Source of the DNA: a virus
Length of the DNA stretch: 47,413 nucleotides
Strand: one strand, 5' to 3'
IMG/VR virus record: IMGVR_UViG_3300007504_000952
Location: 1-47,413 of that record
A program made the translations under genes and the position numbers. Shown in pieces: positions 1 to 47,413 of the stretch (position 1 is the first letter of the stretch; every line of letters starts with the position of its first letter). The notes beneath the pieces are model-generated. The model did not search any database and was not told the DNA's origin. It saw only the letters and a list, made by a program, of their open reading frames with translations.

Positions 1-1302
1 ATCGTTCGCAGCGAAGCTCGCCGACACGGCGTCGAGCTGTCGTGGCAGCCGGCTGTCGTCAGCCGCTCGGCCGGCGCTGTCGACGCCGACTCGCTGCCGC
101 TGACCCTGCGCCCGTACCAGCGCGACGCCGTGTCGGCGCTGCGCCGCGGCGTCCAGGGCTACATTGTCGCGCCGTGCGGCGCGGGTAAGACCGTGATCGG
201 GGCGTCGGCGCTTGTGCTGACTGGCGAGCCGTCCCTGATTCTTGTTCATACTCGCGATCTGCTGAGTCAGTGGACCGGGCTACTGAGGTCGTGGGGGCTG
301 ACTGTGCGAACGGTCGCCGGCGGCCGCCGGCGGTGTCTGCGCGATCCGCTGTCTGTGCAGAGCGGTCGGCCAGAATTCGCAGTCGCGACCGTGCAGACTC
401 TCGAACGCGCCGGCGAGTCTGCGCAGACTCTGATCAGCAGCGCCGGCGCGGTTCTGCTCGACGAAGCGCACCACGCGCCGGCGTCGACGTTTCGACGGGT
501 CATAGAGTCAGCGCCGGCGCGGTATCGGTGGGGCGTGACGGCGACGCCCGACCGGGACGACGGCTGGGGCGTGCTGCTGCCGCTGCTGCTCGGGCCGCAG
601 CTCTGGTCGGTCAGCGTGCCCGAGCTGATTGACGGCGGATGGCTGCTACGGCCGCGGCTCGTCGCCGTCGACTCGGGCGCTGATGTCACAGCCGAGCGGT
701 TCATTGACCCGCGGACGGGTCGGCTCGACATGACCGGCGCGGTAACCGCGCTGACGGTGGACCCGTCGCGGGTCGCGCTGCTCGTCGAGCTGTCGCTGCA
801 GCTCGTGCGCGACGGTCGGACGCTGCTCGTGCTCGTGCCGCGCCGTGCAGCGGCGCACGAGCTGTCGCGGCTGCTGACCGCTCGCGGCGTGCTCGCGATG
901 CCGGTAACGTCCGACGTGCCCGGCGGGCTGCGCGCTGCGCGGATCGATCAGCTGCGCCGCGGTGTGCTGCGGGTTCTCGTCGCGACGCAGCTGGCCGACG
1001 AGGGGCTGGACGTTCGGTCGCTCGACGCGATGATCATCGCGAGCACGGGTCGCGCCGCGGGTCGCGCCGTGCAGCGGATCGGCCGCGCGATGCGCGTCGC
1101 TGACGGCAAGCGAACGCCGATCGTGGTCGACATCGTCGACCCGATCCCGTTCATCGGTCAGTGGACGGCGCGCCGGCGGGCGTACCGCGAGCGGGTCGGC
1201 GTCTGCGCATCGCGCAGATCTCGGCGCGAAACAGCGGCGCAGAAGCTCGCGGCGGTGCTCGCCGAGGAGCGAGAGCTAGCCGGGCAGCACGATGCGCGCT
1301 GA
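1..1302 (+). CDS. SF2 DEAD/DEAH-box helicase (XPB/UvsW-like), 5' partial
   Basis: The frame is open from the first base, so the N-terminus lies outside the window; a GTG at 130 is internal because the Q-like motif LRPYQRDAV precedes it. Visible motifs, numbered from the window edge, are Walker A APCGAGKT (about 57-64), DEAH (about 154-157), TATP (about 180-183) and a motif VI-like QRIGRAMR near the C-terminus. This is the arrangement of type II restriction-subunit, XPB and UvsW-like DNA translocases. It probably unwinds or remodels replication or recombination intermediates in the infected cell. It is followed by a gap with an 18-bp regulatory element, so it seems to end an upstream operon. 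Family assignment is firm; the exact role is inferred. Confidence 0.9.
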   Translation: MVRSEARRHGVELSWQPAVVSRSAGAVDADSLPLTLRPYQRDAVSALRRGVQGYIVAPCGAGKTVIGASALVLTGEPSLILVHTRDLLSQWTGLLRSWGLTVRTVAGGRRRCLRDPLSVQSGRPEFAVATVQTLERAGESAQTLISSAGAVLLDEAHHAPASTFRRVIESAPARYRWGVTATPDRDDGWGVLLPLLLGPQLWSVSVPELIDGGWLLRPRLVAVDSGADVTAERFIDPRTGRLDMTGAVTALTVDPSRVALLVELSLQLVRDGRTLLVLVPRRAAAHELSRLLTARGVLAMPVTSDVPGGLRAARIDQLRRGVLRVLVATQLADEGLDVRSLDAMIIASTGRAAGRAVQRIGRAMRVADGKRTPIVVDIVDPIPFIGQWTARRRAYRERVGVCASRRSRRETAAQKLAAVLAEERELAGQHDAR

Positions 1303-1330
1303 TGTCTAATGTGGAATAAATCTCGACGCC

Positions 1331-1348
1331 GTAACCGTGGCGGGGTTA
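1331..1348. promoter_or_regulatory. 18-bp element with TAACC/GGTTA arms, copy 1
   Basis: GTAACCGTGGCGGGGTTA is found here and again, identical, at 13259-13276. It contains an inverted repeat TAACC-N7-GGTTA. Both copies stand 28-54 bp upstream of a short transcription unit that ends in a GC-rich hairpin. An operator or an unusual phage promoter is the simplest reading. Confidence 0.55.
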
Positions 1349-1402
1349 GGTGATGGCACCGGGCAGCATCGGTGCCACCCGGCTCACACACAGGACGACA
1401 AC

Positions 1403-2272
1403 ATGCCCCGCACCTACACCGACACCGCCATCGCCGATCTCTCTCCGAATCTCTCGACCAAGGGACAGATCGTTCACTCGCTGAAGCTCGACGGCTGCGC
1501 CGTCGGGACCGGAAAAATGAAGCTGGGCGCTCTGCGTGGCTATGCCCGCGACGTGATTGCGGCCCGCGCCGCCGGCGTCGCCGGTCAGATCCGGCCGCTG
1601 ACGGTCGCGCAGCAGATCGAGCAGGCCGCGCATGATGCGAACGTCGACGCCGAGATCGCGCAGCCCGAGGCCGATCTGGTCGCCGCCGGCGACGTGGCCG
1701 CCGCCGCGAGCGCCGCAGCTGCTGACATCGTGATCGATGCGCCCGCCGGCTGCCCGGCCGCCGTGGCCGCGATGGACGCCGTCAACGCCGCGAACATCGC
1801 CGAGTCGAACGCGATCAGCGCCGCAGCAGCCGCTCGCGACGACGCCCCCAAGATCGGCAAGCGCGCCGCCGCTGCGGCCGAGAAGAACGCAGCCGCCGAC
1901 GCCGCGATCGCGATGCTCGTCGCGATCGGGTCGGCAGACCTCGACACCCTGCGGGCGTTCTCGGGCTCGCTGCGAATCCGCGCCCGTATGATGACGCCGA
2001 GCGGCTGGAAGACCGGCGAGAGCGCCGGCCGCCCGGCGTGCTGGAACCCGCTCTACACGGCGAGCGTTCGGGCCGGCGTGCTCGCGACGTTCGACAGCGA
2101 GTCCAAGCTGGTCACGTTCGCGCAGCTCGACGACGAGGCGGCGAACGAGCAGCGCCGCTCGCTCGCTGCCGGGATCGAGCGCTACAGCCCGAGCCGCAAG
2201 ACGGCAGCGAAGCGCAAGGCGGCAGCCGAGAGCAGCCCGAGCGGCGACGCTGACGAACCCGCGGCCAAGTAA
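1403..2272 (+). CDS. Alanine-rich protein with basic C-terminal tail
   Basis: A 289-residue protein; the ATG at 1403 is chosen because an AGGACGA purine stretch precedes it, whereas the in-frame upstream GTG at 1337 would lie inside the 18-bp regulatory element. Residues about 70-175 are very rich in Ala with scattered Asp/Glu/Lys and probably form long helices. A more ordered segment follows (about 180-255). The tail is Lys/Ala-rich (KTAAKRKAAA), resembling nucleoid-type DNA-binding tails. It stands alone between a regulatory element and a hairpin terminator and prefers GCC/GTC codons like the capsid gene, suggesting strong expression. I do not recognise a family; DNA binding is a guess from the tail. 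Confidence 0.75.
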   Translation: MPRTYTDTAIADLSPNLSTKGQIVHSLKLDGCAVGTGKMKLGALRGYARDVIAARAAGVAGQIRPLTVAQQIEQAAHDANVDAEIAQPEADLVAAGDVAAAASAAAADIVIDAPAGCPAAVAAMDAVNAANIAESNAISAAAAARDDAPKIGKRAAAAAEKNAAADAAIAMLVAIGSADLDTLRAFSGSLRIRARMMTPSGWKTGESAGRPACWNPLYTASVRAGVLATFDSESKLVTFAQLDDEAANEQRRSLAAGIERYSPSRKTAAKRKAAAESSPSGDADEPAAK

Positions 2273-2297
2273 GACCCGGGCCGGGCAGCGAGCCCCC

Positions 2298-2324
2298 ACG
2301 CCCCGCCCTCGCCCGGCGGGGCGT
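2298..2324 (+). terminator. GC-rich hairpin terminator
   Basis: Ten-base perfect stem ACGCCCCGCC / GGCGGGGCGT with a 7-nt loop, 26 bases after the stop of the alanine-rich gene. It is followed by TCGTGCGTTCG, not a T-run. The same GGGGCGTTC-ending hairpin follows 14030 and 43054. Confidence 0.7.
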
Positions 2325-2400
2325 TCGTGCGTTCGGCCATCGGCATTCGTCGGGCCAGTGTCGGGCGACTGTTTGGAGCGCGATCCTGGCCCCGAGGGCG

Positions 2401-2447
2401 GGGCGTGGTTACGCCCTGTGCGGTTACGACGGCGCGGGGCTACATGA
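2401..2447 (+). promoter_or_regulatory. Leader of the recombination operon: hairpin and CTACATGA element
   Basis: A 6-bp stem GGGCGT-GGTT-ACGCCC occupies 2401-2416. GGTTAC occurs at 2407 and 2422, resembling half-sites of the TAACC/GGTTA operator. CTACATGA (2440-2447) recurs as CTACATGAAG or CTACACGAAG upstream of three other genes (11800, 17370, 29890). It lies 19 bases from the ATG at 2467. Likely a promoter region with possible repressor half-sites; the assignment is inference from recurrence. Confidence 0.4.
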
Positions 2448-2466
2448 CATCACGGGGGGCGACACG

Positions 2467-4032
2467 ATGAATCCTCGACGGTTTCGAGCCGCGGCAACGC
2501 GAGCGCCGCGCTACAGCGGTGGCCCAATCCCGGGCCTGCCGCGCTCGGCGATGACGCTGACAAACAGCGAGCGAAAGTCGGCCCGATGCGGGCGGCGCTG
2601 GTGGTTCTCGCGTGCAGCCCGGCTCGACTCGCCGCCGGGTCGCGCGCTGCGGTTCGGCCGCGCGTTCGACGGTTCAATGGAGCGCGCGCTGCGGTTCTAC
2701 ATGAGCGCGCCGGGCCACCGGCTGACAGATCGCGGGCTCGACTCTTGCGTGCTCTGCGCGCTGCGCAGCTCGAACGCCGCGCCGCTGCCCGGCTGCCCGG
2801 TCTGCGCCGGCTCGGGAGGGGGAGTGCTGACCCCCTCGATCGCTGAGATCTACGCGGACCCGTCTCCGTACGACGAGCACGGCGGCGCGGATCTGTTCGT
2901 CGAAACGCTGCGCCGTGCGTTCGTCGGGTGGCTGCGAATGTACGATGACAGCATGGCCGAGGACTATGACGTGCTCGGCGCGCAAACAGTGCTGGCCGCG
3001 CCGGTCACGAGTCCGAACACCGGCGGCGTGTACCGCTCGCGCGTTCCGGTCGTGTCGACGCCGACCGGCTGGCGACTCGCAGACGGATACGACGATCCAG
3101 CGTCTGTGCAGCTCGTGTCGCTGCCGTGGTTTCAGCTCGTAAAGCTCGACGGCGTCGTGCGCGAGCGTCGCTCGGGAATGCTGAGAGCGTGGGAGACAAA
3201 GACGAGCGGGACGCCCGAGCACTTTAGCGCCGATCTGCTGCTCGACACGCAGCTGCCAGGGTACGTGCGGGCGCTATGGTACGCATCTCAGCGTTACGGC
3301 ATGTTCGGCGGTGCCGAGCCCGGCGGCTGGCTGTGGGATGTCACGAGCAGCACGCATCAGCGCGATCCCGAGCGTCTGAAATCCAAACTATGGAGCGTTC
3401 GCAAGCGTCAGCGGGTGCCGAGCTGGCGCTGGCGCGCGGCTCTCGAAGAGTCCGGTGAGTGGGGCTCGATAGAGTCTGCGGATCAGAGCGTCGCGCGTGC
3501 CGCGATGCTGCACGATGTCGCGCAGACTCAGCACAAGCGCAGAGCCGGGTCTGCGCGAGCAGCGGGCCGCGGCAAGTCTGGAGCAGACGCGCGAAAGCTG
3601 CGCGACGCGGCCGGCGCGCGACTGAAGGTGGCCGCAGAACAGCTCGGCCGGGCCGAGAACACCGCCGCAGCGCTGAGACTGCAGAGAGACGCGGCGGCCC
3701 ACATTGATCAGGCGCTGTATGTTCGCCGGTGGGGCCGGTTCACAGCGGAAGACCTGCACCAGTATGAGGTGGAGCTATTCGCTGAAGCCACCCGACTGTC
3801 CGGGTGGCTGCGCGCCGCGCCCGGAACGGCGCGTCTGCCTGTCGACGCAGACACGAGACAGCGGATCGCGCTGCACTGGCCGCGCGTTCCGATCTGCAGA
3901 CTGCCGGGCGGGCACTGTCCGTATGTGTCCGTCTGTCTGAACGACAGCGAGAACGGGCGGGAAAACTATCAAATTGGTCAGCAGATCAGCTGGCTGAACG
4001 CTGCGGCACTCGCTGCAGAGGAGAGAGAATGA
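2467..4032 (+). CDS. PD-(D/E)XK nuclease, RecB/AddB-like, with probable Fe-S cluster
   Basis: A 521-residue protein. The opening LTNSERKSARCGRRWWFSR (31-49) matches the start of RecB/AddB/Cas4 nuclease domains, followed by D228 and the E-x-K pair E243/K245 in AWETKTSG, then DTQLPGY, the usual QxxxY-type end. C41 together with C477, C484 and C490 mirrors the one-plus-three cysteine 4Fe-4S staple of AddB and Cas4. A separate C-x2-C-x12-C-x2-C zinc-ribbon (C94-C113) is inserted in the N-terminal half. It overlaps the Sak4-like gene by 4 bp and probably processes DNA ends for phage recombination. Fold call is strong; the cluster is inferred from spacing. Confidence 0.85.
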   Translation: MNPRRFRAAATRAPRYSGGPIPGLPRSAMTLTNSERKSARCGRRWWFSRAARLDSPPGRALRFGRAFDGSMERALRFYMSAPGHRLTDRGLDSCVLCALRSSNAAPLPGCPVCAGSGGGVLTPSIAEIYADPSPYDEHGGADLFVETLRRAFVGWLRMYDDSMAEDYDVLGAQTVLAAPVTSPNTGGVYRSRVPVVSTPTGWRLADGYDDPASVQLVSLPWFQLVKLDGVVRERRSGMLRAWETKTSGTPEHFSADLLLDTQLPGYVRALWYASQRYGMFGGAEPGGWLWDVTSSTHQRDPERLKSKLWSVRKRQRVPSWRWRAALEESGEWGSIESADQSVARAAMLHDVAQTQHKRRAGSARAAGRGKSGADARKLRDAAGARLKVAAEQLGRAENTAAALRLQRDAAAHIDQALYVRRWGRFTAEDLHQYEVELFAEATRLSGWLRAAPGTARLPVDADTRQRIALHWPRVPICRLPGGHCPYVSVCLNDSENGRENYQIGQQISWLNAAALAAEERE

Positions 4033-4781
4033 GCGTTCTACAATGGTCGCGCGTCGGGGATCTCGGCGCAGACTCGATCCTGATCAAGCTACTGCTGTAC
4101 GGGCACAGCGGCGCGGGCAAGACTCACACCGCCAGCACAGCGCCCGCGCCGTGCTTTCTGCTGACCGAACCCAACGGGCTGCCAACGATTCGCGCCGCGA
4201 ACCCGAACGCTCTCGTCGTGCAGGCCGACGAGGCGAACGGCGGCATGGACACGATCCGGCAGTTTCTGCGGGCTGCGATGTCGGGCGAGCTGGCGCAGCA
4301 GACCGGGTGCAAGACGATCGTGGTCGACTCGCTGAACGAGATCCAGCGCATGATCCGCGACGAGATCATGCGCTCGAAGCCGCAGGCGCGCAACCCGAAG
4401 GCCGAACGGTTCACGCTTCAGGATTGGGGGATTCTGACCGACAAGATGCGCGGGCTGGTGCGGGCTTTCCGCGATCTGCCGTTTCATCTGATCGCGATCA
4501 CGCACGCAAGCGTCGAGACGAACGACGATGGCGGCGATCGCCGCGTTCTCCCGTCGTTTCAGGGTCGCTCGCTGCCGAACGAGATCGCGGGCTACTTCTC
4601 GATGGTCGGCTATCAGTATCGAACCCGCGAGGTCGTCGGCGAGAGCGACGACGCCAGGCCGGTCACGATTCGGCGAGTGATGCTCGAAGGGCCGGACGCC
4701 GTGCTCTGCAAGGCGCTCCCCGGGCTCGACGCAATCGAAGATCCGAACGTCACCGACTGGCTCGCGAAGCTCGCGGGCTGA
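4029..4781 (+). CDS. Sak4-like RecA-fold ATPase (AAA_24 family)
   Basis: 250 residues. Walker A GHSGAGKT (25-32), Walker B KTIVVDSLNEI (about 94-104), and a typical phage nucleotide-binding layout with FTLQDWGILTDKM and a late ITHAS sensor segment. Sak4 proteins are RecA-like single-strand annealing recombinases that work with a phage SSB. Here the gene sits between an AddB-like nuclease and an SSB-like protein, which fits that job. The ATG overlaps the nuclease stop as ATGA, implying coupled translation. The ATPase family is clear; recombinase function is inferred from family and context. Confidence 0.85.
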   Translation: MSVLQWSRVGDLGADSILIKLLLYGHSGAGKTHTASTAPAPCFLLTEPNGLPTIRAANPNALVVQADEANGGMDTIRQFLRAAMSGELAQQTGCKTIVVDSLNEIQRMIRDEIMRSKPQARNPKAERFTLQDWGILTDKMRGLVRAFRDLPFHLIAITHASVETNDDGGDRRVLPSFQGRSLPNEIAGYFSMVGYQYRTREVVGESDDARPVTIRRVMLEGPDAVLCKALPGLDAIEDPNVTDWLAKLAG

Positions 4782-4791
4782 CCGAACACCG

Positions 4792-4816
4792 CCGGCGGGC
4801 AGACTGTGCCCGCCGG
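4792..4816 (+). other. Intergenic hairpin between recombinase and SSB-like gene
   Basis: Perfect 10-bp stem CCGGCGGGCA / TGCCCGCCGG with loop GACTG. No T-run follows. It lies 10 bases after the Sak4-like stop and could be an attenuator, an mRNA end-protector or a partial terminator that sets a different level for the downstream SSB-like gene. Confidence 0.45.
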
Positions 4817-4884
4817 TCTGAACAGTCTTCGCGATCTGCCCGATCGCGCAGACTCAACACGCCACCGAACACAGGAGGCAAACT

Positions 4885-5454
4885 ATGGGCTTCACCGTCA
4901 ACCCCGACGACTACGAGGGCGGAAACCGCCGCCCCGACATGCGCGCCGGGCGCAAGATTCTCGTTCTGGCCGGGCTTTCCCACGGCACGTCTCAGGCGGG
5001 GAACGCGAAGATCGATGCGTGCTGGGTGTGTGTGTACGACCCGGACGGCGGCGTCGATGTCGGCGCGCTCGCGTTCTGCAATTTCACGCTGACGCAGAGC
5101 GCAGCGTGGAAGCTGCAGCAGGTGTCGAGGGCCGTGCAGCAGCGCAGCTCCTGGGACGCCGAGGATGCGCGAGAGTCGTTCGACGTGCTGAGTCGCCGCC
5201 CCGTGTCTGCGGAAATCACCGTCGAGCCCAAGTGGAGCGGCGACGGGATGCGGCCCGAGATCGGCGCATTCAGCGCATACTCTGGCGAGCTGTCCGACGA
5301 TATGCGCAAGACCGCCGAGGACGCGCAGTCGTGGTATCGCGACTGGCGGTCGCGCAAGTCGGGCGGCAGCAGTCAGCGACGCAACAGCGGCGGCGGCCAG
5401 CGCCAAAACACCGACCAGCGCCCCAACTACGGCGAGGATGACATCCCGTTCTAA
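4885..5454 (+). CDS. Single-stranded DNA-binding-like protein
   Basis: 189 residues starting at an ATG behind a strong AGGAGG. The N-terminal 130 residues alternate beta-type segments (KILVLAGLSHG, IDACWVCVYD, GALAFCNFTLT). The C-terminus is a Gly/Gln/Asn/Ser linker followed by the acidic tip GEDDIPF. That DDIPF end is the hallmark of bacterial SSB and of DUF669-type phage proteins that recruit partners. With the adjacent Sak4-like recombinase it likely coats single strands during recombination and replication. Primary sequence does not match canonical SSB closely, so the call rests on tail, length and context. Confidence 0.75.
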   Translation: MGFTVNPDDYEGGNRRPDMRAGRKILVLAGLSHGTSQAGNAKIDACWVCVYDPDGGVDVGALAFCNFTLTQSAAWKLQQVSRAVQQRSSWDAEDARESFDVLSRRPVSAEITVEPKWSGDGMRPEIGAFSAYSGELSDDMRKTAEDAQSWYRDWRSRKSGGSSQRRNSGGGQRQNTDQRPNYGEDDIPF

Positions 5455-5467
5455 GCCGTGATCGCGG

Positions 5468-5534
5468 CGTGTGCGAACCCGCGACGAGCGCCCTACTCAT
5501 GATCGCCGCGCTCGTCGCGGCAACGTCACACACG
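5468..5534. repeat. Interrupted inverted repeat upstream of the replication gene
   Basis: Twelve-base perfect arms CCGCGACGAGCG (5479-5490) and CGCTCGTCGCGG (5509-5520) enclose 18 bases. Outer arms CGTGTG (5468-5473) and CACACG (5529-5534) extend the symmetry. It ends nine bases before the ATG at 5543. It may be an attenuator, an operator, or part of a replication origin next to the initiator-like gene. Confidence 0.6.
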
Positions 5535-5542
5535 GATCAAAC

Positions 5543-6685
5543 ATGCAGGCTCTGCGGGTTCCCGCGGAATGGTGGGGGCTTGAATGCGCGCCCGCTGTTC
5601 GGCTTCTTCACTTGTGGCTAATGAGCGTGGCAGACAAAGACGGGATCGCGCCCGTCGACTCTGCCGCTCTCGTTCCGGTGCTGTACCCGCCGAGTCAAGC
5701 GCCGACGCTCGACGAGCGCTCGCTGGCGATTCGTCGCCGAGAGATAGTCGAGCTGATCCGACGCGCCGAGGCGGGCGGGCTGCTCGCGCTCTATTCAGAC
5801 GGCGGATCGCACTGGTGCTGGTTGCCGCACGTCGCGTCGTATCTGCCGACTCGTGGCGCAGACTCGCGGAAGCGAGACACATCGCGACCCGCGCCACCAC
5901 GTGACGCAGTAACGGGCGCACTGTTCAGGCTCTGGGGCCGGCAGCCCGAGCAGAGCGAGGCTCGGAGTGCTTGCCCGCGTGCATGGGGTCGAACCCGAGC
6001 GGCGGCCGGATCAGCCGTCGCCGCGACCGACGTTACGGCGGTCTGGGCTGCGTGGCGCGACCGGCAGCAGCGGCCGGCGGCGTGCAGGCTCGGCGCGGGC
6101 GCAAAGCGCCAGATCGAGTCTGCGGTGCTTGAGTCGCCGCCCGAGCACCTTATAGCGCTGATTCGGTACGCATACGAGGCAGACGAGCCCGGGCCGCTGT
6201 TCTGGCGGGGCGGCCCGAATGGGCGGGGTCGAACGTATCTCGGGCTGGATAATCTGCTGCGAGTCGGCAAGCTCGCCGGCCGAGTGCAGTCTGCGCTCGC
6301 ATGGTCGGCCGCTGCCGTCGAGTCATCACGAAGCGGCGACGGTAACGATCTCGGCCCGATGGCCGCGTATCGACGCCGCGGCACGACGAGCACGCCCAAC
6401 CCGCGGCCGGCGCGACTGTCTAGACAGTGCCGGCAAATGCTGCGTCTGTTCATCGCCCGCGGCGATCGGGGCGTATACACGTCCGAGCTGGCCGCGATCG
6501 CACTAAAGTACACGGGCCGCGTGTCCGAGCTGCGCGGGATCGGCGCGGACGTGTACGTCGCAACGCGAGATCCTGACGGCAATAATCTGTACCGTCTGCG
6601 CAACCCGAACGATTTCGCGGACGGGTGCCCATCGTGTCGACGAACCGGCGATCGGGCCGGCTGTCTCGTCTGCAGAGAGAGGTAG
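5543..6685 (+). CDS. Replication initiator-like protein with C-terminal zinc ribbon
   Basis: 380 residues; the ATG at 5543 is chosen over an upstream in-frame start at 5471 that would run through the inverted repeat. The N-terminal region (LRVPAEWWGLECAPAVRLLHLWLMSVADKDG, given here in part as AVRLLHLWLMSVADKDG) resembles the winged-helix start of phage replisome organisers. The middle is basic and low complexity. The end has a four-cysteine ribbon CPSCRR...GCLVC. The gene is followed after three bases by the primase-helicase, the classic initiator/helicase-loader position. I do not see a definite DnaD or RepA signature, so the role is mostly contextual. Confidence 0.6.
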   Translation: MQALRVPAEWWGLECAPAVRLLHLWLMSVADKDGIAPVDSAALVPVLYPPSQAPTLDERSLAIRRREIVELIRRAEAGGLLALYSDGGSHWCWLPHVASYLPTRGADSRKRDTSRPAPPRDAVTGALFRLWGRQPEQSEARSACPRAWGRTRAAAGSAVAATDVTAVWAAWRDRQQRPAACRLGAGAKRQIESAVLESPPEHLIALIRYAYEADEPGPLFWRGGPNGRGRTYLGLDNLLRVGKLAGRVQSALAWSAAAVESSRSGDGNDLGPMAAYRRRGTTSTPNPRPARLSRQCRQMLRLFIARGDRGVYTSELAAIALKYTGRVSELRGIGADVYVATRDPDGNNLYRLRNPNDFADGCPSCRRTGDRAGCLVCRER

Positions 6686-6688
6686 AGC

Positions 6689-8734
6689 ATGGGGTGGATC
6701 GACATACTGACGCAGGCCGCGACGGTTCCGACCGTCGCTGCAGCTGTCGGGCTGAAGCCCGGCCGGGCTCGCTCGCTCGGCCCGTGCGGACTGTGCTCGG
6801 CGACGCAACGCGGCAGCGGCGACAAGCGCGGGCCGATCGGTGTTCGCGCTGACGGGCGCGGGTGGCAGTGTTTCAAGTGCGACGCCCGCGGCGATGCTGC
6901 CGATATCGCAGCGATCGGCTGGTATGGCGCGCGCGTTCGCGATCTGTCGCCGAGTCAGCGGGCCGAGCTGCGTCGCCGGGCCGCCGGCGCGGGCTGGTGC
7001 GACGACAGCTCGGGCGGGTTCGTCGTCAACCCGTCAGCGGGCCGAACCGCGCCCGTCAGCGGGCCGCCACCCGCTGCTGCCGCTGCTCGCGGCTGGTCTG
7101 TGCGGCCCGTCAACGAAAGCCCGACAGCGCCGCCCGAGCCGCCCGCGACGGGCTCGGGTCCGCTCGACTGGCGCGCCGAGCTGCCCGCAGAGTGTGCGGC
7201 CGAGCTGTGGACGGATGACGGCGCGCGAGTGCTCGCCTATCTGAACGGGCGCGGATTCAGAGACGAAACGCTAAAGCACTGGCAGATCGGTGCGCTGATC
7301 GTTCGCCGCGGCGGTCAGAAGATTAGCGAATTCGTCGCGATCCCCGTGCAGAGACGGGACGGAACGGTGATCGGTATGCGGTTCCGCAGCGTGCCGGGAC
7401 CGTGTCTCGTCTGCGCCGGTGCTGGGCGTGACGGCTGCCGAGGTTGCCGTGGTAGCGGCGAGGTTCGTAAAGTCTATCTGCGCTGCAAGGGTCAAGCGTC
7501 CACGCTGTTCGGCGTTCATCAGCTCGACGGCGATGCAGACAGTGAGATCGTGATCGTCGAGGGCGAGCTGGACGTGATTGCGCTCTGGCAGTACGGGCTA
7601 CGGTCAAACGTCGTATCGGGCACCGCGGGCGCGGGGACGTGGGCCGCGTCGTGGCTCGACGCAATCGAGCCGTATCGGCACTTCATGCTCGCATACGACG
7701 ACGACGAGAAGGGGCGCGTCGGCGCTGAGCGCGTAGCGAAATCGCTGGGGCTGGAGCGCTGCTCTCGGGCTGTGCTGCCGTGCGAAGATGCGTCCGAGTG
7801 TCTGCGCCAGTGTGTGTCGCAAGCCGCGATCCGGGCCGCTCTCGACGCTGCGTCGCCGTTTCTGAGTCTGAAGCTCTCGCGAGTCGACAACTACGCAGAC
7901 GAGCTGGAGCGCATGATCGCGAGCCCGGGCGATCTGCGCGGCGTTACGACCGGCAGTGGTCGACTCGACGAGGGGATCGGCGGCTGGGCACCCGGGCTCG
8001 TCGTCGTGACCGGCGACACGGCAGCAGGGAAGACAAGTCTTACGACGTGGCTCGGCTTAGAGCAGGCGCTGCGCGGCGTTCCGGTGCTGCTAACGTCGTT
8101 TGAGCAGCGCCCGATCGGAACCGTTCAAAAGCTGCTGCGGGCGCAGCTCGGCGGGGACTTTACGCAGTTTAGCGAGAACAGCAGACGCGCCGGAATGCGC
8201 GCGCTCGGCCAGCTACCGATCCATCTGCTCGATCATTACGGCGAGCTGAACACCGAACAGATGCGCCAAGCTCTCGACTATTCGGTACGTCGATTGAACG
8301 TTCGACTGGCGGTCATCGACCACCTCGGCTTTCTCGTTCGCGGCGCGCCCGACGAGCGGCGCGCGATCGAAGATGCCGTCCGCGATCTCGCAGTGTTCGC
8401 CGTTCAGCGCGGGATCACGATCCTGCTAATCTGTCACCCGAACAATCTATCGATCGTGCAGCAGCGCCGCGTAAGACTCGGCGATCTGAAGGGGGCGAGC
8501 GCGATCAGACAGGACGCCCATGCCGGGCTCGTCGTCGAGCGGCTGCTGCCGGGCAAGCTCGTGAAACACCCGGCCGCAGCGATCTACTGCGACAAGGTGC
8601 GATCCGAATTCGGCTGTCAGGGCGCGCGCGTTGTCTTGTATTACGATCCCGAGGCGTGCGTATATGCCGACTCATGGGAAGCAACACCGATGGGCCGCAG
8701 CGGCGGCTCTGGGGGGTTTCATGTCCAGACGTGA
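6689..8734 (+). CDS. Primase-helicase (Toprim plus DnaB/T7 gp4-like)
   Basis: 681 residues, behind a GAGAGAGG ribosome site. An N-terminal zinc ribbon (two C-x2-C pairs, within about residues 32-70) is of the primase template-binding type. The Toprim domain shows VIVEGELDVIALW and LAYDDDEKG. A RecA-like hexameric helicase domain follows, with Walker A TGDTAAGKTS, Walker B AVIDHLGFLV and LLICHPN. A further DnaJ-like cysteine cluster (CLVCAGAG...CRGCRGSG) is inserted between the ribbon and Toprim, which is unusual. It is expected to open the fork and make RNA primers. Function is well supported by domain order. Confidence 0.92.
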   Translation: MGWIDILTQAATVPTVAAAVGLKPGRARSLGPCGLCSATQRGSGDKRGPIGVRADGRGWQCFKCDARGDAADIAAIGWYGARVRDLSPSQRAELRRRAAGAGWCDDSSGGFVVNPSAGRTAPVSGPPPAAAAARGWSVRPVNESPTAPPEPPATGSGPLDWRAELPAECAAELWTDDGARVLAYLNGRGFRDETLKHWQIGALIVRRGGQKISEFVAIPVQRRDGTVIGMRFRSVPGPCLVCAGAGRDGCRGCRGSGEVRKVYLRCKGQASTLFGVHQLDGDADSEIVIVEGELDVIALWQYGLRSNVVSGTAGAGTWAASWLDAIEPYRHFMLAYDDDEKGRVGAERVAKSLGLERCSRAVLPCEDASECLRQCVSQAAIRAALDAASPFLSLKLSRVDNYADELERMIASPGDLRGVTTGSGRLDEGIGGWAPGLVVVTGDTAAGKTSLTTWLGLEQALRGVPVLLTSFEQRPIGTVQKLLRAQLGGDFTQFSENSRRAGMRALGQLPIHLLDHYGELNTEQMRQALDYSVRRLNVRLAVIDHLGFLVRGAPDERRAIEDAVRDLAVFAVQRGITILLICHPNNLSIVQQRRVRLGDLKGASAIRQDAHAGLVVERLLPGKLVKHPAAAIYCDKVRSEFGCQGARVVLYYDPEACVYADSWEATPMGRSGGSGGFHVQT

Positions 8735-8951
8735 TCAGATCGAGGAGCACAGACTCGACGATCAGCGCCGACGCGCCCGAAATGCGTGGCTCAGTCTCGT
8801 CCGCGATGCGGCTCTCGGCGCTGTGCTCGTCGGCGCTCTCGTCGTTATGTGGGCGCTGGCCCTTCGGGCGCTCGCAATCGAACACAGCGCCCGTATCGAC
8901 AGCGTGCCGCAGCAGACCGAACAGCGCCGGCCGATCCGCGATGTCCGGTGA
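8721..8951 (+). CDS. Small single-pass membrane protein
   Basis: 76 residues, starting inside the end of the primase-helicase gene behind CTGGGGGG. About 23 charged N-terminal residues are followed by one hydrophobic segment (ALGAVLVGALVVMWALALRA, about 26-45), then a short polar tail. It overlaps the recombinase gene by 11 bases. Topology is not resolved. It could be a superinfection-exclusion or lysis accessory protein, but nothing in the sequence decides this. Confidence 0.7.
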   Translation: MSRRDQIEEHRLDDQRRRARNAWLSLVRDAALGAVLVGALVVMWALALRALAIEHSARIDSVPQQTEQRRPIRDVR

Positions 8952-9639
8952 TCTCGTTCCGGTTGTCGGCTATCTGCGCGTCAGCACAGACGCGCAAGCG
9001 CGCGACGGTGTCTCGCTCGCACAGCAGCGAGAACGGCTGCGACTATATGCTGCGCTGTACGGTCTGCGCATCGTCGAAACGATCAGCGATCCGGGCGTCA
9101 GCGGCAAGACGCTGAATCGTCCCGGTCTGCGTCGGGCGCTCGCGATGCTCGATAGTGGAGCGGCCCGCGGGCTGCTCGTCGCGAAGCTCGACAGATTGAC
9201 CCGCAGTGTTCGCGATCTCGGCTCACTGCTGGACCGATACTTTGCCCGCGCAGACGGGCTAGCGCTGCTGTGCGTCGCCGAGCAAGTCGACACACGCAGC
9301 GCCGGCGGGCGGCTCGTTCTGAACGTGCTGATAAGCGTTGCACAGTGGGAGCGCGAAACGACCGCAGAACGCACCCGGGCAGCTCTACAGCACAAGCGAG
9401 AGCGGAACGAATACACGGGCGGCCGCGCGCCGTACGGGTGGCGAATCGACGGCGGCGAGCTGCGGCCGAGCGAGCCCGAGCGCCGGGCCGTTCTAAGAGC
9501 GCGCGAGCTGCGGTCGTCGGGTCTGAGTCTGCGCCGGGTCGCCGAGCGGATCGCGGCCGAGGGGCACCGAACGCGAACGGGCGGCGACTGGTCGTCGAGC
9601 ATGATTCAGCGTCTGATCGGCGCTCGTGTGTGCGAATAG
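8941..9639 (+). CDS. Small serine recombinase (resolvase/invertase family)
   Basis: 232 residues. The catalytic domain starts GYLRVSTDAQ with nucleophile S15, and has the family motifs AKLDRLTRSVRDL and ERETTAERTRAA. After about residue 155 comes a short recombinase-type segment (GGRAPYGWRI) and a final helix-turn-helix (SLRRVAERIAAEGHRTRTG). This is larger than a Tn3 resolvase but far shorter than usual phage large serine integrases (about 450-600 residues), since it lacks the coiled-coil domain. It may integrate, resolve or invert phage DNA. A 28-bp hyphenated palindrome at 23436 is a candidate site. The ATG lies inside the preceding gene. Confidence 0.9.
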   Translation: MSGDLVPVVGYLRVSTDAQARDGVSLAQQRERLRLYAALYGLRIVETISDPGVSGKTLNRPGLRRALAMLDSGAARGLLVAKLDRLTRSVRDLGSLLDRYFARADGLALLCVAEQVDTRSAGGRLVLNVLISVAQWERETTAERTRAALQHKRERNEYTGGRAPYGWRIDGGELRPSEPERRAVLRARELRSSGLSLRRVAERIAAEGHRTRTGGDWSSSMIQRLIGARVCE

Positions 9640-9675
9640 TCGCGCGCGGTCATACACAGACGCAGGGGGCGTCAA

Positions 9676-10539
9676 ATGCTGAATCTATCGCAGCTGCCGA
9701 CCGCAGCCGACATGCGGCTTACGAAGGCCGTCCCGCGCCGCGACGGCGCTGGGATCTCGTGGGATCTGGAGCTTGCGCTGAGTCTGATCAGCGACGCAGA
9801 CGCAGAGCTGATCGACCCGTTCGTGCCCGGCGCTCGCCGGGTATACAACGCGCGCGAGTCGTCGAAAGGTGAGGCAAAGACGACCGGCGGATTCGACATC
9901 GTGCGCGCCGCGTTTCGCTCGCTCGACGATGCGCCGATCGCGACCGGTCACGCCGAGATCCGATCGGTGTCTTGCCGGGCCGCAAAGCAGGACGCCGTTC
10001 TGATTCTGCGGCTGCGGGTCCATGGGCTGCTGAGTCATGCCGCGATCCGCCTCGTGGACAGTCTGGACGAGGCGGTTTCGCTGACGCTGTCGTCGAGCGG
10101 CGGCGCGCAAGACGCGCCCGCGCCGCAAACGGCCGCGGCTCAGCTCGTCGGTCGTCTGATCGTCACCGACACCGGCTCGGGTGTCATCGCCGGGATCGTG
10201 TCTGCCGCCGTCGGCGATGCGGTATTCGTCGAAACGATGGAAGACGCCGAGCCGGTGTCGGTCGATCCCGCCGTCGACTCTGTGATCTCGATCACAATGT
10301 CCGACGACGACTCGCTGGGCGTCATGATCAGCGCTTACCGCAGCGCTTGCGCAGACGCCGGCGTATCTGCGAGCTGGCACGATGTCGTGACCGCTCTCGG
10401 CGTTGCATATGCCGAGAGCGCCGCGAGTCCGGCCGGCGGCTCGTGGGAGCTTTCGCCCGCGGTCTGGGCGTCCGCTCTCGCGATCGCTCGCGAGAGCAAA
10501 AACGGAGATCTGGACGACGTGTTCGGCGTTCCGGTATGA
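9676..10539 (+). CDS. Unknown protein, 287 residues
   Basis: Starts with an ATG six bases after AGGGGG, 36 bases after the recombinase stop. The sequence is soluble, acidic and rich in Ala/Val/Ser/Asp with no transmembrane segment. Residues about 55-75 (NARESSKGEAKTTGGFDIV) look like a flexible loop between two globular parts, and the C-terminal third contains helical segments such as VTALGVAYAESAA. No family is recognised. The next gene overlaps by four bases, so it belongs to the same early operon. Confidence 0.75.
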   Translation: MLNLSQLPTAADMRLTKAVPRRDGAGISWDLELALSLISDADAELIDPFVPGARRVYNARESSKGEAKTTGGFDIVRAAFRSLDDAPIATGHAEIRSVSCRAAKQDAVLILRLRVHGLLSHAAIRLVDSLDEAVSLTLSSSGGAQDAPAPQTAAAQLVGRLIVTDTGSGVIAGIVSAAVGDAVFVETMEDAEPVSVDPAVDSVISITMSDDDSLGVMISAYRSACADAGVSASWHDVVTALGVAYAESAASPAGGSWELSPAVWASALAIARESKNGDLDDVFGVPV

Positions 10540-10844
10540 CGCCGTTACGTGTGATCGAGCCCATGCGGTTCAAGATGGGCGGCGGCCGCCCGGGCGATCT
10601 GCGACTCTCTGTCGGCGATGTTCTGCACGGCGTCGACACGCACGAGCTGTCGAGAACAGAGCGCGCGTGGGCTCGCTCGAAGGAGCAGACACACGCGAGA
10701 ACGTCGACACGCAGACTATCTCGGCTGTGTTTCTTCCGAGCCTATGGCGTTCTGAGGTTCTGCCAGCTTATGATCGACGTGCAGCCCGATAAGCGGGCGC
10801 GGCCCACGATTCCCACGACCCACCCGGAAGACGACGATGGGTGA
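10536..10844 (+). CDS. Small unknown protein with acidic tail
   Basis: 102 residues from an ATG overlapping the preceding stop (ATGA). The N-terminal half includes VIEPMRFKMGGGRPGDLRLSVG (shown in part: RFKMGGGRPGDLRLSVG), the middle is Arg/Thr-rich, and the end reads THPEDDDG. It overlaps the following membrane-protein gene by eight bases. No motif or family is seen; it is kept because of its tight coupling and codon pattern. Confidence 0.6.
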   Translation: MTPLRVIEPMRFKMGGGRPGDLRLSVGDVLHGVDTHELSRTERAWARSKEQTHARTSTRRLSRLCFFRAYGVLRFCQLMIDVQPDKRARPTIPTTHPEDDDG

Positions 10845-11115
10845 CGCTGATCGCTGCGCGATCGTCGCGCTGAACATGACCGATCCCGCGGTGTCGGCGT
10901 CAGATCCAAAGCTGTCGGCGCTGCTGCGCGACGGCTGGACGGTCGCCGCTCATACGCCCGGCCGCCGGGCAGACGGCGCGTCCGAGTGGCTGCTGCTGCT
11001 CGCGCCGCCGCCACCGCTGCGGGCGACCGCTCAAGCTCGCGAGCGACTGATCGCCGGCGTGCTCGCAGCACAGCTCGCCGCGTGTCTGCTGCTCGCAGCA
11101 CTTGTCTGGAGCTGA
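10837..11115 (+). CDS. Small protein with C-terminal membrane anchor
   Basis: 92 residues. A soluble N-terminal part of about 65 residues (including SDPKLSALLRDGWTVAAHTPG, in part KLSALLRDGWTVAAHTPG) leads to one hydrophobic helix ending the protein (LIAGVLAAQLAACLLLAALV). This is a tail-anchored layout. It starts within the previous gene and is followed after three bases by the ParB-like gene. No function is assigned. Confidence 0.65.
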   Translation: MGDADRCAIVALNMTDPAVSASDPKLSALLRDGWTVAAHTPGRRADGASEWLLLLAPPPPLRATAQARERLIAGVLAAQLAACLLLAALVWS

Positions 11116-11118
11116 CCC

Positions 11119-11775
11119 ATGAGCCTACAAATCGAGCGCGTCGAGCTGTCGACGCTGATCGCAGACCCGGCGAACCCGCGCACACACGACGAGCGAAACC
11201 TGCGCACGATCTGCGCGAGTCTGCGCGAACACGGACAGGTGGAGCCGCTGATCGTGCAGCGCTCGACGCGCATGATCATCGCCGGCAACGGTCGGCGCGA
11301 AGCGATGCGCAGACTCGGATGGATGAGCGCGGACGCGGCGCTGCTCGACGTGACCGATCAGCAGGCGCGCAAGCTGTCGATCACGCTGAATCGTTCCGCA
11401 GAGCTGGCGGGCTGGGACGATGCAGTGCTGGCTCGGCACCTGCGGGATCTGTCGCTCGTGCTCTCTGAGTCGACGGGCGACTGGTCCGAATCGCTCGGCT
11501 TCGATGGCGACGAGCTGTCGACACTGATCGATCAGCTCGACGCGACGCCGGCCCCAGATCCTGATCCGGCGGAGGAACCCGGCCCGGCAGCCAGCGGCGC
11601 GAATCTGCCCGATGCGAAAGCTCAGCGCGTGGAGCTGTATCTGAGCGCAGAGCAGATCGCCGGGTTCAAGTCGAACACCGCGAAGCTGGCCGCGCACTAC
11701 GGAACGGACAACACGACAGACACGGTCTGTCGGGCGATCAATCATGCCGCCGAACGGGCCGCATCTGACGGCTGA
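11119..11775 (+). CDS. ParB-like (Srx-fold) protein
   Basis: 218 residues. The N-terminal 100 residues carry the ParB/Srx signature: PANPRTHDERN, SLREHGQVEPLIVQ, and IIAGNGRREAMRRLG. The second half is helical, ending in a segment that resembles a small DNA-binding tail. Phage proteins of this type are usually not partition factors: they accompany DNA methyltransferases or modification enzymes, or act as nucleases. A second ParB-like gene occurs at 34302 with little similarity outside the motif. Its neighbours here are small unknown genes, so the role cannot be fixed from context. Confidence 0.85.
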   Translation: MSLQIERVELSTLIADPANPRTHDERNLRTICASLREHGQVEPLIVQRSTRMIIAGNGRREAMRRLGWMSADAALLDVTDQQARKLSITLNRSAELAGWDDAVLARHLRDLSLVLSESTGDWSESLGFDGDELSTLIDQLDATPAPDPDPAEEPGPAASGANLPDAKAQRVELYLSAEQIAGFKSNTAKLAAHYGTDNTTDTVCRAINHAAERAASDG

Positions 11776-11799
11776 TCGTGCGCTCTGCGCCGCTTAGCC

Positions 11800-11809
11800 C
11801 TACACGAAG
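11800..11809 (+). promoter_or_regulatory. CTACACGAAG element
   Basis: One of four related elements (others at 2440, 17370, 29890) placed about 20-35 bases upstream of a start codon at the beginning of a gene block. TACACG could serve as a -10-like hexamer. No convincing -35 is seen. Confidence 0.35.
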
Positions 11810-11830
11810 GTGAGACACAGGGAGTCGAAC

Positions 11831-12214
11831 ATGGCGGGCACGATTTGGACGCAAAGACGGGCGGGCGATGTCGCGAGCGCGACGCGACCGGGAGTGAGCG
11901 AGACAGAACACCTTGTGATCATCGATCCGTCTCTGTCGCCGGACTGGATCGCGATCCCGAACGACCCGAACGTGCCAGCCGAGCTGCGCGGGGTTCTCGC
12001 TCGCGTCGGGTCGTCGCATTGGACGAGCCCGGCATGGACGGCGGCTCTCGGGCTGCCCGAGCAGCGCACCCGGTGGCACGTTCTGAAGACTCGGCCAGCT
12101 ATGCTGGTTGCAGAGCTGACCGGGCACGGCGCGGCGTTCATTCTGCCCGGCCCTGATTTCACCGATTTCACCGAACAGCTACGGGCCGCGAGTGTCGACG
12201 ACCGCCGAGCATAG
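11831..12214 (+). CDS. Unknown protein, 127 residues
   Basis: The ATG at 11831 is preferred because CAGGGAG precedes it; an in-frame GTG at 11810 overlaps the upstream element. Features are a basic N-terminus (TIWTQRRAGDVASATRPG), a middle with LSPDWIAIPNDPNVPAELRG (short Pro-rich), and a C-terminal TGHGAAFILPGPDF segment. No transmembrane helix, no cysteine cluster. It overlaps the PLD-like gene by 23 bases if that gene starts at its GTG. Confidence 0.65.
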   Translation: MAGTIWTQRRAGDVASATRPGVSETEHLVIIDPSLSPDWIAIPNDPNVPAELRGVLARVGSSHWTSPAWTAALGLPEQRTRWHVLKTRPAMLVAELTGHGAAFILPGPDFTDFTEQLRAASVDDRRA

Positions 12215-12737
12215 ATCGTTTCTGCTGCCGCAGGACGGCGCGCGAATGCTCGACGAGCTGCGCGCCGACCTCGCCGCGGCGCAGTCTCGACTCGCTGTCG
12301 TGTGCTTTCTGCCGCCATGTCCCGAGCTGCTGTCTGAGTTTGAGACTGCGGCGCGGCGCGTTCGTGCCGGCGCTCGAATCTACATAGACGGCACGACCTC
12401 GACGAGTCTGCGCCGATTCGACGCCGAGTGGATGCGCCGGGTCGTTCTGCGCGCCGGCGGCAACATCCACGCGAAAGTAATCATCGCGGATCGAGCACTC
12501 TGGCTCGGCTCATGGAACATGGCGGCCCGGTCGGCGCTGAGCCAATACGACGTGCAGCATCGCACGACGTGCCCGGTTCTGCGCCGGCGCGCGTGGCGCT
12601 GGCTCGACGATCTGGACGCGCGCGTCGATACTGTGCAGTGCGGATCTGTTCCGCGCGGCAACAGCCCGCGTGGGGGTGACAAGCGGTCGCGAGCGCTGCG
12701 CGCGGACTCAAACTACGATCCCGATCTCGGATTCTAA
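12192..12737 (+). CDS. Phospholipase D-superfamily protein with one HKD motif
   Basis: 181 residues from a GTG; a later ATG at 12246 is possible and would remove the overlap with the upstream gene. The HxKx4D motif is complete: H93, K95, D100 in NIHAKVIIADRALWLGSWNM, followed by the Gly/Ser/Asn residues typical of the superfamily. Single-HKD proteins act as dimers and include nucleases such as Nuc and BfiI as well as phosphodiesterases. The C-terminal 30 residues are basic and probably disordered. A nuclease acting on host or phage DNA is the likeliest role. It sits one gene from a ParB-like protein. Confidence 0.8.
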   Translation: MSTTAEHRSFLLPQDGARMLDELRADLAAAQSRLAVVCFLPPCPELLSEFETAARRVRAGARIYIDGTTSTSLRRFDAEWMRRVVLRAGGNIHAKVIIADRALWLGSWNMAARSALSQYDVQHRTTCPVLRRRAWRWLDDLDARVDTVQCGSVPRGNSPRGGDKRSRALRADSNYDPDLGF

Positions 12738-12739
12738 CG

Positions 12740-13012
12740 ATGTCGAGTCGACGGCGAGCGCGGGCGCTGCTGATCGTGCGGCGCGGTCAAGTAGTGCCCG
12801 AGCCGCTACCGCGTGGGTGTGTCGCCGCTGTGATCTACGATCACGCGGACCCGGCCGCGTTCGCCGTAGATCTGCCGCGGTTCGCGCGCATGTATGAACC
12901 CGACGAGCTGCGGCTGCGCGGATACGCGCCGGCGGCTTTCATCGTGATCGCCGAAAGCGTCGCGTCCAAGCTGCGGCCGCGGGCGCGTGTGACGTTCACA
13001 AGGGGCGGGTAA
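12740..13012 (+). CDS. Small basic unknown protein
   Basis: 90 residues, beginning two bases after the PLD-like stop. Basic start (SSRRRARALLIVRRGQ), a central acidic stretch around AVIYDHADPAAFAVDLPRF, and AFIVIAESVASKLRPRARV near the end. The mixture of short beta-like segments suggests a small globular fold. No motif recognised. Confidence 0.6.
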   Translation: MSSRRRARALLIVRRGQVVPEPLPRGCVAAVIYDHADPAAFAVDLPRFARMYEPDELRLRGYAPAAFIVIAESVASKLRPRARVTFTRGG

Positions 13013-13052
13013 CGCCGAGTCGACGCCGACGATCGGATCTGCGCCGAGCGCC

Positions 13053-13262
13053 GTGGGCTGTCGGGTGGGCCGAGTCGCGACTGCGCACGATCCCGCCGGG
13101 GTAGCGCGGCGGCGCGCCGCATTCGCGCCGACAGTGCGCGAGCGGCGCAGAAAGAATCTGGCAGAAACCCAACCCGCCGAAAGCGGGCTACTGGTCACCG
13201 TTTACGGTGAAACGCTGTGCCGCGCAGTGTTGGGCGAACACGGGCGCCGCTTTACCGTGTAA
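13053..13262 (+). CDS. Possible small protein, 69 residues
   Basis: An open frame from GTG 13053 to a TAA that touches the 18-bp regulatory element. The second half (SGLLVTVYGETLCRAVLGEH) looks protein-like, while the first half is Arg-rich and could be chance; a GTG at 13134 would give a 42-residue version. No ribosome site is obvious. An inverted repeat at 13195 lies inside it, so the stretch could instead be purely regulatory. Confidence 0.35.
   Translation: MGCRVGRVATAHDPAGVARRRAAFAPTVRERRRKNLAETQPAESGLLVTVYGETLCRAVLGEHGRRFTV
13195..13210. repeat. Inverted repeat TCACCGT-TT-ACGGTGA
   Basis: Seven-base perfect arms around TT, 95 bases upstream of the HNH gene. A further ACCGT occurs at 13253 and TCACCG at 13285. 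Operator-like, but it overlaps a possible small coding frame. Confidence 0.4.
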
Positions 13263-13276
13263 CCGTGGCGGGGTTA
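13259..13276. promoter_or_regulatory. 18-bp element with TAACC/GGTTA arms, copy 2
   Basis: Identical to 1331-1348. Here it stands 28 bases before the HNH gene, leaving room for the ribosome site ACGGAGGG. The two copies are 12 kb apart but precede similar short units that end in related hairpins, so a shared regulator or polymerase is likely. Confidence 0.55.
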
Positions 13277-13304
13277 AGGTTCAGTCACCGAAACGGAGGG
13301 CAGC

Positions 13305-13682
13305 ATGGCTGGACGCATCAAGGGTCAGGGAAGTAAGTGGATTCGCAAGGACAAGCGGCTCGCCATCTATCTGCGCGACGGGCTCGCCTGCGCTTACTGC
13401 GGTGCGACCGTCGAGTCCAGCGGCGCGCCGCTGAGTCTCGATCACTTGGTGCCGTGCTCGGCCGGCGGCGGGAACCACGAGGGCAACCTGATCACAGCCT
13501 GCCGCAGCTGCAACAGCCGCCGGCAGGACACGCCGCTCGCCGAGTGGCTGCGCCGGAACAACGGCGAGCAGACCGACGCCGTCGCGACGTTCATCGCGAA
13601 CCACACCGCCCTCGCGCTGCGCCCGTTCCGCATCGAAGCGAAGGCGATCATCGCCCGACGCCGCGCCGCCGCGAACAGCTAA
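13305..13682 (+). CDS. HNH endonuclease
   Basis: 125 residues, start behind ACGGAGGG. The domain has the first zinc pair C29/C32, the catalytic DH at 46-47 (SLDHLVP), N61 and the second zinc pair C66/C69 with N70 (CRSCN): a complete HNH with zinc-finger support. Free-standing HNH proteins in phages are homing nucleases, packaging partners or restriction-like nucleases. This one is far from the terminase and shares a two-gene unit, closed by a terminator, with a small Cys/His protein. That favours a stand-alone or homing role, but this is inference. Confidence 0.88.
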   Translation: MAGRIKGQGSKWIRKDKRLAIYLRDGLACAYCGATVESSGAPLSLDHLVPCSAGGGNHEGNLITACRSCNSRRQDTPLAEWLRRNNGEQTDAVATFIANHTALALRPFRIEAKAIIARRRAAANS

Positions 13683-13706
13683 ACCCCAACGACACAGAGA
13701 CTCAAC

Positions 13707-14030
13707 ATGCGCGACTCGAACCCCGAAGCCATCGCCGCTCTCGCAAACACGCGCCAGCAGATCGTCGCCCGTTCCGGGCGGTGTGGCTGCAGCTGCCGCG
13801 GGCGCGACCCGTGGCACCGTCAGCGCTACACCCGCACACTGCGCGATCTGCGCGTGCTCGAAGCTGCGCGCGTTCTGGCCGATCTGGGGAACGGCGGCGA
13901 GCTGATCGAGCTGGCGACGGCGCGCGTTCGTATGCCGTGGGCCGATGATCCCGTACCGGTGCGGCTTACGGCGCTCATATACGTCACCAACGATCTGATC
14001 GGCGGGCTGAAATGGTCGCTGGTGGAATAG
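13707..14030 (+). CDS. Small Cys/His-containing unknown protein
   Basis: 107 residues. A CGCSC...H cluster at about 26-38 (GRCGCSCRGRDPWHRQRY) could bind a metal; the rest is helical (LRVLEAARVLADLGNGGEL) with a C-terminal ALIYVTNDLIGGLKWSLVE. It lies 24 bases after the HNH gene and just before a terminator, so the two are probably co-expressed. No family recognised. Confidence 0.7.
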   Translation: MRDSNPEAIAALANTRQQIVARSGRCGCSCRGRDPWHRQRYTRTLRDLRVLEAARVLADLGNGGELIELATARVRMPWADDPVPVRLTALIYVTNDLIGGLKWSLVE

Positions 14031-14041
14031 CTCTCGCGCAT

Positions 14042-14070
14042 GAACGCCCCGCAGCTGCTGCGGGGCGTTC
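14042..14070 (+). terminator. Strong hairpin terminator
   Basis: Thirteen-base perfect stem GAACGCCCCGCAG / CTGCGGGGCGTTC with a 3-nt loop, 11 bases after the stop. The following ATGCGTTCG resembles the sequence after the 2298 hairpin. It closes the HNH unit. Confidence 0.8.
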
Positions 14071-14206
14071 ATGCGTTCGAGGCCGACCTTGTCGCCGCGG
14101 CCCCAGACGAGCGCAGGGCGAGCCCTGAGCGCTCGGGCGGGGTAAGCTGACGGCAGAGCCCGCAGGGGGCAGTCAGCACCCCGCCACGGGCCGAGGACCC
14201 GCCGTC

Positions 14207-14818
14207 ATGTCCACGCACCGCACCGCGGCCCGCCACGGCATTGAGTGGCAATCAATCCCGCTGCCAGTCGACGGCGCGCTGGTCATCGTGCGCCGGCCGC
14301 ACACGGATCGCCGAGGCGCGTTCGATCGTCTGCTGGACCCGGCGCTGCTCGCCGAGCTGACCGGGCAGCCGTTCAGCGTCGCGCAGCTCGCGCGCTCGGC
14401 GAACCCGGCGGCCGACACGCTGCGCGGGCTGCACTATCAGCTCGCGCCGCGGCAGGAGTCCAAGCTCGTGTGGTGCAGTTCGGGCTCGGCTCTCGACATC
14501 GTGCTGGATCTGCGCGCCGACAGCCCGACGCACGGCCGGGTCGCAACGGTTCCGCTCACAGCCGCGGACACGATCTCCGTGTTCGTTCCGGCCGGCTGCG
14601 CTCACGGGTATCTGACGACTCAGAGAGAAACCGTTCTGCAGTATGCGACGGACGCGCCGTATGATCCCGATCTTGCGCGCGGAGTCAGCTGGCAGAGCGC
14701 GGACGTTCGGCAGCTGTGGCCGCTGCCCGCCGGCGTCGTTCCGACGCTGAGCGCTCGCGATGCCGAGCTGCCGGTGTTCGCGGCCGGCGAGCTGCCGAGA
14801 CTCAGGAGATCCGAATGA
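14207..14818 (+). CDS. RmlC-like dTDP-4-dehydro-6-deoxyhexose epimerase
   Basis: 203 residues of the double-stranded beta-helix RmlC family. Diagnostic segments are TLRGLHYQ with the catalytic-base His H76 and its Arg R73, LDIVLDLRADSPTHGRV, FVPAGCAHGYL (H133), and the terminal pattern ending in VRQLWP. Family members epimerise C3 and/or C5 of dTDP-4-keto-6-deoxyglucose in the cytoplasm, on the way to dTDP-rhamnose and related sugars. An RmlB-like dehydratase at 44619 could supply the substrate, although 30 kb away. Length is slightly above the usual 180-190. Family is clear; the exact product is not. Confidence 0.85.
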   Translation: MSTHRTAARHGIEWQSIPLPVDGALVIVRRPHTDRRGAFDRLLDPALLAELTGQPFSVAQLARSANPAADTLRGLHYQLAPRQESKLVWCSSGSALDIVLDLRADSPTHGRVATVPLTAADTISVFVPAGCAHGYLTTQRETVLQYATDAPYDPDLARGVSWQSADVRQLWPLPAGVVPTLSARDAELPVFAAGELPRLRRSE

Positions 14819-15042
14819 GTCAGCACGAGTCAGACTGGATCTCGATCTCTCGTGTTCGCGTCGTGTGCTCACACGTCGCGGATCACGGCGACACAGGAGC
14901 GCCGCTGTCCCGGGTGACTCTGCGCCCCGGCCCGGGCGTTCGGCTGCTGGCCGCAGAGTCGCCGACAGACGATGCGCTGGACGTGATCGTTCAGATTGAC
15001 CCGACAGCCATCGCCGTTCCGACGGGTCAACGCTCGTCGTGA
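14815..15042 (+). CDS. Small unknown protein, 75 residues
   Basis: ATG overlaps the epimerase stop (ATGA). It opens HESDWISISRVRVVCSHV and continues with beta-like strands (SRVTLRPGPGVRLLAAES; LDVIVQIDPTAIAVP). Such a beta-rich fold of this size is common in phage early proteins. No recognised function; coupling to the epimerase may be only positional. Confidence 0.6.
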   Translation: MSQHESDWISISRVRVVCSHVADHGDTGAPLSRVTLRPGPGVRLLAAESPTDDALDVIVQIDPTAIAVPTGQRSS

Positions 15043-15098
15043 AGGACGGCAAGCTCGCGTGGAAGAAAAAGAAAACGCGCCGCCGCGACGACGATTGA
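15039..15098 (+). CDS. Possible tiny basic peptide
   Basis: GTG overlapping the previous stop, 19 codons before TGA. The product is Lys/Arg-rich ending in DDD (KKKKTRRRDDD). It is listed only because the overlap pattern matches real genes nearby; it could be chance. Confidence 0.25.
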   Translation: MKDGKLAWKKKKTRRRDDD

Positions 15099-15158
15099 TC
15101 GCCGGGTGCGATCGGCCCGGGCCTGCGCTACTCGACCGCACACACAGCGGGGCGAGCG

Positions 15159-16322
15159 ATGATCGAGCTGAGCGAACATCAACAGAGCGAGCGAGCGAAG
15201 CTGCGCGCAGCGATCGCGACCGGTAAGCGGGTGATCATGCTCGTGGGACCCGCCGGGTCTGGAAAGACAACTCTGCTGCGTTCGCTCGTCGACGAATACG
15301 AACAGACGCGAGAAGTCGTGCCGATCTGCCCGACCGGCAAGGCGGCGCACGTTCTGTCCGACAAGATTGGGCGCGATGCGTCGACTGTGCATCAATCTCT
15401 ATACGGTCGCGTCTGGGAGGGGAAGTCCGACAACGAGAGTGACGACCCAGAGCTGATTTTCGGTCAGCCCCGCCCCCCGTGCGGGGTGGGCGGGCTTGTG
15501 ATCTGCGATGAGTCGTCAATGGTCGATACAGAGCTGCACGGCGATCTCTACCGGCAAACGTCGAAACGGCGTGGGGCACAGATTCTGTATGTCGGCGACC
15601 GCGAGCAGCTGCCGCCGGTGCGCGGAACATGGGGGCCGCCGTTTGATTCACCCGACGCCGAGCTGCGCGAGATTCATAGGCAGGCCGCCGACTCGCCGAT
15701 CGTCGGGCTTGCAACGGCCGTTCGAACACGTCAGCCGTTCGACGGCTGGATCGACGGTGTCTGTGACACCGCGTCGGGCGACCCGGTGCCGTGGCTGTGT
15801 GAGCGCAAGGATTCCGACGCCGTGCTACTCGCGTACACGAACGCGACCCGGCGCAGACTCAACGCCGAGATCCGGGCGCAGCTCGGGCTAACCGGTGTCG
15901 TGTGTCCGAACGATCGGATCGTGTGTCTGCTGAACAATCACGGGATCGGGATCATGAACGGCGAGGCATTCGACGTTCTGCGCGCCGAGCGCGGCCCGGC
16001 GTCGGGTTGGCTGTGGCTGATTCTCGACGTGCCCGGCCGCGATGTCCGCGTTCTCGTGTCGCCGTCGACGTTCGGCGGTCGTGTCGGCGACTTTAGGCGA
16101 GCCGCATCGCGGCTTCGCTTTCATCACAGAGCGAAGGCGCTGCACGTCGACACGGGCTGGGCGCTGACCGTCCACAAGTCGCAGGGCAGCGAGTGGAAGT
16201 CCGTCGGGTTCGTCGCGGACGGCGGGTATGCCGGTCTGCGCCTGCGCGATCCGGCCGAAGCCCGGCGGCTGACATACACGGCGATCACGCGCGCCGCAGA
16301 GACACTGCGGATCTTTCGCTGA
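15159..16322 (+). CDS. SF1B helicase, RecD2/Dda/Pif1-like
   Basis: 387 residues. Walker A GPAGSGKT (30-37), a D-E motif II (VICDESSM), GDREQLPPV (motif III), and C-terminal UvrD-type motifs VHKSQGSEW and YTAITRA. This is the compact layout of Dda and Pif1-type 5'-3' helicases, which remodel forks, displace proteins and act in recombination-dependent replication. Start ATG lies 18 bases after a GCGGGGCGAG stretch. The next gene starts within the stop (TGATG). Confidence 0.9.
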   Translation: MIELSEHQQSERAKLRAAIATGKRVIMLVGPAGSGKTTLLRSLVDEYEQTREVVPICPTGKAAHVLSDKIGRDASTVHQSLYGRVWEGKSDNESDDPELIFGQPRPPCGVGGLVICDESSMVDTELHGDLYRQTSKRRGAQILYVGDREQLPPVRGTWGPPFDSPDAELREIHRQAADSPIVGLATAVRTRQPFDGWIDGVCDTASGDPVPWLCERKDSDAVLLAYTNATRRRLNAEIRAQLGLTGVVCPNDRIVCLLNNHGIGIMNGEAFDVLRAERGPASGWLWLILDVPGRDVRVLVSPSTFGGRVGDFRRAASRLRFHHRAKALHVDTGWALTVHKSQGSEWKSVGFVADGGYAGLRLRDPAEARRLTYTAITRAAETLRIFR

Positions 16323-16870
16323 TGCGAGTCAGTACTGCGCAAGCGCTGACCATGCCGTGCCCCCACTGCGGGGCGCGGGCCGGCGTTCGGTGCCGAGAGT
16401 TAGCCGGGCCACGCCCAAAGACCGCACACACGGCGCGCGCGCGGCTGTATGTGACGCGCGACAGCGAGTCGCGCGGATACCCGTGCCCGAAGCTCGATCG
16501 CGTCGGGTCGTTGATTCGGCAGCTCGGCGATCGAGAGCTGCTGCCGAGCGAGCGACAAACCGCGATGCGTCAAGCGCTCGCGGCGCTGGAGTCGCTACGC
16601 CCGGATCTGTGCCCGCCCCCGCGGCCCGGCGTCGTGCCGACTCGCGACTGGTCGCCGGTGCCTGTTCGTCTGCGCGTGCTGCGCATACTGCTGGCCCGCG
16701 CGACTGTGCAGTATCGCCGGCGACCGCCGGTCGACGTTAGCCGATCGCACCTGTTCAGACTCGGCACCCGCATCGCGCTGCTGCCCGACGGTCCCGGCGA
16801 GTATGTGTGCAGCGTGCCGGCATGGCTTGCAGAGACGCACAGCTGGGCCGCGCTGTGCGCGGTCAGTTAG
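16322..16870 (+). CDS. Zinc-finger protein of the actinophage type
   Basis: 182 residues. Residues 12-50 hold MPCPHCGARAGVRC followed by a basic GPRPKTAHTARARLY, the C-x2-C-x7-C...H form seen in many actinobacterial and actinophage small proteins. The remainder is helical and Arg-rich, without recognised domain. In Mu a zinc-finger protein (Com) activates mom translation, but the resemblance here is limited to the finger. Its stop overlaps that of a minus-strand gene: the two genes are convergent. Confidence 0.7.
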   Translation: MRVSTAQALTMPCPHCGARAGVRCRELAGPRPKTAHTARARLYVTRDSESRGYPCPKLDRVGSLIRQLGDRELLPSERQTAMRQALAALESLRPDLCPPPRPGVVPTRDWSPVPVRLRVLRILLARATVQYRRRPPVDVSRSHLFRLGTRIALLPDGPGEYVCSVPAWLAETHSWAALCAVS

Positions 16871-17341
16871 GTAGCAGTCTCGCCGAAATGCACGTCGACG
16901 AACGTAAACCACCCCGTACCGGTCGGGCGCGTTCCGACTGGCTGAAGGTGCAGATAGTCGCCGGCTTCGACGCTCTTTAGATCGTCGCTCTCGAAGAGAG
17001 AAGCTAACGGTGGCCCCGTCGTTCTCGCCGGCGGCGATGCTGCAGATTGCGATCCGTGTCATCGTGCCCGGCGAGCTGCCGCTGCCGAACGATTGACCGC
17101 GGTTTCGCCACAGCTCCAGATCCATCGTTCCGTTCGTGTGCGCCTTGTCGACGTGTGCGTGGGCAAACGTGATCGCTCTGTCTGTCGGGATTTGTATACG
17201 CCCAAACGGACAGCCCGTCGCCCACGACCACTCGCCGGCGGCCGCCGCCGTATAGTCGGCCTTTGCCGCAAGATTGAACCACTGGCCCGAGTGCTGGACA
17301 TTCGCGGCCCGGCGCAGCACATGAAAGAGCCAGCCGCCCAA
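16867..17341 (-). pseudogene. Jelly-roll-like C-terminal domain gene on the minus strand, frameshifted
   Basis: Read leftwards, one frame gives a convincing beta-rich protein (IQIPTDRAITFAHAHVDKAH, then GTMDLELWRNRG, then RIAICSIAAGENDGATVSFS). At a CT-rich run (plus-strand 16993-17002) the sense continues in the next frame: FESDDLKSVEAGDYLHLQP to WFTFVDVHFGETAT and a stop at 16867-16869. Dropping one base near 16996 restores about 150 residues. The pattern resembles C-terminal carbohydrate-binding or receptor-binding domains of phage tail proteins. No good start is visible: the TTG at 17341 and GTG at 17320 are only candidates. It may be a decayed tail-fibre piece or a moron gene with a real or sequencing frameshift. 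Confidence 0.6.
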
Positions 17342-17369
17342 CCCGGTGTGTGATTTGCGTTGCTCGATT

Positions 17370-17379
17370 CTACATGAAG
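17370..17379 (+). promoter_or_regulatory. CTACATGAAG element
   Basis: Third of four such elements; 19 bases before the ATG at 17399, with GAGGGAG between. It is the only non-coding space between the minus-strand gene and the next plus-strand operon, so a plus-strand promoter should lie here. Confidence 0.4.
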
Positions 17380-17398
17380 CCGACAGAGGGAGCGCACG

Positions 17399-17794
17399 AT
17401 GCGAGCGACTGCGGCTGATATGAGCCGGATCTACCGGAACACCGGCAACCGGTACGGGCCGGGCGTGATTCGTCAGATCCGAGAGCTGCGCGACGCGGGC
17501 GCAGACTCGTGCGCCGTTGCACACGCTGCGGAGATCTTGCGCGTGCTGAACGAGCCCGGCGCACAGATCCGATCGCGCGGCTCGATCATCGAGATCCGAA
17601 TCCGTCGGGACGGGCTTATGCTCGTGCTGACGGTCTCAGCCCGCGGCGCGGTTTCGCTCGTCTGCAGCACAGACGCAGACACTGGAACGGCTCGCCCGGG
17701 CCGACCCGGCGGCCCGCTGTCGGGCGCGATGTCCGATGTCGTTTCGGCAGCGCGAGCGGCGCTCGCAGCGGCCCGCTCGCGTTGTGGGGGATAG
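17399..17794 (+). CDS. Unknown protein, 131 residues
   Basis: Start behind GAGGGAG. The N-terminal 60 residues read like a small helical DNA-binding domain (GPGVIRQIRELRDAGADSCAV, in part VIRQIRELRDAGADS), then a two-strand segment (SIIEIRIRRDGLMLVLTVSA) and an Ala-rich helical tail. First gene of a block of tightly packed small genes after the minus-strand island. No family recognised. Confidence 0.65.
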   Translation: MRATAADMSRIYRNTGNRYGPGVIRQIRELRDAGADSCAVAHAAEILRVLNEPGAQIRSRGSIIEIRIRRDGLMLVLTVSARGAVSLVCSTDADTGTARPGRPGGPLSGAMSDVVSAARAALAAARSRCGG

Positions 17795-17797
17795 ACT

Positions 17798-18229
17798 GTG
17801 TCAGCACCCGATCAGGTCTTGAATGTGCCGACTCTGCGATGCGAATTCTGCGGCCGCGCCGGCAACGCCGAGCAGATCGACGAGTGCGAACGGGCGCATC
17901 TTTCCGGTGTGGAAGACGATGGCTGGACGATGCTTTCGTGGCTCGTGTCGTATCTGTCGACGTTCAGCACGTCGAGCGGTCACACGCTCGCAGAAGACTG
18001 GAACGAGGACGACGCGCTGTCGTGGGTTCACCCGTCGGGCTCGACGGGCGGGCCGGCTATCGAATACTCGCACACTGTCGGATCGGTACTGCCCGGCGCG
18101 CTCGTTTCGTGGGTCGCTCGCGACCCGTTCGGCCGGCCGATCGCCCGCGGCGCTGCCGAGTCAGACTCGCCCGATCTTTCAATCGAGCCGCTGCGCGAGC
18201 TGCGCCGGCGGTTCACTCAATCGCGATAG
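17798..18229 (+). CDS. Small protein with N-terminal zinc finger
   Basis: 143 residues from a GTG. Residues 15-34 contain CEFCGRAGNAEQIDECERAH, a C-x2-C...C-x3-H arrangement able to bind zinc. A Trp/Ser-rich middle (WTMLSWLVSYLSTFSTSSGH) and a C-terminal acidic/basic tail follow. Zinc-finger small proteins recur in this phage (16322, 20070, 27530). Function unknown; nucleic-acid or protein binding is possible. Confidence 0.65.
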   Translation: MSAPDQVLNVPTLRCEFCGRAGNAEQIDECERAHLSGVEDDGWTMLSWLVSYLSTFSTSSGHTLAEDWNEDDALSWVHPSGSTGGPAIEYSHTVGSVLPGALVSWVARDPFGRPIARGAAESDSPDLSIEPLRELRRRFTQSR

Positions 18230-18237
18230 GTGATCAA

Positions 18238-18555
18238 ATGCTGAGTGTTGCCCCGTACATTGGCGAGACTGCGCCCGCAGACTCATTCAATCGAGCCCGG
18301 CCGGTTCCGCTGCCGCCCGGCCCAATGCTGCCCGCCGGCTCCGTGCTTGTCCGTCCCGGCGACGGACTGAGCGCGCCGCGGGTTTCGGCCGCTGTTCGTC
18401 TTGCCGCCGCCGGCGCGATGACAGTGCGCGAGCTGCCCGAGCACAGCGACGCCCGGTCGCTGCTGATCGTCGCCGATGACGATGAGTCGTTCGCTCTGCT
18501 GCTCGACGCCGTCGGAAAGCGCGCGATCGTGATCGTGATCGACGATGTTGACTAA
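18238..18555 (+). CDS. Unknown protein, 105 residues
   Basis: ATG at 18238, eight bases after the previous stop. Pro-rich start (ARPVPLPPGPMLPAGSVLVR), then VSAAVRLAAAGAMTVRELPE and a final beta-helix-like LLIVADDDESFALLLDAVG and IVIVIDDVD. The C-terminal half resembles a small alpha/beta unit. It overlaps the next gene by 11 bases. Confidence 0.6.
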   Translation: MLSVAPYIGETAPADSFNRARPVPLPPGPMLPAGSVLVRPGDGLSAPRVSAAVRLAAAGAMTVRELPEHSDARSLLIVADDDESFALLLDAVGKRAIVIVIDDVD

Positions 18556-18802
18556 TCGGGATGAGCCGGTTTCGTTCGTGTTCGAGCTGGAGCTGCGCGC
18601 GCTATGCGCCGTGTCTGCACGGTTCGACGAGAGCGGCGAGCCGGTGATCGTGTCTGCGCGTCAGCTGTCGATCGAATCGACGATGCACGAGCTGAACGAA
18701 CGGATCGACGATGACGATCGGGCCGAGCTGCGCGTGCAGATTCGCGACGCGCAGGAGCTGCGCGCGTTGGTCCTCGAACAGATCTCGGCGGGCCGACCGT
18801 GA
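18545..18802 (+). CDS. Unknown acidic protein, 85 residues
   Basis: Begins within the previous gene. Acidic and helical: FVFELELRALCAVSARF, then IESTMHELNERIDDDDRAEL and VQIRDAQELRALVLEQI. A coiled coil or helical hairpin is likely in residues 45-80. Small acidic early proteins often act on host enzymes, but no specific target can be named. Confidence 0.6.
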   Translation: MLTNRDEPVSFVFELELRALCAVSARFDESGEPVIVSARQLSIESTMHELNERIDDDDRAELRVQIRDAQELRALVLEQISAGRP

Positions 18803-19062
18803 CTCGCGCCGAGCCGCTGCTGCCGATCGTGGAAGTGATCATGATCCCGCCGTTTCGACTGTTTGAGTCGAGCGATCTGATCCGAACGCTGCAGCGTGAC
18901 GCATCGGGATCGTGGTGGCTGTTTGTCGGGTCCGAGCCCGACCGTCGGATCGCAGACCGGCAGATTCTGCGAGCGAGAATCGCCGCACTGAACGGTCAAC
19001 CGTTCGAGCTGAAGACACGAACAGAGATCGCCGAGAGCGATCAGGCAGAGGCTGATAGATGA
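18799..19062 (+). CDS. Unknown protein, 87 residues
   Basis: GTG start overlapping the previous stop (GTGA). Sequence PLLPIVEVIMIPPFRLFESS precedes GSWWLFVGSEPDRRIADRQ and a helical C-terminus. One globular domain is likely; no motif recognised. Four-base overlap with the next gene shows it belongs to the same transcript. Confidence 0.6.
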   Translation: MTRAEPLLPIVEVIMIPPFRLFESSDLIRTLQRDASGSWWLFVGSEPDRRIADRQILRARIAALNGQPFELKTRTEIAESDQAEADR

Positions 19063-19535
19063 ACCGTGAGTCTGGATACAGCGCGAGCCCGTACGGGCTG
19101 ACGACTCGGCAGGTCCGAGATCGCGTACGCGATCAATACTTGTGCCAGCGCCCGGCCGGGCTGCACTGGCTGCTCGGCTCGGCCGTGCTGGTCGGCGAGC
19201 CGCCCGAAGTGCTCGCGGCGCTGCGGGCGCTCGTGATCGCTCAGGGGCCGACCGTCGGATCGCTGCGGCTGCTGAACGGCAGAACGTGCGGCGCGATCGT
19301 CGTCGACGGGCCGGTGGCGTGCGCCGTGATCGTCGGGCTCGGAACGCCCGGCGCGAGCGACCCGCCCACCGACTGCAGCAGTGCCGCCGAATTCGCCCGC
19401 TGGGCGCTCTGGGTGCTCGACGGGCTGCCGGGCGACGCCGATCGCGCCAACGCCGAGCCAGCACCCGCTGACGGGCCGGCAGAGTCTGCGGCCGACGCCG
19501 GCAGACCCGGCGCAGACCGTGATGGGGGCGTGTGA
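19059..19535 (+). CDS. Unknown protein, 158 residues, acidic C-terminus
   Basis: ATGA overlap with the preceding gene. A globular N-terminal part (LLGSAVLVGEPPEVLAALRA; GAIVVDGPVACAVIVGLG) is followed by a disordered Ala/Asp/Pro-rich tail of about 40 residues. The mid-section GTPGASDPPTDCSSAAEFAR is hydrophilic. No family recognised. Confidence 0.6.
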   Translation: MNRESGYSASPYGLTTRQVRDRVRDQYLCQRPAGLHWLLGSAVLVGEPPEVLAALRALVIAQGPTVGSLRLLNGRTCGAIVVDGPVACAVIVGLGTPGASDPPTDCSSAAEFARWALWVLDGLPGDADRANAEPAPADGPAESAADAGRPGADRDGGV

Positions 19536-19819
19536 TGTCTGGGCGCAGACTGTACCGGGTGGAGCTGCGATTGTTCGGGTACGTGCTCGCAGCTGACGAA
19601 TTCGAGGCCGAGAACGCCGAGGACGAGATCATGGCGACCGAGGACGATTGCGGCGTTTCGGTGCGCAGTGTCGACCGCGCCGAGATCGCTGCGCTCGGGT
19701 CTGGCCAGCACTCGTGGGACGGATCGTGTCTCGTCTACCATGACGGTGACGACGAGATCAGCGTGGACGACGCGATCGCCGAGCACGAGGCGACGCTGCG
19801 CGCCGAGTCGACAGAATGA
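19532..19819 (+). CDS. Unknown acidic protein, 95 residues
   Basis: GTG at 19532 overlaps the previous stop; the next codon is ATG at 19535, so either may be used. Opening strand RLYRVELRLFGYVLAADEFE then a long acidic region (ENAEDEIMATEDDCG; YHDGDDEISVDDAIAEHE). The charge pattern resembles DNA-mimic or inhibitor proteins of phages, but this is only a resemblance. Confidence 0.6.
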   Translation: MMSGRRLYRVELRLFGYVLAADEFEAENAEDEIMATEDDCGVSVRSVDRAEIAALGSGQHSWDGSCLVYHDGDDEISVDDAIAEHEATLRAESTE

Positions 19820-20073
19820 GCCGCACACACAGCGCCGGGCACTCACGATCCGGTCTGTGGGTGTCGTACTTTGTCGGCACCCGCGACGAGTGCGAAGCGT
19901 TCATCGCGGGCGCACGGTTTGCGGCGCGCCGCAAGACGCCTGCGCCGAGTCTGCGCAGACTCGACTCGCTCGACCCGTGCGGGTGCGGGCCGAGTCGCGA
20001 CACGTTCTCGTCCGGCGGTAAGATCGGCTGCACGACGTGCAATCAGTGGGACGATCCGCCGGTGCCAGCATGA
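19816..20073 (+). CDS. Small Cys-containing unknown protein
   Basis: 85 residues, ATGA overlap. It contains SYFVGTRDECEAFIAGARFA and two close cysteine groups, CGCG and CTTC, near the C-terminus, which could form a metal site. It carries the perfect palindrome GAGTCTGCGCAGACTC (19947-19962) as codons for SLRRL. No family recognised. Confidence 0.6.
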   Translation: MSRTHSAGHSRSGLWVSYFVGTRDECEAFIAGARFAARRKTPAPSLRRLDSLDPCGCGPSRDTFSSGGKIGCTTCNQWDDPPVPA

Positions 20074-20294
20074 GCCGGCCGCTGCTGCCGATCGCGCGCT
20101 GTCTGCGCTGCGGCTCGTACCCGTTACGTCCTCTCGCCGAGATCGCATACGTTCCGACGAGCTGGGCCGGGCGGGCGTGGATCGCGATCGCTCGCCGGCT
20201 GCAGATCGCTGTCGTCGCATACTCGATTCGGTGCGCAGACTGCGGCGAGGTGATCGCGGACGTGCGAATCGACGGCAGCATGGCCGCCCGATGA
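20070..20294 (+). CDS. Zinc-ribbon protein, 74 residues
   Basis: Two C-x2-C knuckles, CLRCG near residue 11 and CADCG near residue 55, are separated by a helical, Trp-containing segment; this is a classic zinc-ribbon spacing. ATGA overlaps with both neighbours. It may bind nucleic acid or a host protein. Confidence 0.65.
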   Translation: MSRPLLPIARCLRCGSYPLRPLAEIAYVPTSWAGRAWIAIARRLQIAVVAYSIRCADCGEVIADVRIDGSMAAR

Positions 20295-20872
20295 CCGGGT
20301 GGTTCCGAATGTCGGCGAATCCCGACACAGCGGGATCGCAGACTGTGCGAAGCACGGCGGCCGACGCTATGTGTGCTCACACAAGCGAGCGCCGGCCTGC
20401 GGCGCAGGGGGCGAGTATGCGAGCGCCGAGACTGCGGAACGCCGCACAAGCCGAGATCATGAACCGCGCCGCGGTACCGCTGCTGCGGCGACTCGGCGAC
20501 GACTGGCGCTGGCGCAGCGTCAAGACGGGTCGCGCGGTTCGCGTCGGGCTGCCCGATGACTCGGGGCGGCTGCGCGTCTGGTGCGACATCGATCGGCGCG
20601 CAATCGGCAGCGCCGGCGGTCTTGCGACTGCTGCGATCGCGTCGACGCTGCGGCTCGAAGCGGGTCGGCTGTTCGCGCTCGGCGACAGCGGGCAGCTCGG
20701 CGTCGATCTGTGGCTGACTCGCGACGCCGAGAGCGGCGAGATCGAGCGGGTCGCCGCACACGCTTACCCGGCGTCGCCGGGCCGCAAGACGCCGCAACGG
20801 TGCCCGCCCGACGCCCGGGTGGCGACCGTCGGCCCGGCGGGCGTCGCCGTCTGTGCGGTGTCCGAGCTATGA
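20291..20872 (+). CDS. Unknown protein, 193 residues
   Basis: ATGA overlap with the zinc-ribbon gene. The first 55 residues look disordered; an internal ATG at about residue 43 is a possible alternative start. The core is beta-rich (RWRSVKTGRAVRVGLPDDSG; LFALGDSGQLGVDLWLTRDA) and ends in a cysteine-bearing segment. It overlaps the methyltransferase start by four bases and may be functionally linked, but I do not recognise it. Confidence 0.6.
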   Translation: MTGWFRMSANPDTAGSQTVRSTAADAMCAHTSERRPAAQGASMRAPRLRNAAQAEIMNRAAVPLLRRLGDDWRWRSVKTGRAVRVGLPDDSGRLRVWCDIDRRAIGSAGGLATAAIASTLRLEAGRLFALGDSGQLGVDLWLTRDAESGEIERVAAHAYPASPGRKTPQRCPPDARVATVGPAGVAVCAVSEL

Positions 20873-22107
20873 GCGTTCGAGTCATCGAGGGCGACTGCGT
20901 CGCGCTGATGTCGGGCTGGCGGTCGAACACGATTAGCGCGATCGTGTGCGATCCGCCGTACGGGATCGCGTTCATGGGGCGCGCGTTCGATAGGCTCGGG
21001 GACGGCGCGAATCAGCAGCGATGGCACGCGGATTGGCTGCGCGAAGCGCTGCGCGTGCTGCGGCCCGGCGGGCACTTGTGCGCGTTCGGTGGAACGCGCA
21101 CGTTCCACCGGCTCGTGTCTGCGGCCGAGGATGTCGGGTTCGAGATCCGAGATATGCTCGTGTGGCTGTATGGGTCGGGATTCCCGAAGTCGCACAACGT
21201 GGCAAAAGCGTTTGACCGCGCCGCCGGCGAGCTGCGCGCAGAGTCGCGCGCATTCACGGTCGCTGGCGTGCCGCCCGGCTCGAACGTGTCGCCGGTCGTG
21301 CCGATTCGCGGCTATGTGCCGCCCGCGCCGATCACCGATGACGCAAAGCGGTGGCAGGGTTGGGGAACGGCGCTAAAGCCGGCGCACGAGCCGATTCTGC
21401 TCGCGCGCAAGCCGCTGGGCGGAACGGTCGCCGAGTCTGTGCGCAGACACGGCACCGGCGCTCTAAACGTCGCGGCGTGCAGAGTGCCGACAGCTGACGG
21501 CGAGCCCGGCTCGCGCTGGCCGGCGAATCTGCTGCTGAGTCATGCCGCGGCCTGTGCTGTAGACTGCGCGCCGCGCTGCCCGGTGGCAGCGCTCGACGCA
21601 CAGAGCGGCGAGAGCGGATCGCCCGGCGGCGTTCGGGTGCGCTCGGGCGCGTCGGATCTGGGGCGTCGCGCTGGCTGGAACCCACACGCACAGACGCAGA
21701 CGGTCGCCGTGCGGCCCGCAGACCGCGGCGGCGCGTCGCGATTCTTCACGCGAGCGCCGCTCGTGCCGCTCGACGACCCGTCGATCTGGCCGACGTTCCG
21801 GTATACGTCGAAAGCGTCGAAAAGCGAACGTCAAGCCGGCTGTGAACAGCTCGCGCAGACACGCGGCCGCAAGCGCGGCAACAATCACCCGACGGTCAAG
21901 CCGATCGCGATCATGCGCTGGCTGCTGCAGCTCGTGACGCCACCCGGCGGGCTCGTCGTCGACCCGTTCGCCGGGTCGGGCACGACCGGCGTAGCCGCGG
22001 CACAGCTCGGGATAAATGCGTGGCTGATCGAGGCAGATCCGGCGTACGTCGAGATCGCACGAGCACGAGTCGAGCACGCACAGAGCGGGGCGGCCGATGT
22101 TCGCTGA
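20869..22107 (+). CDS. DNA methyltransferase, N6-adenine/N4-cytosine, beta class
   Basis: 412 residues. The catalytic DPPY (28-31, CDPPYGIAFMG) comes early and the AdoMet-binding FAGSG (367-371) near the end, the beta-class order. NNHPTVKPIAIMRWLLQL just before motif I is also typical. The roughly 230-residue middle is the target-recognition region. It would methylate an amino group in phage DNA, likely to resist host restriction. The start overlaps the previous gene. No cognate nuclease is nearby, so it looks like an orphan methyltransferase. Confidence 0.93.
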   Translation: MSVRVIEGDCVALMSGWRSNTISAIVCDPPYGIAFMGRAFDRLGDGANQQRWHADWLREALRVLRPGGHLCAFGGTRTFHRLVSAAEDVGFEIRDMLVWLYGSGFPKSHNVAKAFDRAAGELRAESRAFTVAGVPPGSNVSPVVPIRGYVPPAPITDDAKRWQGWGTALKPAHEPILLARKPLGGTVAESVRRHGTGALNVAACRVPTADGEPGSRWPANLLLSHAAACAVDCAPRCPVAALDAQSGESGSPGGVRVRSGASDLGRRAGWNPHAQTQTVAVRPADRGGASRFFTRAPLVPLDDPSIWPTFRYTSKASKSERQAGCEQLAQTRGRKRGNNHPTVKPIAIMRWLLQLVTPPGGLVVDPFAGSGTTGVAAAQLGINAWLIEADPAYVEIARARVEHAQSGAADVR

Positions 22108-22169
22108 GTCTGCGCAGTGCCCTGTAGGGACGAGCCGGCTTACGGGCTCTGTTTGAGCGGGGAGAACAA

Positions 22170-22373
22170 GTGACACTGCGCGAACACTTGCGGGCGTGGC
22201 GCGTTCATGCGGCGCTGAATGCCGGCGCAGCGTTGCGCTGCGCGTGGCACATAGTCGTGCCGCCGCAGCTCGATCACGCGCGCGGCGCTGTCGAGTCGCT
22301 GTCGTCGTCGACAGCTCGCGGCGAATTCGCGCGGGCGCTCGGCTGGACGAGAGACAAAGGGGGAGCGCTATGA
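22170..22373 (+). CDS. Small basic unknown protein, 67 residues
   Basis: GTG start behind GGGGAG. Helical, Arg/Ala-rich: LREHLRAWRVHAALNAGAAL, then VVPPQLDHARGAVESLS and GEFARALGWTRDKGG. A compact helical bundle is plausible. A weak GAGCC/GGCTC hairpin lies in the 62-base gap before it. No function assigned. Confidence 0.55.
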   Translation: MTLREHLRAWRVHAALNAGAALRCAWHIVVPPQLDHARGAVESLSSSTARGEFARALGWTRDKGGAL

Positions 22374-22579
22374 TCGCGAATCACTGGAGCTACACGGGCG
22401 GAGATTGCCCGCTGAAAGAGCAATGCAGACACTGGCTCGCGCCGTCGGCGTACCGATCGCACGTTCCAGCCAACCTGTACCCGGGCGACACCGGCGAGAG
22501 CTGCGACGTGTTCAAGCCTGCGCGCGGCGTCGACGGGCCACTGACCGCAGCGAAAGCGCAGCGCCGGCGCAAGCCGTGA
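22370..22579 (+). CDS. Small Cys-containing unknown protein, 69 residues
   Basis: ATGA overlap. GGDCPLKEQCRHWLAPSAYRS carries two cysteines and a histidine; a third cysteine occurs in GESCDVF. The spacing could suit a metal or disulfide. Start is supported by GGGGGAGCGCT just upstream. Confidence 0.6.
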   Translation: MIANHWSYTGGDCPLKEQCRHWLAPSAYRSHVPANLYPGDTGESCDVFKPARGVDGPLTAAKAQRRRKP

Positions 22580-22803
22580 GCGGTCGCCGGGTCATGATCG
22601 ACGAGAGCGCCGGCCGCTATGTGCGCGAGCCGGTCGACGGGTCGGTGCGCCCGTGCCGCACCGACCGCGAGGACGCCGAGAGCTGGCGGGCCGCGTGTGA
22701 CATGATTCGCGGCCTATACGGCGAGTCCGAGCACAATGCAGACCCGGCCCGGTGCTGGGATCTGTTCGTCGGGCTCGTGTTCATGGCGGCGAATCGCGCA
22801 TAG
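22576..22803 (+). CDS. Small unknown protein, 75 residues
   Basis: GTG overlapping the previous stop; an in-frame ATG at 22594 is an alternative. It reads IDESAGRYVREPVDGSVRPC then DAESWRAACDMIRGLYGESE and ends WDLFVGLVFMAANRA. Last gene before the large non-coding locus. Confidence 0.6.
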   Translation: MSGRRVMIDESAGRYVREPVDGSVRPCRTDREDAESWRAACDMIRGLYGESEHNADPARCWDLFVGLVFMAANRA

Positions 22804-23290
22804 TGCGCCGCGTGTAAGACTGTGCCGAACGCATAGATGCGCGAATAGTGCAGACACGCCCGCAGAGCTGATCGTGGCCGACTATACGACGGCTCGCGCA
22901 TAGATGCCGCGTATAGGCCGCAGACACAGGGTGAGCCCGGGCCGTACAGACGGCGACGGGCTCGCGCTGCGATCGGATTGCAGACACAGGGGCAGCGCTG
23001 GCGCGCTGCACGGTGCGCAGCAGATCGGCCGGATCTGAAGCGCTGCGAGCAGTGCTGCGCCCCTGCTGCGATAGTGATCGGGCTGTGCTGCCCGGCCCGG
23101 TAGCAGAGCGGCGCAGATGCTGAAATGCGCGGACAAGAGCTGTTCGAGAATGTAGAGCAGCAGCGGGTAATGGTGAAACAGGGGGCCGGTAGGTGAGCGG
23201 TGGGGGATTGAGCGGGATGGTGAGGCAACATGCTGAAACACAGGGCAACCCAACACCCAGAACCCGCCCCGGGCCGGGGTTCTCGACGAG

Positions 23291-23308
23291 CCGTCAAGAG
23301 TTTGACGG
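23291..23308. repeat. Palindrome CCGTCAA-GAGT-TTGACGG
   Basis: Seven-base perfect arms around four bases. TTGACGG also resembles a -35 box. The size and symmetry suit a dimeric HTH repressor. Confidence 0.45.
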
Positions 23309-23359
23309 TCGCCGAGTCAGCGCCGAGTCGTGCCGTCCCGGCGTGTCTGCATCGGGCGA

Positions 23360-23400
23360 CTGCTATAGCAGCTCGTGGGCGCTGCCCGGGCAGCTATAGC
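23360..23400. promoter_or_regulatory. Two GCTATAGC palindromes, candidate operators
   Basis: CTGCTATAGCAG (23360-23371) is a perfect 12-bp palindrome; GCTATAGC recurs at 23393-23400. Both are followed by AGCTCG, and centres are 31 bp apart, about three helical turns, so bound dimers would face the same side. The same core occurs twice at 32751-32767, before the late operon. Confidence 0.6.
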
Positions 23401-23435
23401 AGCTCGCTGGGAATGCCGAGCTGGCCGCCGTCGCG

Positions 23436-23463
23436 GCGTACCGGTGCGACCGCACCAGTACGC
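23436..23463. repeat. 28-bp hyphenated palindrome, candidate recombination site
   Basis: Arms GCGTACCGGTGCG and CGCACCAGTACGC pair with a single mismatch and leave a central dinucleotide AC. Serine recombinases cut at a 2-bp centre within sites of about 26-50 bp of this shape. The link to the recombinase at 8941 is inference. Confidence 0.4.
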
Positions 23464-23548
23464 CACGGGTGACTCGATGCGCCGGCGTGTCTGCACGATC
23501 TGCCCGCGGTGACTCGCGACGGACGAGTCTGCATGTTCGTCGCAGCCA

Positions 23549-23575
23549 GGGAATGCAGCGCTGGTCGGCATTCCC
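23549..23575. repeat. Inverted repeat GGGAATGC / GCATTCCC
   Basis: Eight-base perfect arms with an 11-base spacer. A third copy of GGGAATGC is at 23409, followed by a similar C/A-G-C-x-G-C-T-G-G context, so it may be a protein-binding site. Confidence 0.4.
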
Positions 23576-23630
23576 ACCGGGGGGGGTGTGTAGTGTTCGG
23601 GGCGCGCGGGGGGCTGCGTGGCGGTCCACA

Positions 23631-23678
23631 CCAGCCACTACCGATCGATTTTTCGCCAGCCACTACCGATCGATTTTT
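23631..23678. repeat. Tandem 23-bp direct repeat with T-tracts
   Basis: The unit CCAGCCACTACCGATCGA followed by five Ts is present twice, 25 bp apart (23631-23653 and 23656-23678). Each contains CGATCG. The T-runs are unusual in this GC-rich DNA. Iteron, transcription-stop or origin-unwinding roles are possible. Confidence 0.55.
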
Positions 23679-23816
23679 TCTCTCGTCGCGCAGGCCCCCT
23701 CTCTCTGTGCGTCCCGCCCCCTCGCGCGCTACACGTCAGCGCGTGTCGCGCATTTCAGCGCAAGCGCCGGCCGGCGCAAGCCGGCCCCCCGTGTCAGCAA
23801 GTCGCAGGAAAACGCC

Positions 23817-24488
23817 GTGCCGAACGTCCCGACAGTCAGCCCGCACACGTCGATTCAAACTGTTCTGATCACGCCCGAACGCGGCGATCCTTGCAGCCTA
23901 TTTACGCCGGGTTTGCCGGTCGCGCTCGGGCTGCACGCCGACGATCTGCGGCTCGGCTTGTGCGTGATTCCGCAGCAGTCCGACGACCGCTCGATCGCTG
24001 TCGTCACCCGTTCCGAGTCGGGCTGTCCGCTGCTCGATCTGTGGCCCATCAACGCCTCGCACATTGTGCTCGCCGCGCAGCGCTGCGTCTATCACAGCGC
24101 GCAAGACGCCGTTCTGCACTTCTGTCATATGTCTCTGCAGCTCGACGAGCGCCACCGCGGCTCGCTCGGCTGCGGCTTCATGTCTACTGTCCACGACTCC
24201 GACGGGCCGGTCCCTGACGCCGTGATCACCCGCTACGGGCCGGCGCTCGTTCTGCTATGGCACGGCAGCAGCGATCGCGCCGCCGCGACTGTGCGCCGCG
24301 CCGGGCGGCTCGCGATCCGCTCGGGCTCGACCGTGCGTTCGATTTCAGCGCCGGCGCTTGATCACGCCGTGTACCGCGCAGACTCTGCCGAGCTGCTGCC
24401 GTCCATGCAGCTTGCCGCGCTCGCCGATCAGTGTCTCGGCTGCGATGTCCAGATCATCGCGTCGCCGTCTTTTGCGGCTGCGGGCTGA
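23817..24488 (+). CDS. Unknown protein, 223 residues
   Basis: GTG at 23817 is chosen because AGGAAA lies six bases upstream and protein-like sequence begins there. Beta-rich with scattered cysteines: TVLITPERGDPCSLFTPGLP, LGLHADDLRLGLCVIPQQS, HFCHMSLQLDERHRGSLGCG, ALVLLWHGSSDRAAATVRRA. It might be a two-domain regulatory or enzymatic protein, but no signature is recognisable. It is the first gene after the repeat-rich locus and so is a good candidate for control by those palindromes. Confidence 0.65.
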   Translation: MPNVPTVSPHTSIQTVLITPERGDPCSLFTPGLPVALGLHADDLRLGLCVIPQQSDDRSIAVVTRSESGCPLLDLWPINASHIVLAAQRCVYHSAQDAVLHFCHMSLQLDERHRGSLGCGFMSTVHDSDGPVPDAVITRYGPALVLLWHGSSDRAAATVRRAGRLAIRSGSTVRSISAPALDHAVYRADSAELLPSMQLAALADQCLGCDVQIIASPSFAAAG

Positions 24489-24551
24489 TTCTCGATGGGC
24501 TGTGCGATCTGCGCGCCCGGGCTCTATTCAGGGCTGAACAGGAGCCGAACG

Positions 24552-24971
24552 ATGACCGCGCCCGGTACAGTCTCGACACCGCCGCCGGCCGAGCGAATCG
24601 CCGCCGTGTTCGCGGCTCACTTGCGCGCAGCTCGGGCCGCGCGTCGTGTCGGCTTGCTCGCCGAACACCGCCCCGGGCTTACTGCTGACTCGCGCTGCAT
24701 TCCGACCGTGTGTCTCATGCTGCCGAACGAGCAGCTAATCGGGATTGCGTCATGTCTCGACATGATAGACGCGATCGAGCACTTCACTCAGCCGCGCACG
24801 TCGATCGCCGCCCGGCGCGTCGCCCGCTGCGGCTTCGCGCTATCGGTCGCCGATCAGCTGTCTGCGCCGCTGTTCGGGCAGTGTCTGCGTGCCGTGCAAG
24901 ACATGCACGATCTGTCGTTCGCCGAGCAGTCGCAGCAGCTGATCAGCGAAATTCTCAACGTGTACGCATGA
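24552..24971 (+). CDS. Unknown helical protein, 139 residues
   Basis: ATG at 24552 follows CAGGAG with good spacing. Helical throughout: IAAVFAAHLRAARAARRVG, LIGIASCLDMIDAIEHF, CLRAVQDMHDLSFAEQSQQL. A helical bundle is likely. It overlaps the next gene by four bases. No family recognised. Confidence 0.65.
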   Translation: MTAPGTVSTPPPAERIAAVFAAHLRAARAARRVGLLAEHRPGLTADSRCIPTVCLMLPNEQLIGIASCLDMIDAIEHFTQPRTSIAARRVARCGFALSVADQLSAPLFGQCLRAVQDMHDLSFAEQSQQLISEILNVYA

Positions 24972-25297
24972 CCGACTCGGCGCTGCAATTCGCAGACTCG
25001 CCGCGCGACGCGCTCGTGCGGATCGTCGACGCGCACGTATTCGTCGCGCTCATGCTGAATCACGCCGAGCGGCGAACGATTTCTTCGCTCTCACCGTCGA
25101 CGCGCGCCGAGCTGTGCCGCCGACTCGGGATCAGCGTGCCGGCCGATGTCTCGGCCGCGATGCAGTTCTACCGGTGCCGCCGGGCGATGTCGCCCGAGCT
25201 GCTGCTGCAGTGTCTGCGCGAGGTACAGCGTGACCCGTGCCGCAGCGCAGCCGACATCGTGCGAGTCTTCACACACCCACCGTCCGTCGATTCGTGA
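24968..25297 (+). CDS. Unknown helical protein, 109 residues
   Basis: ATGA overlap. Opening SALQFADSPRDALVRIVDAH, a possible HTH in LSPSTRAELCRRLGISVP (about 45-62), and helical tail LLQCLREVQRDPCRSAADIV. The HTH-like segment could bind DNA, but the score by eye is modest. Confidence 0.6.
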   Translation: MTDSALQFADSPRDALVRIVDAHVFVALMLNHAERRTISSLSPSTRAELCRRLGISVPADVSAAMQFYRCRRAMSPELLLQCLREVQRDPCRSAADIVRVFTHPPSVDS

Positions 25298-25495
25298 CGA
25301 ACACCGATCACGCGCAGCCGTCCCGGGCTCGGGATCGTCGAGTCGTGTAGAATGTCTCTGCACGGTCGGCGCTGACAAACAGAACAGATCCCCGGGCTCG
25401 TGAATCTGCCCGATCCCGGGCGGCTGCGCTCAATTCAAGGATCATGCAATGAGCCCAGTTTCTACGCTCATCGCTGTACACGGGTTCTCGCTGTG

Positions 25496-25768
25496 ATGAC
25501 GCGCGAACAGATTATCGCGATGCACGAGTCAGCGGCCGAGCTGCTGCACGCCGAGCGCGTGTTCGCCGGGTTCGATCCGAACGTCTTGGCGTTTCTGCTC
25601 GCACCGTGTGATCTCGAACGGCTGCGCGCGCTGTCGGGTCAGAGCGCGCCGTTTCTGACCCGACATCAGCTCGCCGCTGCCGCCGCTCGCAGGCTTCATT
25701 TTCCACTACTGCGGGCCGAGCTGCTGACGATTCAGCACAGACCCGGCACAACAGACTCGGAACCGTGA
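25496..25768 (+). CDS. Unknown helical protein, 90 residues
   Basis: ATG at 25496, overlapping the stop of a 15-codon leader (25449-25496, TGATG). The frame is open upstream to a GTG at 25400. Sequence TREQIIAMHESAAELLHAER and APCDLERLRALSGQSAPFLT is helical and resembles 24552 and 24968 in style, suggesting a local family of small helical proteins. It is the last intact phage gene before the lower-GC cassette. Confidence 0.6.
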   Translation: MTREQIIAMHESAAELLHAERVFAGFDPNVLAFLLAPCDLERLRALSGQSAPFLTRHQLAAAAARRLHFPLLRAELLTIQHRPGTTDSEP

Positions 25769-25821
25769 TAATGAGCGTTAGACACCCTGGCGCACGAATA
25801 TGGGTGAGTCTCGAAGACTGA

Positions 25822-27480
25822 GTGTGGAAGGGAACGGCCCTCTCTACGAGGCCGGTGCGCCGAACTGGTAGCGGGGTCTTTGAGGGAGGTGCTTCCCCGA
25901 TCTCCTGTTTCGGGACCGGGGGAGACCTCGACATAAGCGCATTCTGGGCGCTTCGAGTCTCGGGGGGGCGCGCGGTGGTAGATCAAGGGCCGCGACTTGG
26001 GGTAGGGTGGGCTCTGCGGGAGGATGAAGTTGAAAGTAGTTGACTTGTTCTGTGGTGCTGGTGGGCTGTCTGAGGGCATGAGGATGGCTGGTTGTCAAGT
26101 GATTGGTGGAGTTGATTGCGACCCCGATGCAATGGCCACGTTCGCGTTGAATTTCCCCGATGCACTCGCGGTAACTGGTGACATCAGGAATGACGCTGTG
26201 TTCTCGAAAGTCGCGCGAGCAGCTGGCGAGGCCGATGTTCTTGTCGGCGGGCCGCCTTGCCAGGCTTTTTCTCAGGTTCGCAACCACTCTCGTATTATTG
26301 ATGACCCGCGCAACGGCCTCTATCGCGAGTTCGTGCGGGCGATCGAGCGTTTTCGCCCTCTCGGCTTCGTCATGGAGAATGTCCCTGGAATGGACCAAAT
26401 GGGGGTTCGTTCTCAGGTGTTGACCGATCTGTCCCTCAGGGGGCGCTACGTTGTGCAGAGTCGGGTCGTGGATGCCGTAGATTTTGGCGTTCCCCAGACG
26501 CGGAAGCGGATCGTATTTGTGGGGGTGCGTGCTGATCGAACTGAGAGGTTTCGATTTCCATATGGCTCTGGAGCCTCAGGAATGTTGCGACTGGAGCGTC
26601 GAGAAGACTCTCGGGGAGTGTCTTACAACATAGACTCCCCTTCGGTGCCGATCACAGGCGAGGATCCTGTTGGTCGGCTGAATGACCCGACAGATCTCTG
26701 GGCGGTGTCAGTAGAACAGGCAATCGGTGACTTGGCGTGGCTTGTTGCTGGTCGCCGTGATGACCGTATTGATGCGGCGTCCCTTCCTGCGCCCTCCTCG
26801 CGCTATCAGGAGGCGATGAGGATGGATAGGGAAGAAGAACAATTGAGGAACGTGCAAGTGCCACGCATTAACAGGGATACCGTTCTCCGGTTGAATGGTG
26901 TCCCGGAGGGCGGGAACTACCGAGACCTGTCCGAGAACCTACGCCAGCGGTATCTTACAGGGCAGAAATGGGGGCCTTCGAACGGGAGTGGCAGGTTAGG
27001 CCGGAAACACTACTACGCCTATCGTCGCCTCCATCGCGCATTTTGGGCTTGGACTCTCAATACCAAGGCGGATAGTGCTTATCACTACGCTTCGCCACGT
27101 GCTCTTTCAGTGCGGGAGTTTGCGAGGTTGCAGTCCTTTCCTGACGGCTTTTCGTTCACGACCGACCCCCGAAAGGGCAAACTGGACGGCCGTATCCCCG
27201 GTGGGCCGGCGCATTCTCGCTATCGACAGGTGGGCAATGCTGTCCCGCCCCTGCTCGCTACGGCCATTGCGCGGTCCTTGCGGGAGGTTCTTCTGGGGCA
27301 ATCGAACGATGAATTGGAGTATGGGAATGCCACCCGAAGGACAGGTTGATCGGCCATTTGGGGCTGAAAATCGTGAAGCACTGTTGAACGAGTTCTTCCA
27401 TGGGTGGGGGACTGTTACGAGGCAAAACGCTTGGAAGGCAGTCTATCAACTGCTGATGTGGGTTGATCCCACGACAGGGC
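25822..27480. mobile_element. Lower-GC restriction-modification cassette, boundaries approximate
   Basis: Base composition and codon use drop sharply between roughly 25780 and 27480: codons such as GTT, TTG, GGT and CGT appear and the GAGTCTGC/GCAGACTC octamer vanishes. The stretch holds a complete C5 methyltransferase and the start of a partner gene that runs in frame into typical phage sequence at about 27480. No inverted repeats, transposase or target duplication are visible, so capture by recombination is more likely than transposition. The 200 bases before the methyltransferase carry no clear gene. Confidence 0.6.
26024..27349 (+). CDS. DNA (cytosine-5) methyltransferase
   Basis: 441 residues with all key motifs: VVDLFCGAGGLSEG (I), GGPPCQAFSQ with catalytic C79 (IV), MENVPG (VI), QTRKRIVFVG (VIII), REFARLQSFPDGF (IX) and RQVGNAVPP (X), with a target-recognition region between VIII and IX. 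It transfers a methyl group to C5 of cytosine at a specific site. GGGAGG directly abuts this ATG; a TTG at 26030 would have ideal 6-base spacing and give the usual MKVVDLF start, so the true start may be the TTG. Composition marks it as acquired. The next gene overlaps its end. Confidence 0.95.
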   Translation: MKLKVVDLFCGAGGLSEGMRMAGCQVIGGVDCDPDAMATFALNFPDALAVTGDIRNDAVFSKVARAAGEADVLVGGPPCQAFSQVRNHSRIIDDPRNGLYREFVRAIERFRPLGFVMENVPGMDQMGVRSQVLTDLSLRGRYVVQSRVVDAVDFGVPQTRKRIVFVGVRADRTERFRFPYGSGASGMLRLERREDSRGVSYNIDSPSVPITGEDPVGRLNDPTDLWAVSVEQAIGDLAWLVAGRRDDRIDAASLPAPSSRYQEAMRMDREEEQLRNVQVPRINRDTVLRLNGVPEGGNYRDLSENLRQRYLTGQKWGPSNGSGRLGRKHYYAYRRLHRAFWAWTLNTKADSAYHYASPRALSVREFARLQSFPDGFSFTTDPRKGKLDGRIPGGPAHSRYRQVGNAVPPLLATAIARSLREVLLGQSNDELEYGNATRRTG

Positions 27481-27533
27481 TCGCCGCCGCCAATGCCGAG
27501 CTGCGCAGACTGCGCGAGCGGTTCGCGCTGTGA
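27327..27533 (+). pseudogene. Truncated partner of the methyltransferase, fused to a phage gene end
   Basis: 68 codons from ATG 27327, preceded by GGAG seven bases away and overlapping the methyltransferase. Residues 1-51 (including NEFFHGWGTVTRQNAWKAVY and QLLMWVDPTTGLA) have cassette-type codon use and look like the N-terminus of a restriction endonuclease found beside C5 methyltransferases, a resemblance I cannot verify here. The last residues, AAANAELRRLRERFAL, are phage-like with GC-rich codons. The result is most simply a junction left when the nuclease gene was cut. It is probably inactive as a nuclease. Confidence 0.55.
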
Positions 27534-28006
27534 GCCCGCCCGATCCCGGCAGATTCAAGGGTCGCCGCCCGCAGCCGCGCCCGCAGCACGACCCGGCCGG
27601 CGACGCTTCGCTGCGCGGCTCGTGCTCGCGCTGCGGTTCGCGCAGACACACGGCGCGCCGCTGCCGATTCGGCGACCGCGTGATCGTGCTGCGCAGTCGC
27701 GGCTCGGGCGAGCTGCTGACACTCGGCACGAACGGCAGCGGGCCGATCCGCTCGTTTGTGCCCGAATGTCTCGATCCGTCGCTGATCGTGCCCGGTGGAC
27801 TGCCGATTTTCATCTGCGCAGACTCGGCCCGGCGCTATCTCGCGAGAGCGCCCGCGCGCGTGTGTCTACTCGAAGCCGACGCCGCGCCCGATCTGTTCGG
27901 CGACGCCGTCATAGATCTCGATCCCTGGTCGATAATGTGTGCGATCTGCGCCCCGCGCGACTACTTCAACCCGAACGCAGGAGCACACAGTGTCGACGAT
28001 CTATAG
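27530..28006 (+). CDS. Protein with CCHC zinc knuckle
   Basis: 158 residues, GTG overlapping the previous stop. A disordered basic N-terminus (PPDPGRFKGRRPQPRPQHDP) leads to an exact C-x2-C-x4-H-x4-C knuckle, C32-C35-H40-C45 (CSRCGSRRHTARRC). The rest is a mixed alpha/beta domain with VLRSRGSGELLTLG and LPIFICADSARRYLAR and a late CAICAP. CCHC knuckles bind single-stranded nucleic acid. An exact retroviral-type knuckle is uncommon in phage proteins. Function unknown. Confidence 0.7.
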   Translation: MSPPDPGRFKGRRPQPRPQHDPAGDASLRGSCSRCGSRRHTARRCRFGDRVIVLRSRGSGELLTLGTNGSGPIRSFVPECLDPSLIVPGGLPIFICADSARRYLARAPARVCLLEADAAPDLFGDAVIDLDPWSIMCAICAPRDYFNPNAGAHSVDDL

Positions 28007-28199
28007 CACCGGCTGGATCAGCCCGACGCCCGCGTGCGTTCAGTTTCTGATTCAGCGGCTCGCCGGCGTGACCGGCAGTCGCGAGGACGAGTGCTCGATC
28101 AGCGACTGCCGCGGCGAGCTGACGCACACCGGCGTTCACTTGCGGATCAAACGCGCGGCGTTCCGCGGCGTTCACTTTGCATTCAAAGTGCAGCGATGA
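27990..28199 (+). CDS. Small unknown protein, 69 residues
   Basis: GTG at 27990, preceded by AGGAG at seven bases; it overlaps the previous gene by 17 bases. Beta-like sequence around REDECSISDCRGELTHTGVH and a basic C-terminus (HLRIKRAAFRGVHFAFKVQR). Two cysteines. No family recognised. Confidence 0.6.
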   Translation: MSTIYSTGWISPTPACVQFLIQRLAGVTGSREDECSISDCRGELTHTGVHLRIKRAAFRGVHFAFKVQR

Positions 28200-28441
28200 T
28201 CGTGCTGACACAGCGCCGCGAGCTGTCGCCGTTCGCGAAGATCGGAATGCTGACTGTGCAGCGGCGGATCGCGCGAGCGGTTCTCGTCGAGCTGCACGCA
28301 GAGTCGGCCGGGCTTCGCCGCCGTCTACTCGCCATCGATCGCGAGGCGCAGCACTATGCGCCGATCCCGCTGCGCTGCTCGCGACTGATCACGATTCAGC
28401 GACAGCGGCTCGCCGCTGAAGACTCAAACAAGACGCCGTAA
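28196..28441 (+). CDS. Small basic helical protein, 81 residues
   Basis: ATGA overlap. Helical and basic: SPFAKIGMLTVQRRIARAVL, then HAESAGLRRRLLAIDREAQH and a basic tail. It may bind nucleic acid. No recognised family. Confidence 0.6.
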   Translation: MIVLTQRRELSPFAKIGMLTVQRRIARAVLVELHAESAGLRRRLLAIDREAQHYAPIPLRCSRLITIQRQRLAAEDSNKTP

Positions 28442-28457
28442 GGGCGCAGGAGCAACC

Positions 28458-28937
28458 GTGCAACACAATATGACAGACCGCGAGAATGCGGCAGCAGAGC
28501 AGATTCTCTCGTCCGCGGCGTTCAAGCCTGCGGTCGGAATGATCGTGCAGGTGATCGCGTTCACCGACGACGACCAGTGCATCGGTCCGACGCGCATGAC
28601 TCTGCCCGGTCGGATCTCGAAGATCCGACGGAACCGCGGCGGCTGGACCAGCGTGTCGCTGCAGATGCGCGACGGCACGACGATCGAGCGAACGCTGCGC
28701 CGGAACGCGGCCGCGCCTGAGCTGCTGCTGCCGTTCGTCAACGACGCCGAAACACTGCGGCAGCTCGTAAAGATCGGCAAGTCGATCGCCCGTGATAGAA
28801 GCGCCGATCTGCGACAGCTCGGCGAGCGGCACACGTTCGCCGGCGAACTCGCCGAGTATACGCAGGCGCACGATCTGCCGTGCGAGGCGATCGCGGCAGT
28901 GTTCGCCCGCGCGAACCGATCGGCAGTCGCGGCGTAG
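28458..28937 (+). CDS. Unknown protein, 159 residues
   Basis: GTG five bases after AGGAG. The N-terminal half has a beta-barrel-like pattern (VGMIVQVIAFTDDDQCIGPT; ISKIRRNRGGWTSVSLQMRD), the C-terminal half is helical (ETLRQLVKIGKSIARDRSAD). An OB-like or SH3-like fold is possible. No family recognised. Confidence 0.65.
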   Translation: MQHNMTDRENAAAEQILSSAAFKPAVGMIVQVIAFTDDDQCIGPTRMTLPGRISKIRRNRGGWTSVSLQMRDGTTIERTLRRNAAAPELLLPFVNDAETLRQLVKIGKSIARDRSADLRQLGERHTFAGELAEYTQAHDLPCEAIAAVFARANRSAVAA

Positions 28938-28941
28938 CTGA

Positions 28942-29178
28942 TTGATCACTCGCACAGACTGGCGCGATCTGCTCGACAAATATGCCGGGCAGATCGATCG
29001 CATCGTGTACCCGGCCGCGCCGTTAAAGCGCGACAGCGACACGCTGCGGGTCGGCGATCCGGTGTTCGCCGGATCTGTGCCGCCCGTTCGGCTCGACGTG
29101 GCATCGCTGCCGATCGGGCCGCTGAACGATATTCACATGACTCTGCCGAAAGTGTGGCGCGTGAACGACGCGCTCTGA
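28942..29178 (+). CDS. Small unknown protein, 78 residues
   Basis: A TTG at 28942 is the only start that keeps the whole protein-like sequence (ITRTDWRDLLDKYAGQIDRI, then VGDPVFAGSVPPVRLDVASL and NDIHMTLPKVWRVNDAL). No clear ribosome site, so translation may be coupled to the gene ending four bases upstream. Confidence 0.55.
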   Translation: MITRTDWRDLLDKYAGQIDRIVYPAAPLKRDSDTLRVGDPVFAGSVPPVRLDVASLPIGPLNDIHMTLPKVWRVNDAL

Positions 29179-29215
29179 GTGCTCGATCTGCAGCTTGCAG
29201 GAGTGACGGTTCACG

Positions 29216-29878
29216 ATGACTGAGATCCCGGGCGTTCAGCTCATACGCGGCGACGTGTCGAGAGCGATCGAGTCTGCGCAGAATGCTCGGCTCGTGTGCG
29301 TCGACCCGCCCTGGCCATATCGGAACCGAACGCGGCGCGGCTGCGCGGCGACGCACTATCCCGCCGTCAGAATGCCCGACATCGTGCAGACTGTCGACGC
29401 GGCGTATGACTCGGCCGCAGACTCGGCATACATGCTGCTCTGGTCGACATGGCCGACGATCGGTGAGTGGTTCGCGGCGTCGCTGAAGAATCACCGATGG
29501 CGGCACGTTACCGGCGGTTCGTGGCACAAGTCGAACGGGATCGGGATCGGCTATCACGTTCGCGGCGACTCCGAGCCGTGGCTGCTGTACGCGAAGGGAG
29601 AGCCGCGGCCGTTCGGCACGCTGCGCAATGCGTGGCGCGCGCCGCGCCGCAGACACAGCGAGAAGCCGGCCGAGCCGCTGCGCGCGTTCGTGTCGGCGAT
29701 GTCACAGCCTGGAGATCTCGTGCTCGATCTGTATGCCGGACTCGCGCCGCTCGCGCGAGTCTGTATGCAGACGGGCCGGCGCTATGTCGGTGCCGAGATC
29801 GACGCCGAGCGACACGCGGTCGCGCAGTCTCGACTCGCCGAGTGCAACGCAGCGATGCTCGCCGCCGGCGGTGCGTAG
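29216..29878 (+). CDS. MT-A70-family DNA adenine methyltransferase
   Basis: 220 residues. DPPW at 30-33 (VCVDPPWPYRN) is the MT-A70 catalytic motif, followed by HYPAVRMPDI, LLWSTWPTIGEWF, WHKSNGIGIGYHVRGDSEP and the AdoMet-binding DLYAGLAPLARVC with EIDAERH. These match phage N6-adenine methyltransferases of this group. Probable role is protection of phage DNA or regulation by methylation. It is complete, with no obvious neighbour enzyme. Confidence 0.9.
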   Translation: MTEIPGVQLIRGDVSRAIESAQNARLVCVDPPWPYRNRTRRGCAATHYPAVRMPDIVQTVDAAYDSAADSAYMLLWSTWPTIGEWFAASLKNHRWRHVTGGSWHKSNGIGIGYHVRGDSEPWLLYAKGEPRPFGTLRNAWRAPRRRHSEKPAEPLRAFVSAMSQPGDLVLDLYAGLAPLARVCMQTGRRYVGAEIDAERHAVAQSRLAECNAAMLAAGGA

Positions 29879-29889
29879 CGCCGGCGGCG

Positions 29890-29899
29890 CTACATGAAG
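29890..29899 (+). promoter_or_regulatory. CTACATGAAG element
   Basis: Fourth copy of the element; 26 bases upstream of the sliding-clamp-like gene, with GCAGGGAG between as ribosome site. It is followed by ACACGCGCACAGACGCAGGG, similar to other leaders in the window. Confidence 0.4.
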
Positions 29900-29924
29900 A
29901 CACGCGCACAGACGCAGGGAGCGC

Positions 29925-31139
29925 ATGATGAACGGAACAGAGAAACGAGCCGTGTTCAGCACGATCGCGAAGATGCGAGCCGATCGGGCACTGATCCGCC
30001 GACTCGGCAACGGCTCGCAGATCTACGCGAGCACCGACAACACAAGCGGCGTTCGTCTGCTCGTCGACATGCCCGACATTCTCACGAACGGCGACGCCGG
30101 CTGGCTCTCACTGCCCGGCCGCCCGTTCGCCCGTCAAGGGCAGCAGACGCTCGGCGCAAAGTGCGGCGACTGGCAGCAGTCTGTGCGCTCTGACGACACG
30201 GGCTCGACGGTGATCATCGCCGATCATTTCGGCGTCTGCGAGTATGACGCACAGTCAGTCACAGACCCGCCCGAGATCGGGAGCGGGCAGGCGTTCTGCA
30301 CGATCTCGCGCGAGTCGCTGCTGCACGCTTTGCGCGCGTGCTGTCGGGCGCTGAAATCCGACATGATGCACCGCCCGGGAATCTCGGGCGTCGTGTTCGA
30401 CGAGATCCGCGAGGCTGACTCGATGTTCGGCGATCTCGGCCCGTCAGACGGTGTCGCGCTCGTCGCAACCGATGGAGCCCGGCTGCACGCCGTCGGTCTG
30501 CCGGCGACGCTCGCGCCGGGCGTGACGCCGGGCGCTGACAGCGAAGGTCATAACGATGTCTCCAAGCTGCAGATCCCGCTCGTCGCCGCGCGAGCGCTCG
30601 TCGACGTGCTCGCGGGCGCGACTGCCGAGATCGTGGCGCTCAGCGCCGAGCCGCCGGTGTTCCGCGGCGCGGGACACTTGACCGCGTCGTGCGGGCGCTG
30701 GCTCGTGCAGCTCGCCGGCGTTTACGGCGACTTTCCCAAGTGGCGCTCGATCGTTCCGAATTTCGACATGAAGCCCGAACGATCGGCCGTGATCGAGCGC
30801 GTGCAGACTATGTCGAATCTGCGGCGAGTCGTGCGCTGGGCGGGCGGCGGGCGGCGCATGATCCGCGCGAGTCTGCGGATCGACGGGCGCGGGCTGCTCG
30901 TCGAAACGAGCGACCGCAACGGTGCGAAATGCACTCGGCGCGAACAGATCGGCCCGAACGTCGTTAGCGCAGAGTCACTGTCGGCGACGTTCGGCGCGGA
31001 CGCGCGGCTGCTGATCGACGCGCTGTCGGCGTCGACTGCTGATAGCGTTCGGGCGTTCATCGGCGACCACCCGCTCGATCCGATCGTGATCCGTGCGCCC
31101 GATCTGTTCGCGATCGTGATGCCGGCCCGGCTCGACTAA
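29925..31139 (+). CDS. DNA polymerase sliding clamp-like protein (DnaN family)
   Basis: 404 residues; ATG-ATG start (29925 or 29928) behind GGGAG. Clamp-like hallmarks: VALVATDGARLHAVGLPA in the middle, YGDFPKWRSIVP (the fold-defining YPD-like turn of domain 2/3), and the C-terminal segment DPIVIRAPDLFAIVMPARLD, which mirrors the VMPMR end of bacterial beta clamps. It should form a ring that tethers a polymerase to DNA. No polymerase is visible in the window, so it either serves one outside it or recruits the host enzyme. Divergent, but the pattern is coherent. Confidence 0.75.
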   Translation: MMNGTEKRAVFSTIAKMRADRALIRRLGNGSQIYASTDNTSGVRLLVDMPDILTNGDAGWLSLPGRPFARQGQQTLGAKCGDWQQSVRSDDTGSTVIIADHFGVCEYDAQSVTDPPEIGSGQAFCTISRESLLHALRACCRALKSDMMHRPGISGVVFDEIREADSMFGDLGPSDGVALVATDGARLHAVGLPATLAPGVTPGADSEGHNDVSKLQIPLVAARALVDVLAGATAEIVALSAEPPVFRGAGHLTASCGRWLVQLAGVYGDFPKWRSIVPNFDMKPERSAVIERVQTMSNLRRVVRWAGGGRRMIRASLRIDGRGLLVETSDRNGAKCTRREQIGPNVVSAESLSATFGADARLLIDALSASTADSVRAFIGDHPLDPIVIRAPDLFAIVMPARLD

Positions 31140-31705
31140 TGGCGGCTCTAAACATGGTCCAGACCGCGCGCGGGCCGATGCCCCACGCCGGGTCAATGTG
31201 GGTCGACGGCGTGCTGCGCAGAGTCGGCGTCGGCTGCTATCGCGGCGGGAATGCAGCGCTCGTCGCTGTCGACGCTGACGGCTCGATCTGGTCGGTGCTG
31301 ACACGCAACGAAACGCCGTGGCGGCTGTCGCCGTGGCACGCGCTCGCGTCGCTGAAGATGCGAGATCCCGCGCAGACGTTCGCGACCGCCGACCGTCTGA
31401 TCGCGCTGCCCGACCCGGCGTCGCCGGGCGCGTTCGTGATCATGCCGCCCGCGTGGCGGCGCGATGAAGCCGGCGATCTGTACGCGATCGGCGACAAGAT
31501 CGCGATCGGCTGTCTCGGCACGCTCTGGGGTCTGTTCATAGACGAGCAGTTGATCCAGCGAAGCGTCAAGCCGACACAGGCCGGATGCGCCGTGTATGCG
31601 CTGAATCGGCTACGTGCGCAGCGCCAGAACGGCATACGGCACCCGGCAGCGCTGCTCGCGCTGCCGCGCAAAGACGGCGCGCCGTGGCCGCAGCTCGACG
31701 ACTGA
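31139..31705 (+). CDS. Unknown protein, 188 residues
   Basis: The ATG shares its first base with the clamp stop (TAATG). It begins with a domain of alternating strands (PHAGSMWVDGVLRRVGVGCY; ALVAVDADGSIWSVLTRNET), then KIAIGCLGTLWGLFIDEQLI and a basic tail. Placed between clamp and endolysin it could be a late regulator or virion part, but no family is recognised and there is no membrane segment to make it a holin. Confidence 0.65.
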   Translation: MAALNMVQTARGPMPHAGSMWVDGVLRRVGVGCYRGGNAALVAVDADGSIWSVLTRNETPWRLSPWHALASLKMRDPAQTFATADRLIALPDPASPGAFVIMPPAWRRDEAGDLYAIGDKIAIGCLGTLWGLFIDEQLIQRSVKPTQAGCAVYALNRLRAQRQNGIRHPAALLALPRKDGAPWPQLDD

Positions 31706-31718
31706 ACGGGGCGAACGA

Positions 31719-32534
31719 ATGAAGACACAAGATCTGATCAGCGCAATCTGTGATTACGGGCCGATCGTCGACTCGCTGATCGGCGCTCTGCCGACACACA
31801 AGACAAAGCGATTCCGCACCCGCGACCCGGGCGCGATCCGCGGGCTATGCGTTCATCACAGCGCCGGCCCGACCGGCGATGGTGCGCAGCGTTTCGTCGA
31901 CGTTGCGCGGTATCACGTCGGACCCAATCACGTATCGGCGACGGGTGCGCCCGGGGTTCTCTACACGCTCGGGATCGACGCCGGCGGCCGTGTCTTCATT
32001 CTGCACGATCTGCAAGTCGCGCCGTGGTCGCAGGGAACGCGCGAACGGCCCGGCGACGAGAATGCCGAGTATCTGTCATGTCTGCTACTCGGCGACTTCT
32101 CGTCGCCCGGGCACTCGGCGAACGAGCCGACGCCCGAGCAGCTGTATGCGTTGCTCGCGGTGTTCGTCGCGTGCCGCGCGCTGTTCGGACGCTCGTTCGA
32201 GCTGACCGGGCACTATGCGCTTGGCAAGCCGGCGTGTCCGGGCTCGACTGCCGAAACGCTGATCCGCGCGCTCGGCGCACACGTCGAGCCGCGCAGCTCG
32301 ATTGCCGCCCGTTCGGCGCAGCTCGACACGCTGCGCGACGTGCAGTCGGCGCTCGCCGCGCTCGGCTTCTATCCGGGCAAGATCGACGGGCTGCCCGGGC
32401 CGCGCACCCGCTCGGCGGTCGCGAGCTATCAGCGCTCGCGCGGGCTGACGGTCGACGCGGTCGCCGGCCCGGCGACGCGCGAGCGGATCGCGCACGATCT
32501 CGGGCAGCTGCCCAGCGAGCCGAGCGAGCGCTAA
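31719..32534 (+). CDS. Endolysin: N-acetylmuramoyl-L-alanine amidase with peptidoglycan-binding domain
   Basis: 271 residues. An Amidase_2-type domain shows the zinc-ligand His in GLCVHHSAGP (46-47), Tyr/Thr-rich turn GVLYTLGIDAGG, and the second ligand region TGHYALGKPACPG (about 165-178). A PG_binding_1 domain ends the protein (LRDVQSALAALGFYPGKIDG; SYQRSRGLTVDAVAGPATR). It cuts the amide bond between MurNAc and the stem peptide to release virions. No signal peptide or adjacent holin is seen. This is the last gene before the late-region control locus. Confidence 0.92.
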   Translation: MKTQDLISAICDYGPIVDSLIGALPTHKTKRFRTRDPGAIRGLCVHHSAGPTGDGAQRFVDVARYHVGPNHVSATGAPGVLYTLGIDAGGRVFILHDLQVAPWSQGTRERPGDENAEYLSCLLLGDFSSPGHSANEPTPEQLYALLAVFVACRALFGRSFELTGHYALGKPACPGSTAETLIRALGAHVEPRSSIAARSAQLDTLRDVQSALAALGFYPGKIDGLPGPRTRSAVASYQRSRGLTVDAVAGPATRERIAHDLGQLPSEPSER

Positions 32535-32555
32535 TCGGGTAGCGCCGAGCGGAAA

Positions 32556-32681
32556 ATGGAGCAGCTTGCCACCCGCCAAGCGCGCTCGTCCTCGTCGTCG
32601 CGGATCGTGTCGACTCAGCGCCGCGCGAAGCGGCTGGCGATGTTCCGAATCGGCAACCGGCAGCATCGCTCGCGGCGCTGA
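32556..32681 (+). CDS. Possible tiny basic protein, 41 residues
   Basis: ATG behind GAGCGGAAA, ending in TGA just before the terminator. The product is strongly basic and Ser/Arg-rich (RQARSSSSSRIVSTQRRAKR) and would bind nucleic acid if made. It is too short for certainty but placed between the endolysin and a terminator, where a real gene is plausible. Confidence 0.35.
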   Translation: MEQLATRQARSSSSSRIVSTQRRAKRLAMFRIGNRQHRSRR

Positions 32682-32697
32682 GTCGCAGCCGGCCGAG

Positions 32698-32735
32698 AAC
32701 GCCGACACGCCCGCAGCTGCGGGCGTGTCGGCGTT
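32698..32735 (+). terminator. Long perfect palindrome, strong terminator
   Basis: Nineteen-base arms beginning AACGCCGACACGCCCGCAG pair exactly with no spacer and are followed by TTGTG. It separates the lysis gene from the late-region promoter. Being fully palindromic, it could act in both directions or also bind a protein. Confidence 0.8.
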
Positions 32736-32748
32736 TGTGCTGCTATGA

Positions 32749-32769
32749 CTGCTATAGCAGCTATAGCAG
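32749..32769. promoter_or_regulatory. Overlapping CTGCTATAGCAG and GCTATAGC operators
   Basis: CTGCTATAGCAG (32749-32760) is a perfect palindrome and GCTATAGC repeats at 32760-32767, nine bp further, with a degenerate GCTGCTATG at 32738. The same 12-bp palindrome occurs at 23360. It lies about 30 bases upstream of the -10-like TACAGT of the late operon, where a repressor or activator would act. Confidence 0.6.
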
Positions 32770-32798
32770 TGAGCGTGGCGCAGACGGCGTCGAGCTGC

Positions 32799-32805
32799 TA
32801 CAGTC
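32799..32805 (+). promoter_or_regulatory. TACAGTC promoter element, probable leaderless start
   Basis: TACAGT ends six bases before the ATG at 32811, the distance expected if transcription begins at the A of the start codon, as in many actinobacterial leaderless genes. TACAGTC recurs before 43171 and 47391. No classical -35 is seen. Confidence 0.5.
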
Positions 32806-32810
32806 GAGAC

Positions 32811-33968
32811 ATGAATGCGCCGAACGAGTCGACGCAGCCGGGATCGTCGGCCGCGTCAGAGGGTAGCAGCGAGTCGGCACCGCGCCGCGCAGCTCGGCGG
32901 GTCGCTCTGTCTGTGCCGACGATCGACAGCTCGCAGAATCGCGAGGTGTTCGGCCGGTTCGCCGAGCCGATGCGGCCGCGCGAGAAAGAGTCGGATCGGG
33001 CTTATGCTGCGTTTCTGCTCTACTGTATGCAGGCCCGGCGCAGCATCAGGCGAATCGCGGTCGCGATGTCGATCAGCGATGGGACGATGCGCTACTGGCG
33101 CAGAAAGCACGGGTGGGAGCGACGCCGAGTCTGCGTCGCCGATCCGGACTGGGTTGCGCTCGCCGCGTTTCGTCAGCTGATGGATCTGCACGATCACGAG
33201 GTGATCACGACGCCCGCGCTAAGACTCGCTCTCGATGTCGTGCTGGCCGACACCGGGTCGGCCCGGCTGCGGCACGCGGTCGCAGCACAGCGGCAGGGGC
33301 TGCCCGCCGGCCCACCGACCCACGACATCGTGCCGACAGACAAGCCCGGAACGCCGCGAGCAGACGGGCCGCATATGACGGCTCAGCGCGCCGCTGGGCA
33401 GGGCGCAGACCCCGCCCCTATGTCAGAGCACCCGGAACGGCCCGGGACGCCGCCAGCACCCGCTGACGCGCCGCCACCTCCCGGGCGCAGCGGGCCGCGC
33501 GATCCCGGCGCGTCAGATCCCAGCGCGGTGTTCCGCACACCGCTGTCAGATTCTGAGCTATCGACCATGAACCCGAACCGGTACATGGCGACGCTGCACG
33601 AGTCGACGCTGCGAAATCATCTACGGCCGGCAGACATACGGCGCCAGATTCAGCTGATCGACGGCACGCTCGGACTGATTGCAAAGCGCGTCGCGTCGGG
33701 CAAGATCGACGTAAAGGTTAGCGATATCCCTGCACTGCTGAAAGCCCGGGCGCTGATCACCGGGCTGCCGACTGAGCAGATCGCCGTTCAGTCGACACAC
33801 ACGCACGAGCACAGAGTGGCAGTCGTCGAGTCGACGCGAATGCGTGACGCTCGCGAGCGGGGCGGCCCAGCGTTGCTCGACGCGATGCGCGTCGAGACAG
33901 ACGAGATCCAGGCGATTCTGCGCGCGATCCCGGCGCGAGTCGTCGACGTTGGGAGTGACGATGGCTGA
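32811..33968 (+). CDS. HTH protein, probable small terminase subunit
   Basis: 385 residues from an ATG with no Shine-Dalgarno. Residues about 60-105 contain a HTH (SIRRIAVAMSISDGTMRYWR) after AYAAFLLYCMQARR, as in small terminase subunits. Next comes a Pro/Ala/Gly-rich disordered linker (about 160-245) and a helical C-terminal region (NHLRPADIRRQIQLIDGTLG; SDIPALLKARALITGLPTEQ), plausible for oligomerisation and contact with the large subunit. First gene of the late operon. The large terminase is four genes downstream, so the role is inferred from HTH, order and length. Confidence 0.6.
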   Translation: MNAPNESTQPGSSAASEGSSESAPRRAARRVALSVPTIDSSQNREVFGRFAEPMRPREKESDRAYAAFLLYCMQARRSIRRIAVAMSISDGTMRYWRRKHGWERRRVCVADPDWVALAAFRQLMDLHDHEVITTPALRLALDVVLADTGSARLRHAVAAQRQGLPAGPPTHDIVPTDKPGTPRADGPHMTAQRAAGQGADPAPMSEHPERPGTPPAPADAPPPPGRSGPRDPGASDPSAVFRTPLSDSELSTMNPNRYMATLHESTLRNHLRPADIRRQIQLIDGTLGLIAKRVASGKIDVKVSDIPALLKARALITGLPTEQIAVQSTHTHEHRVAVVESTRMRDARERGGPALLDAMRVETDEIQAILRAIPARVVDVGSDDG

Positions 33969-34305
33969 TCTGTTCCGCCCGCCGGGCGCAATTGTCGAGC
34001 ACGGCTCGGCCGCTGGCCCGCGCGCGGGCCTTGACGCAAAGATCGGCGAGAACACGATCGGCGGCCCGCTGTCTGGGCAGGACGTGCGAATGCTGCTCGA
34101 TCGCAAGACTCTGCAGCAGCTGCTCGACATCGCGTCGCAGTCGCTGTCGGGCCGCGTGCAGCTCGACGGCGTCGGCTTTCGGCAGCGCGTGTGGCGGTCG
34201 GGGAACGGTCACGTCTACCAGACGCTGACTCTGATCAGTCTGCAGCCACGGCCCGAGCGAACGCCCGTGGACGGCGCAGTGTCTGCGACCCGGCGGCGGC
34301 GATGA
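33961..34305 (+). CDS. Unknown protein, 114 residues
   Basis: Starts eight bases inside the previous gene. Sequence LFRPPGAIVEHGSAAGPRAG, then GPLSGQDVRMLLDRKTLQQL and a beta-like VQLDGVGFRQRVWRSGNGHV with a basic tail. It may belong with the ParB/ABC-GNAT pair that follows or with packaging. No family recognised. Confidence 0.6.
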   Translation: MADLFRPPGAIVEHGSAAGPRAGLDAKIGENTIGGPLSGQDVRMLLDRKTLQQLLDIASQSLSGRVQLDGVGFRQRVWRSGNGHVYQTLTLISLQPRPERTPVDGAVSATRRRR

Positions 34306-34868
34306 CTCGGCAGCGCGAAGCCGCCGCCGTCTATGTTCACCCGGACGAGCTACGCCCGTGGGAGGACAACCCGCGGATCAACGATGACGCCGTCGAGCCG
34401 GTCGCGCAGAGCATCGCCCAATTCGGGTTCGCGTCGCCGATCGTCGCCCGCACAGACGGAACGATCATCGCCGGTCACACGCGCTGGACGGCGGCGCGCC
34501 GCCTCGGGCTTGAGCGGGTGCCTGTTCGATTCATGGATCTGACGGACGCGCAGTTCCGGGCGCTCGCTCTCGCCGACAACAAACTTGGCGAGATTGCCGA
34601 GTGGGACGGCGATCTGCTGGAGGAAACATTCGTAGCTCTGCGCGACTGCGATGCAGAGCTGATCGCGGCGACCGGCTGGGAAGACGAGATGGGCGAGTAT
34701 CTGCGCGCGCTGGATGGGCAGATCGACGATCCCGGCGAGTCTGCGTCGGGCGGCGGCGCGAGTCTGCAATTCCGAGTGCTCGTCGAGGTCGACAGCGAGT
34801 CTGCACAAAGCGCGATGATTCAGAGACTCGAATCCGAGGGATTCAAGTGCCAACCGTTAATGTCGTAG
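34302..34868 (+). CDS. ParB-like (Srx-fold) protein next to the Mom-like gene
   Basis: 188 residues, ATGA overlap. A clear ParB/Srx domain: PDELRPWEDNPRINDDAVEP, SIAQFGFASPIVARTDGTII, AGHTRWTAARRLGLERVPVR, then ADNKLGEIAEWDGDLLEETF. The C-terminal 40 residues are predicted to fold separately (FRVLVEVDSESAQSAMIQRL), resembling an RRM-like strand-helix unit seen after ParB in some phage proteins. It overlaps the ABC-GNAT gene by 22 bases, a strong sign of joint function. ParB-like proteins often accompany DNA-modifying enzymes in phages, possibly as NTP-dependent or sequence-recognition partners. Confidence 0.88.
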   Translation: MTRQREAAAVYVHPDELRPWEDNPRINDDAVEPVAQSIAQFGFASPIVARTDGTIIAGHTRWTAARRLGLERVPVRFMDLTDAQFRALALADNKLGEIAEWDGDLLEETFVALRDCDAELIAATGWEDEMGEYLRALDGQIDDPGESASGGGASLQFRVLVEVDSESAQSAMIQRLESEGFKCQPLMS

Positions 34869-36064
34869 TCTCTACGCCCCTGTCCGAGAGTATGCGCGCG
34901 CGTCAGGTGTGCAGTATGTTCGACGTTCCGCCGGCGGAAAAGTGCGAGCGCTCGTGGTCGGGCGATGTTCCGCTCGCCGAGCGGGACTGGAGCGTCGGCC
35001 TGATCGTCGGACCCAGCGGCTCTGGAAAGAGCACAATCATGCGCGATCTGTTTGGCGAGCCGGCCGAGCTTAGCTGGAGCGCGCCGAGCGTCGTGGACGA
35101 CTTTGCGCCGTCTCTCGATGTCGAGACAATCACGAAAGCGTGCAGCGCCGTCGGGTTCAACACGATCCCGGCGTGGTTGCGCCCGTTCCACGTTCTGTCG
35201 AACGGCGAGCGGTTCCGCGTCGAGCTTGCCCGCAGACTCTGCGAGTCTGCAGATCCCGTCGTCGTCGACGAGTTTACGAGCGTGGTAGATCGGCAAGTCG
35301 CCAAGATCGGATCGCACGCCGTGCAGAAGTGGGCGCGCAGAAACGGCCGGCGGTTCGTCGCCGTGACCTGTCACTATGACGTGGTGGACTGGCTCAGGCC
35401 CGATTGGGTACTGGAGCCAGAGACAATGTCCTTTAGCTGGAGGTCGGTTCAACCCCGACCACGATTCGACGTTGGGATCGCCCGAGTGGATCGTGCCGAG
35501 TGGGCGCGGTTTGCACCGTTTCACTATCTGACCTCGACGCTCCCATATGGGGAGTATTACGGCGTTTTCGTTGACGGCGTAGCCCGTCCGGTCGGCTTCA
35601 CGGGGATCGCAATCTTCCCGCACTGGTCAGCGAAGGATCTGATCCGAATGACCCGGACGGTAGTGTTGCCCGACTGGCAGGGGCTCGGGCTTTCGTTTGT
35701 GCTGAATGATGCGCTCGGCGCAGCCTACAAGGCGTTCGGGTGGCGGTTTCGCGACTACCCGGCACACCCGGGATATGTGGCGGCCTGCATGAGAAGCCCG
35801 CACTGGCGGTTGATTTCGAGTGCAGAGTCTTCGCTGAAGAATGCGCCGAACAAGAACGCGAAGGCGCGCAGATACAGAGAGGGAGAGGGCGAGTCGGGAT
35901 CAAGCGACTTTGGCGGCCGCCCGTGTGCAGTGTTCGAGTATTGCGGCCCGACGATGTCGCGAGGGCTGGCCGAGCGATTCATCGTCACGCCCGGCGGCAA
36001 ACAGCGCCCGCCGCGAGTCAACGTCACGCGCAAGCGAAACCGGGTCAGACGGAGGAAGCGATGA
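34847..36064 (+). CDS. ABC-type ATPase fused to GNAT/Mom-like acyltransferase
   Basis: 405 residues from GTG 34847, chosen because GAGGG lies seven bases upstream; an ATG at 34892 has no good ribosome site. The N-terminal ABC ATPase has Walker A GPSGSGKST (55-63), signature-like LSNGER (117-122), Walker B VVVDE (138-142) and H176 in TCHYDVVDWL. The second half is GNAT-like: FHYLTSTLPYGEYYGVFVDG, then RTVVLPDWQGLGLS, whose Q-x-x-G-x acyl-CoA loop is intact. Mom of phage Mu, a GNAT-fold enzyme, makes a carbamoylmethyl adenine that blocks restriction. An energy-dependent DNA modifier is the best hypothesis; no membrane segments, so not a transporter. Confidence 0.75.
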   Translation: MPTVNVVVSTPLSESMRARQVCSMFDVPPAEKCERSWSGDVPLAERDWSVGLIVGPSGSGKSTIMRDLFGEPAELSWSAPSVVDDFAPSLDVETITKACSAVGFNTIPAWLRPFHVLSNGERFRVELARRLCESADPVVVDEFTSVVDRQVAKIGSHAVQKWARRNGRRFVAVTCHYDVVDWLRPDWVLEPETMSFSWRSVQPRPRFDVGIARVDRAEWARFAPFHYLTSTLPYGEYYGVFVDGVARPVGFTGIAIFPHWSAKDLIRMTRTVVLPDWQGLGLSFVLNDALGAAYKAFGWRFRDYPAHPGYVAACMRSPHWRLISSAESSLKNAPNKNAKARRYREGEGESGSSDFGGRPCAVFEYCGPTMSRGLAERFIVTPGGKQRPPRVNVTRKRNRVRRRKR

Positions 36065-37731
36065 ATCTGGACAAACAGGCGGCCCCCACGTCCAGCATTG
36101 TGCGCAGACTCGCCGAGGAATACCCGCTGCTCGGCCTTTCGCTGATGCACCATCGCAATACGCGCGGTCAGCCCATGTCGTTCAAGAACCGGCCGTATCT
36201 GATCGAGCTGTATACGGACGGGCCAAAGATCGACGGATTCGACGCGATGAAGTGCGTTCAGGTCGGCTGGTCCGAGTATCTGATTCAGCTCGTTCTGGAG
36301 CGGGCCGGCTGGGCCGGGCGAATCTGCGGCTACGTGCTGCCGAGCTATCAGCTGCGGGATCGGTTTGTTCGACGCCGTGTCGTGTCGCTGCTCGGCGGCG
36401 ATGACAAGATGACCGTCCCGGCATACCGCGCGCTGGTTCCGTCCGACGATCCCGGCAGTCTGCGCCATAAACGATTCGGCCGCGGCGCTCTGTTGTTCCT
36501 CGGCTCGAACGCCGTTAACGATTTCATCGAGTTTAGCGCGGACGTGCTGGTTGTCGACGAGTATGATCGCTGCGACCAGACGAATCTTTCGTTTGCCCGC
36601 GACCGACTGCGCGCCAGCGATAGCCCGCAGCTGTTCAGAGTCAGCAACCCGACGATCCCGGGCCGCGGCATTAGCGAGCTGTTCGACATCAGCGACGGCC
36701 GCGAGTGGTTCCACCGCTGCAGCCGCTGCGGCGAGCGGCAGCAGATCGACTGGTTCCTGCACATAGTCGACCGGGACGACGCTGGGCGCTGGGTTCTGCG
36801 TGACTCTGCGCGCTCAGACCACGGAACGGTTCGGCCCGTGTGTCTGCGCTGCGGACGCCCGTGGGACCGCAGAGATGGCGGTGGGCAGTGGGTGCAGACA
36901 CGGCCAGATCGGCCACGCCGCGGCTATCACGTCTGCAGAATGGACGTGCTGAGCGAGAACCTGCGCGATCTGTTCGACGAGTGGATCGAAGCTCAGGGCA
37001 ACCCGGACAAGATGACTGCATTTTATGCCGGTGTGCTCGGCCTGCCGTACGCCCCAGCGGGCAGCAGCGTGTCGACAGATCTGCTGCATCGTGCAGCTAC
37101 CGCGCCGCCTACAGACCACGCCGGCGGTGAACACTTGCGACGCTGTCAGGTCGTCGCCGGGATCGATGTCGGAAACGTGCTGAACGTGGACATTTGCGTA
37201 TCAGAGATCGACGAGACAACGCTGCGCAGAAAGCGTCGCGGAATCTGGACAGGAGAGGTGTCGTCATTCAACGATATCTATGACATGCTCGTCCGCTACT
37301 GCGTGGACGTTGCGGTGATCGACGCTCGGCCCGAGGCGCGAAAGTCGCAGGAGCTGCGCGACCGCGCGATCGCGTCGGGCGTGTCCGACGTGTGGCTCTG
37401 TGAGTTTCACAAAACGCCGCGAGTCAGCGCGCAAGATTTCGGAATGATGCAGGACTGGAACCGCCACGTCGTGCGTGTCGACAGAACGCAGCTACTGGAC
37501 GCGACGCTCGCAGACATTCAGCACGACCCGCCGTCGCGAACGTGGCCCGAGGACGTTTGGCAGAGTCGCGGCTGGTCGCAACAGATGACCGCGCCGAAGC
37601 GTGTATCGAACCGAAACGGCGACGGGTTCATATGGGATAGCGGACGGTCTGCTGATCACTACAGATTCAGCGACGCATACTCGCGCGTGGCCGAGTCGCT
37701 GCTGGACATGCAGGGGAGCTATCATGACTGA
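36061..37731 (+). CDS. Terminase large subunit, GpA-like
   Basis: 556 residues, ATGA overlap. ATPase half: MKCVQVGWSEYLIQLV in the position of the atypical GpA P-loop, PSYQLRDRFVRRRV, and Walker B VLVVDEYDRC with D166/E167, then SNPTIPGRGI. Two CxxC knuckles (CSRCGERQ and CLRCGRP) form the zinc ribbon usual in GpA. The nuclease half has GIDVGNVLNVDICVSEID, AVIDARPE and a late DSGRSADHYRFSDAYSR with candidate acidic residues. It cuts and pumps concatemeric DNA into proheads. Confidence 0.92.
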   Translation: MNLDKQAAPTSSIVRRLAEEYPLLGLSLMHHRNTRGQPMSFKNRPYLIELYTDGPKIDGFDAMKCVQVGWSEYLIQLVLERAGWAGRICGYVLPSYQLRDRFVRRRVVSLLGGDDKMTVPAYRALVPSDDPGSLRHKRFGRGALLFLGSNAVNDFIEFSADVLVVDEYDRCDQTNLSFARDRLRASDSPQLFRVSNPTIPGRGISELFDISDGREWFHRCSRCGERQQIDWFLHIVDRDDAGRWVLRDSARSDHGTVRPVCLRCGRPWDRRDGGGQWVQTRPDRPRRGYHVCRMDVLSENLRDLFDEWIEAQGNPDKMTAFYAGVLGLPYAPAGSSVSTDLLHRAATAPPTDHAGGEHLRRCQVVAGIDVGNVLNVDICVSEIDETTLRRKRRGIWTGEVSSFNDIYDMLVRYCVDVAVIDARPEARKSQELRDRAIASGVSDVWLCEFHKTPRVSAQDFGMMQDWNRHVVRVDRTQLLDATLADIQHDPPSRTWPEDVWQSRGWSQQMTAPKRVSNRNGDGFIWDSGRSADHYRFSDAYSRVAESLLDMQGSYHD

Positions 37732-38014
37732 GTCAGCACTTGCGCTGCACAGACTCGGCGCGGTGTCTGCGGGCTCGCCCGAGCTGCGCTCGCTCGTCGA
37801 GCGCGCATCGCCGGCGCAAATCGACGCGCTCGCGGCGGCGCTCAGCGATGCGTACAGACAGGGCGAGCGTGACGCAGAGTCGCGCGCCGGGCGGTTCGTT
37901 GCGAGCGTGATCGCACCGATTCTCGGCGTACCGGTCGCCGAGCCGAACGAGTCTGCGGGTGGGCTCGCGCGCAGACTCGCGCGCCTTGTCGTTCCGGGCG
38001 GCGCTCGCCGATAG
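37724..38014 (+). CDS. Small unknown protein, 96 residues
   Basis: ATGA overlap with terminase. Helical: SPELRSLVERASPAQIDALA, SDAYRQGERDAESRAGRFVA, and a basic tail GGLARRLARLVVPGGARR. The position between terminase and portal matches head-completion or gpW-like joiners, but length and pattern do not clearly match either. Unknown. Confidence 0.6.
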   Translation: MTESALALHRLGAVSAGSPELRSLVERASPAQIDALAAALSDAYRQGERDAESRAGRFVASVIAPILGVPVAEPNESAGGLARRLARLVVPGGARR

Positions 38015-38041
38015 GTGGTAATCTCGCCGTGGGAGGCCCCT

Positions 38042-40459
38042 ATGTCCGCTCCGATCACACTTCTCGCACCCGCCCCGCTCTCAGTCGGCCCACGCAATTC
38101 GCGCGGTGCTGGCGGGCTGTGGTTCTCGGGCCGCGGCGGGCCGCCTGAGTCTGCGCGATCGCGTCTCGGGCTCGGCGGGTATGGGCATCCGATCGCCGCG
38201 CTCGGCATGTCTCAGCATCGCGTGGACCGAAATCTGCTGCCGGTGCAATACTGGCAGCTCTACAAGACGAGCCCGGACGTTCGTGCGTGTGTCGACAGTA
38301 TCGTGCGCAGAATCGCGACGTGGAATTGGTCGTTCGAGGTTCAGACCGACCCGCGCGACGCAGCCGAATACCGGCGACTCCGCGGGCGTGCAGACGCCGG
38401 GCAGCGCTGGCTCGCTGTGCCGAACGCAAACGGTGAAACATGGCAGGAGCTGATGACTCGCACCGGGACGGATCTGCTGCTGTATGATGCCGGCGCGTGG
38501 GAGCTGAACGTACCCGGCGCAGATCTCGCCGAGATCGTGCCGTGGCTCGGCTCGGAATGGCTGCCGATCTACGATGAGCGATCGATGCTGCTGCGGTACG
38601 AACAACACAAGGAGGGCGGGGCTGCGAGCGGGGCTAAGCTCATGCCGGAACGCATGGTCTATTTCTCGCTGTTCCGCAACAATCGCGGGCCGCTGGGTAT
38701 GCCGCTGCTCGACACTCTCGTTGACGAGTGCGTTACCGTTCTGCTCGCAAGTGAGCACGCGATGCTCGCTCTCGACGCGAACGAGATCCCGCCCGGACTG
38801 CTCGTCGTGGGCGGCGTCGCCGGTGCTGCTGCTGAGCGCGCCCGCGCCGACTTGCAGCAAATGCGCGGACGCGATCACAAGCTGCGCGTAATCACGAGCC
38901 CGCAGCCCGCGGGAATTCGTGCAGACTGGGTCGAGCTGCGACACACGCCCAAAGATCTCTCGATGATCGAGGTCGTCGACAACATGCGCCGAACGATCTG
39001 GCGCACGTTCGGCGTGATGCCCGTGGAGCTGGGTGTTTTCGAGGGCGTGCCGAGAGCGAGTGCAACCGTGCAGGTGGACGTGTCGTCGAGCCACCTGATC
39101 ACGCCGATACTGGAGCTGGTACAGGCCCGGATCAACGCGCAGATCGTGCCGCTGATGTTCGGGTCGGACGCGGCGTCGATCGCGTTCCGGTTCGATCGGG
39201 ATCAGCCGCTGACGCCGGATCAGCGGCTATCGCTTGCGAAAGCTCAGGACGTTCGGGTGCGCCGCGGGATCATTACGGTCAACGAGGCGCGCGCCGATCT
39301 CGGGCTACTGCCGGTCCCCGGCGGCGATGTCGCAGTGATGGACACGAACGAGGGGCCGCGCCCGTTGACCGACATCGCGGCCGGCTCGCCCGCGCCCGCT
39401 GACAGCGGCGGCGCTGCTGACGGCGGGCGCAAGTCGCCCGAGCGCGGCAGCGGCAGCCTGCGCCCGCTGACGGCTGCCGATCGAGCGCAGCTCGTGCAGC
39501 TGCGAGCGCAGCTCTCACGGGCCGCGCGCGGCTCGGGTCTGCCGAGCGACTGGCCCGACGCCGGGCGGTGGGACCCGTACCGCGTGATCGACGTTCGCGC
39601 GCTCGGCGACGCCGTCGCGGACTACACCCGCGGGATCGCCGGGCTGTATGCCGACACGGTCGCCGATCTGCAGGTTCTGCTCGCGCAGGGCTACGGCGGC
39701 GATGACCGGCTGTCGCCGGCCGAGGCCGACTCGACGCTGGAGCGCATGTTCTCGCGACTCGACGATTTCGCGGCGGGCTGGTCTGCGCTGTCTGCGCCGC
39801 TGTACGCGCGGGCCGCACAGCTCGCCGCCGATAGCGCAGACACGATCGCCGGCGGCGTGACGCAGATCGACCCGGCCGCGCGCGCCGAGTCGTATCACGA
39901 GCGGGCGATGTCCTATCTGACAGATCCCGACGGTCTGATCGGAACGCTGCGCACAGAGTGCCGCCGCACCGTGTCAGCACTGACCATCGGCGAGCGTAGC
40001 GCCGCGCCCGCCGACTCGGCTGGCTGCTGCGTCGCAGACTCGACGCGCGACCGGATCGACGATCTGACGCCCGACGCTGCGCCCGAGCGGGCGCTATCGA
40101 CGCTGGAGCTGTCGCTGACGGCGCAAGCGCACCGAATCGACAATTGGTCGGGCCGCATGGTCGGACTGGCGAACAGCGTTCTGGTCGACGCTTTGAACCA
40201 GACCGCAAGCCAGCAGGACGGCTCGCCCGTCGAGTGGTGGTGCGAGTGGGTAAACGCGGGCGGCAAGACTTGCCCGATCTGTCGGGACGAGGGCTCGCAG
40301 GGGTTCCGGGCGATCTCGCAGCTCTCGCGCCGCCCCGGTGAGGACACATTCTGCGTAGGGCGTTGTCGGTGTGTTCTCGTGTTTTGGACAAAGCGCGAGA
40401 TCGACGCTGGGGCGGCGATCAAGCTGTCCGAGCTGGCACCCGGCGGCCCGGACGCTTGA
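38042..40459 (+). CDS. Portal protein fused to a MuF-like head morphogenesis domain
   Basis: 805 residues from ATG 38042, chosen for the preceding GGGAGG at five bases. The first 430 residues are portal-like (YWQLYKTSPDVRACVDSIVR; GSEWLPIYDERSMLLRYEQH; AGIRADWVELRHTPKDLSMI; DVSSSHLITPILELVQARIN). A linker follows, then a helical MuF-like domain ending in a cysteine site: C744/C747 (CPICRDEG) and C771, C775, C777 (FCVGRCRC). Portal and MuF are usually separate genes; here they form one chain. It would make the 12-mer DNA gate and carry an internal head domain at the C-terminus. Confidence 0.9.
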   Translation: MSAPITLLAPAPLSVGPRNSRGAGGLWFSGRGGPPESARSRLGLGGYGHPIAALGMSQHRVDRNLLPVQYWQLYKTSPDVRACVDSIVRRIATWNWSFEVQTDPRDAAEYRRLRGRADAGQRWLAVPNANGETWQELMTRTGTDLLLYDAGAWELNVPGADLAEIVPWLGSEWLPIYDERSMLLRYEQHKEGGAASGAKLMPERMVYFSLFRNNRGPLGMPLLDTLVDECVTVLLASEHAMLALDANEIPPGLLVVGGVAGAAAERARADLQQMRGRDHKLRVITSPQPAGIRADWVELRHTPKDLSMIEVVDNMRRTIWRTFGVMPVELGVFEGVPRASATVQVDVSSSHLITPILELVQARINAQIVPLMFGSDAASIAFRFDRDQPLTPDQRLSLAKAQDVRVRRGIITVNEARADLGLLPVPGGDVAVMDTNEGPRPLTDIAAGSPAPADSGGAADGGRKSPERGSGSLRPLTAADRAQLVQLRAQLSRAARGSGLPSDWPDAGRWDPYRVIDVRALGDAVADYTRGIAGLYADTVADLQVLLAQGYGGDDRLSPAEADSTLERMFSRLDDFAAGWSALSAPLYARAAQLAADSADTIAGGVTQIDPAARAESYHERAMSYLTDPDGLIGTLRTECRRTVSALTIGERSAAPADSAGCCVADSTRDRIDDLTPDAAPERALSTLELSLTAQAHRIDNWSGRMVGLANSVLVDALNQTASQQDGSPVEWWCEWVNAGGKTCPICRDEGSQGFRAISQLSRRPGEDTFCVGRCRCVLVFWTKREIDAGAAIKLSELAPGGPDA

Positions 40460-40528
40460 ACGTCTGCGAGTTCGGTGGTACACGTTCAATGACGCCGCGC
40501 AGGCGCAGACACTGACGACCGAGAGAAC

Positions 40529-41980
40529 ATGATGCGTCTGCGCGATGCTGAATCGCTGTCTGAGCTTCTGCGCTCGCTCGATCTGTGTCTGGAGTCTGCG
40601 CCAGAGCGCGACGGGCTGCGAGTCTACAGGACCCAGGCTCGCGTTCCATTCGTGGGGCTGCCACTCGAAGCTCTGGCCGAGTCTGCGCCCGCCGATGTCG
40701 AGCGTGCGTCCGATGACGAGCGGCTGAGCGATGATTCGCCGTTCGTCGCTCTGCTGCAGGCGCGGGCGTCCAGTACCGGCGTCGACAGTCATGGTACCGA
40801 AATGACTGCTGGGTGTCTGCGCGACATGGCCGAGCAAATGAAGGCCGGGACGATCTACGTTCCGACTCATTGGGACACGGAGTGGGACGAGATCATCGGC
40901 CGCACGGTCGACGCCGAGATCGAGTCTGCACGGATCGCCGAGGACGGCGCAACCGGCAAGCCCGGCAAGGGCGAGGCGCTGCGCGTCGTGATCGGTCTGT
41001 ACGATGAAGACAGAGCGCACAGGCTCGTCCGCGCAGTCAAGCGCGGAGACTCGCCGATTGGAACGTCGATCGGCGGCTGGTTCAGAGACATGGAGTTTCT
41101 GTTCAACGACGACGACGAGCTGGAGCGCGTTCTGATCCACAAGATCGAGCTGGATCACCTTGCGACGACCCGTCGCCCGTCGAATCGCGAGAGCTGGATC
41201 GACGGGCTGATCGAGCGCGCACGGTCGCTCGTTTGCAAGCCGCCCACCGTTCGTGACGAGAACGCTGACACGGGCACCAATTCCGAGAGCGTTTCGACGC
41301 TCAAAGATGCCGACACGGGCGATGACAGCCCGAGTCACAGCGAGTCTGCGGAAACGCCGACCGTATCAACACCAGCGGCCACCGCGCTTGACAGTGTCCC
41401 GAATCCGGGTTCGACTGTGAGCGAGCAAGACGCCAGTCAGCGCGCGAAGCCGTCCCCGACAAACGACGACACGACGGATCACGCAATGTCTGACGGAACC
41501 GAGAACACGCAGAGCGCCGAGCTGACCGGCATCGCCGACGCGCAGCGCGCGACGAACGAGAAGCTGGACACCCTGATCGGCCTGATGTCCGCTCAGGCCG
41601 AGCGCACCGCCCCGACCACGCCCGCCGCACCCGCTGCCGAGAGCGGCGACGAGGCGCGCGCGCTGAAGCTGCAGAACGCAGAGCTGCGCGCCCGGCTCCA
41701 GCGCACGATGACCGCCGCGAGTCGCGCCGGTGTCGGTGCGATCACTCGCCAGCGCGTCGAGCTGGCCGGCGGCTACGCCGGCATGGTCAAGCGCTGCGCC
41801 GCACAGCTCGGAGACGACTCGGCGATCGCGATGGTCGCGAACGCCCAGGCCGAGCGCCGGGACGCCAGCATCAGCAAGACGCCGAGCCGCGACGAGCTGG
41901 AGCAGGATCTGCGCTCGCTGCTCGCGGCCGCGTACGCCGACGGCGTCATCGCCGACCCGCACGAGTCTGCGGCCTACTAA
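40529..41980 (+). CDS. Prohead protease-scaffold fusion
   Basis: 483 residues. A protease part up to about 230 shows TGVDSHGTEMTAGCLRDMAE, GTIYVPTHWDTEWDEIIG with H114, and GDSPIGTSIGGWFRDM with S180, fitting the His/Ser arrangement of S78 and ClpP-like prohead proteases. A long Ser/Thr/Asp-rich linker (about 235-330) leads to a coiled-coil scaffold-like C-terminus (ARALKLQNAELRARLQRTM). Such fusions remove themselves after shell assembly. It lies just before the capsid gene. Confidence 0.85.
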   Translation: MMRLRDAESLSELLRSLDLCLESAPERDGLRVYRTQARVPFVGLPLEALAESAPADVERASDDERLSDDSPFVALLQARASSTGVDSHGTEMTAGCLRDMAEQMKAGTIYVPTHWDTEWDEIIGRTVDAEIESARIAEDGATGKPGKGEALRVVIGLYDEDRAHRLVRAVKRGDSPIGTSIGGWFRDMEFLFNDDDELERVLIHKIELDHLATTRRPSNRESWIDGLIERARSLVCKPPTVRDENADTGTNSESVSTLKDADTGDDSPSHSESAETPTVSTPAATALDSVPNPGSTVSEQDASQRAKPSPTNDDTTDHAMSDGTENTQSAELTGIADAQRATNEKLDTLIGLMSAQAERTAPTTPAAPAAESGDEARALKLQNAELRARLQRTMTAASRAGVGAITRQRVELAGGYAGMVKRCAAQLGDDSAIAMVANAQAERRDASISKTPSRDELEQDLRSLLAAAYADGVIADPHESAAY

Positions 41981-42058
41981 GGCGCGCGGACGGAACCAGG
42001 CCGAGCGTGTCTGCGCGGTCGCAACCACACCCGACAACGTCGAGACAGGAGACAACCC

Positions 42059-43054
42059 ATGACGACCCCAGCTTGGGCCGGACTGGACCCCACCCGCCGA
42101 GAGCGGTTCGAGCGCGCGATCAACGTGTCCGGCGCTGGTTCGATTCTCGTTCAGAATTTCACGAACCGGATCATCCAGCAGCTCGTTCTTCGGGAACAGG
42201 GCGCTGGTGCCACGCTGCAGCGCAAACCGGGCAGCGGCAGTCAGGCGGTCGTAAATCGCCGGGCCGGCTCGACGATGACCGCCGCGAACGTCTGGGTTGC
42301 CGACACCGACTCGCTGACCGAGTCGACGGGTACGCACACCCAGGCGACGTTCACCTACCAGACTCTCGCCACCCGCGGCAAGATCACCCGGAAGATGCGG
42401 GCCATCGGCCGGTCCTACGTCGATCTGCTCGCCGACGAGATGGTGCAGAAAGCGGACGACTGGAACGAGTCGCTGGAGTCCGCTCTGTTCATCGGTGACA
42501 GCGCCGCGATCTCCGACCAGATCGACGGTCTGCTGACGCTGACCAACGCGGTCAGCGGGCAGGTCGTCGCACAGACGAGCGCGCCCGCCGGCGACTCGCT
42601 GTCGCTCTCGAAGCTCGACGAGACGATCGACACCGTCAAGGGGGCGGGCAACCGTTCCGACCTCGTGATCTACTGCTCCTTCAAGGGCGGCCGGAAGATC
42701 AACGCAGCGCTGGACAGTCGCCAGCGTTTCGTCAACATGGTGGAGATCGCCGCCGGGTTCCGCGTTCGCGACTACGACGGCGTTCCGGTCGTCGTGTCCA
42801 CCGGAATGCCCGACGACCTGACGTGGAGCGGCACCGCGATCACAGCGCTGTCCGGCGAGTCGAGCAACCCGACCACCGCGATCGCGGTCGTGAATCGGAG
42901 ACACGTATGGATCGAGGAGCTGACCCCGATGACCATGATGCCTCTGGCCCGCGATGACTCGCAGTTCGAGCAGTTCGATATCTTCGGTGATCTCGCGCTC
43001 GTCCACGCGAACACCAAGGGATCGGCGGTGCTCGGCGGGCTCGACGCCTCGTAA
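42059..43054 (+). CDS. Major capsid protein, HK97-like fold
   Basis: 331 residues, ATG behind ACAGGAGAC. Segments expected of HK97-type coat proteins are present: IQQLVLREQGAGATLQRKPG near the start of the E-loop region, KMRAIGRSYVDLLADEMVQK (spine helix), LIYCSFKGGRKINAAL, and the P-domain/C-terminal strands VPVVVSTGMPDD and IWVEELTP-like HVWIEELTPMTMMPLARDDS. Codon use is shifted to GCC/GTC/ACC, as expected for the most expressed gene, and it lacks the GAGTCTGC octamer. Followed by a terminator. Confidence 0.9.
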   Translation: MTTPAWAGLDPTRRERFERAINVSGAGSILVQNFTNRIIQQLVLREQGAGATLQRKPGSGSQAVVNRRAGSTMTAANVWVADTDSLTESTGTHTQATFTYQTLATRGKITRKMRAIGRSYVDLLADEMVQKADDWNESLESALFIGDSAAISDQIDGLLTLTNAVSGQVVAQTSAPAGDSLSLSKLDETIDTVKGAGNRSDLVIYCSFKGGRKINAALDSRQRFVNMVEIAAGFRVRDYDGVPVVVSTGMPDDLTWSGTAITALSGESSNPTTAIAVVNRRHVWIEELTPMTMMPLARDDSQFEQFDIFGDLALVHANTKGSAVLGGLDAS

Positions 43055-43075
43055 GACAGCGCCGACTAACTCGGC

Positions 43076-43106
43076 ACGCCCCGAACGGCCGGCCTGTTCG
43101 GGGCGT
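43076..43106 (+). terminator. Hairpin terminator after the capsid gene
   Basis: Eleven-base perfect stem ACGCCCCGAAC / GTTCGGGGCGT with a 9-nt loop, 21 bases past the capsid stop. The 3' arm ends like the other terminators and is followed by TCGTGTGTC. Confidence 0.8.
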
Positions 43107-43140
43107 TCGTGTGTCTGCGGGTGGCGCGATCGAGGTGTTC

Positions 43141-43152
43141 GGTGATACAGTC
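43141..43152 (+). promoter_or_regulatory. GGTGATACAGTC promoter-like element
   Basis: Identical to 47353-47364, and sharing TACAGTC with 32799. TACAGT is a plausible -10 hexamer with an extended TG motif. It lies directly downstream of the capsid terminator and upstream of the connector operon, so it would restart transcription. Confidence 0.55.
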
Positions 43153-43170
43153 GGCGGCAGGGGGTGCTGA

Positions 43171-43665
43171 TTGCCTGCGATGTCCAGTAAGCCGCCGAAC
43201 GTCGGGACGTACCGGTACGTCCTGCAGTACCAGCGATTCATCGTCGAGCGCGACTCGCACCCGATCGACTTGATCGGGTATGAAGAATCGCGCGAGTCTT
43301 TGTCGCTCGCTCTGCCCGGCGAACCGCGCCGTCATACGGTGTTCTGCTCGAAGCCGTCGACACGCGAGCGGGGCCTGCGCACCGGCTGGGTGGATGTCAG
43401 CGCCGAGTGGTTCGAGTATCTGCAGAGTCTGCGCCCGCGCGTTTCGACGCCGAGTCAGCGCAAGATCGTCGAAACGCTGACAGACGACTGGATGACGAAA
43501 GCCGAGATCGTGTCAGCGACCGGCATCGCCGACAGCGAGTGGCGCACGTCGATCAAGATGCTGAATCAGCGCGGGATCGCGACAGTCAACGCGGGCACGT
43601 CGACGCGGGACTATCGCTACAAGCGCGGGCCGCGCTTCCACGAGGCGGTGATCTGCGATGGCTGA
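43171..43665 (+). CDS. Unknown protein with winged-helix-like C-terminus
   Basis: 164 residues if the TTG at 43171 starts it, five bases after AGGGGGT; an ATG at 43180 or 43183 could also serve. N-terminal part: VGTYRYVLQYQRFIVERDSH and LIGYEESRESLSLALPG. The C-terminal half has a winged-helix pattern (IVETLTDDWMTKAEIVSATG; WRTSIKMLNQRGIATVNAGT). A DNA-binding protein between capsid and connector genes is unusual and might regulate late genes or be a head component that touches DNA. No family confirmed. Confidence 0.65.
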   Translation: MPAMSSKPPNVGTYRYVLQYQRFIVERDSHPIDLIGYEESRESLSLALPGEPRRHTVFCSKPSTRERGLRTGWVDVSAEWFEYLQSLRPRVSTPSQRKIVETLTDDWMTKAEIVSATGIADSEWRTSIKMLNQRGIATVNAGTSTRDYRYKRGPRFHEAVICDG

Positions 43666-44236
43666 TCTCACGTCTACCACGCGAGTCAAGCGCGCGCTGG
43701 GAATTCCGGCAGCGATCACAATGCACGACGCATACATCGCAGAGCTGGCCGACGCAGTCGACAACATGATTCTGGCGTATTGCGGTCAGCCGACGCTGAC
43801 GTGGGCGACTCACACGCACGCATTCGACATCGAGGGGGCTGGGCAGAACGAGATCGCGCTGCGATGCTTCCCGGTCGCCGAGGTCGCGTCAGTCGTCGAC
43901 GCAGGAACAACGCTTGCACAGACGGCGTGGTATCTCGACTCGCGAACGGGTTTCGTTCGTCGCACGGGCTCGGGACGATTCTTCACGCAGGGCGCACAAA
44001 AAGTCTCGGTCGTCTACACGGCGGGTCACACGGCGGCATCGCCCGGACTGAACACGCTGGCACACGCTGCGACCGTCTGGGCGGCGTCGTGGTTCAATGC
44101 GTCGAGACACGCTGGAATGCGTAGCGAGTCGGGCGCGGGCTACCGCTACAGCGCCGACCCGGACGAGGTTCCGGCGCAGGTGCGATCGATGCTCGCCGGC
44201 TACACTCGGATCATTCCGCGCGACTCTGCGCCATGA
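43658..44236 (+). CDS. Head-tail connector (adaptor) protein, gp6/gp15-like
   Basis: 192 residues. Opening TRVKRALGIPAAITMHDAYI followed by ELADAVDNMILAYCGQP is the typical start of phage adaptor proteins; FDIEGAGQNEIALRCFPVAE and VSVVYTAGHTAA also fit the family. It forms a ring under the portal. It overlaps the previous gene by eight bases and the next by four. Confidence 0.85.
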   Translation: MADLTSTTRVKRALGIPAAITMHDAYIAELADAVDNMILAYCGQPTLTWATHTHAFDIEGAGQNEIALRCFPVAEVASVVDAGTTLAQTAWYLDSRTGFVRRTGSGRFFTQGAQKVSVVYTAGHTAASPGLNTLAHAATVWAASWFNASRHAGMRSESGAGYRYSADPDEVPAQVRSMLAGYTRIIPRDSAP

Positions 44237-44622
44237 CCGCTCGCCGCACAGTCACGCTGCGGCGCAGACGCAACGCGCAAGACCCGGCAGACGGTCAAAC
44301 CCTGATGACCTGCCCGGACGAGCGGGTCATCTCTCGATCAGATCCCGACTCTGCAGATCATCTACTCGCAAGTGTCGAGTCGGACGAGACAGTCAGACTC
44401 TGCACAGAGCGCGGCTGGCGGGTCGTCGAGTCTGCACTATCGCCCGCAGCCGCGACGCTTTCGCGTGGGTACTCGCAGACCATGCACAGTCTGAGCGCGG
44501 GCGATTGCGATCAGTATCTGCAGGAGCTGTACGATCTGGAGCGCGCGGGCCGAAACAGAATCAGCATTCTCGAAAAGATCGGCGAGCGCGATCGGAAGCT
44601 CAGAAAGGCGGCGCAGCGATGA
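44233..44622 (+). CDS. Unknown protein, 129 residues
   Basis: ATGA overlap. Basic N-terminus (TARRTVTLRRRRNAQDPADG), a middle LMTCPDERVISRSDPDSADH, then helical CDQYLQELYDLERAGRNRIS and a basic tail. A coiled-coil stretch near 95-120 is likely. Position suggests a head-tail joining or virion protein, but no family is recognised. Confidence 0.6.
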   Translation: MTARRTVTLRRRRNAQDPADGQTLMTCPDERVISRSDPDSADHLLASVESDETVRLCTERGWRVVESALSPAAATLSRGYSQTMHSLSAGDCDQYLQELYDLERAGRNRISILEKIGERDRKLRKAAQR

Positions 44623-45617
44623 AGGTCATGATCACCGGTGGATGCGGATTCATCGGGCAGCAGCTCGTCGCACAGCTCGTCGCCGAATATGGCGCAGACA
44701 GGGTCTGCGTTCTCGACTCGTTCGATCGGGGCGCGACGGGTCGTCAGCGGGTGCGCGATCTGATCGGCGATCGGCTCGTTCGCGGCTCGGTGTCGCAATA
44801 CTGGCGAGTCGACGGCCTACTGCGAGAGCGTCGGCCCGACGTGTGCATACACGTTGCTGCACAATCGCACGTCGATCACAGCCTCACAGCACCCGTCGAG
44901 ACGTGGAACACAAACGCGACCGGAACGGCAATCGTGGCTCACGCCTGCGCTGCCGCAGGCGTTCCGATGGTCTATTGCGGCACCGACGAGGTGTATGGCT
45001 CGACGCCGGTTGACGGCTTCGATCGGCCTGTTCCCGTCGACGAGTCTGCGCCACTCAACCCGTCGAGCCCGTACAGCGCAAGCAAGGCCGCCGGCGAGCA
45101 CGCCGTGCGGGCTGCTGGCGTGTCTGCGGGCTTGCGCTGGGCAATCACTCGCGGATCGAATGCGTGGGGGTTCTGGCAGTTCAGTGAGAAGCTGATCCCG
45201 ATCGCGTGTCTGCGGGTCGCCGCCGGCAAGCTCGTCCCGCTGCATGGCGGCGGCGCACAGTTGCGACAGTGGCTGCACGTTTCAGAGTTTGCGGACGCGC
45301 TTCACAGGGTCGCCGTGTCTCTCGTCGCCGGCGAAACACACGGGCGCGTGTTCAATCTCGCGGGCTCGGAAGTGCTGAGCGTTCGCGCCGTCGTTCGCAT
45401 GATCGCCCGGGCGGGCGGCGTCGACTCGGCGGCGCAGATTGCGCCCGACAGGCCCGGCCAAGACTCGTGCTACTGTGTCGACGGCTCGTCGATTCTCGAA
45501 TCGCTCGGTTGGCGGGCTCGGCGCAGACTCAGCGATCCGGCAGAGCTGCGCGCACTGTTTCAGCACTATGCGGACAGCTCGGCCGTGCCGCGACTCGCCG
45601 CATACTCTCAGGGGTGA
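44619..45617 (+). CDS. Nucleotide-sugar 4,6-dehydratase-like SDR (RmlB-like)
   Basis: 332 residues. The NAD-binding Rossmann motif GGCGFIG (7-13), VCVLDSFDRG, HVAAQSHVD, the catalytic triad T122-D123-E124 in GTDEVYGS, and Y152/K156 in PYSASKAAGEH are all as in dTDP-glucose 4,6-dehydratases; the C-terminal substrate domain is typical (REDUCED forms: LHGGGAQLRQWLHVSEFADA). It would make a 4-keto-6-deoxy sugar nucleotide. An RmlC-like enzyme is encoded at 14207. Its place inside the head-tail operon, coupled by ATGA to its neighbour, suggests late expression. Substrate not determined. Confidence 0.88.
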   Translation: MKVMITGGCGFIGQQLVAQLVAEYGADRVCVLDSFDRGATGRQRVRDLIGDRLVRGSVSQYWRVDGLLRERRPDVCIHVAAQSHVDHSLTAPVETWNTNATGTAIVAHACAAAGVPMVYCGTDEVYGSTPVDGFDRPVPVDESAPLNPSSPYSASKAAGEHAVRAAGVSAGLRWAITRGSNAWGFWQFSEKLIPIACLRVAAGKLVPLHGGGAQLRQWLHVSEFADALHRVAVSLVAGETHGRVFNLAGSEVLSVRAVVRMIARAGGVDSAAQIAPDRPGQDSCYCVDGSSILESLGWRARRRLSDPAELRALFQHYADSSAVPRLAAYSQG

Positions 45618-45619
45618 CC

Positions 45620-46135
45620 ATGTCCCGCGATGCTCTGTTCGGCTTTCTGCCCGCACCTGACGCGCCCGAGGCAGCGATCCTCGGCGTTCACTTTGCTCCG
45701 CTCGTCGCCGTTCGCTGCGGCGACGCCGCGATCCCGCGCACGGGCCGCGGCTCGGCGTTCCGGATCGCTGACAGCGGATCGATCCGTCTGCGCGAGCAGG
45801 GGTGCCAGATCGTGTGGGGCGATGCCGCACAGCTGCGCGAGCTGCTGCGACTGCCGCGGCCGTGCCGCGGCCGCATCGCGCTTCAGCTCGACAGCGGGCC
45901 GCGCGCCGCCGGCGACGCCGGCGACGCCGACACCGTGTATCGGGTCGACGGCCCGATGCGGGTGCGGCCGGGCCTGATCTTCGAGACGTTCAGCGACGGC
46001 GGCTGGCGGCCCGCTGAGCGGCTGCAGCGCCCGATCAAGCGGGCCGCCCGGGCCGAGCCCGCGACAGCAGAGCGCGAGCCGGTCAGCGCCGCACCTGCGC
46101 CCGCTACGGCGGCACAGAGCGACGGCACCGAATGA
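45620..46135 (+). CDS. Unknown protein, 171 residues
   Basis: ATG at 45620, five bases after AGGGG; a GTG at 45614 is less likely. Beta-rich N-terminal domain (EAAILGVHFAPLVAVRCGDA; IRLREQGCQIVWGDAAQLRE), then a Pro/Ala-rich acidic C-terminus. It lies between the dehydratase and the sulfotransferase-like genes and may be part of the same process or a virion component. It overlaps the next gene by four bases. Confidence 0.6.
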   Translation: MSRDALFGFLPAPDAPEAAILGVHFAPLVAVRCGDAAIPRTGRGSAFRIADSGSIRLREQGCQIVWGDAAQLRELLRLPRPCRGRIALQLDSGPRAAGDAGDADTVYRVDGPMRVRPGLIFETFSDGGWRPAERLQRPIKRAARAEPATAEREPVSAAPAPATAAQSDGTE

Positions 46136-46707
46136 GCGCGCCGCGCACGCTTCGCACTCTCGACGAGATCCGTTCGTCGCTCGGCCCGACACGTCAAATC
46201 ATCGTGACCGGCCCGCAGCGTAGCGGGACGACGTTCTCGGCGAAAGCGCTGGCCGCAACACTCGGCCGGGATTTCGTCGACGAGTCTGCGATCCGAGTCA
46301 GCCGCGTGGACGTGCTGACTCGGCTGCTCGCTGAGCAGCGCCCGTGGGTGCTACAGGCCCCGGGTCTTACGTTTATGCTGCACCACTTGCCGCCCGTCGA
46401 CGGGCTCGCGGTGATCTGGGTGCTCCGTCCGAGCGGCGAGATCGAAGCGAGCGAGCGGCGCGTTGGCTGGGCACAGCGCGGCGAGCCGGCGCACGAATTC
46501 GTCAAGTATCGGCACGTTCCGCGATGCCCGATCCGCTCGATCTCGCGGTTCAAGCTGTGGCATTGGCGATCATGGCAGGCCGCCGCGTGTCGTGCAGACT
46601 GCTACGAATTGCCGTACCATAGCGAGTATCTGCGCGGTCACTCTATGTTCATCGAGAAGCCCGGCCGGGACGGTTGGGGAATCAAACAGACAGAGCCCGA
46701 ATCATGA
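46132..46707 (+). CDS. Sulfotransferase-like P-loop protein
   Basis: 191 residues. IIVTGPQRSGTTFSAKAL (23-40) is the 5'-phosphosulfate-binding loop style of PAPS sulfotransferases (R-S-G-T-T instead of a GK-type Walker A). The later segment VIWVLRPSGEIEASERRVGW matches the Arg/Ser 3'-phosphate-binding strand and helix. It is shorter than the usual 250-350 residues, so it may bind another phosphorylated donor or be a minimal version. Neighbours are a sugar dehydratase and head-tail genes. Sulfation of a sugar or protein is inference. Confidence 0.65.
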   Translation: MSAPRTLRTLDEIRSSLGPTRQIIVTGPQRSGTTFSAKALAATLGRDFVDESAIRVSRVDVLTRLLAEQRPWVLQAPGLTFMLHHLPPVDGLAVIWVLRPSGEIEASERRVGWAQRGEPAHEFVKYRHVPRCPIRSISRFKLWHWRSWQAAACRADCYELPYHSEYLRGHSMFIEKPGRDGWGIKQTEPES

Positions 46708-47333
46708 TCTTCAGCTCAGCGAATCGCTATCTGGACGTGTATCGGCGCTCTGCGTTCGTTCTCGACGCTGCGACTGCGGCGGCGGCGATGACTCTGGACA
46801 GAGAGATCCGGGCCGAGTGCTTTCTGCAAGTCGAGATCGCCGGCGGCACAGACGGAACCGGATCGGTCACGATCACTGGAACAGCGCCCGACGACTCGGC
46901 GCAGGTCGAGTCGCTGACGTTCACCGGCAACGGGGCGCAGCAGACGACCGGCCGATGGAAGGCCGGAACGACGCCCACGATCGCGACAGCGGGTCTGCAC
47001 GATGAATCGTCGCCGCCGACGGTTGCGATCTCGACGGTCGGAGCAGACGGCGGCGCGCAGCTTCAGCGAACCGCCGTGGCGACGGGCCGGCCGGCGCTGT
47101 TTCGTCAGCGTGGCGGCGCAAACTGGCGAGCGGCGAAATCCGGCACCCACGAGTCGGGCTCGTTCGACGTTCTGATCGGATACGAGGAAGTCTGGACACC
47201 GCGTGTCGGCGACATCGTGATCGAGCCCGTGTCGGGCGATGAGTGGCTGATTCAGTCTGTGCAGGAAACCCGGATCGGGTTCGGCGTGTCTGCAGCTCAC
47301 TGGACGCTGAGTCTGACCCGCAGAGACACATGA
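46704..47333 (+). CDS. Probable head-closure or tail-joining protein
   Basis: 209 residues, ATGA overlap. An N-terminal immunoglobulin-like beta region (FLQVEIAGGTDGTGSVTITG; DSAQVESLTFTGNGAQQTTG) is followed by a domain like phage head-closure proteins (VGDIVIEPVSGDEWLIQSVQ). Its place after the connector agrees with that. The Ig-like part may be surface-exposed. Family inferred from pattern and order. Confidence 0.6.
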   Translation: MIFSSANRYLDVYRRSAFVLDAATAAAAMTLDREIRAECFLQVEIAGGTDGTGSVTITGTAPDDSAQVESLTFTGNGAQQTTGRWKAGTTPTIATAGLHDESSPPTVAISTVGADGGAQLQRTAVATGRPALFRQRGGANWRAAKSGTHESGSFDVLIGYEEVWTPRVGDIVIEPVSGDEWLIQSVQETRIGFGVSAAHWTLSLTRRDT

Positions 47334-47352
47334 TTGGCCCGCGCTGACGCGC

Positions 47353-47364
47353 GGTGATACAGTC
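47353..47364 (+). promoter_or_regulatory. GGTGATACAGTC promoter-like element, second copy
   Basis: Identical 12-mer to 43141-43152, here 26 bases before the last start codon, with GGAGG between. It lies in the 57-base gap after the head-closure candidate and should start the next transcript (tail genes). Confidence 0.55.
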
Positions 47365-47390
47365 TGTGCAGACACGCCCCTGGAGGTGAA

Positions 47391-47413
47391 ATGAGCGCAG
47401 AGTCAACGGGCCG
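47391..47413 (+). CDS. Start of the next gene, 3' partial
   Basis: ATG four bases after TGGAGG; only seven full codons (MSAESTG) are inside the window. The strong ribosome site and upstream promoter-like element support a real gene, probably a tail protein by position. Confidence 0.6.

Follow-up and report, generated by a model that had tools for sequence, protein, structure and literature searches.

What reaction might be carried out by an ABC ATPase that is fused to a GNAT-type acyltransferase domain, preceded by a ParB-like gene and followed by a phage terminase? The pair lies in the window analysed here, a 47,413-nucleotide stretch of viral DNA (IMG/VR record IMGVR_UViG_3300007504_000952, positions 1 to 47,413). 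A preliminary description had proposed that the two proteins form a DNA-modification machine comparable to that of Mu Mom, in which the ATPase powers clamping or scanning of DNA and the ParB-like protein guides it.

The gene pair and the domains of the fusion

The ParB-like open reading frame (34302–34868, plus strand) encodes 188 amino acids and the fusion (34847–36064, plus strand) encodes 405, from a GTG start. The coordinates of the two frames agree with the overlap of exactly 22 bp that had been described, and the fusion does stand directly before the large terminase, its stop and the terminase start at 36061 overlapping by 4 bp. The features of the locus are as follows.

34302–34868, plus strand: ParB-like gene, a ParB_N fold followed by a C-terminal partner domain (Pfam ParB_N, E 2.6e-10; phrog_620, E 5e-40)
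34347–34580, plus strand: ParB_N domain, residues 16–93, with a G58-H-x-R61 box (G58 in 77/77 and R61 in 58/77 relatives)
34764–34865, plus strand: C-terminal domain of the ParB-like protein, about 35 residues, residues 155–188 (sequence conservation among relatives)
34847–36064, plus strand: ABC-ATPase/GNAT fusion gene, 405 amino acids (phrog_11143, E 8e-89; 75-member alignment)
34847–35443, plus strand: ABC ATPase domain, residues 1–199 (ABC_tran, E 2e-7; model pLDDT 87)
35009–35035, plus strand: Walker A, residues 55–63 (G55, S57, G58, G60 and K61 in 75/75)
35195–35212, plus strand: ABC signature LSNGER, residues 117–122 (L117, S118, G120 and E121 in 75/75)
35267–35272, plus strand: end of Walker B, D141-E142, with the catalytic Glu (75/75)
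35372–35374, plus strand: H-loop, H176 (75/75)
35444–36061, plus strand: GNAT domain, residues 200–405, with a basic tail (AF2 pLDDT 83; RimI 5isv, Z 12.5)
35522–35530, plus strand: family motif H226-Y227-L228 (H226 and Y227 in 75/75)
35654–35689, plus strand: GNAT motif A (CoA loop), R270-T-V-V-L-P-D-W-Q-G-L-G281 (R270, V272, P275, G279 and G281 invariant in 37 diverse members)
36061–37731, plus strand: terminase large subunit, neighbour (GpA_ATPase, E 5e-18; phrog_675, E 3e-66)

Elsewhere the window encodes a second ParB_N protein (11119–11775), an N6_N4 DNA methylase (20581–22107, E 1e-32) and a C5 DNA methylase (26024–27349, E 7e-54), and within its virion-structural region 44097–45617 matches phrog_540, 'nucleotide-sugar epimerase' (E 1.5e-65).

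The fusion matched a phage family with no assigned function, phrog_11143, over its full length (residues 7–368); in Pfam it matched ABC_tran, and a match to Acetyltransf_1 (E 0.014) fell under the cut-off. When 75 full-length homologues, 49–60% identical to the window fusion, were aligned, the ABC motifs reported as intact were found at the positions given for them and were invariant or nearly so, as was Asp148, which did not vary. In the region of the Q-loop we observed a conserved D84-D85-F86 and identified no Q-loop glutamine. An AlphaFold model of the fusion had a mean pLDDT of 87, and structure comparison showed that residues 1–204 adopt the fold of a transporter nucleotide-binding domain (best Z 15.0, rmsd 2.7, 175 residues aligned). 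With Walker A, signature, Walker B Glu, H-loop and ABC fold all present, the protein belongs to the ABC superfamily. As described earlier, it lacks a membrane segment, the maximum 19-residue Kyte-Doolittle value being 1.36. We considered the possibility of an ABC transporter and rejected it, as there was neither a transmembrane segment nor an adjacent permease, the neighbours being the ParB-like gene and the terminase. Because the ABC catalytic residues are invariant while membrane segment and neighbouring permease are both missing, we concluded that the fusion is not a transporter.

The C-terminal half belongs to the GNAT superfamily, since it has both the fold and the motif A pattern R/Q-x-x-G-x-G. 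The limits given earlier for the acyl-CoA loop (residues 272–281) were right, and the conserved motif begins at R270. No variation was seen among the 75 homologues at His226, Tyr227 and Arg270 or at the Q-G-x-G loop glycines, and the Tyr of the H226-Y227 motif was invariant even across 37 diverse GNAT domains. The extreme C terminus is strongly basic, with 13 Lys or Arg in the last 30 residues. Modelled alone, the GNAT domain was closest to RimI/Naa protein acetyltransferases, with RimI (5isv) aligned over 129 residues at an rmsd of 3.2. Taken literally, this is one of the outcomes that the preliminary description had named as refuting its proposal, though the GNAT fold is generic.

The proposed kinship with Mu Mom was not supported at the family level. 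Profile comparisons, first against 8 Mom sequences and later against about 88, gave no significant match (hhalign probabilities of 2.8% and 7.9%), the Mom motifs ELxR, SxAD and GxxYQAxNF were absent from the GNAT half, and we therefore rejected membership in the Mom family. The solved Mom structure, 8bv8, was not among the 50 matches listed when the GNAT domain was searched against the PDB, and a viral Mom model was matched in a structure search with E 1.2e-3. Of the HYS motif of Mom, the His-Tyr pair alone is common to both proteins, which is only suggestive.

Linkage, split forms and the partner protein

The search for relatives of the fusion identified 79 phage records in GenBank, 207 stretches of viral contigs and 296 bacterial-genome stretches that encode one, and the gene pair recurs across hundreds of phages unrelated to one another. 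The linkage of ParB-like and ABC-GNAT genes, which the preliminary description had proposed to check, proved very strongly conserved: the partner lay immediately upstream in 143 of 175 phage, viral-contig and prophage loci (80/95 phage or viral and 63/80 bacterial-genome loci). The exact 22-bp overlap recurred in 52 of the 95 phage or viral loci, and in ten more of these the partner was a few kb upstream; in bacterial genomes it was within 300 bp in 57 of 80 loci, and in six more the match was to its C-terminal domain only. By comparison, a ParB_N gene was nearby in only 4 of 80 Mom loci. A ParB_N gene without the C-terminal domain also abuts a Mom-like gene in Microbacterium phage Appa.

L130, 2469–3621: ParB_N gene overlapping a Mom-like gene by 8 bp

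Large-terminase or portal genes were recurrent neighbours of the fusion, and the bacterial copies examined therefore look like prophages. For the same reason we do not favour a chromosomal housekeeping role in Planctomycetes, where inspection showed recurring terminase-, portal- and lysis-like clusters indicative of prophages. The terminase families beside the fusion varied (TerL_ATPase, Terminase_6N and GpA), and no terminase adjoined the fusion at the T4-like (PX29), Mu-like or pT24 loci that we examined. That the pair acts just before packaging, as had been suggested, may be inferred from gene order only.

Nine phages, seven of them streptococcal, lactococcal or oenococcal and the others one from Enterococcus and one from Thomasclavelia, have the GNAT half in the −1 frame relative to the ABC half, the two frames overlapping by 97–136 nt.

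L083, 6576–6678: frame overlap
L087, 3576–3678: frame overlap
L088, 3579–3681: frame overlap
L297, L298 and L299, 2076–2178: frame overlap
L086, 3561–3666: frame overlap
L089, 3423–3558: frame overlap
L090, 3450–3546: frame overlap

A candidate slippery site, GGTTTTTC, as in Lactococcus P335, was conserved in six of these phages, with A AAA AAG in L089. Within the six 103-nt overlaps, amino-acid differences were fewer in the −1 frame than in the 0 frame for 15/15 pairs (the pairs being non-independent), and the −1 frame contained no ATG, GTG or TTG before the His-Tyr motif. In Javan420, one of the overlapping-frame phages, the −1 frame is interrupted early by a stop. The simplest reading of these sequences is that the ABC and GNAT halves are joined there by candidate programmed −1 frameshifting. 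The GenBank labels at three of these loci (L083, L086 and L087), 'iron siderophore transporter' or 'ABC-transporter' for the ABC half and 'DNA modification methylase' or 'adenine-specific methyltransferase' for the ParB partner, look wrong.

The components can also be fully separate. Some 110-kb phages of Klebsiella (GArcari-2022b) and Rhizobium (RHEph10) encode each part on its own, ParB being represented by two genes and ABC by an ABC-only protein; their GNAT-type protein matched the window GNAT half with a profile probability of 94% (E 1e-7), and the motifs W-x(n)-HY and SRxVxxxxxGxG lined up between the two.

The 188-residue partner has the ParB_N domain of canonical ParB, its only Pfam match, and neither a helix-turn-helix nor a ParB C-terminal dimer domain was found in it by Pfam and PHROG profile searches. 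Its ParB_N belongs to the subfamily that is fused to DNA methyltransferases (ParB part of phrog_498, E 7e-35; PADLOC MTase_II, E 3e-23), and fusions of phage ParB folds with N6_N4 methyltransferases have been described in a large survey (PMC12704722). The same survey reported that ParB folds bind several NTPs and that a bacterial ParB-acetyltransferase fusion binds GTP. The C-terminal domain has a consensus near YRVIVDCxDExQQAELLERFxxEGLxCRALIS. Two transposable phages, Pseudomonas Komp_PAO1_1 and Porphyromonas phage008a, have no ParB_N part; instead, an ORF of 42–49 residues consisting of the C-terminal domain alone precedes ABC-GNAT and overlaps it by 4 bp.

L093, 3819–3968: C-domain-only ORF, 49 amino acids, right end of a transposable phage genome
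L094, 3840–3968: C-domain-only ORF, 42 amino acids, right end of a transposable phage genome

Since these two phages keep the C-terminal domain and the fusion and drop ParB_N, this arrangement suggests that docking is the task of the C-terminal domain, with ParB_N as an optional part that targets the complex or senses NTPs. In both, the cassette lies at the right genome end after the tail genes, the position of com-mom in Mu.

Other genes recur at the fusion. ASCH-domain genes were present at 20 of 95 loci; 13 of these loci have the gene within 200 bp of the fusion 3′ end, mostly convergent with it, and about eleven other prophage loci, most of them from actinobacteria, likewise have an ASCH gene at the fusion. 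Pfam confirmed ASCH in the two proteins checked. Formyl_trans_N genes directly followed the fusion in Gordonia phage Axumite, where the gene is annotated 'tRNA-methyltransferase', and in the two transposable phages, and two bacterial-genome loci had a formyltransferase-like match beside it. Neither ASCH nor formyltransferase genes were found when looked for in the window.

L008, 7070–7456; L062, 2878–3285; L141, 6067–6528; and others: ASCH gene convergent with the fusion, often overlapping its 3′ end
L082, 1805–2452; L093, 5077–5694; L094, 5095–5568: Formyl_trans_N gene after ABC-GNAT
L085, 7101–7526: PanD-like aspartate decarboxylase gene directly after ABC-GNAT, Gordonia phage Jace

ASCH/PUA domains have been described as readers of modified bases (PMC12839542). 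We did not favour an ac4C amidohydrolase eraser, as inspection showed Glu (KxxExR) at the position of the YqfB Thr24 nucleophile, and consider a reader more likely.

Substrate of the proposed module

The reading we prefer, with middling confidence, is that the module uses ATP to acylate DNA bases, with the ParB-type partner as its guide. The ABC domain, judged by its intact motifs, would form an ATP sandwich dimer and would drive or gate the fused GNAT domain by means of ATP, and the GNAT domain would move an acyl group from acyl-CoA onto a base amino group in DNA. The ParB-type protein would bind ABC-GNAT through its small C-terminal domain and position it on DNA or gate it by NTP binding, and the product may shield phage DNA against host restriction or serve as a mark on it. 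ATP coupling, use of CoA, DNA as acceptor, ParB as guide and the antirestriction benefit are all inferred here. The DNA-modification role put forward in the preliminary description is partly supported, without its Mom kinship: ParB_N subfamily, ASCH neighbours and the com-mom-like position point to it. We also count in favour of the base-acylation reading the gene linkage, the invariant ABC and GNAT motifs, the ParB_N genes that abut some Mom-like genes, the N4/N6 and C5 DNA methylases of the window and an earlier published prediction of the same kind (PMC7824862). Counted against base acylation are the RimI/Naa-like fold, the lack of a significant Mom relation and the fact that no sequence-specific DNA-binding domain was found in the ParB-like protein or the fusion, as well as the RNA roles of ASCH, the Glu in the ASCH proteins found here and the rarity of formyltransferase and PanD neighbours. 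A fuller version, which we offer tentatively as possible rather than probable, has an ABC dimer powering DNA-base acylation, a ParB-type NTP switch docked through the adaptor domain, −1 frameshifting setting the ratio of ABC to ABC-GNAT in some phages, and optional formyltransferase tailoring and an ASCH reader, a chemistry that would be distinct from that of methyltransferases and of Mom.

Because the GNAT fold is generic, acetylation of protein or of RNA is a serious rival. In the former, the target of GNAT would be host RNA polymerase, the terminase or a nucleoid protein, and ABC and ParB would provide NTP-dependent targeting. The structural closeness to RimI/Naa and the terminase that adjoins the fusion in many loci are consistent with it; to our knowledge, however, known protein GNATs need neither an ATPase nor a ParB partner, the RimI/Naa similarity is one generic to the fold, and a conserved terminase target is unlikely because the terminase families beside the fusion differ. 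The precedent is that phiKMV Rac acetylates RNA polymerase, according to the passages of PMC7824862 that concern it. On balance we consider a protein target unlikely. Acylation of RNA, presumably tRNA, would make the fusion an ABC analogue of TmcA/NAT10, in which an ATPase is fused to a cytidine-acetylating GNAT domain. The joining of ATPase and GNAT in one polypeptide and the ASCH neighbours fit this proposal, but the TmcA/NAT10 family GNAT_acetyltr_2 was matched in one member only and under the cut-off (E 0.19), the ParB_N partner belongs with DNA methyltransferases, and the genes are distributed on mobile elements beside packaging genes, all of which makes an RNA substrate quite unlikely.

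Polymers or large complexes are the usual targets of ABC sandwich dimers, and no nucleotide-metabolism gene was prominent among the recurrent neighbour clusters. Both points speak against action on nucleotides or small molecules, whether to make a modified dNTP before incorporation or as an NTP-depleting effector, which we judge very unlikely even though formyltransferase and PanD genes adjoin the fusion in a few loci and ParB folds, including the GTP-binding acetyltransferase fusion, bind NTPs (PMC12704722). Least likely of the readings weighed here is that the pair regulates segregation or packaging, with ParB and ABC clamping DNA and the GNAT chemistry playing a secondary part. ParB_N together with ABC, and the adjacent terminase, would suit such a role; against it are the lack of a detectable HTH or ParB C-terminal dimer domain, the invariance of the GNAT motif residues, and the two Mu-like phages that lack ParB_N but retain the C-domain and the fusion.

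Should DNA be the substrate, as in the base-acylation reading that we prefer, an uncharacterised hypermodification is present in hundreds of phages and prophages; it could defeat restriction enzymes and would escape notice when amplified DNA is sequenced. The two conserved genes make a small expressible system, with a natural minimal version containing a 42–49-residue partner, in which one can probe directly the chemistry, what ATP does and what a ParB fold does outside partition.

Relation to known systems

A DNA-acylating ABC-GNAT system, naming phage pT24, has already been predicted (Iyer 2013), as restated in the relevant passages of PMC7824862. The pT24 locus is a homologue of the window fusion (tblastn 33%, E 1e-47) with the same domain pair, and the window module is therefore a member of this already predicted system, real and conserved. 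It differs from the pT24 locus, which has no adjacent ParB gene; in its record the pT24 homologue also has an in-frame stop.

L081, 5947–7119: pT24 homologue with an in-frame stop inside the GNAT half

The passages of PMC7824862 on ABC-GNAT mention neither a ParB partner nor ASCH, formyltransferase or frameshifting, and we found in the literature no experimental test of the predicted acylation.

The separate genes of the 110-kb phages encode the same three components as the window module, but as individual genes and with two ParB genes. The ABC ATPases fused to a predicted acetyltransferase in COG2401 are what we take to be a related cellular family. TmcA/NAT10, an RNA cytidine acetyltransferase, likewise combines an ATPase and a GNAT domain in one protein and acts on a base; in contrast, its ATPase is of the RNA-helicase type and its GNAT family is a different one. 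Phage ParB_N-DNA methyltransferase fusions (phrog_498, PADLOC MTase_II) share the ParB_N subfamily of the partner, whereas their catalytic part is a SAM methyltransferase and not ABC-GNAT. Mu Mom resembles the fusion in its GNAT fold and in a His-Tyr pair that falls in register in a weak profile alignment, and a ParB_N gene sometimes adjoins Mom genes; Mom differs in having no ATPase and in catalytic motifs unlike those of ABC-GNAT.
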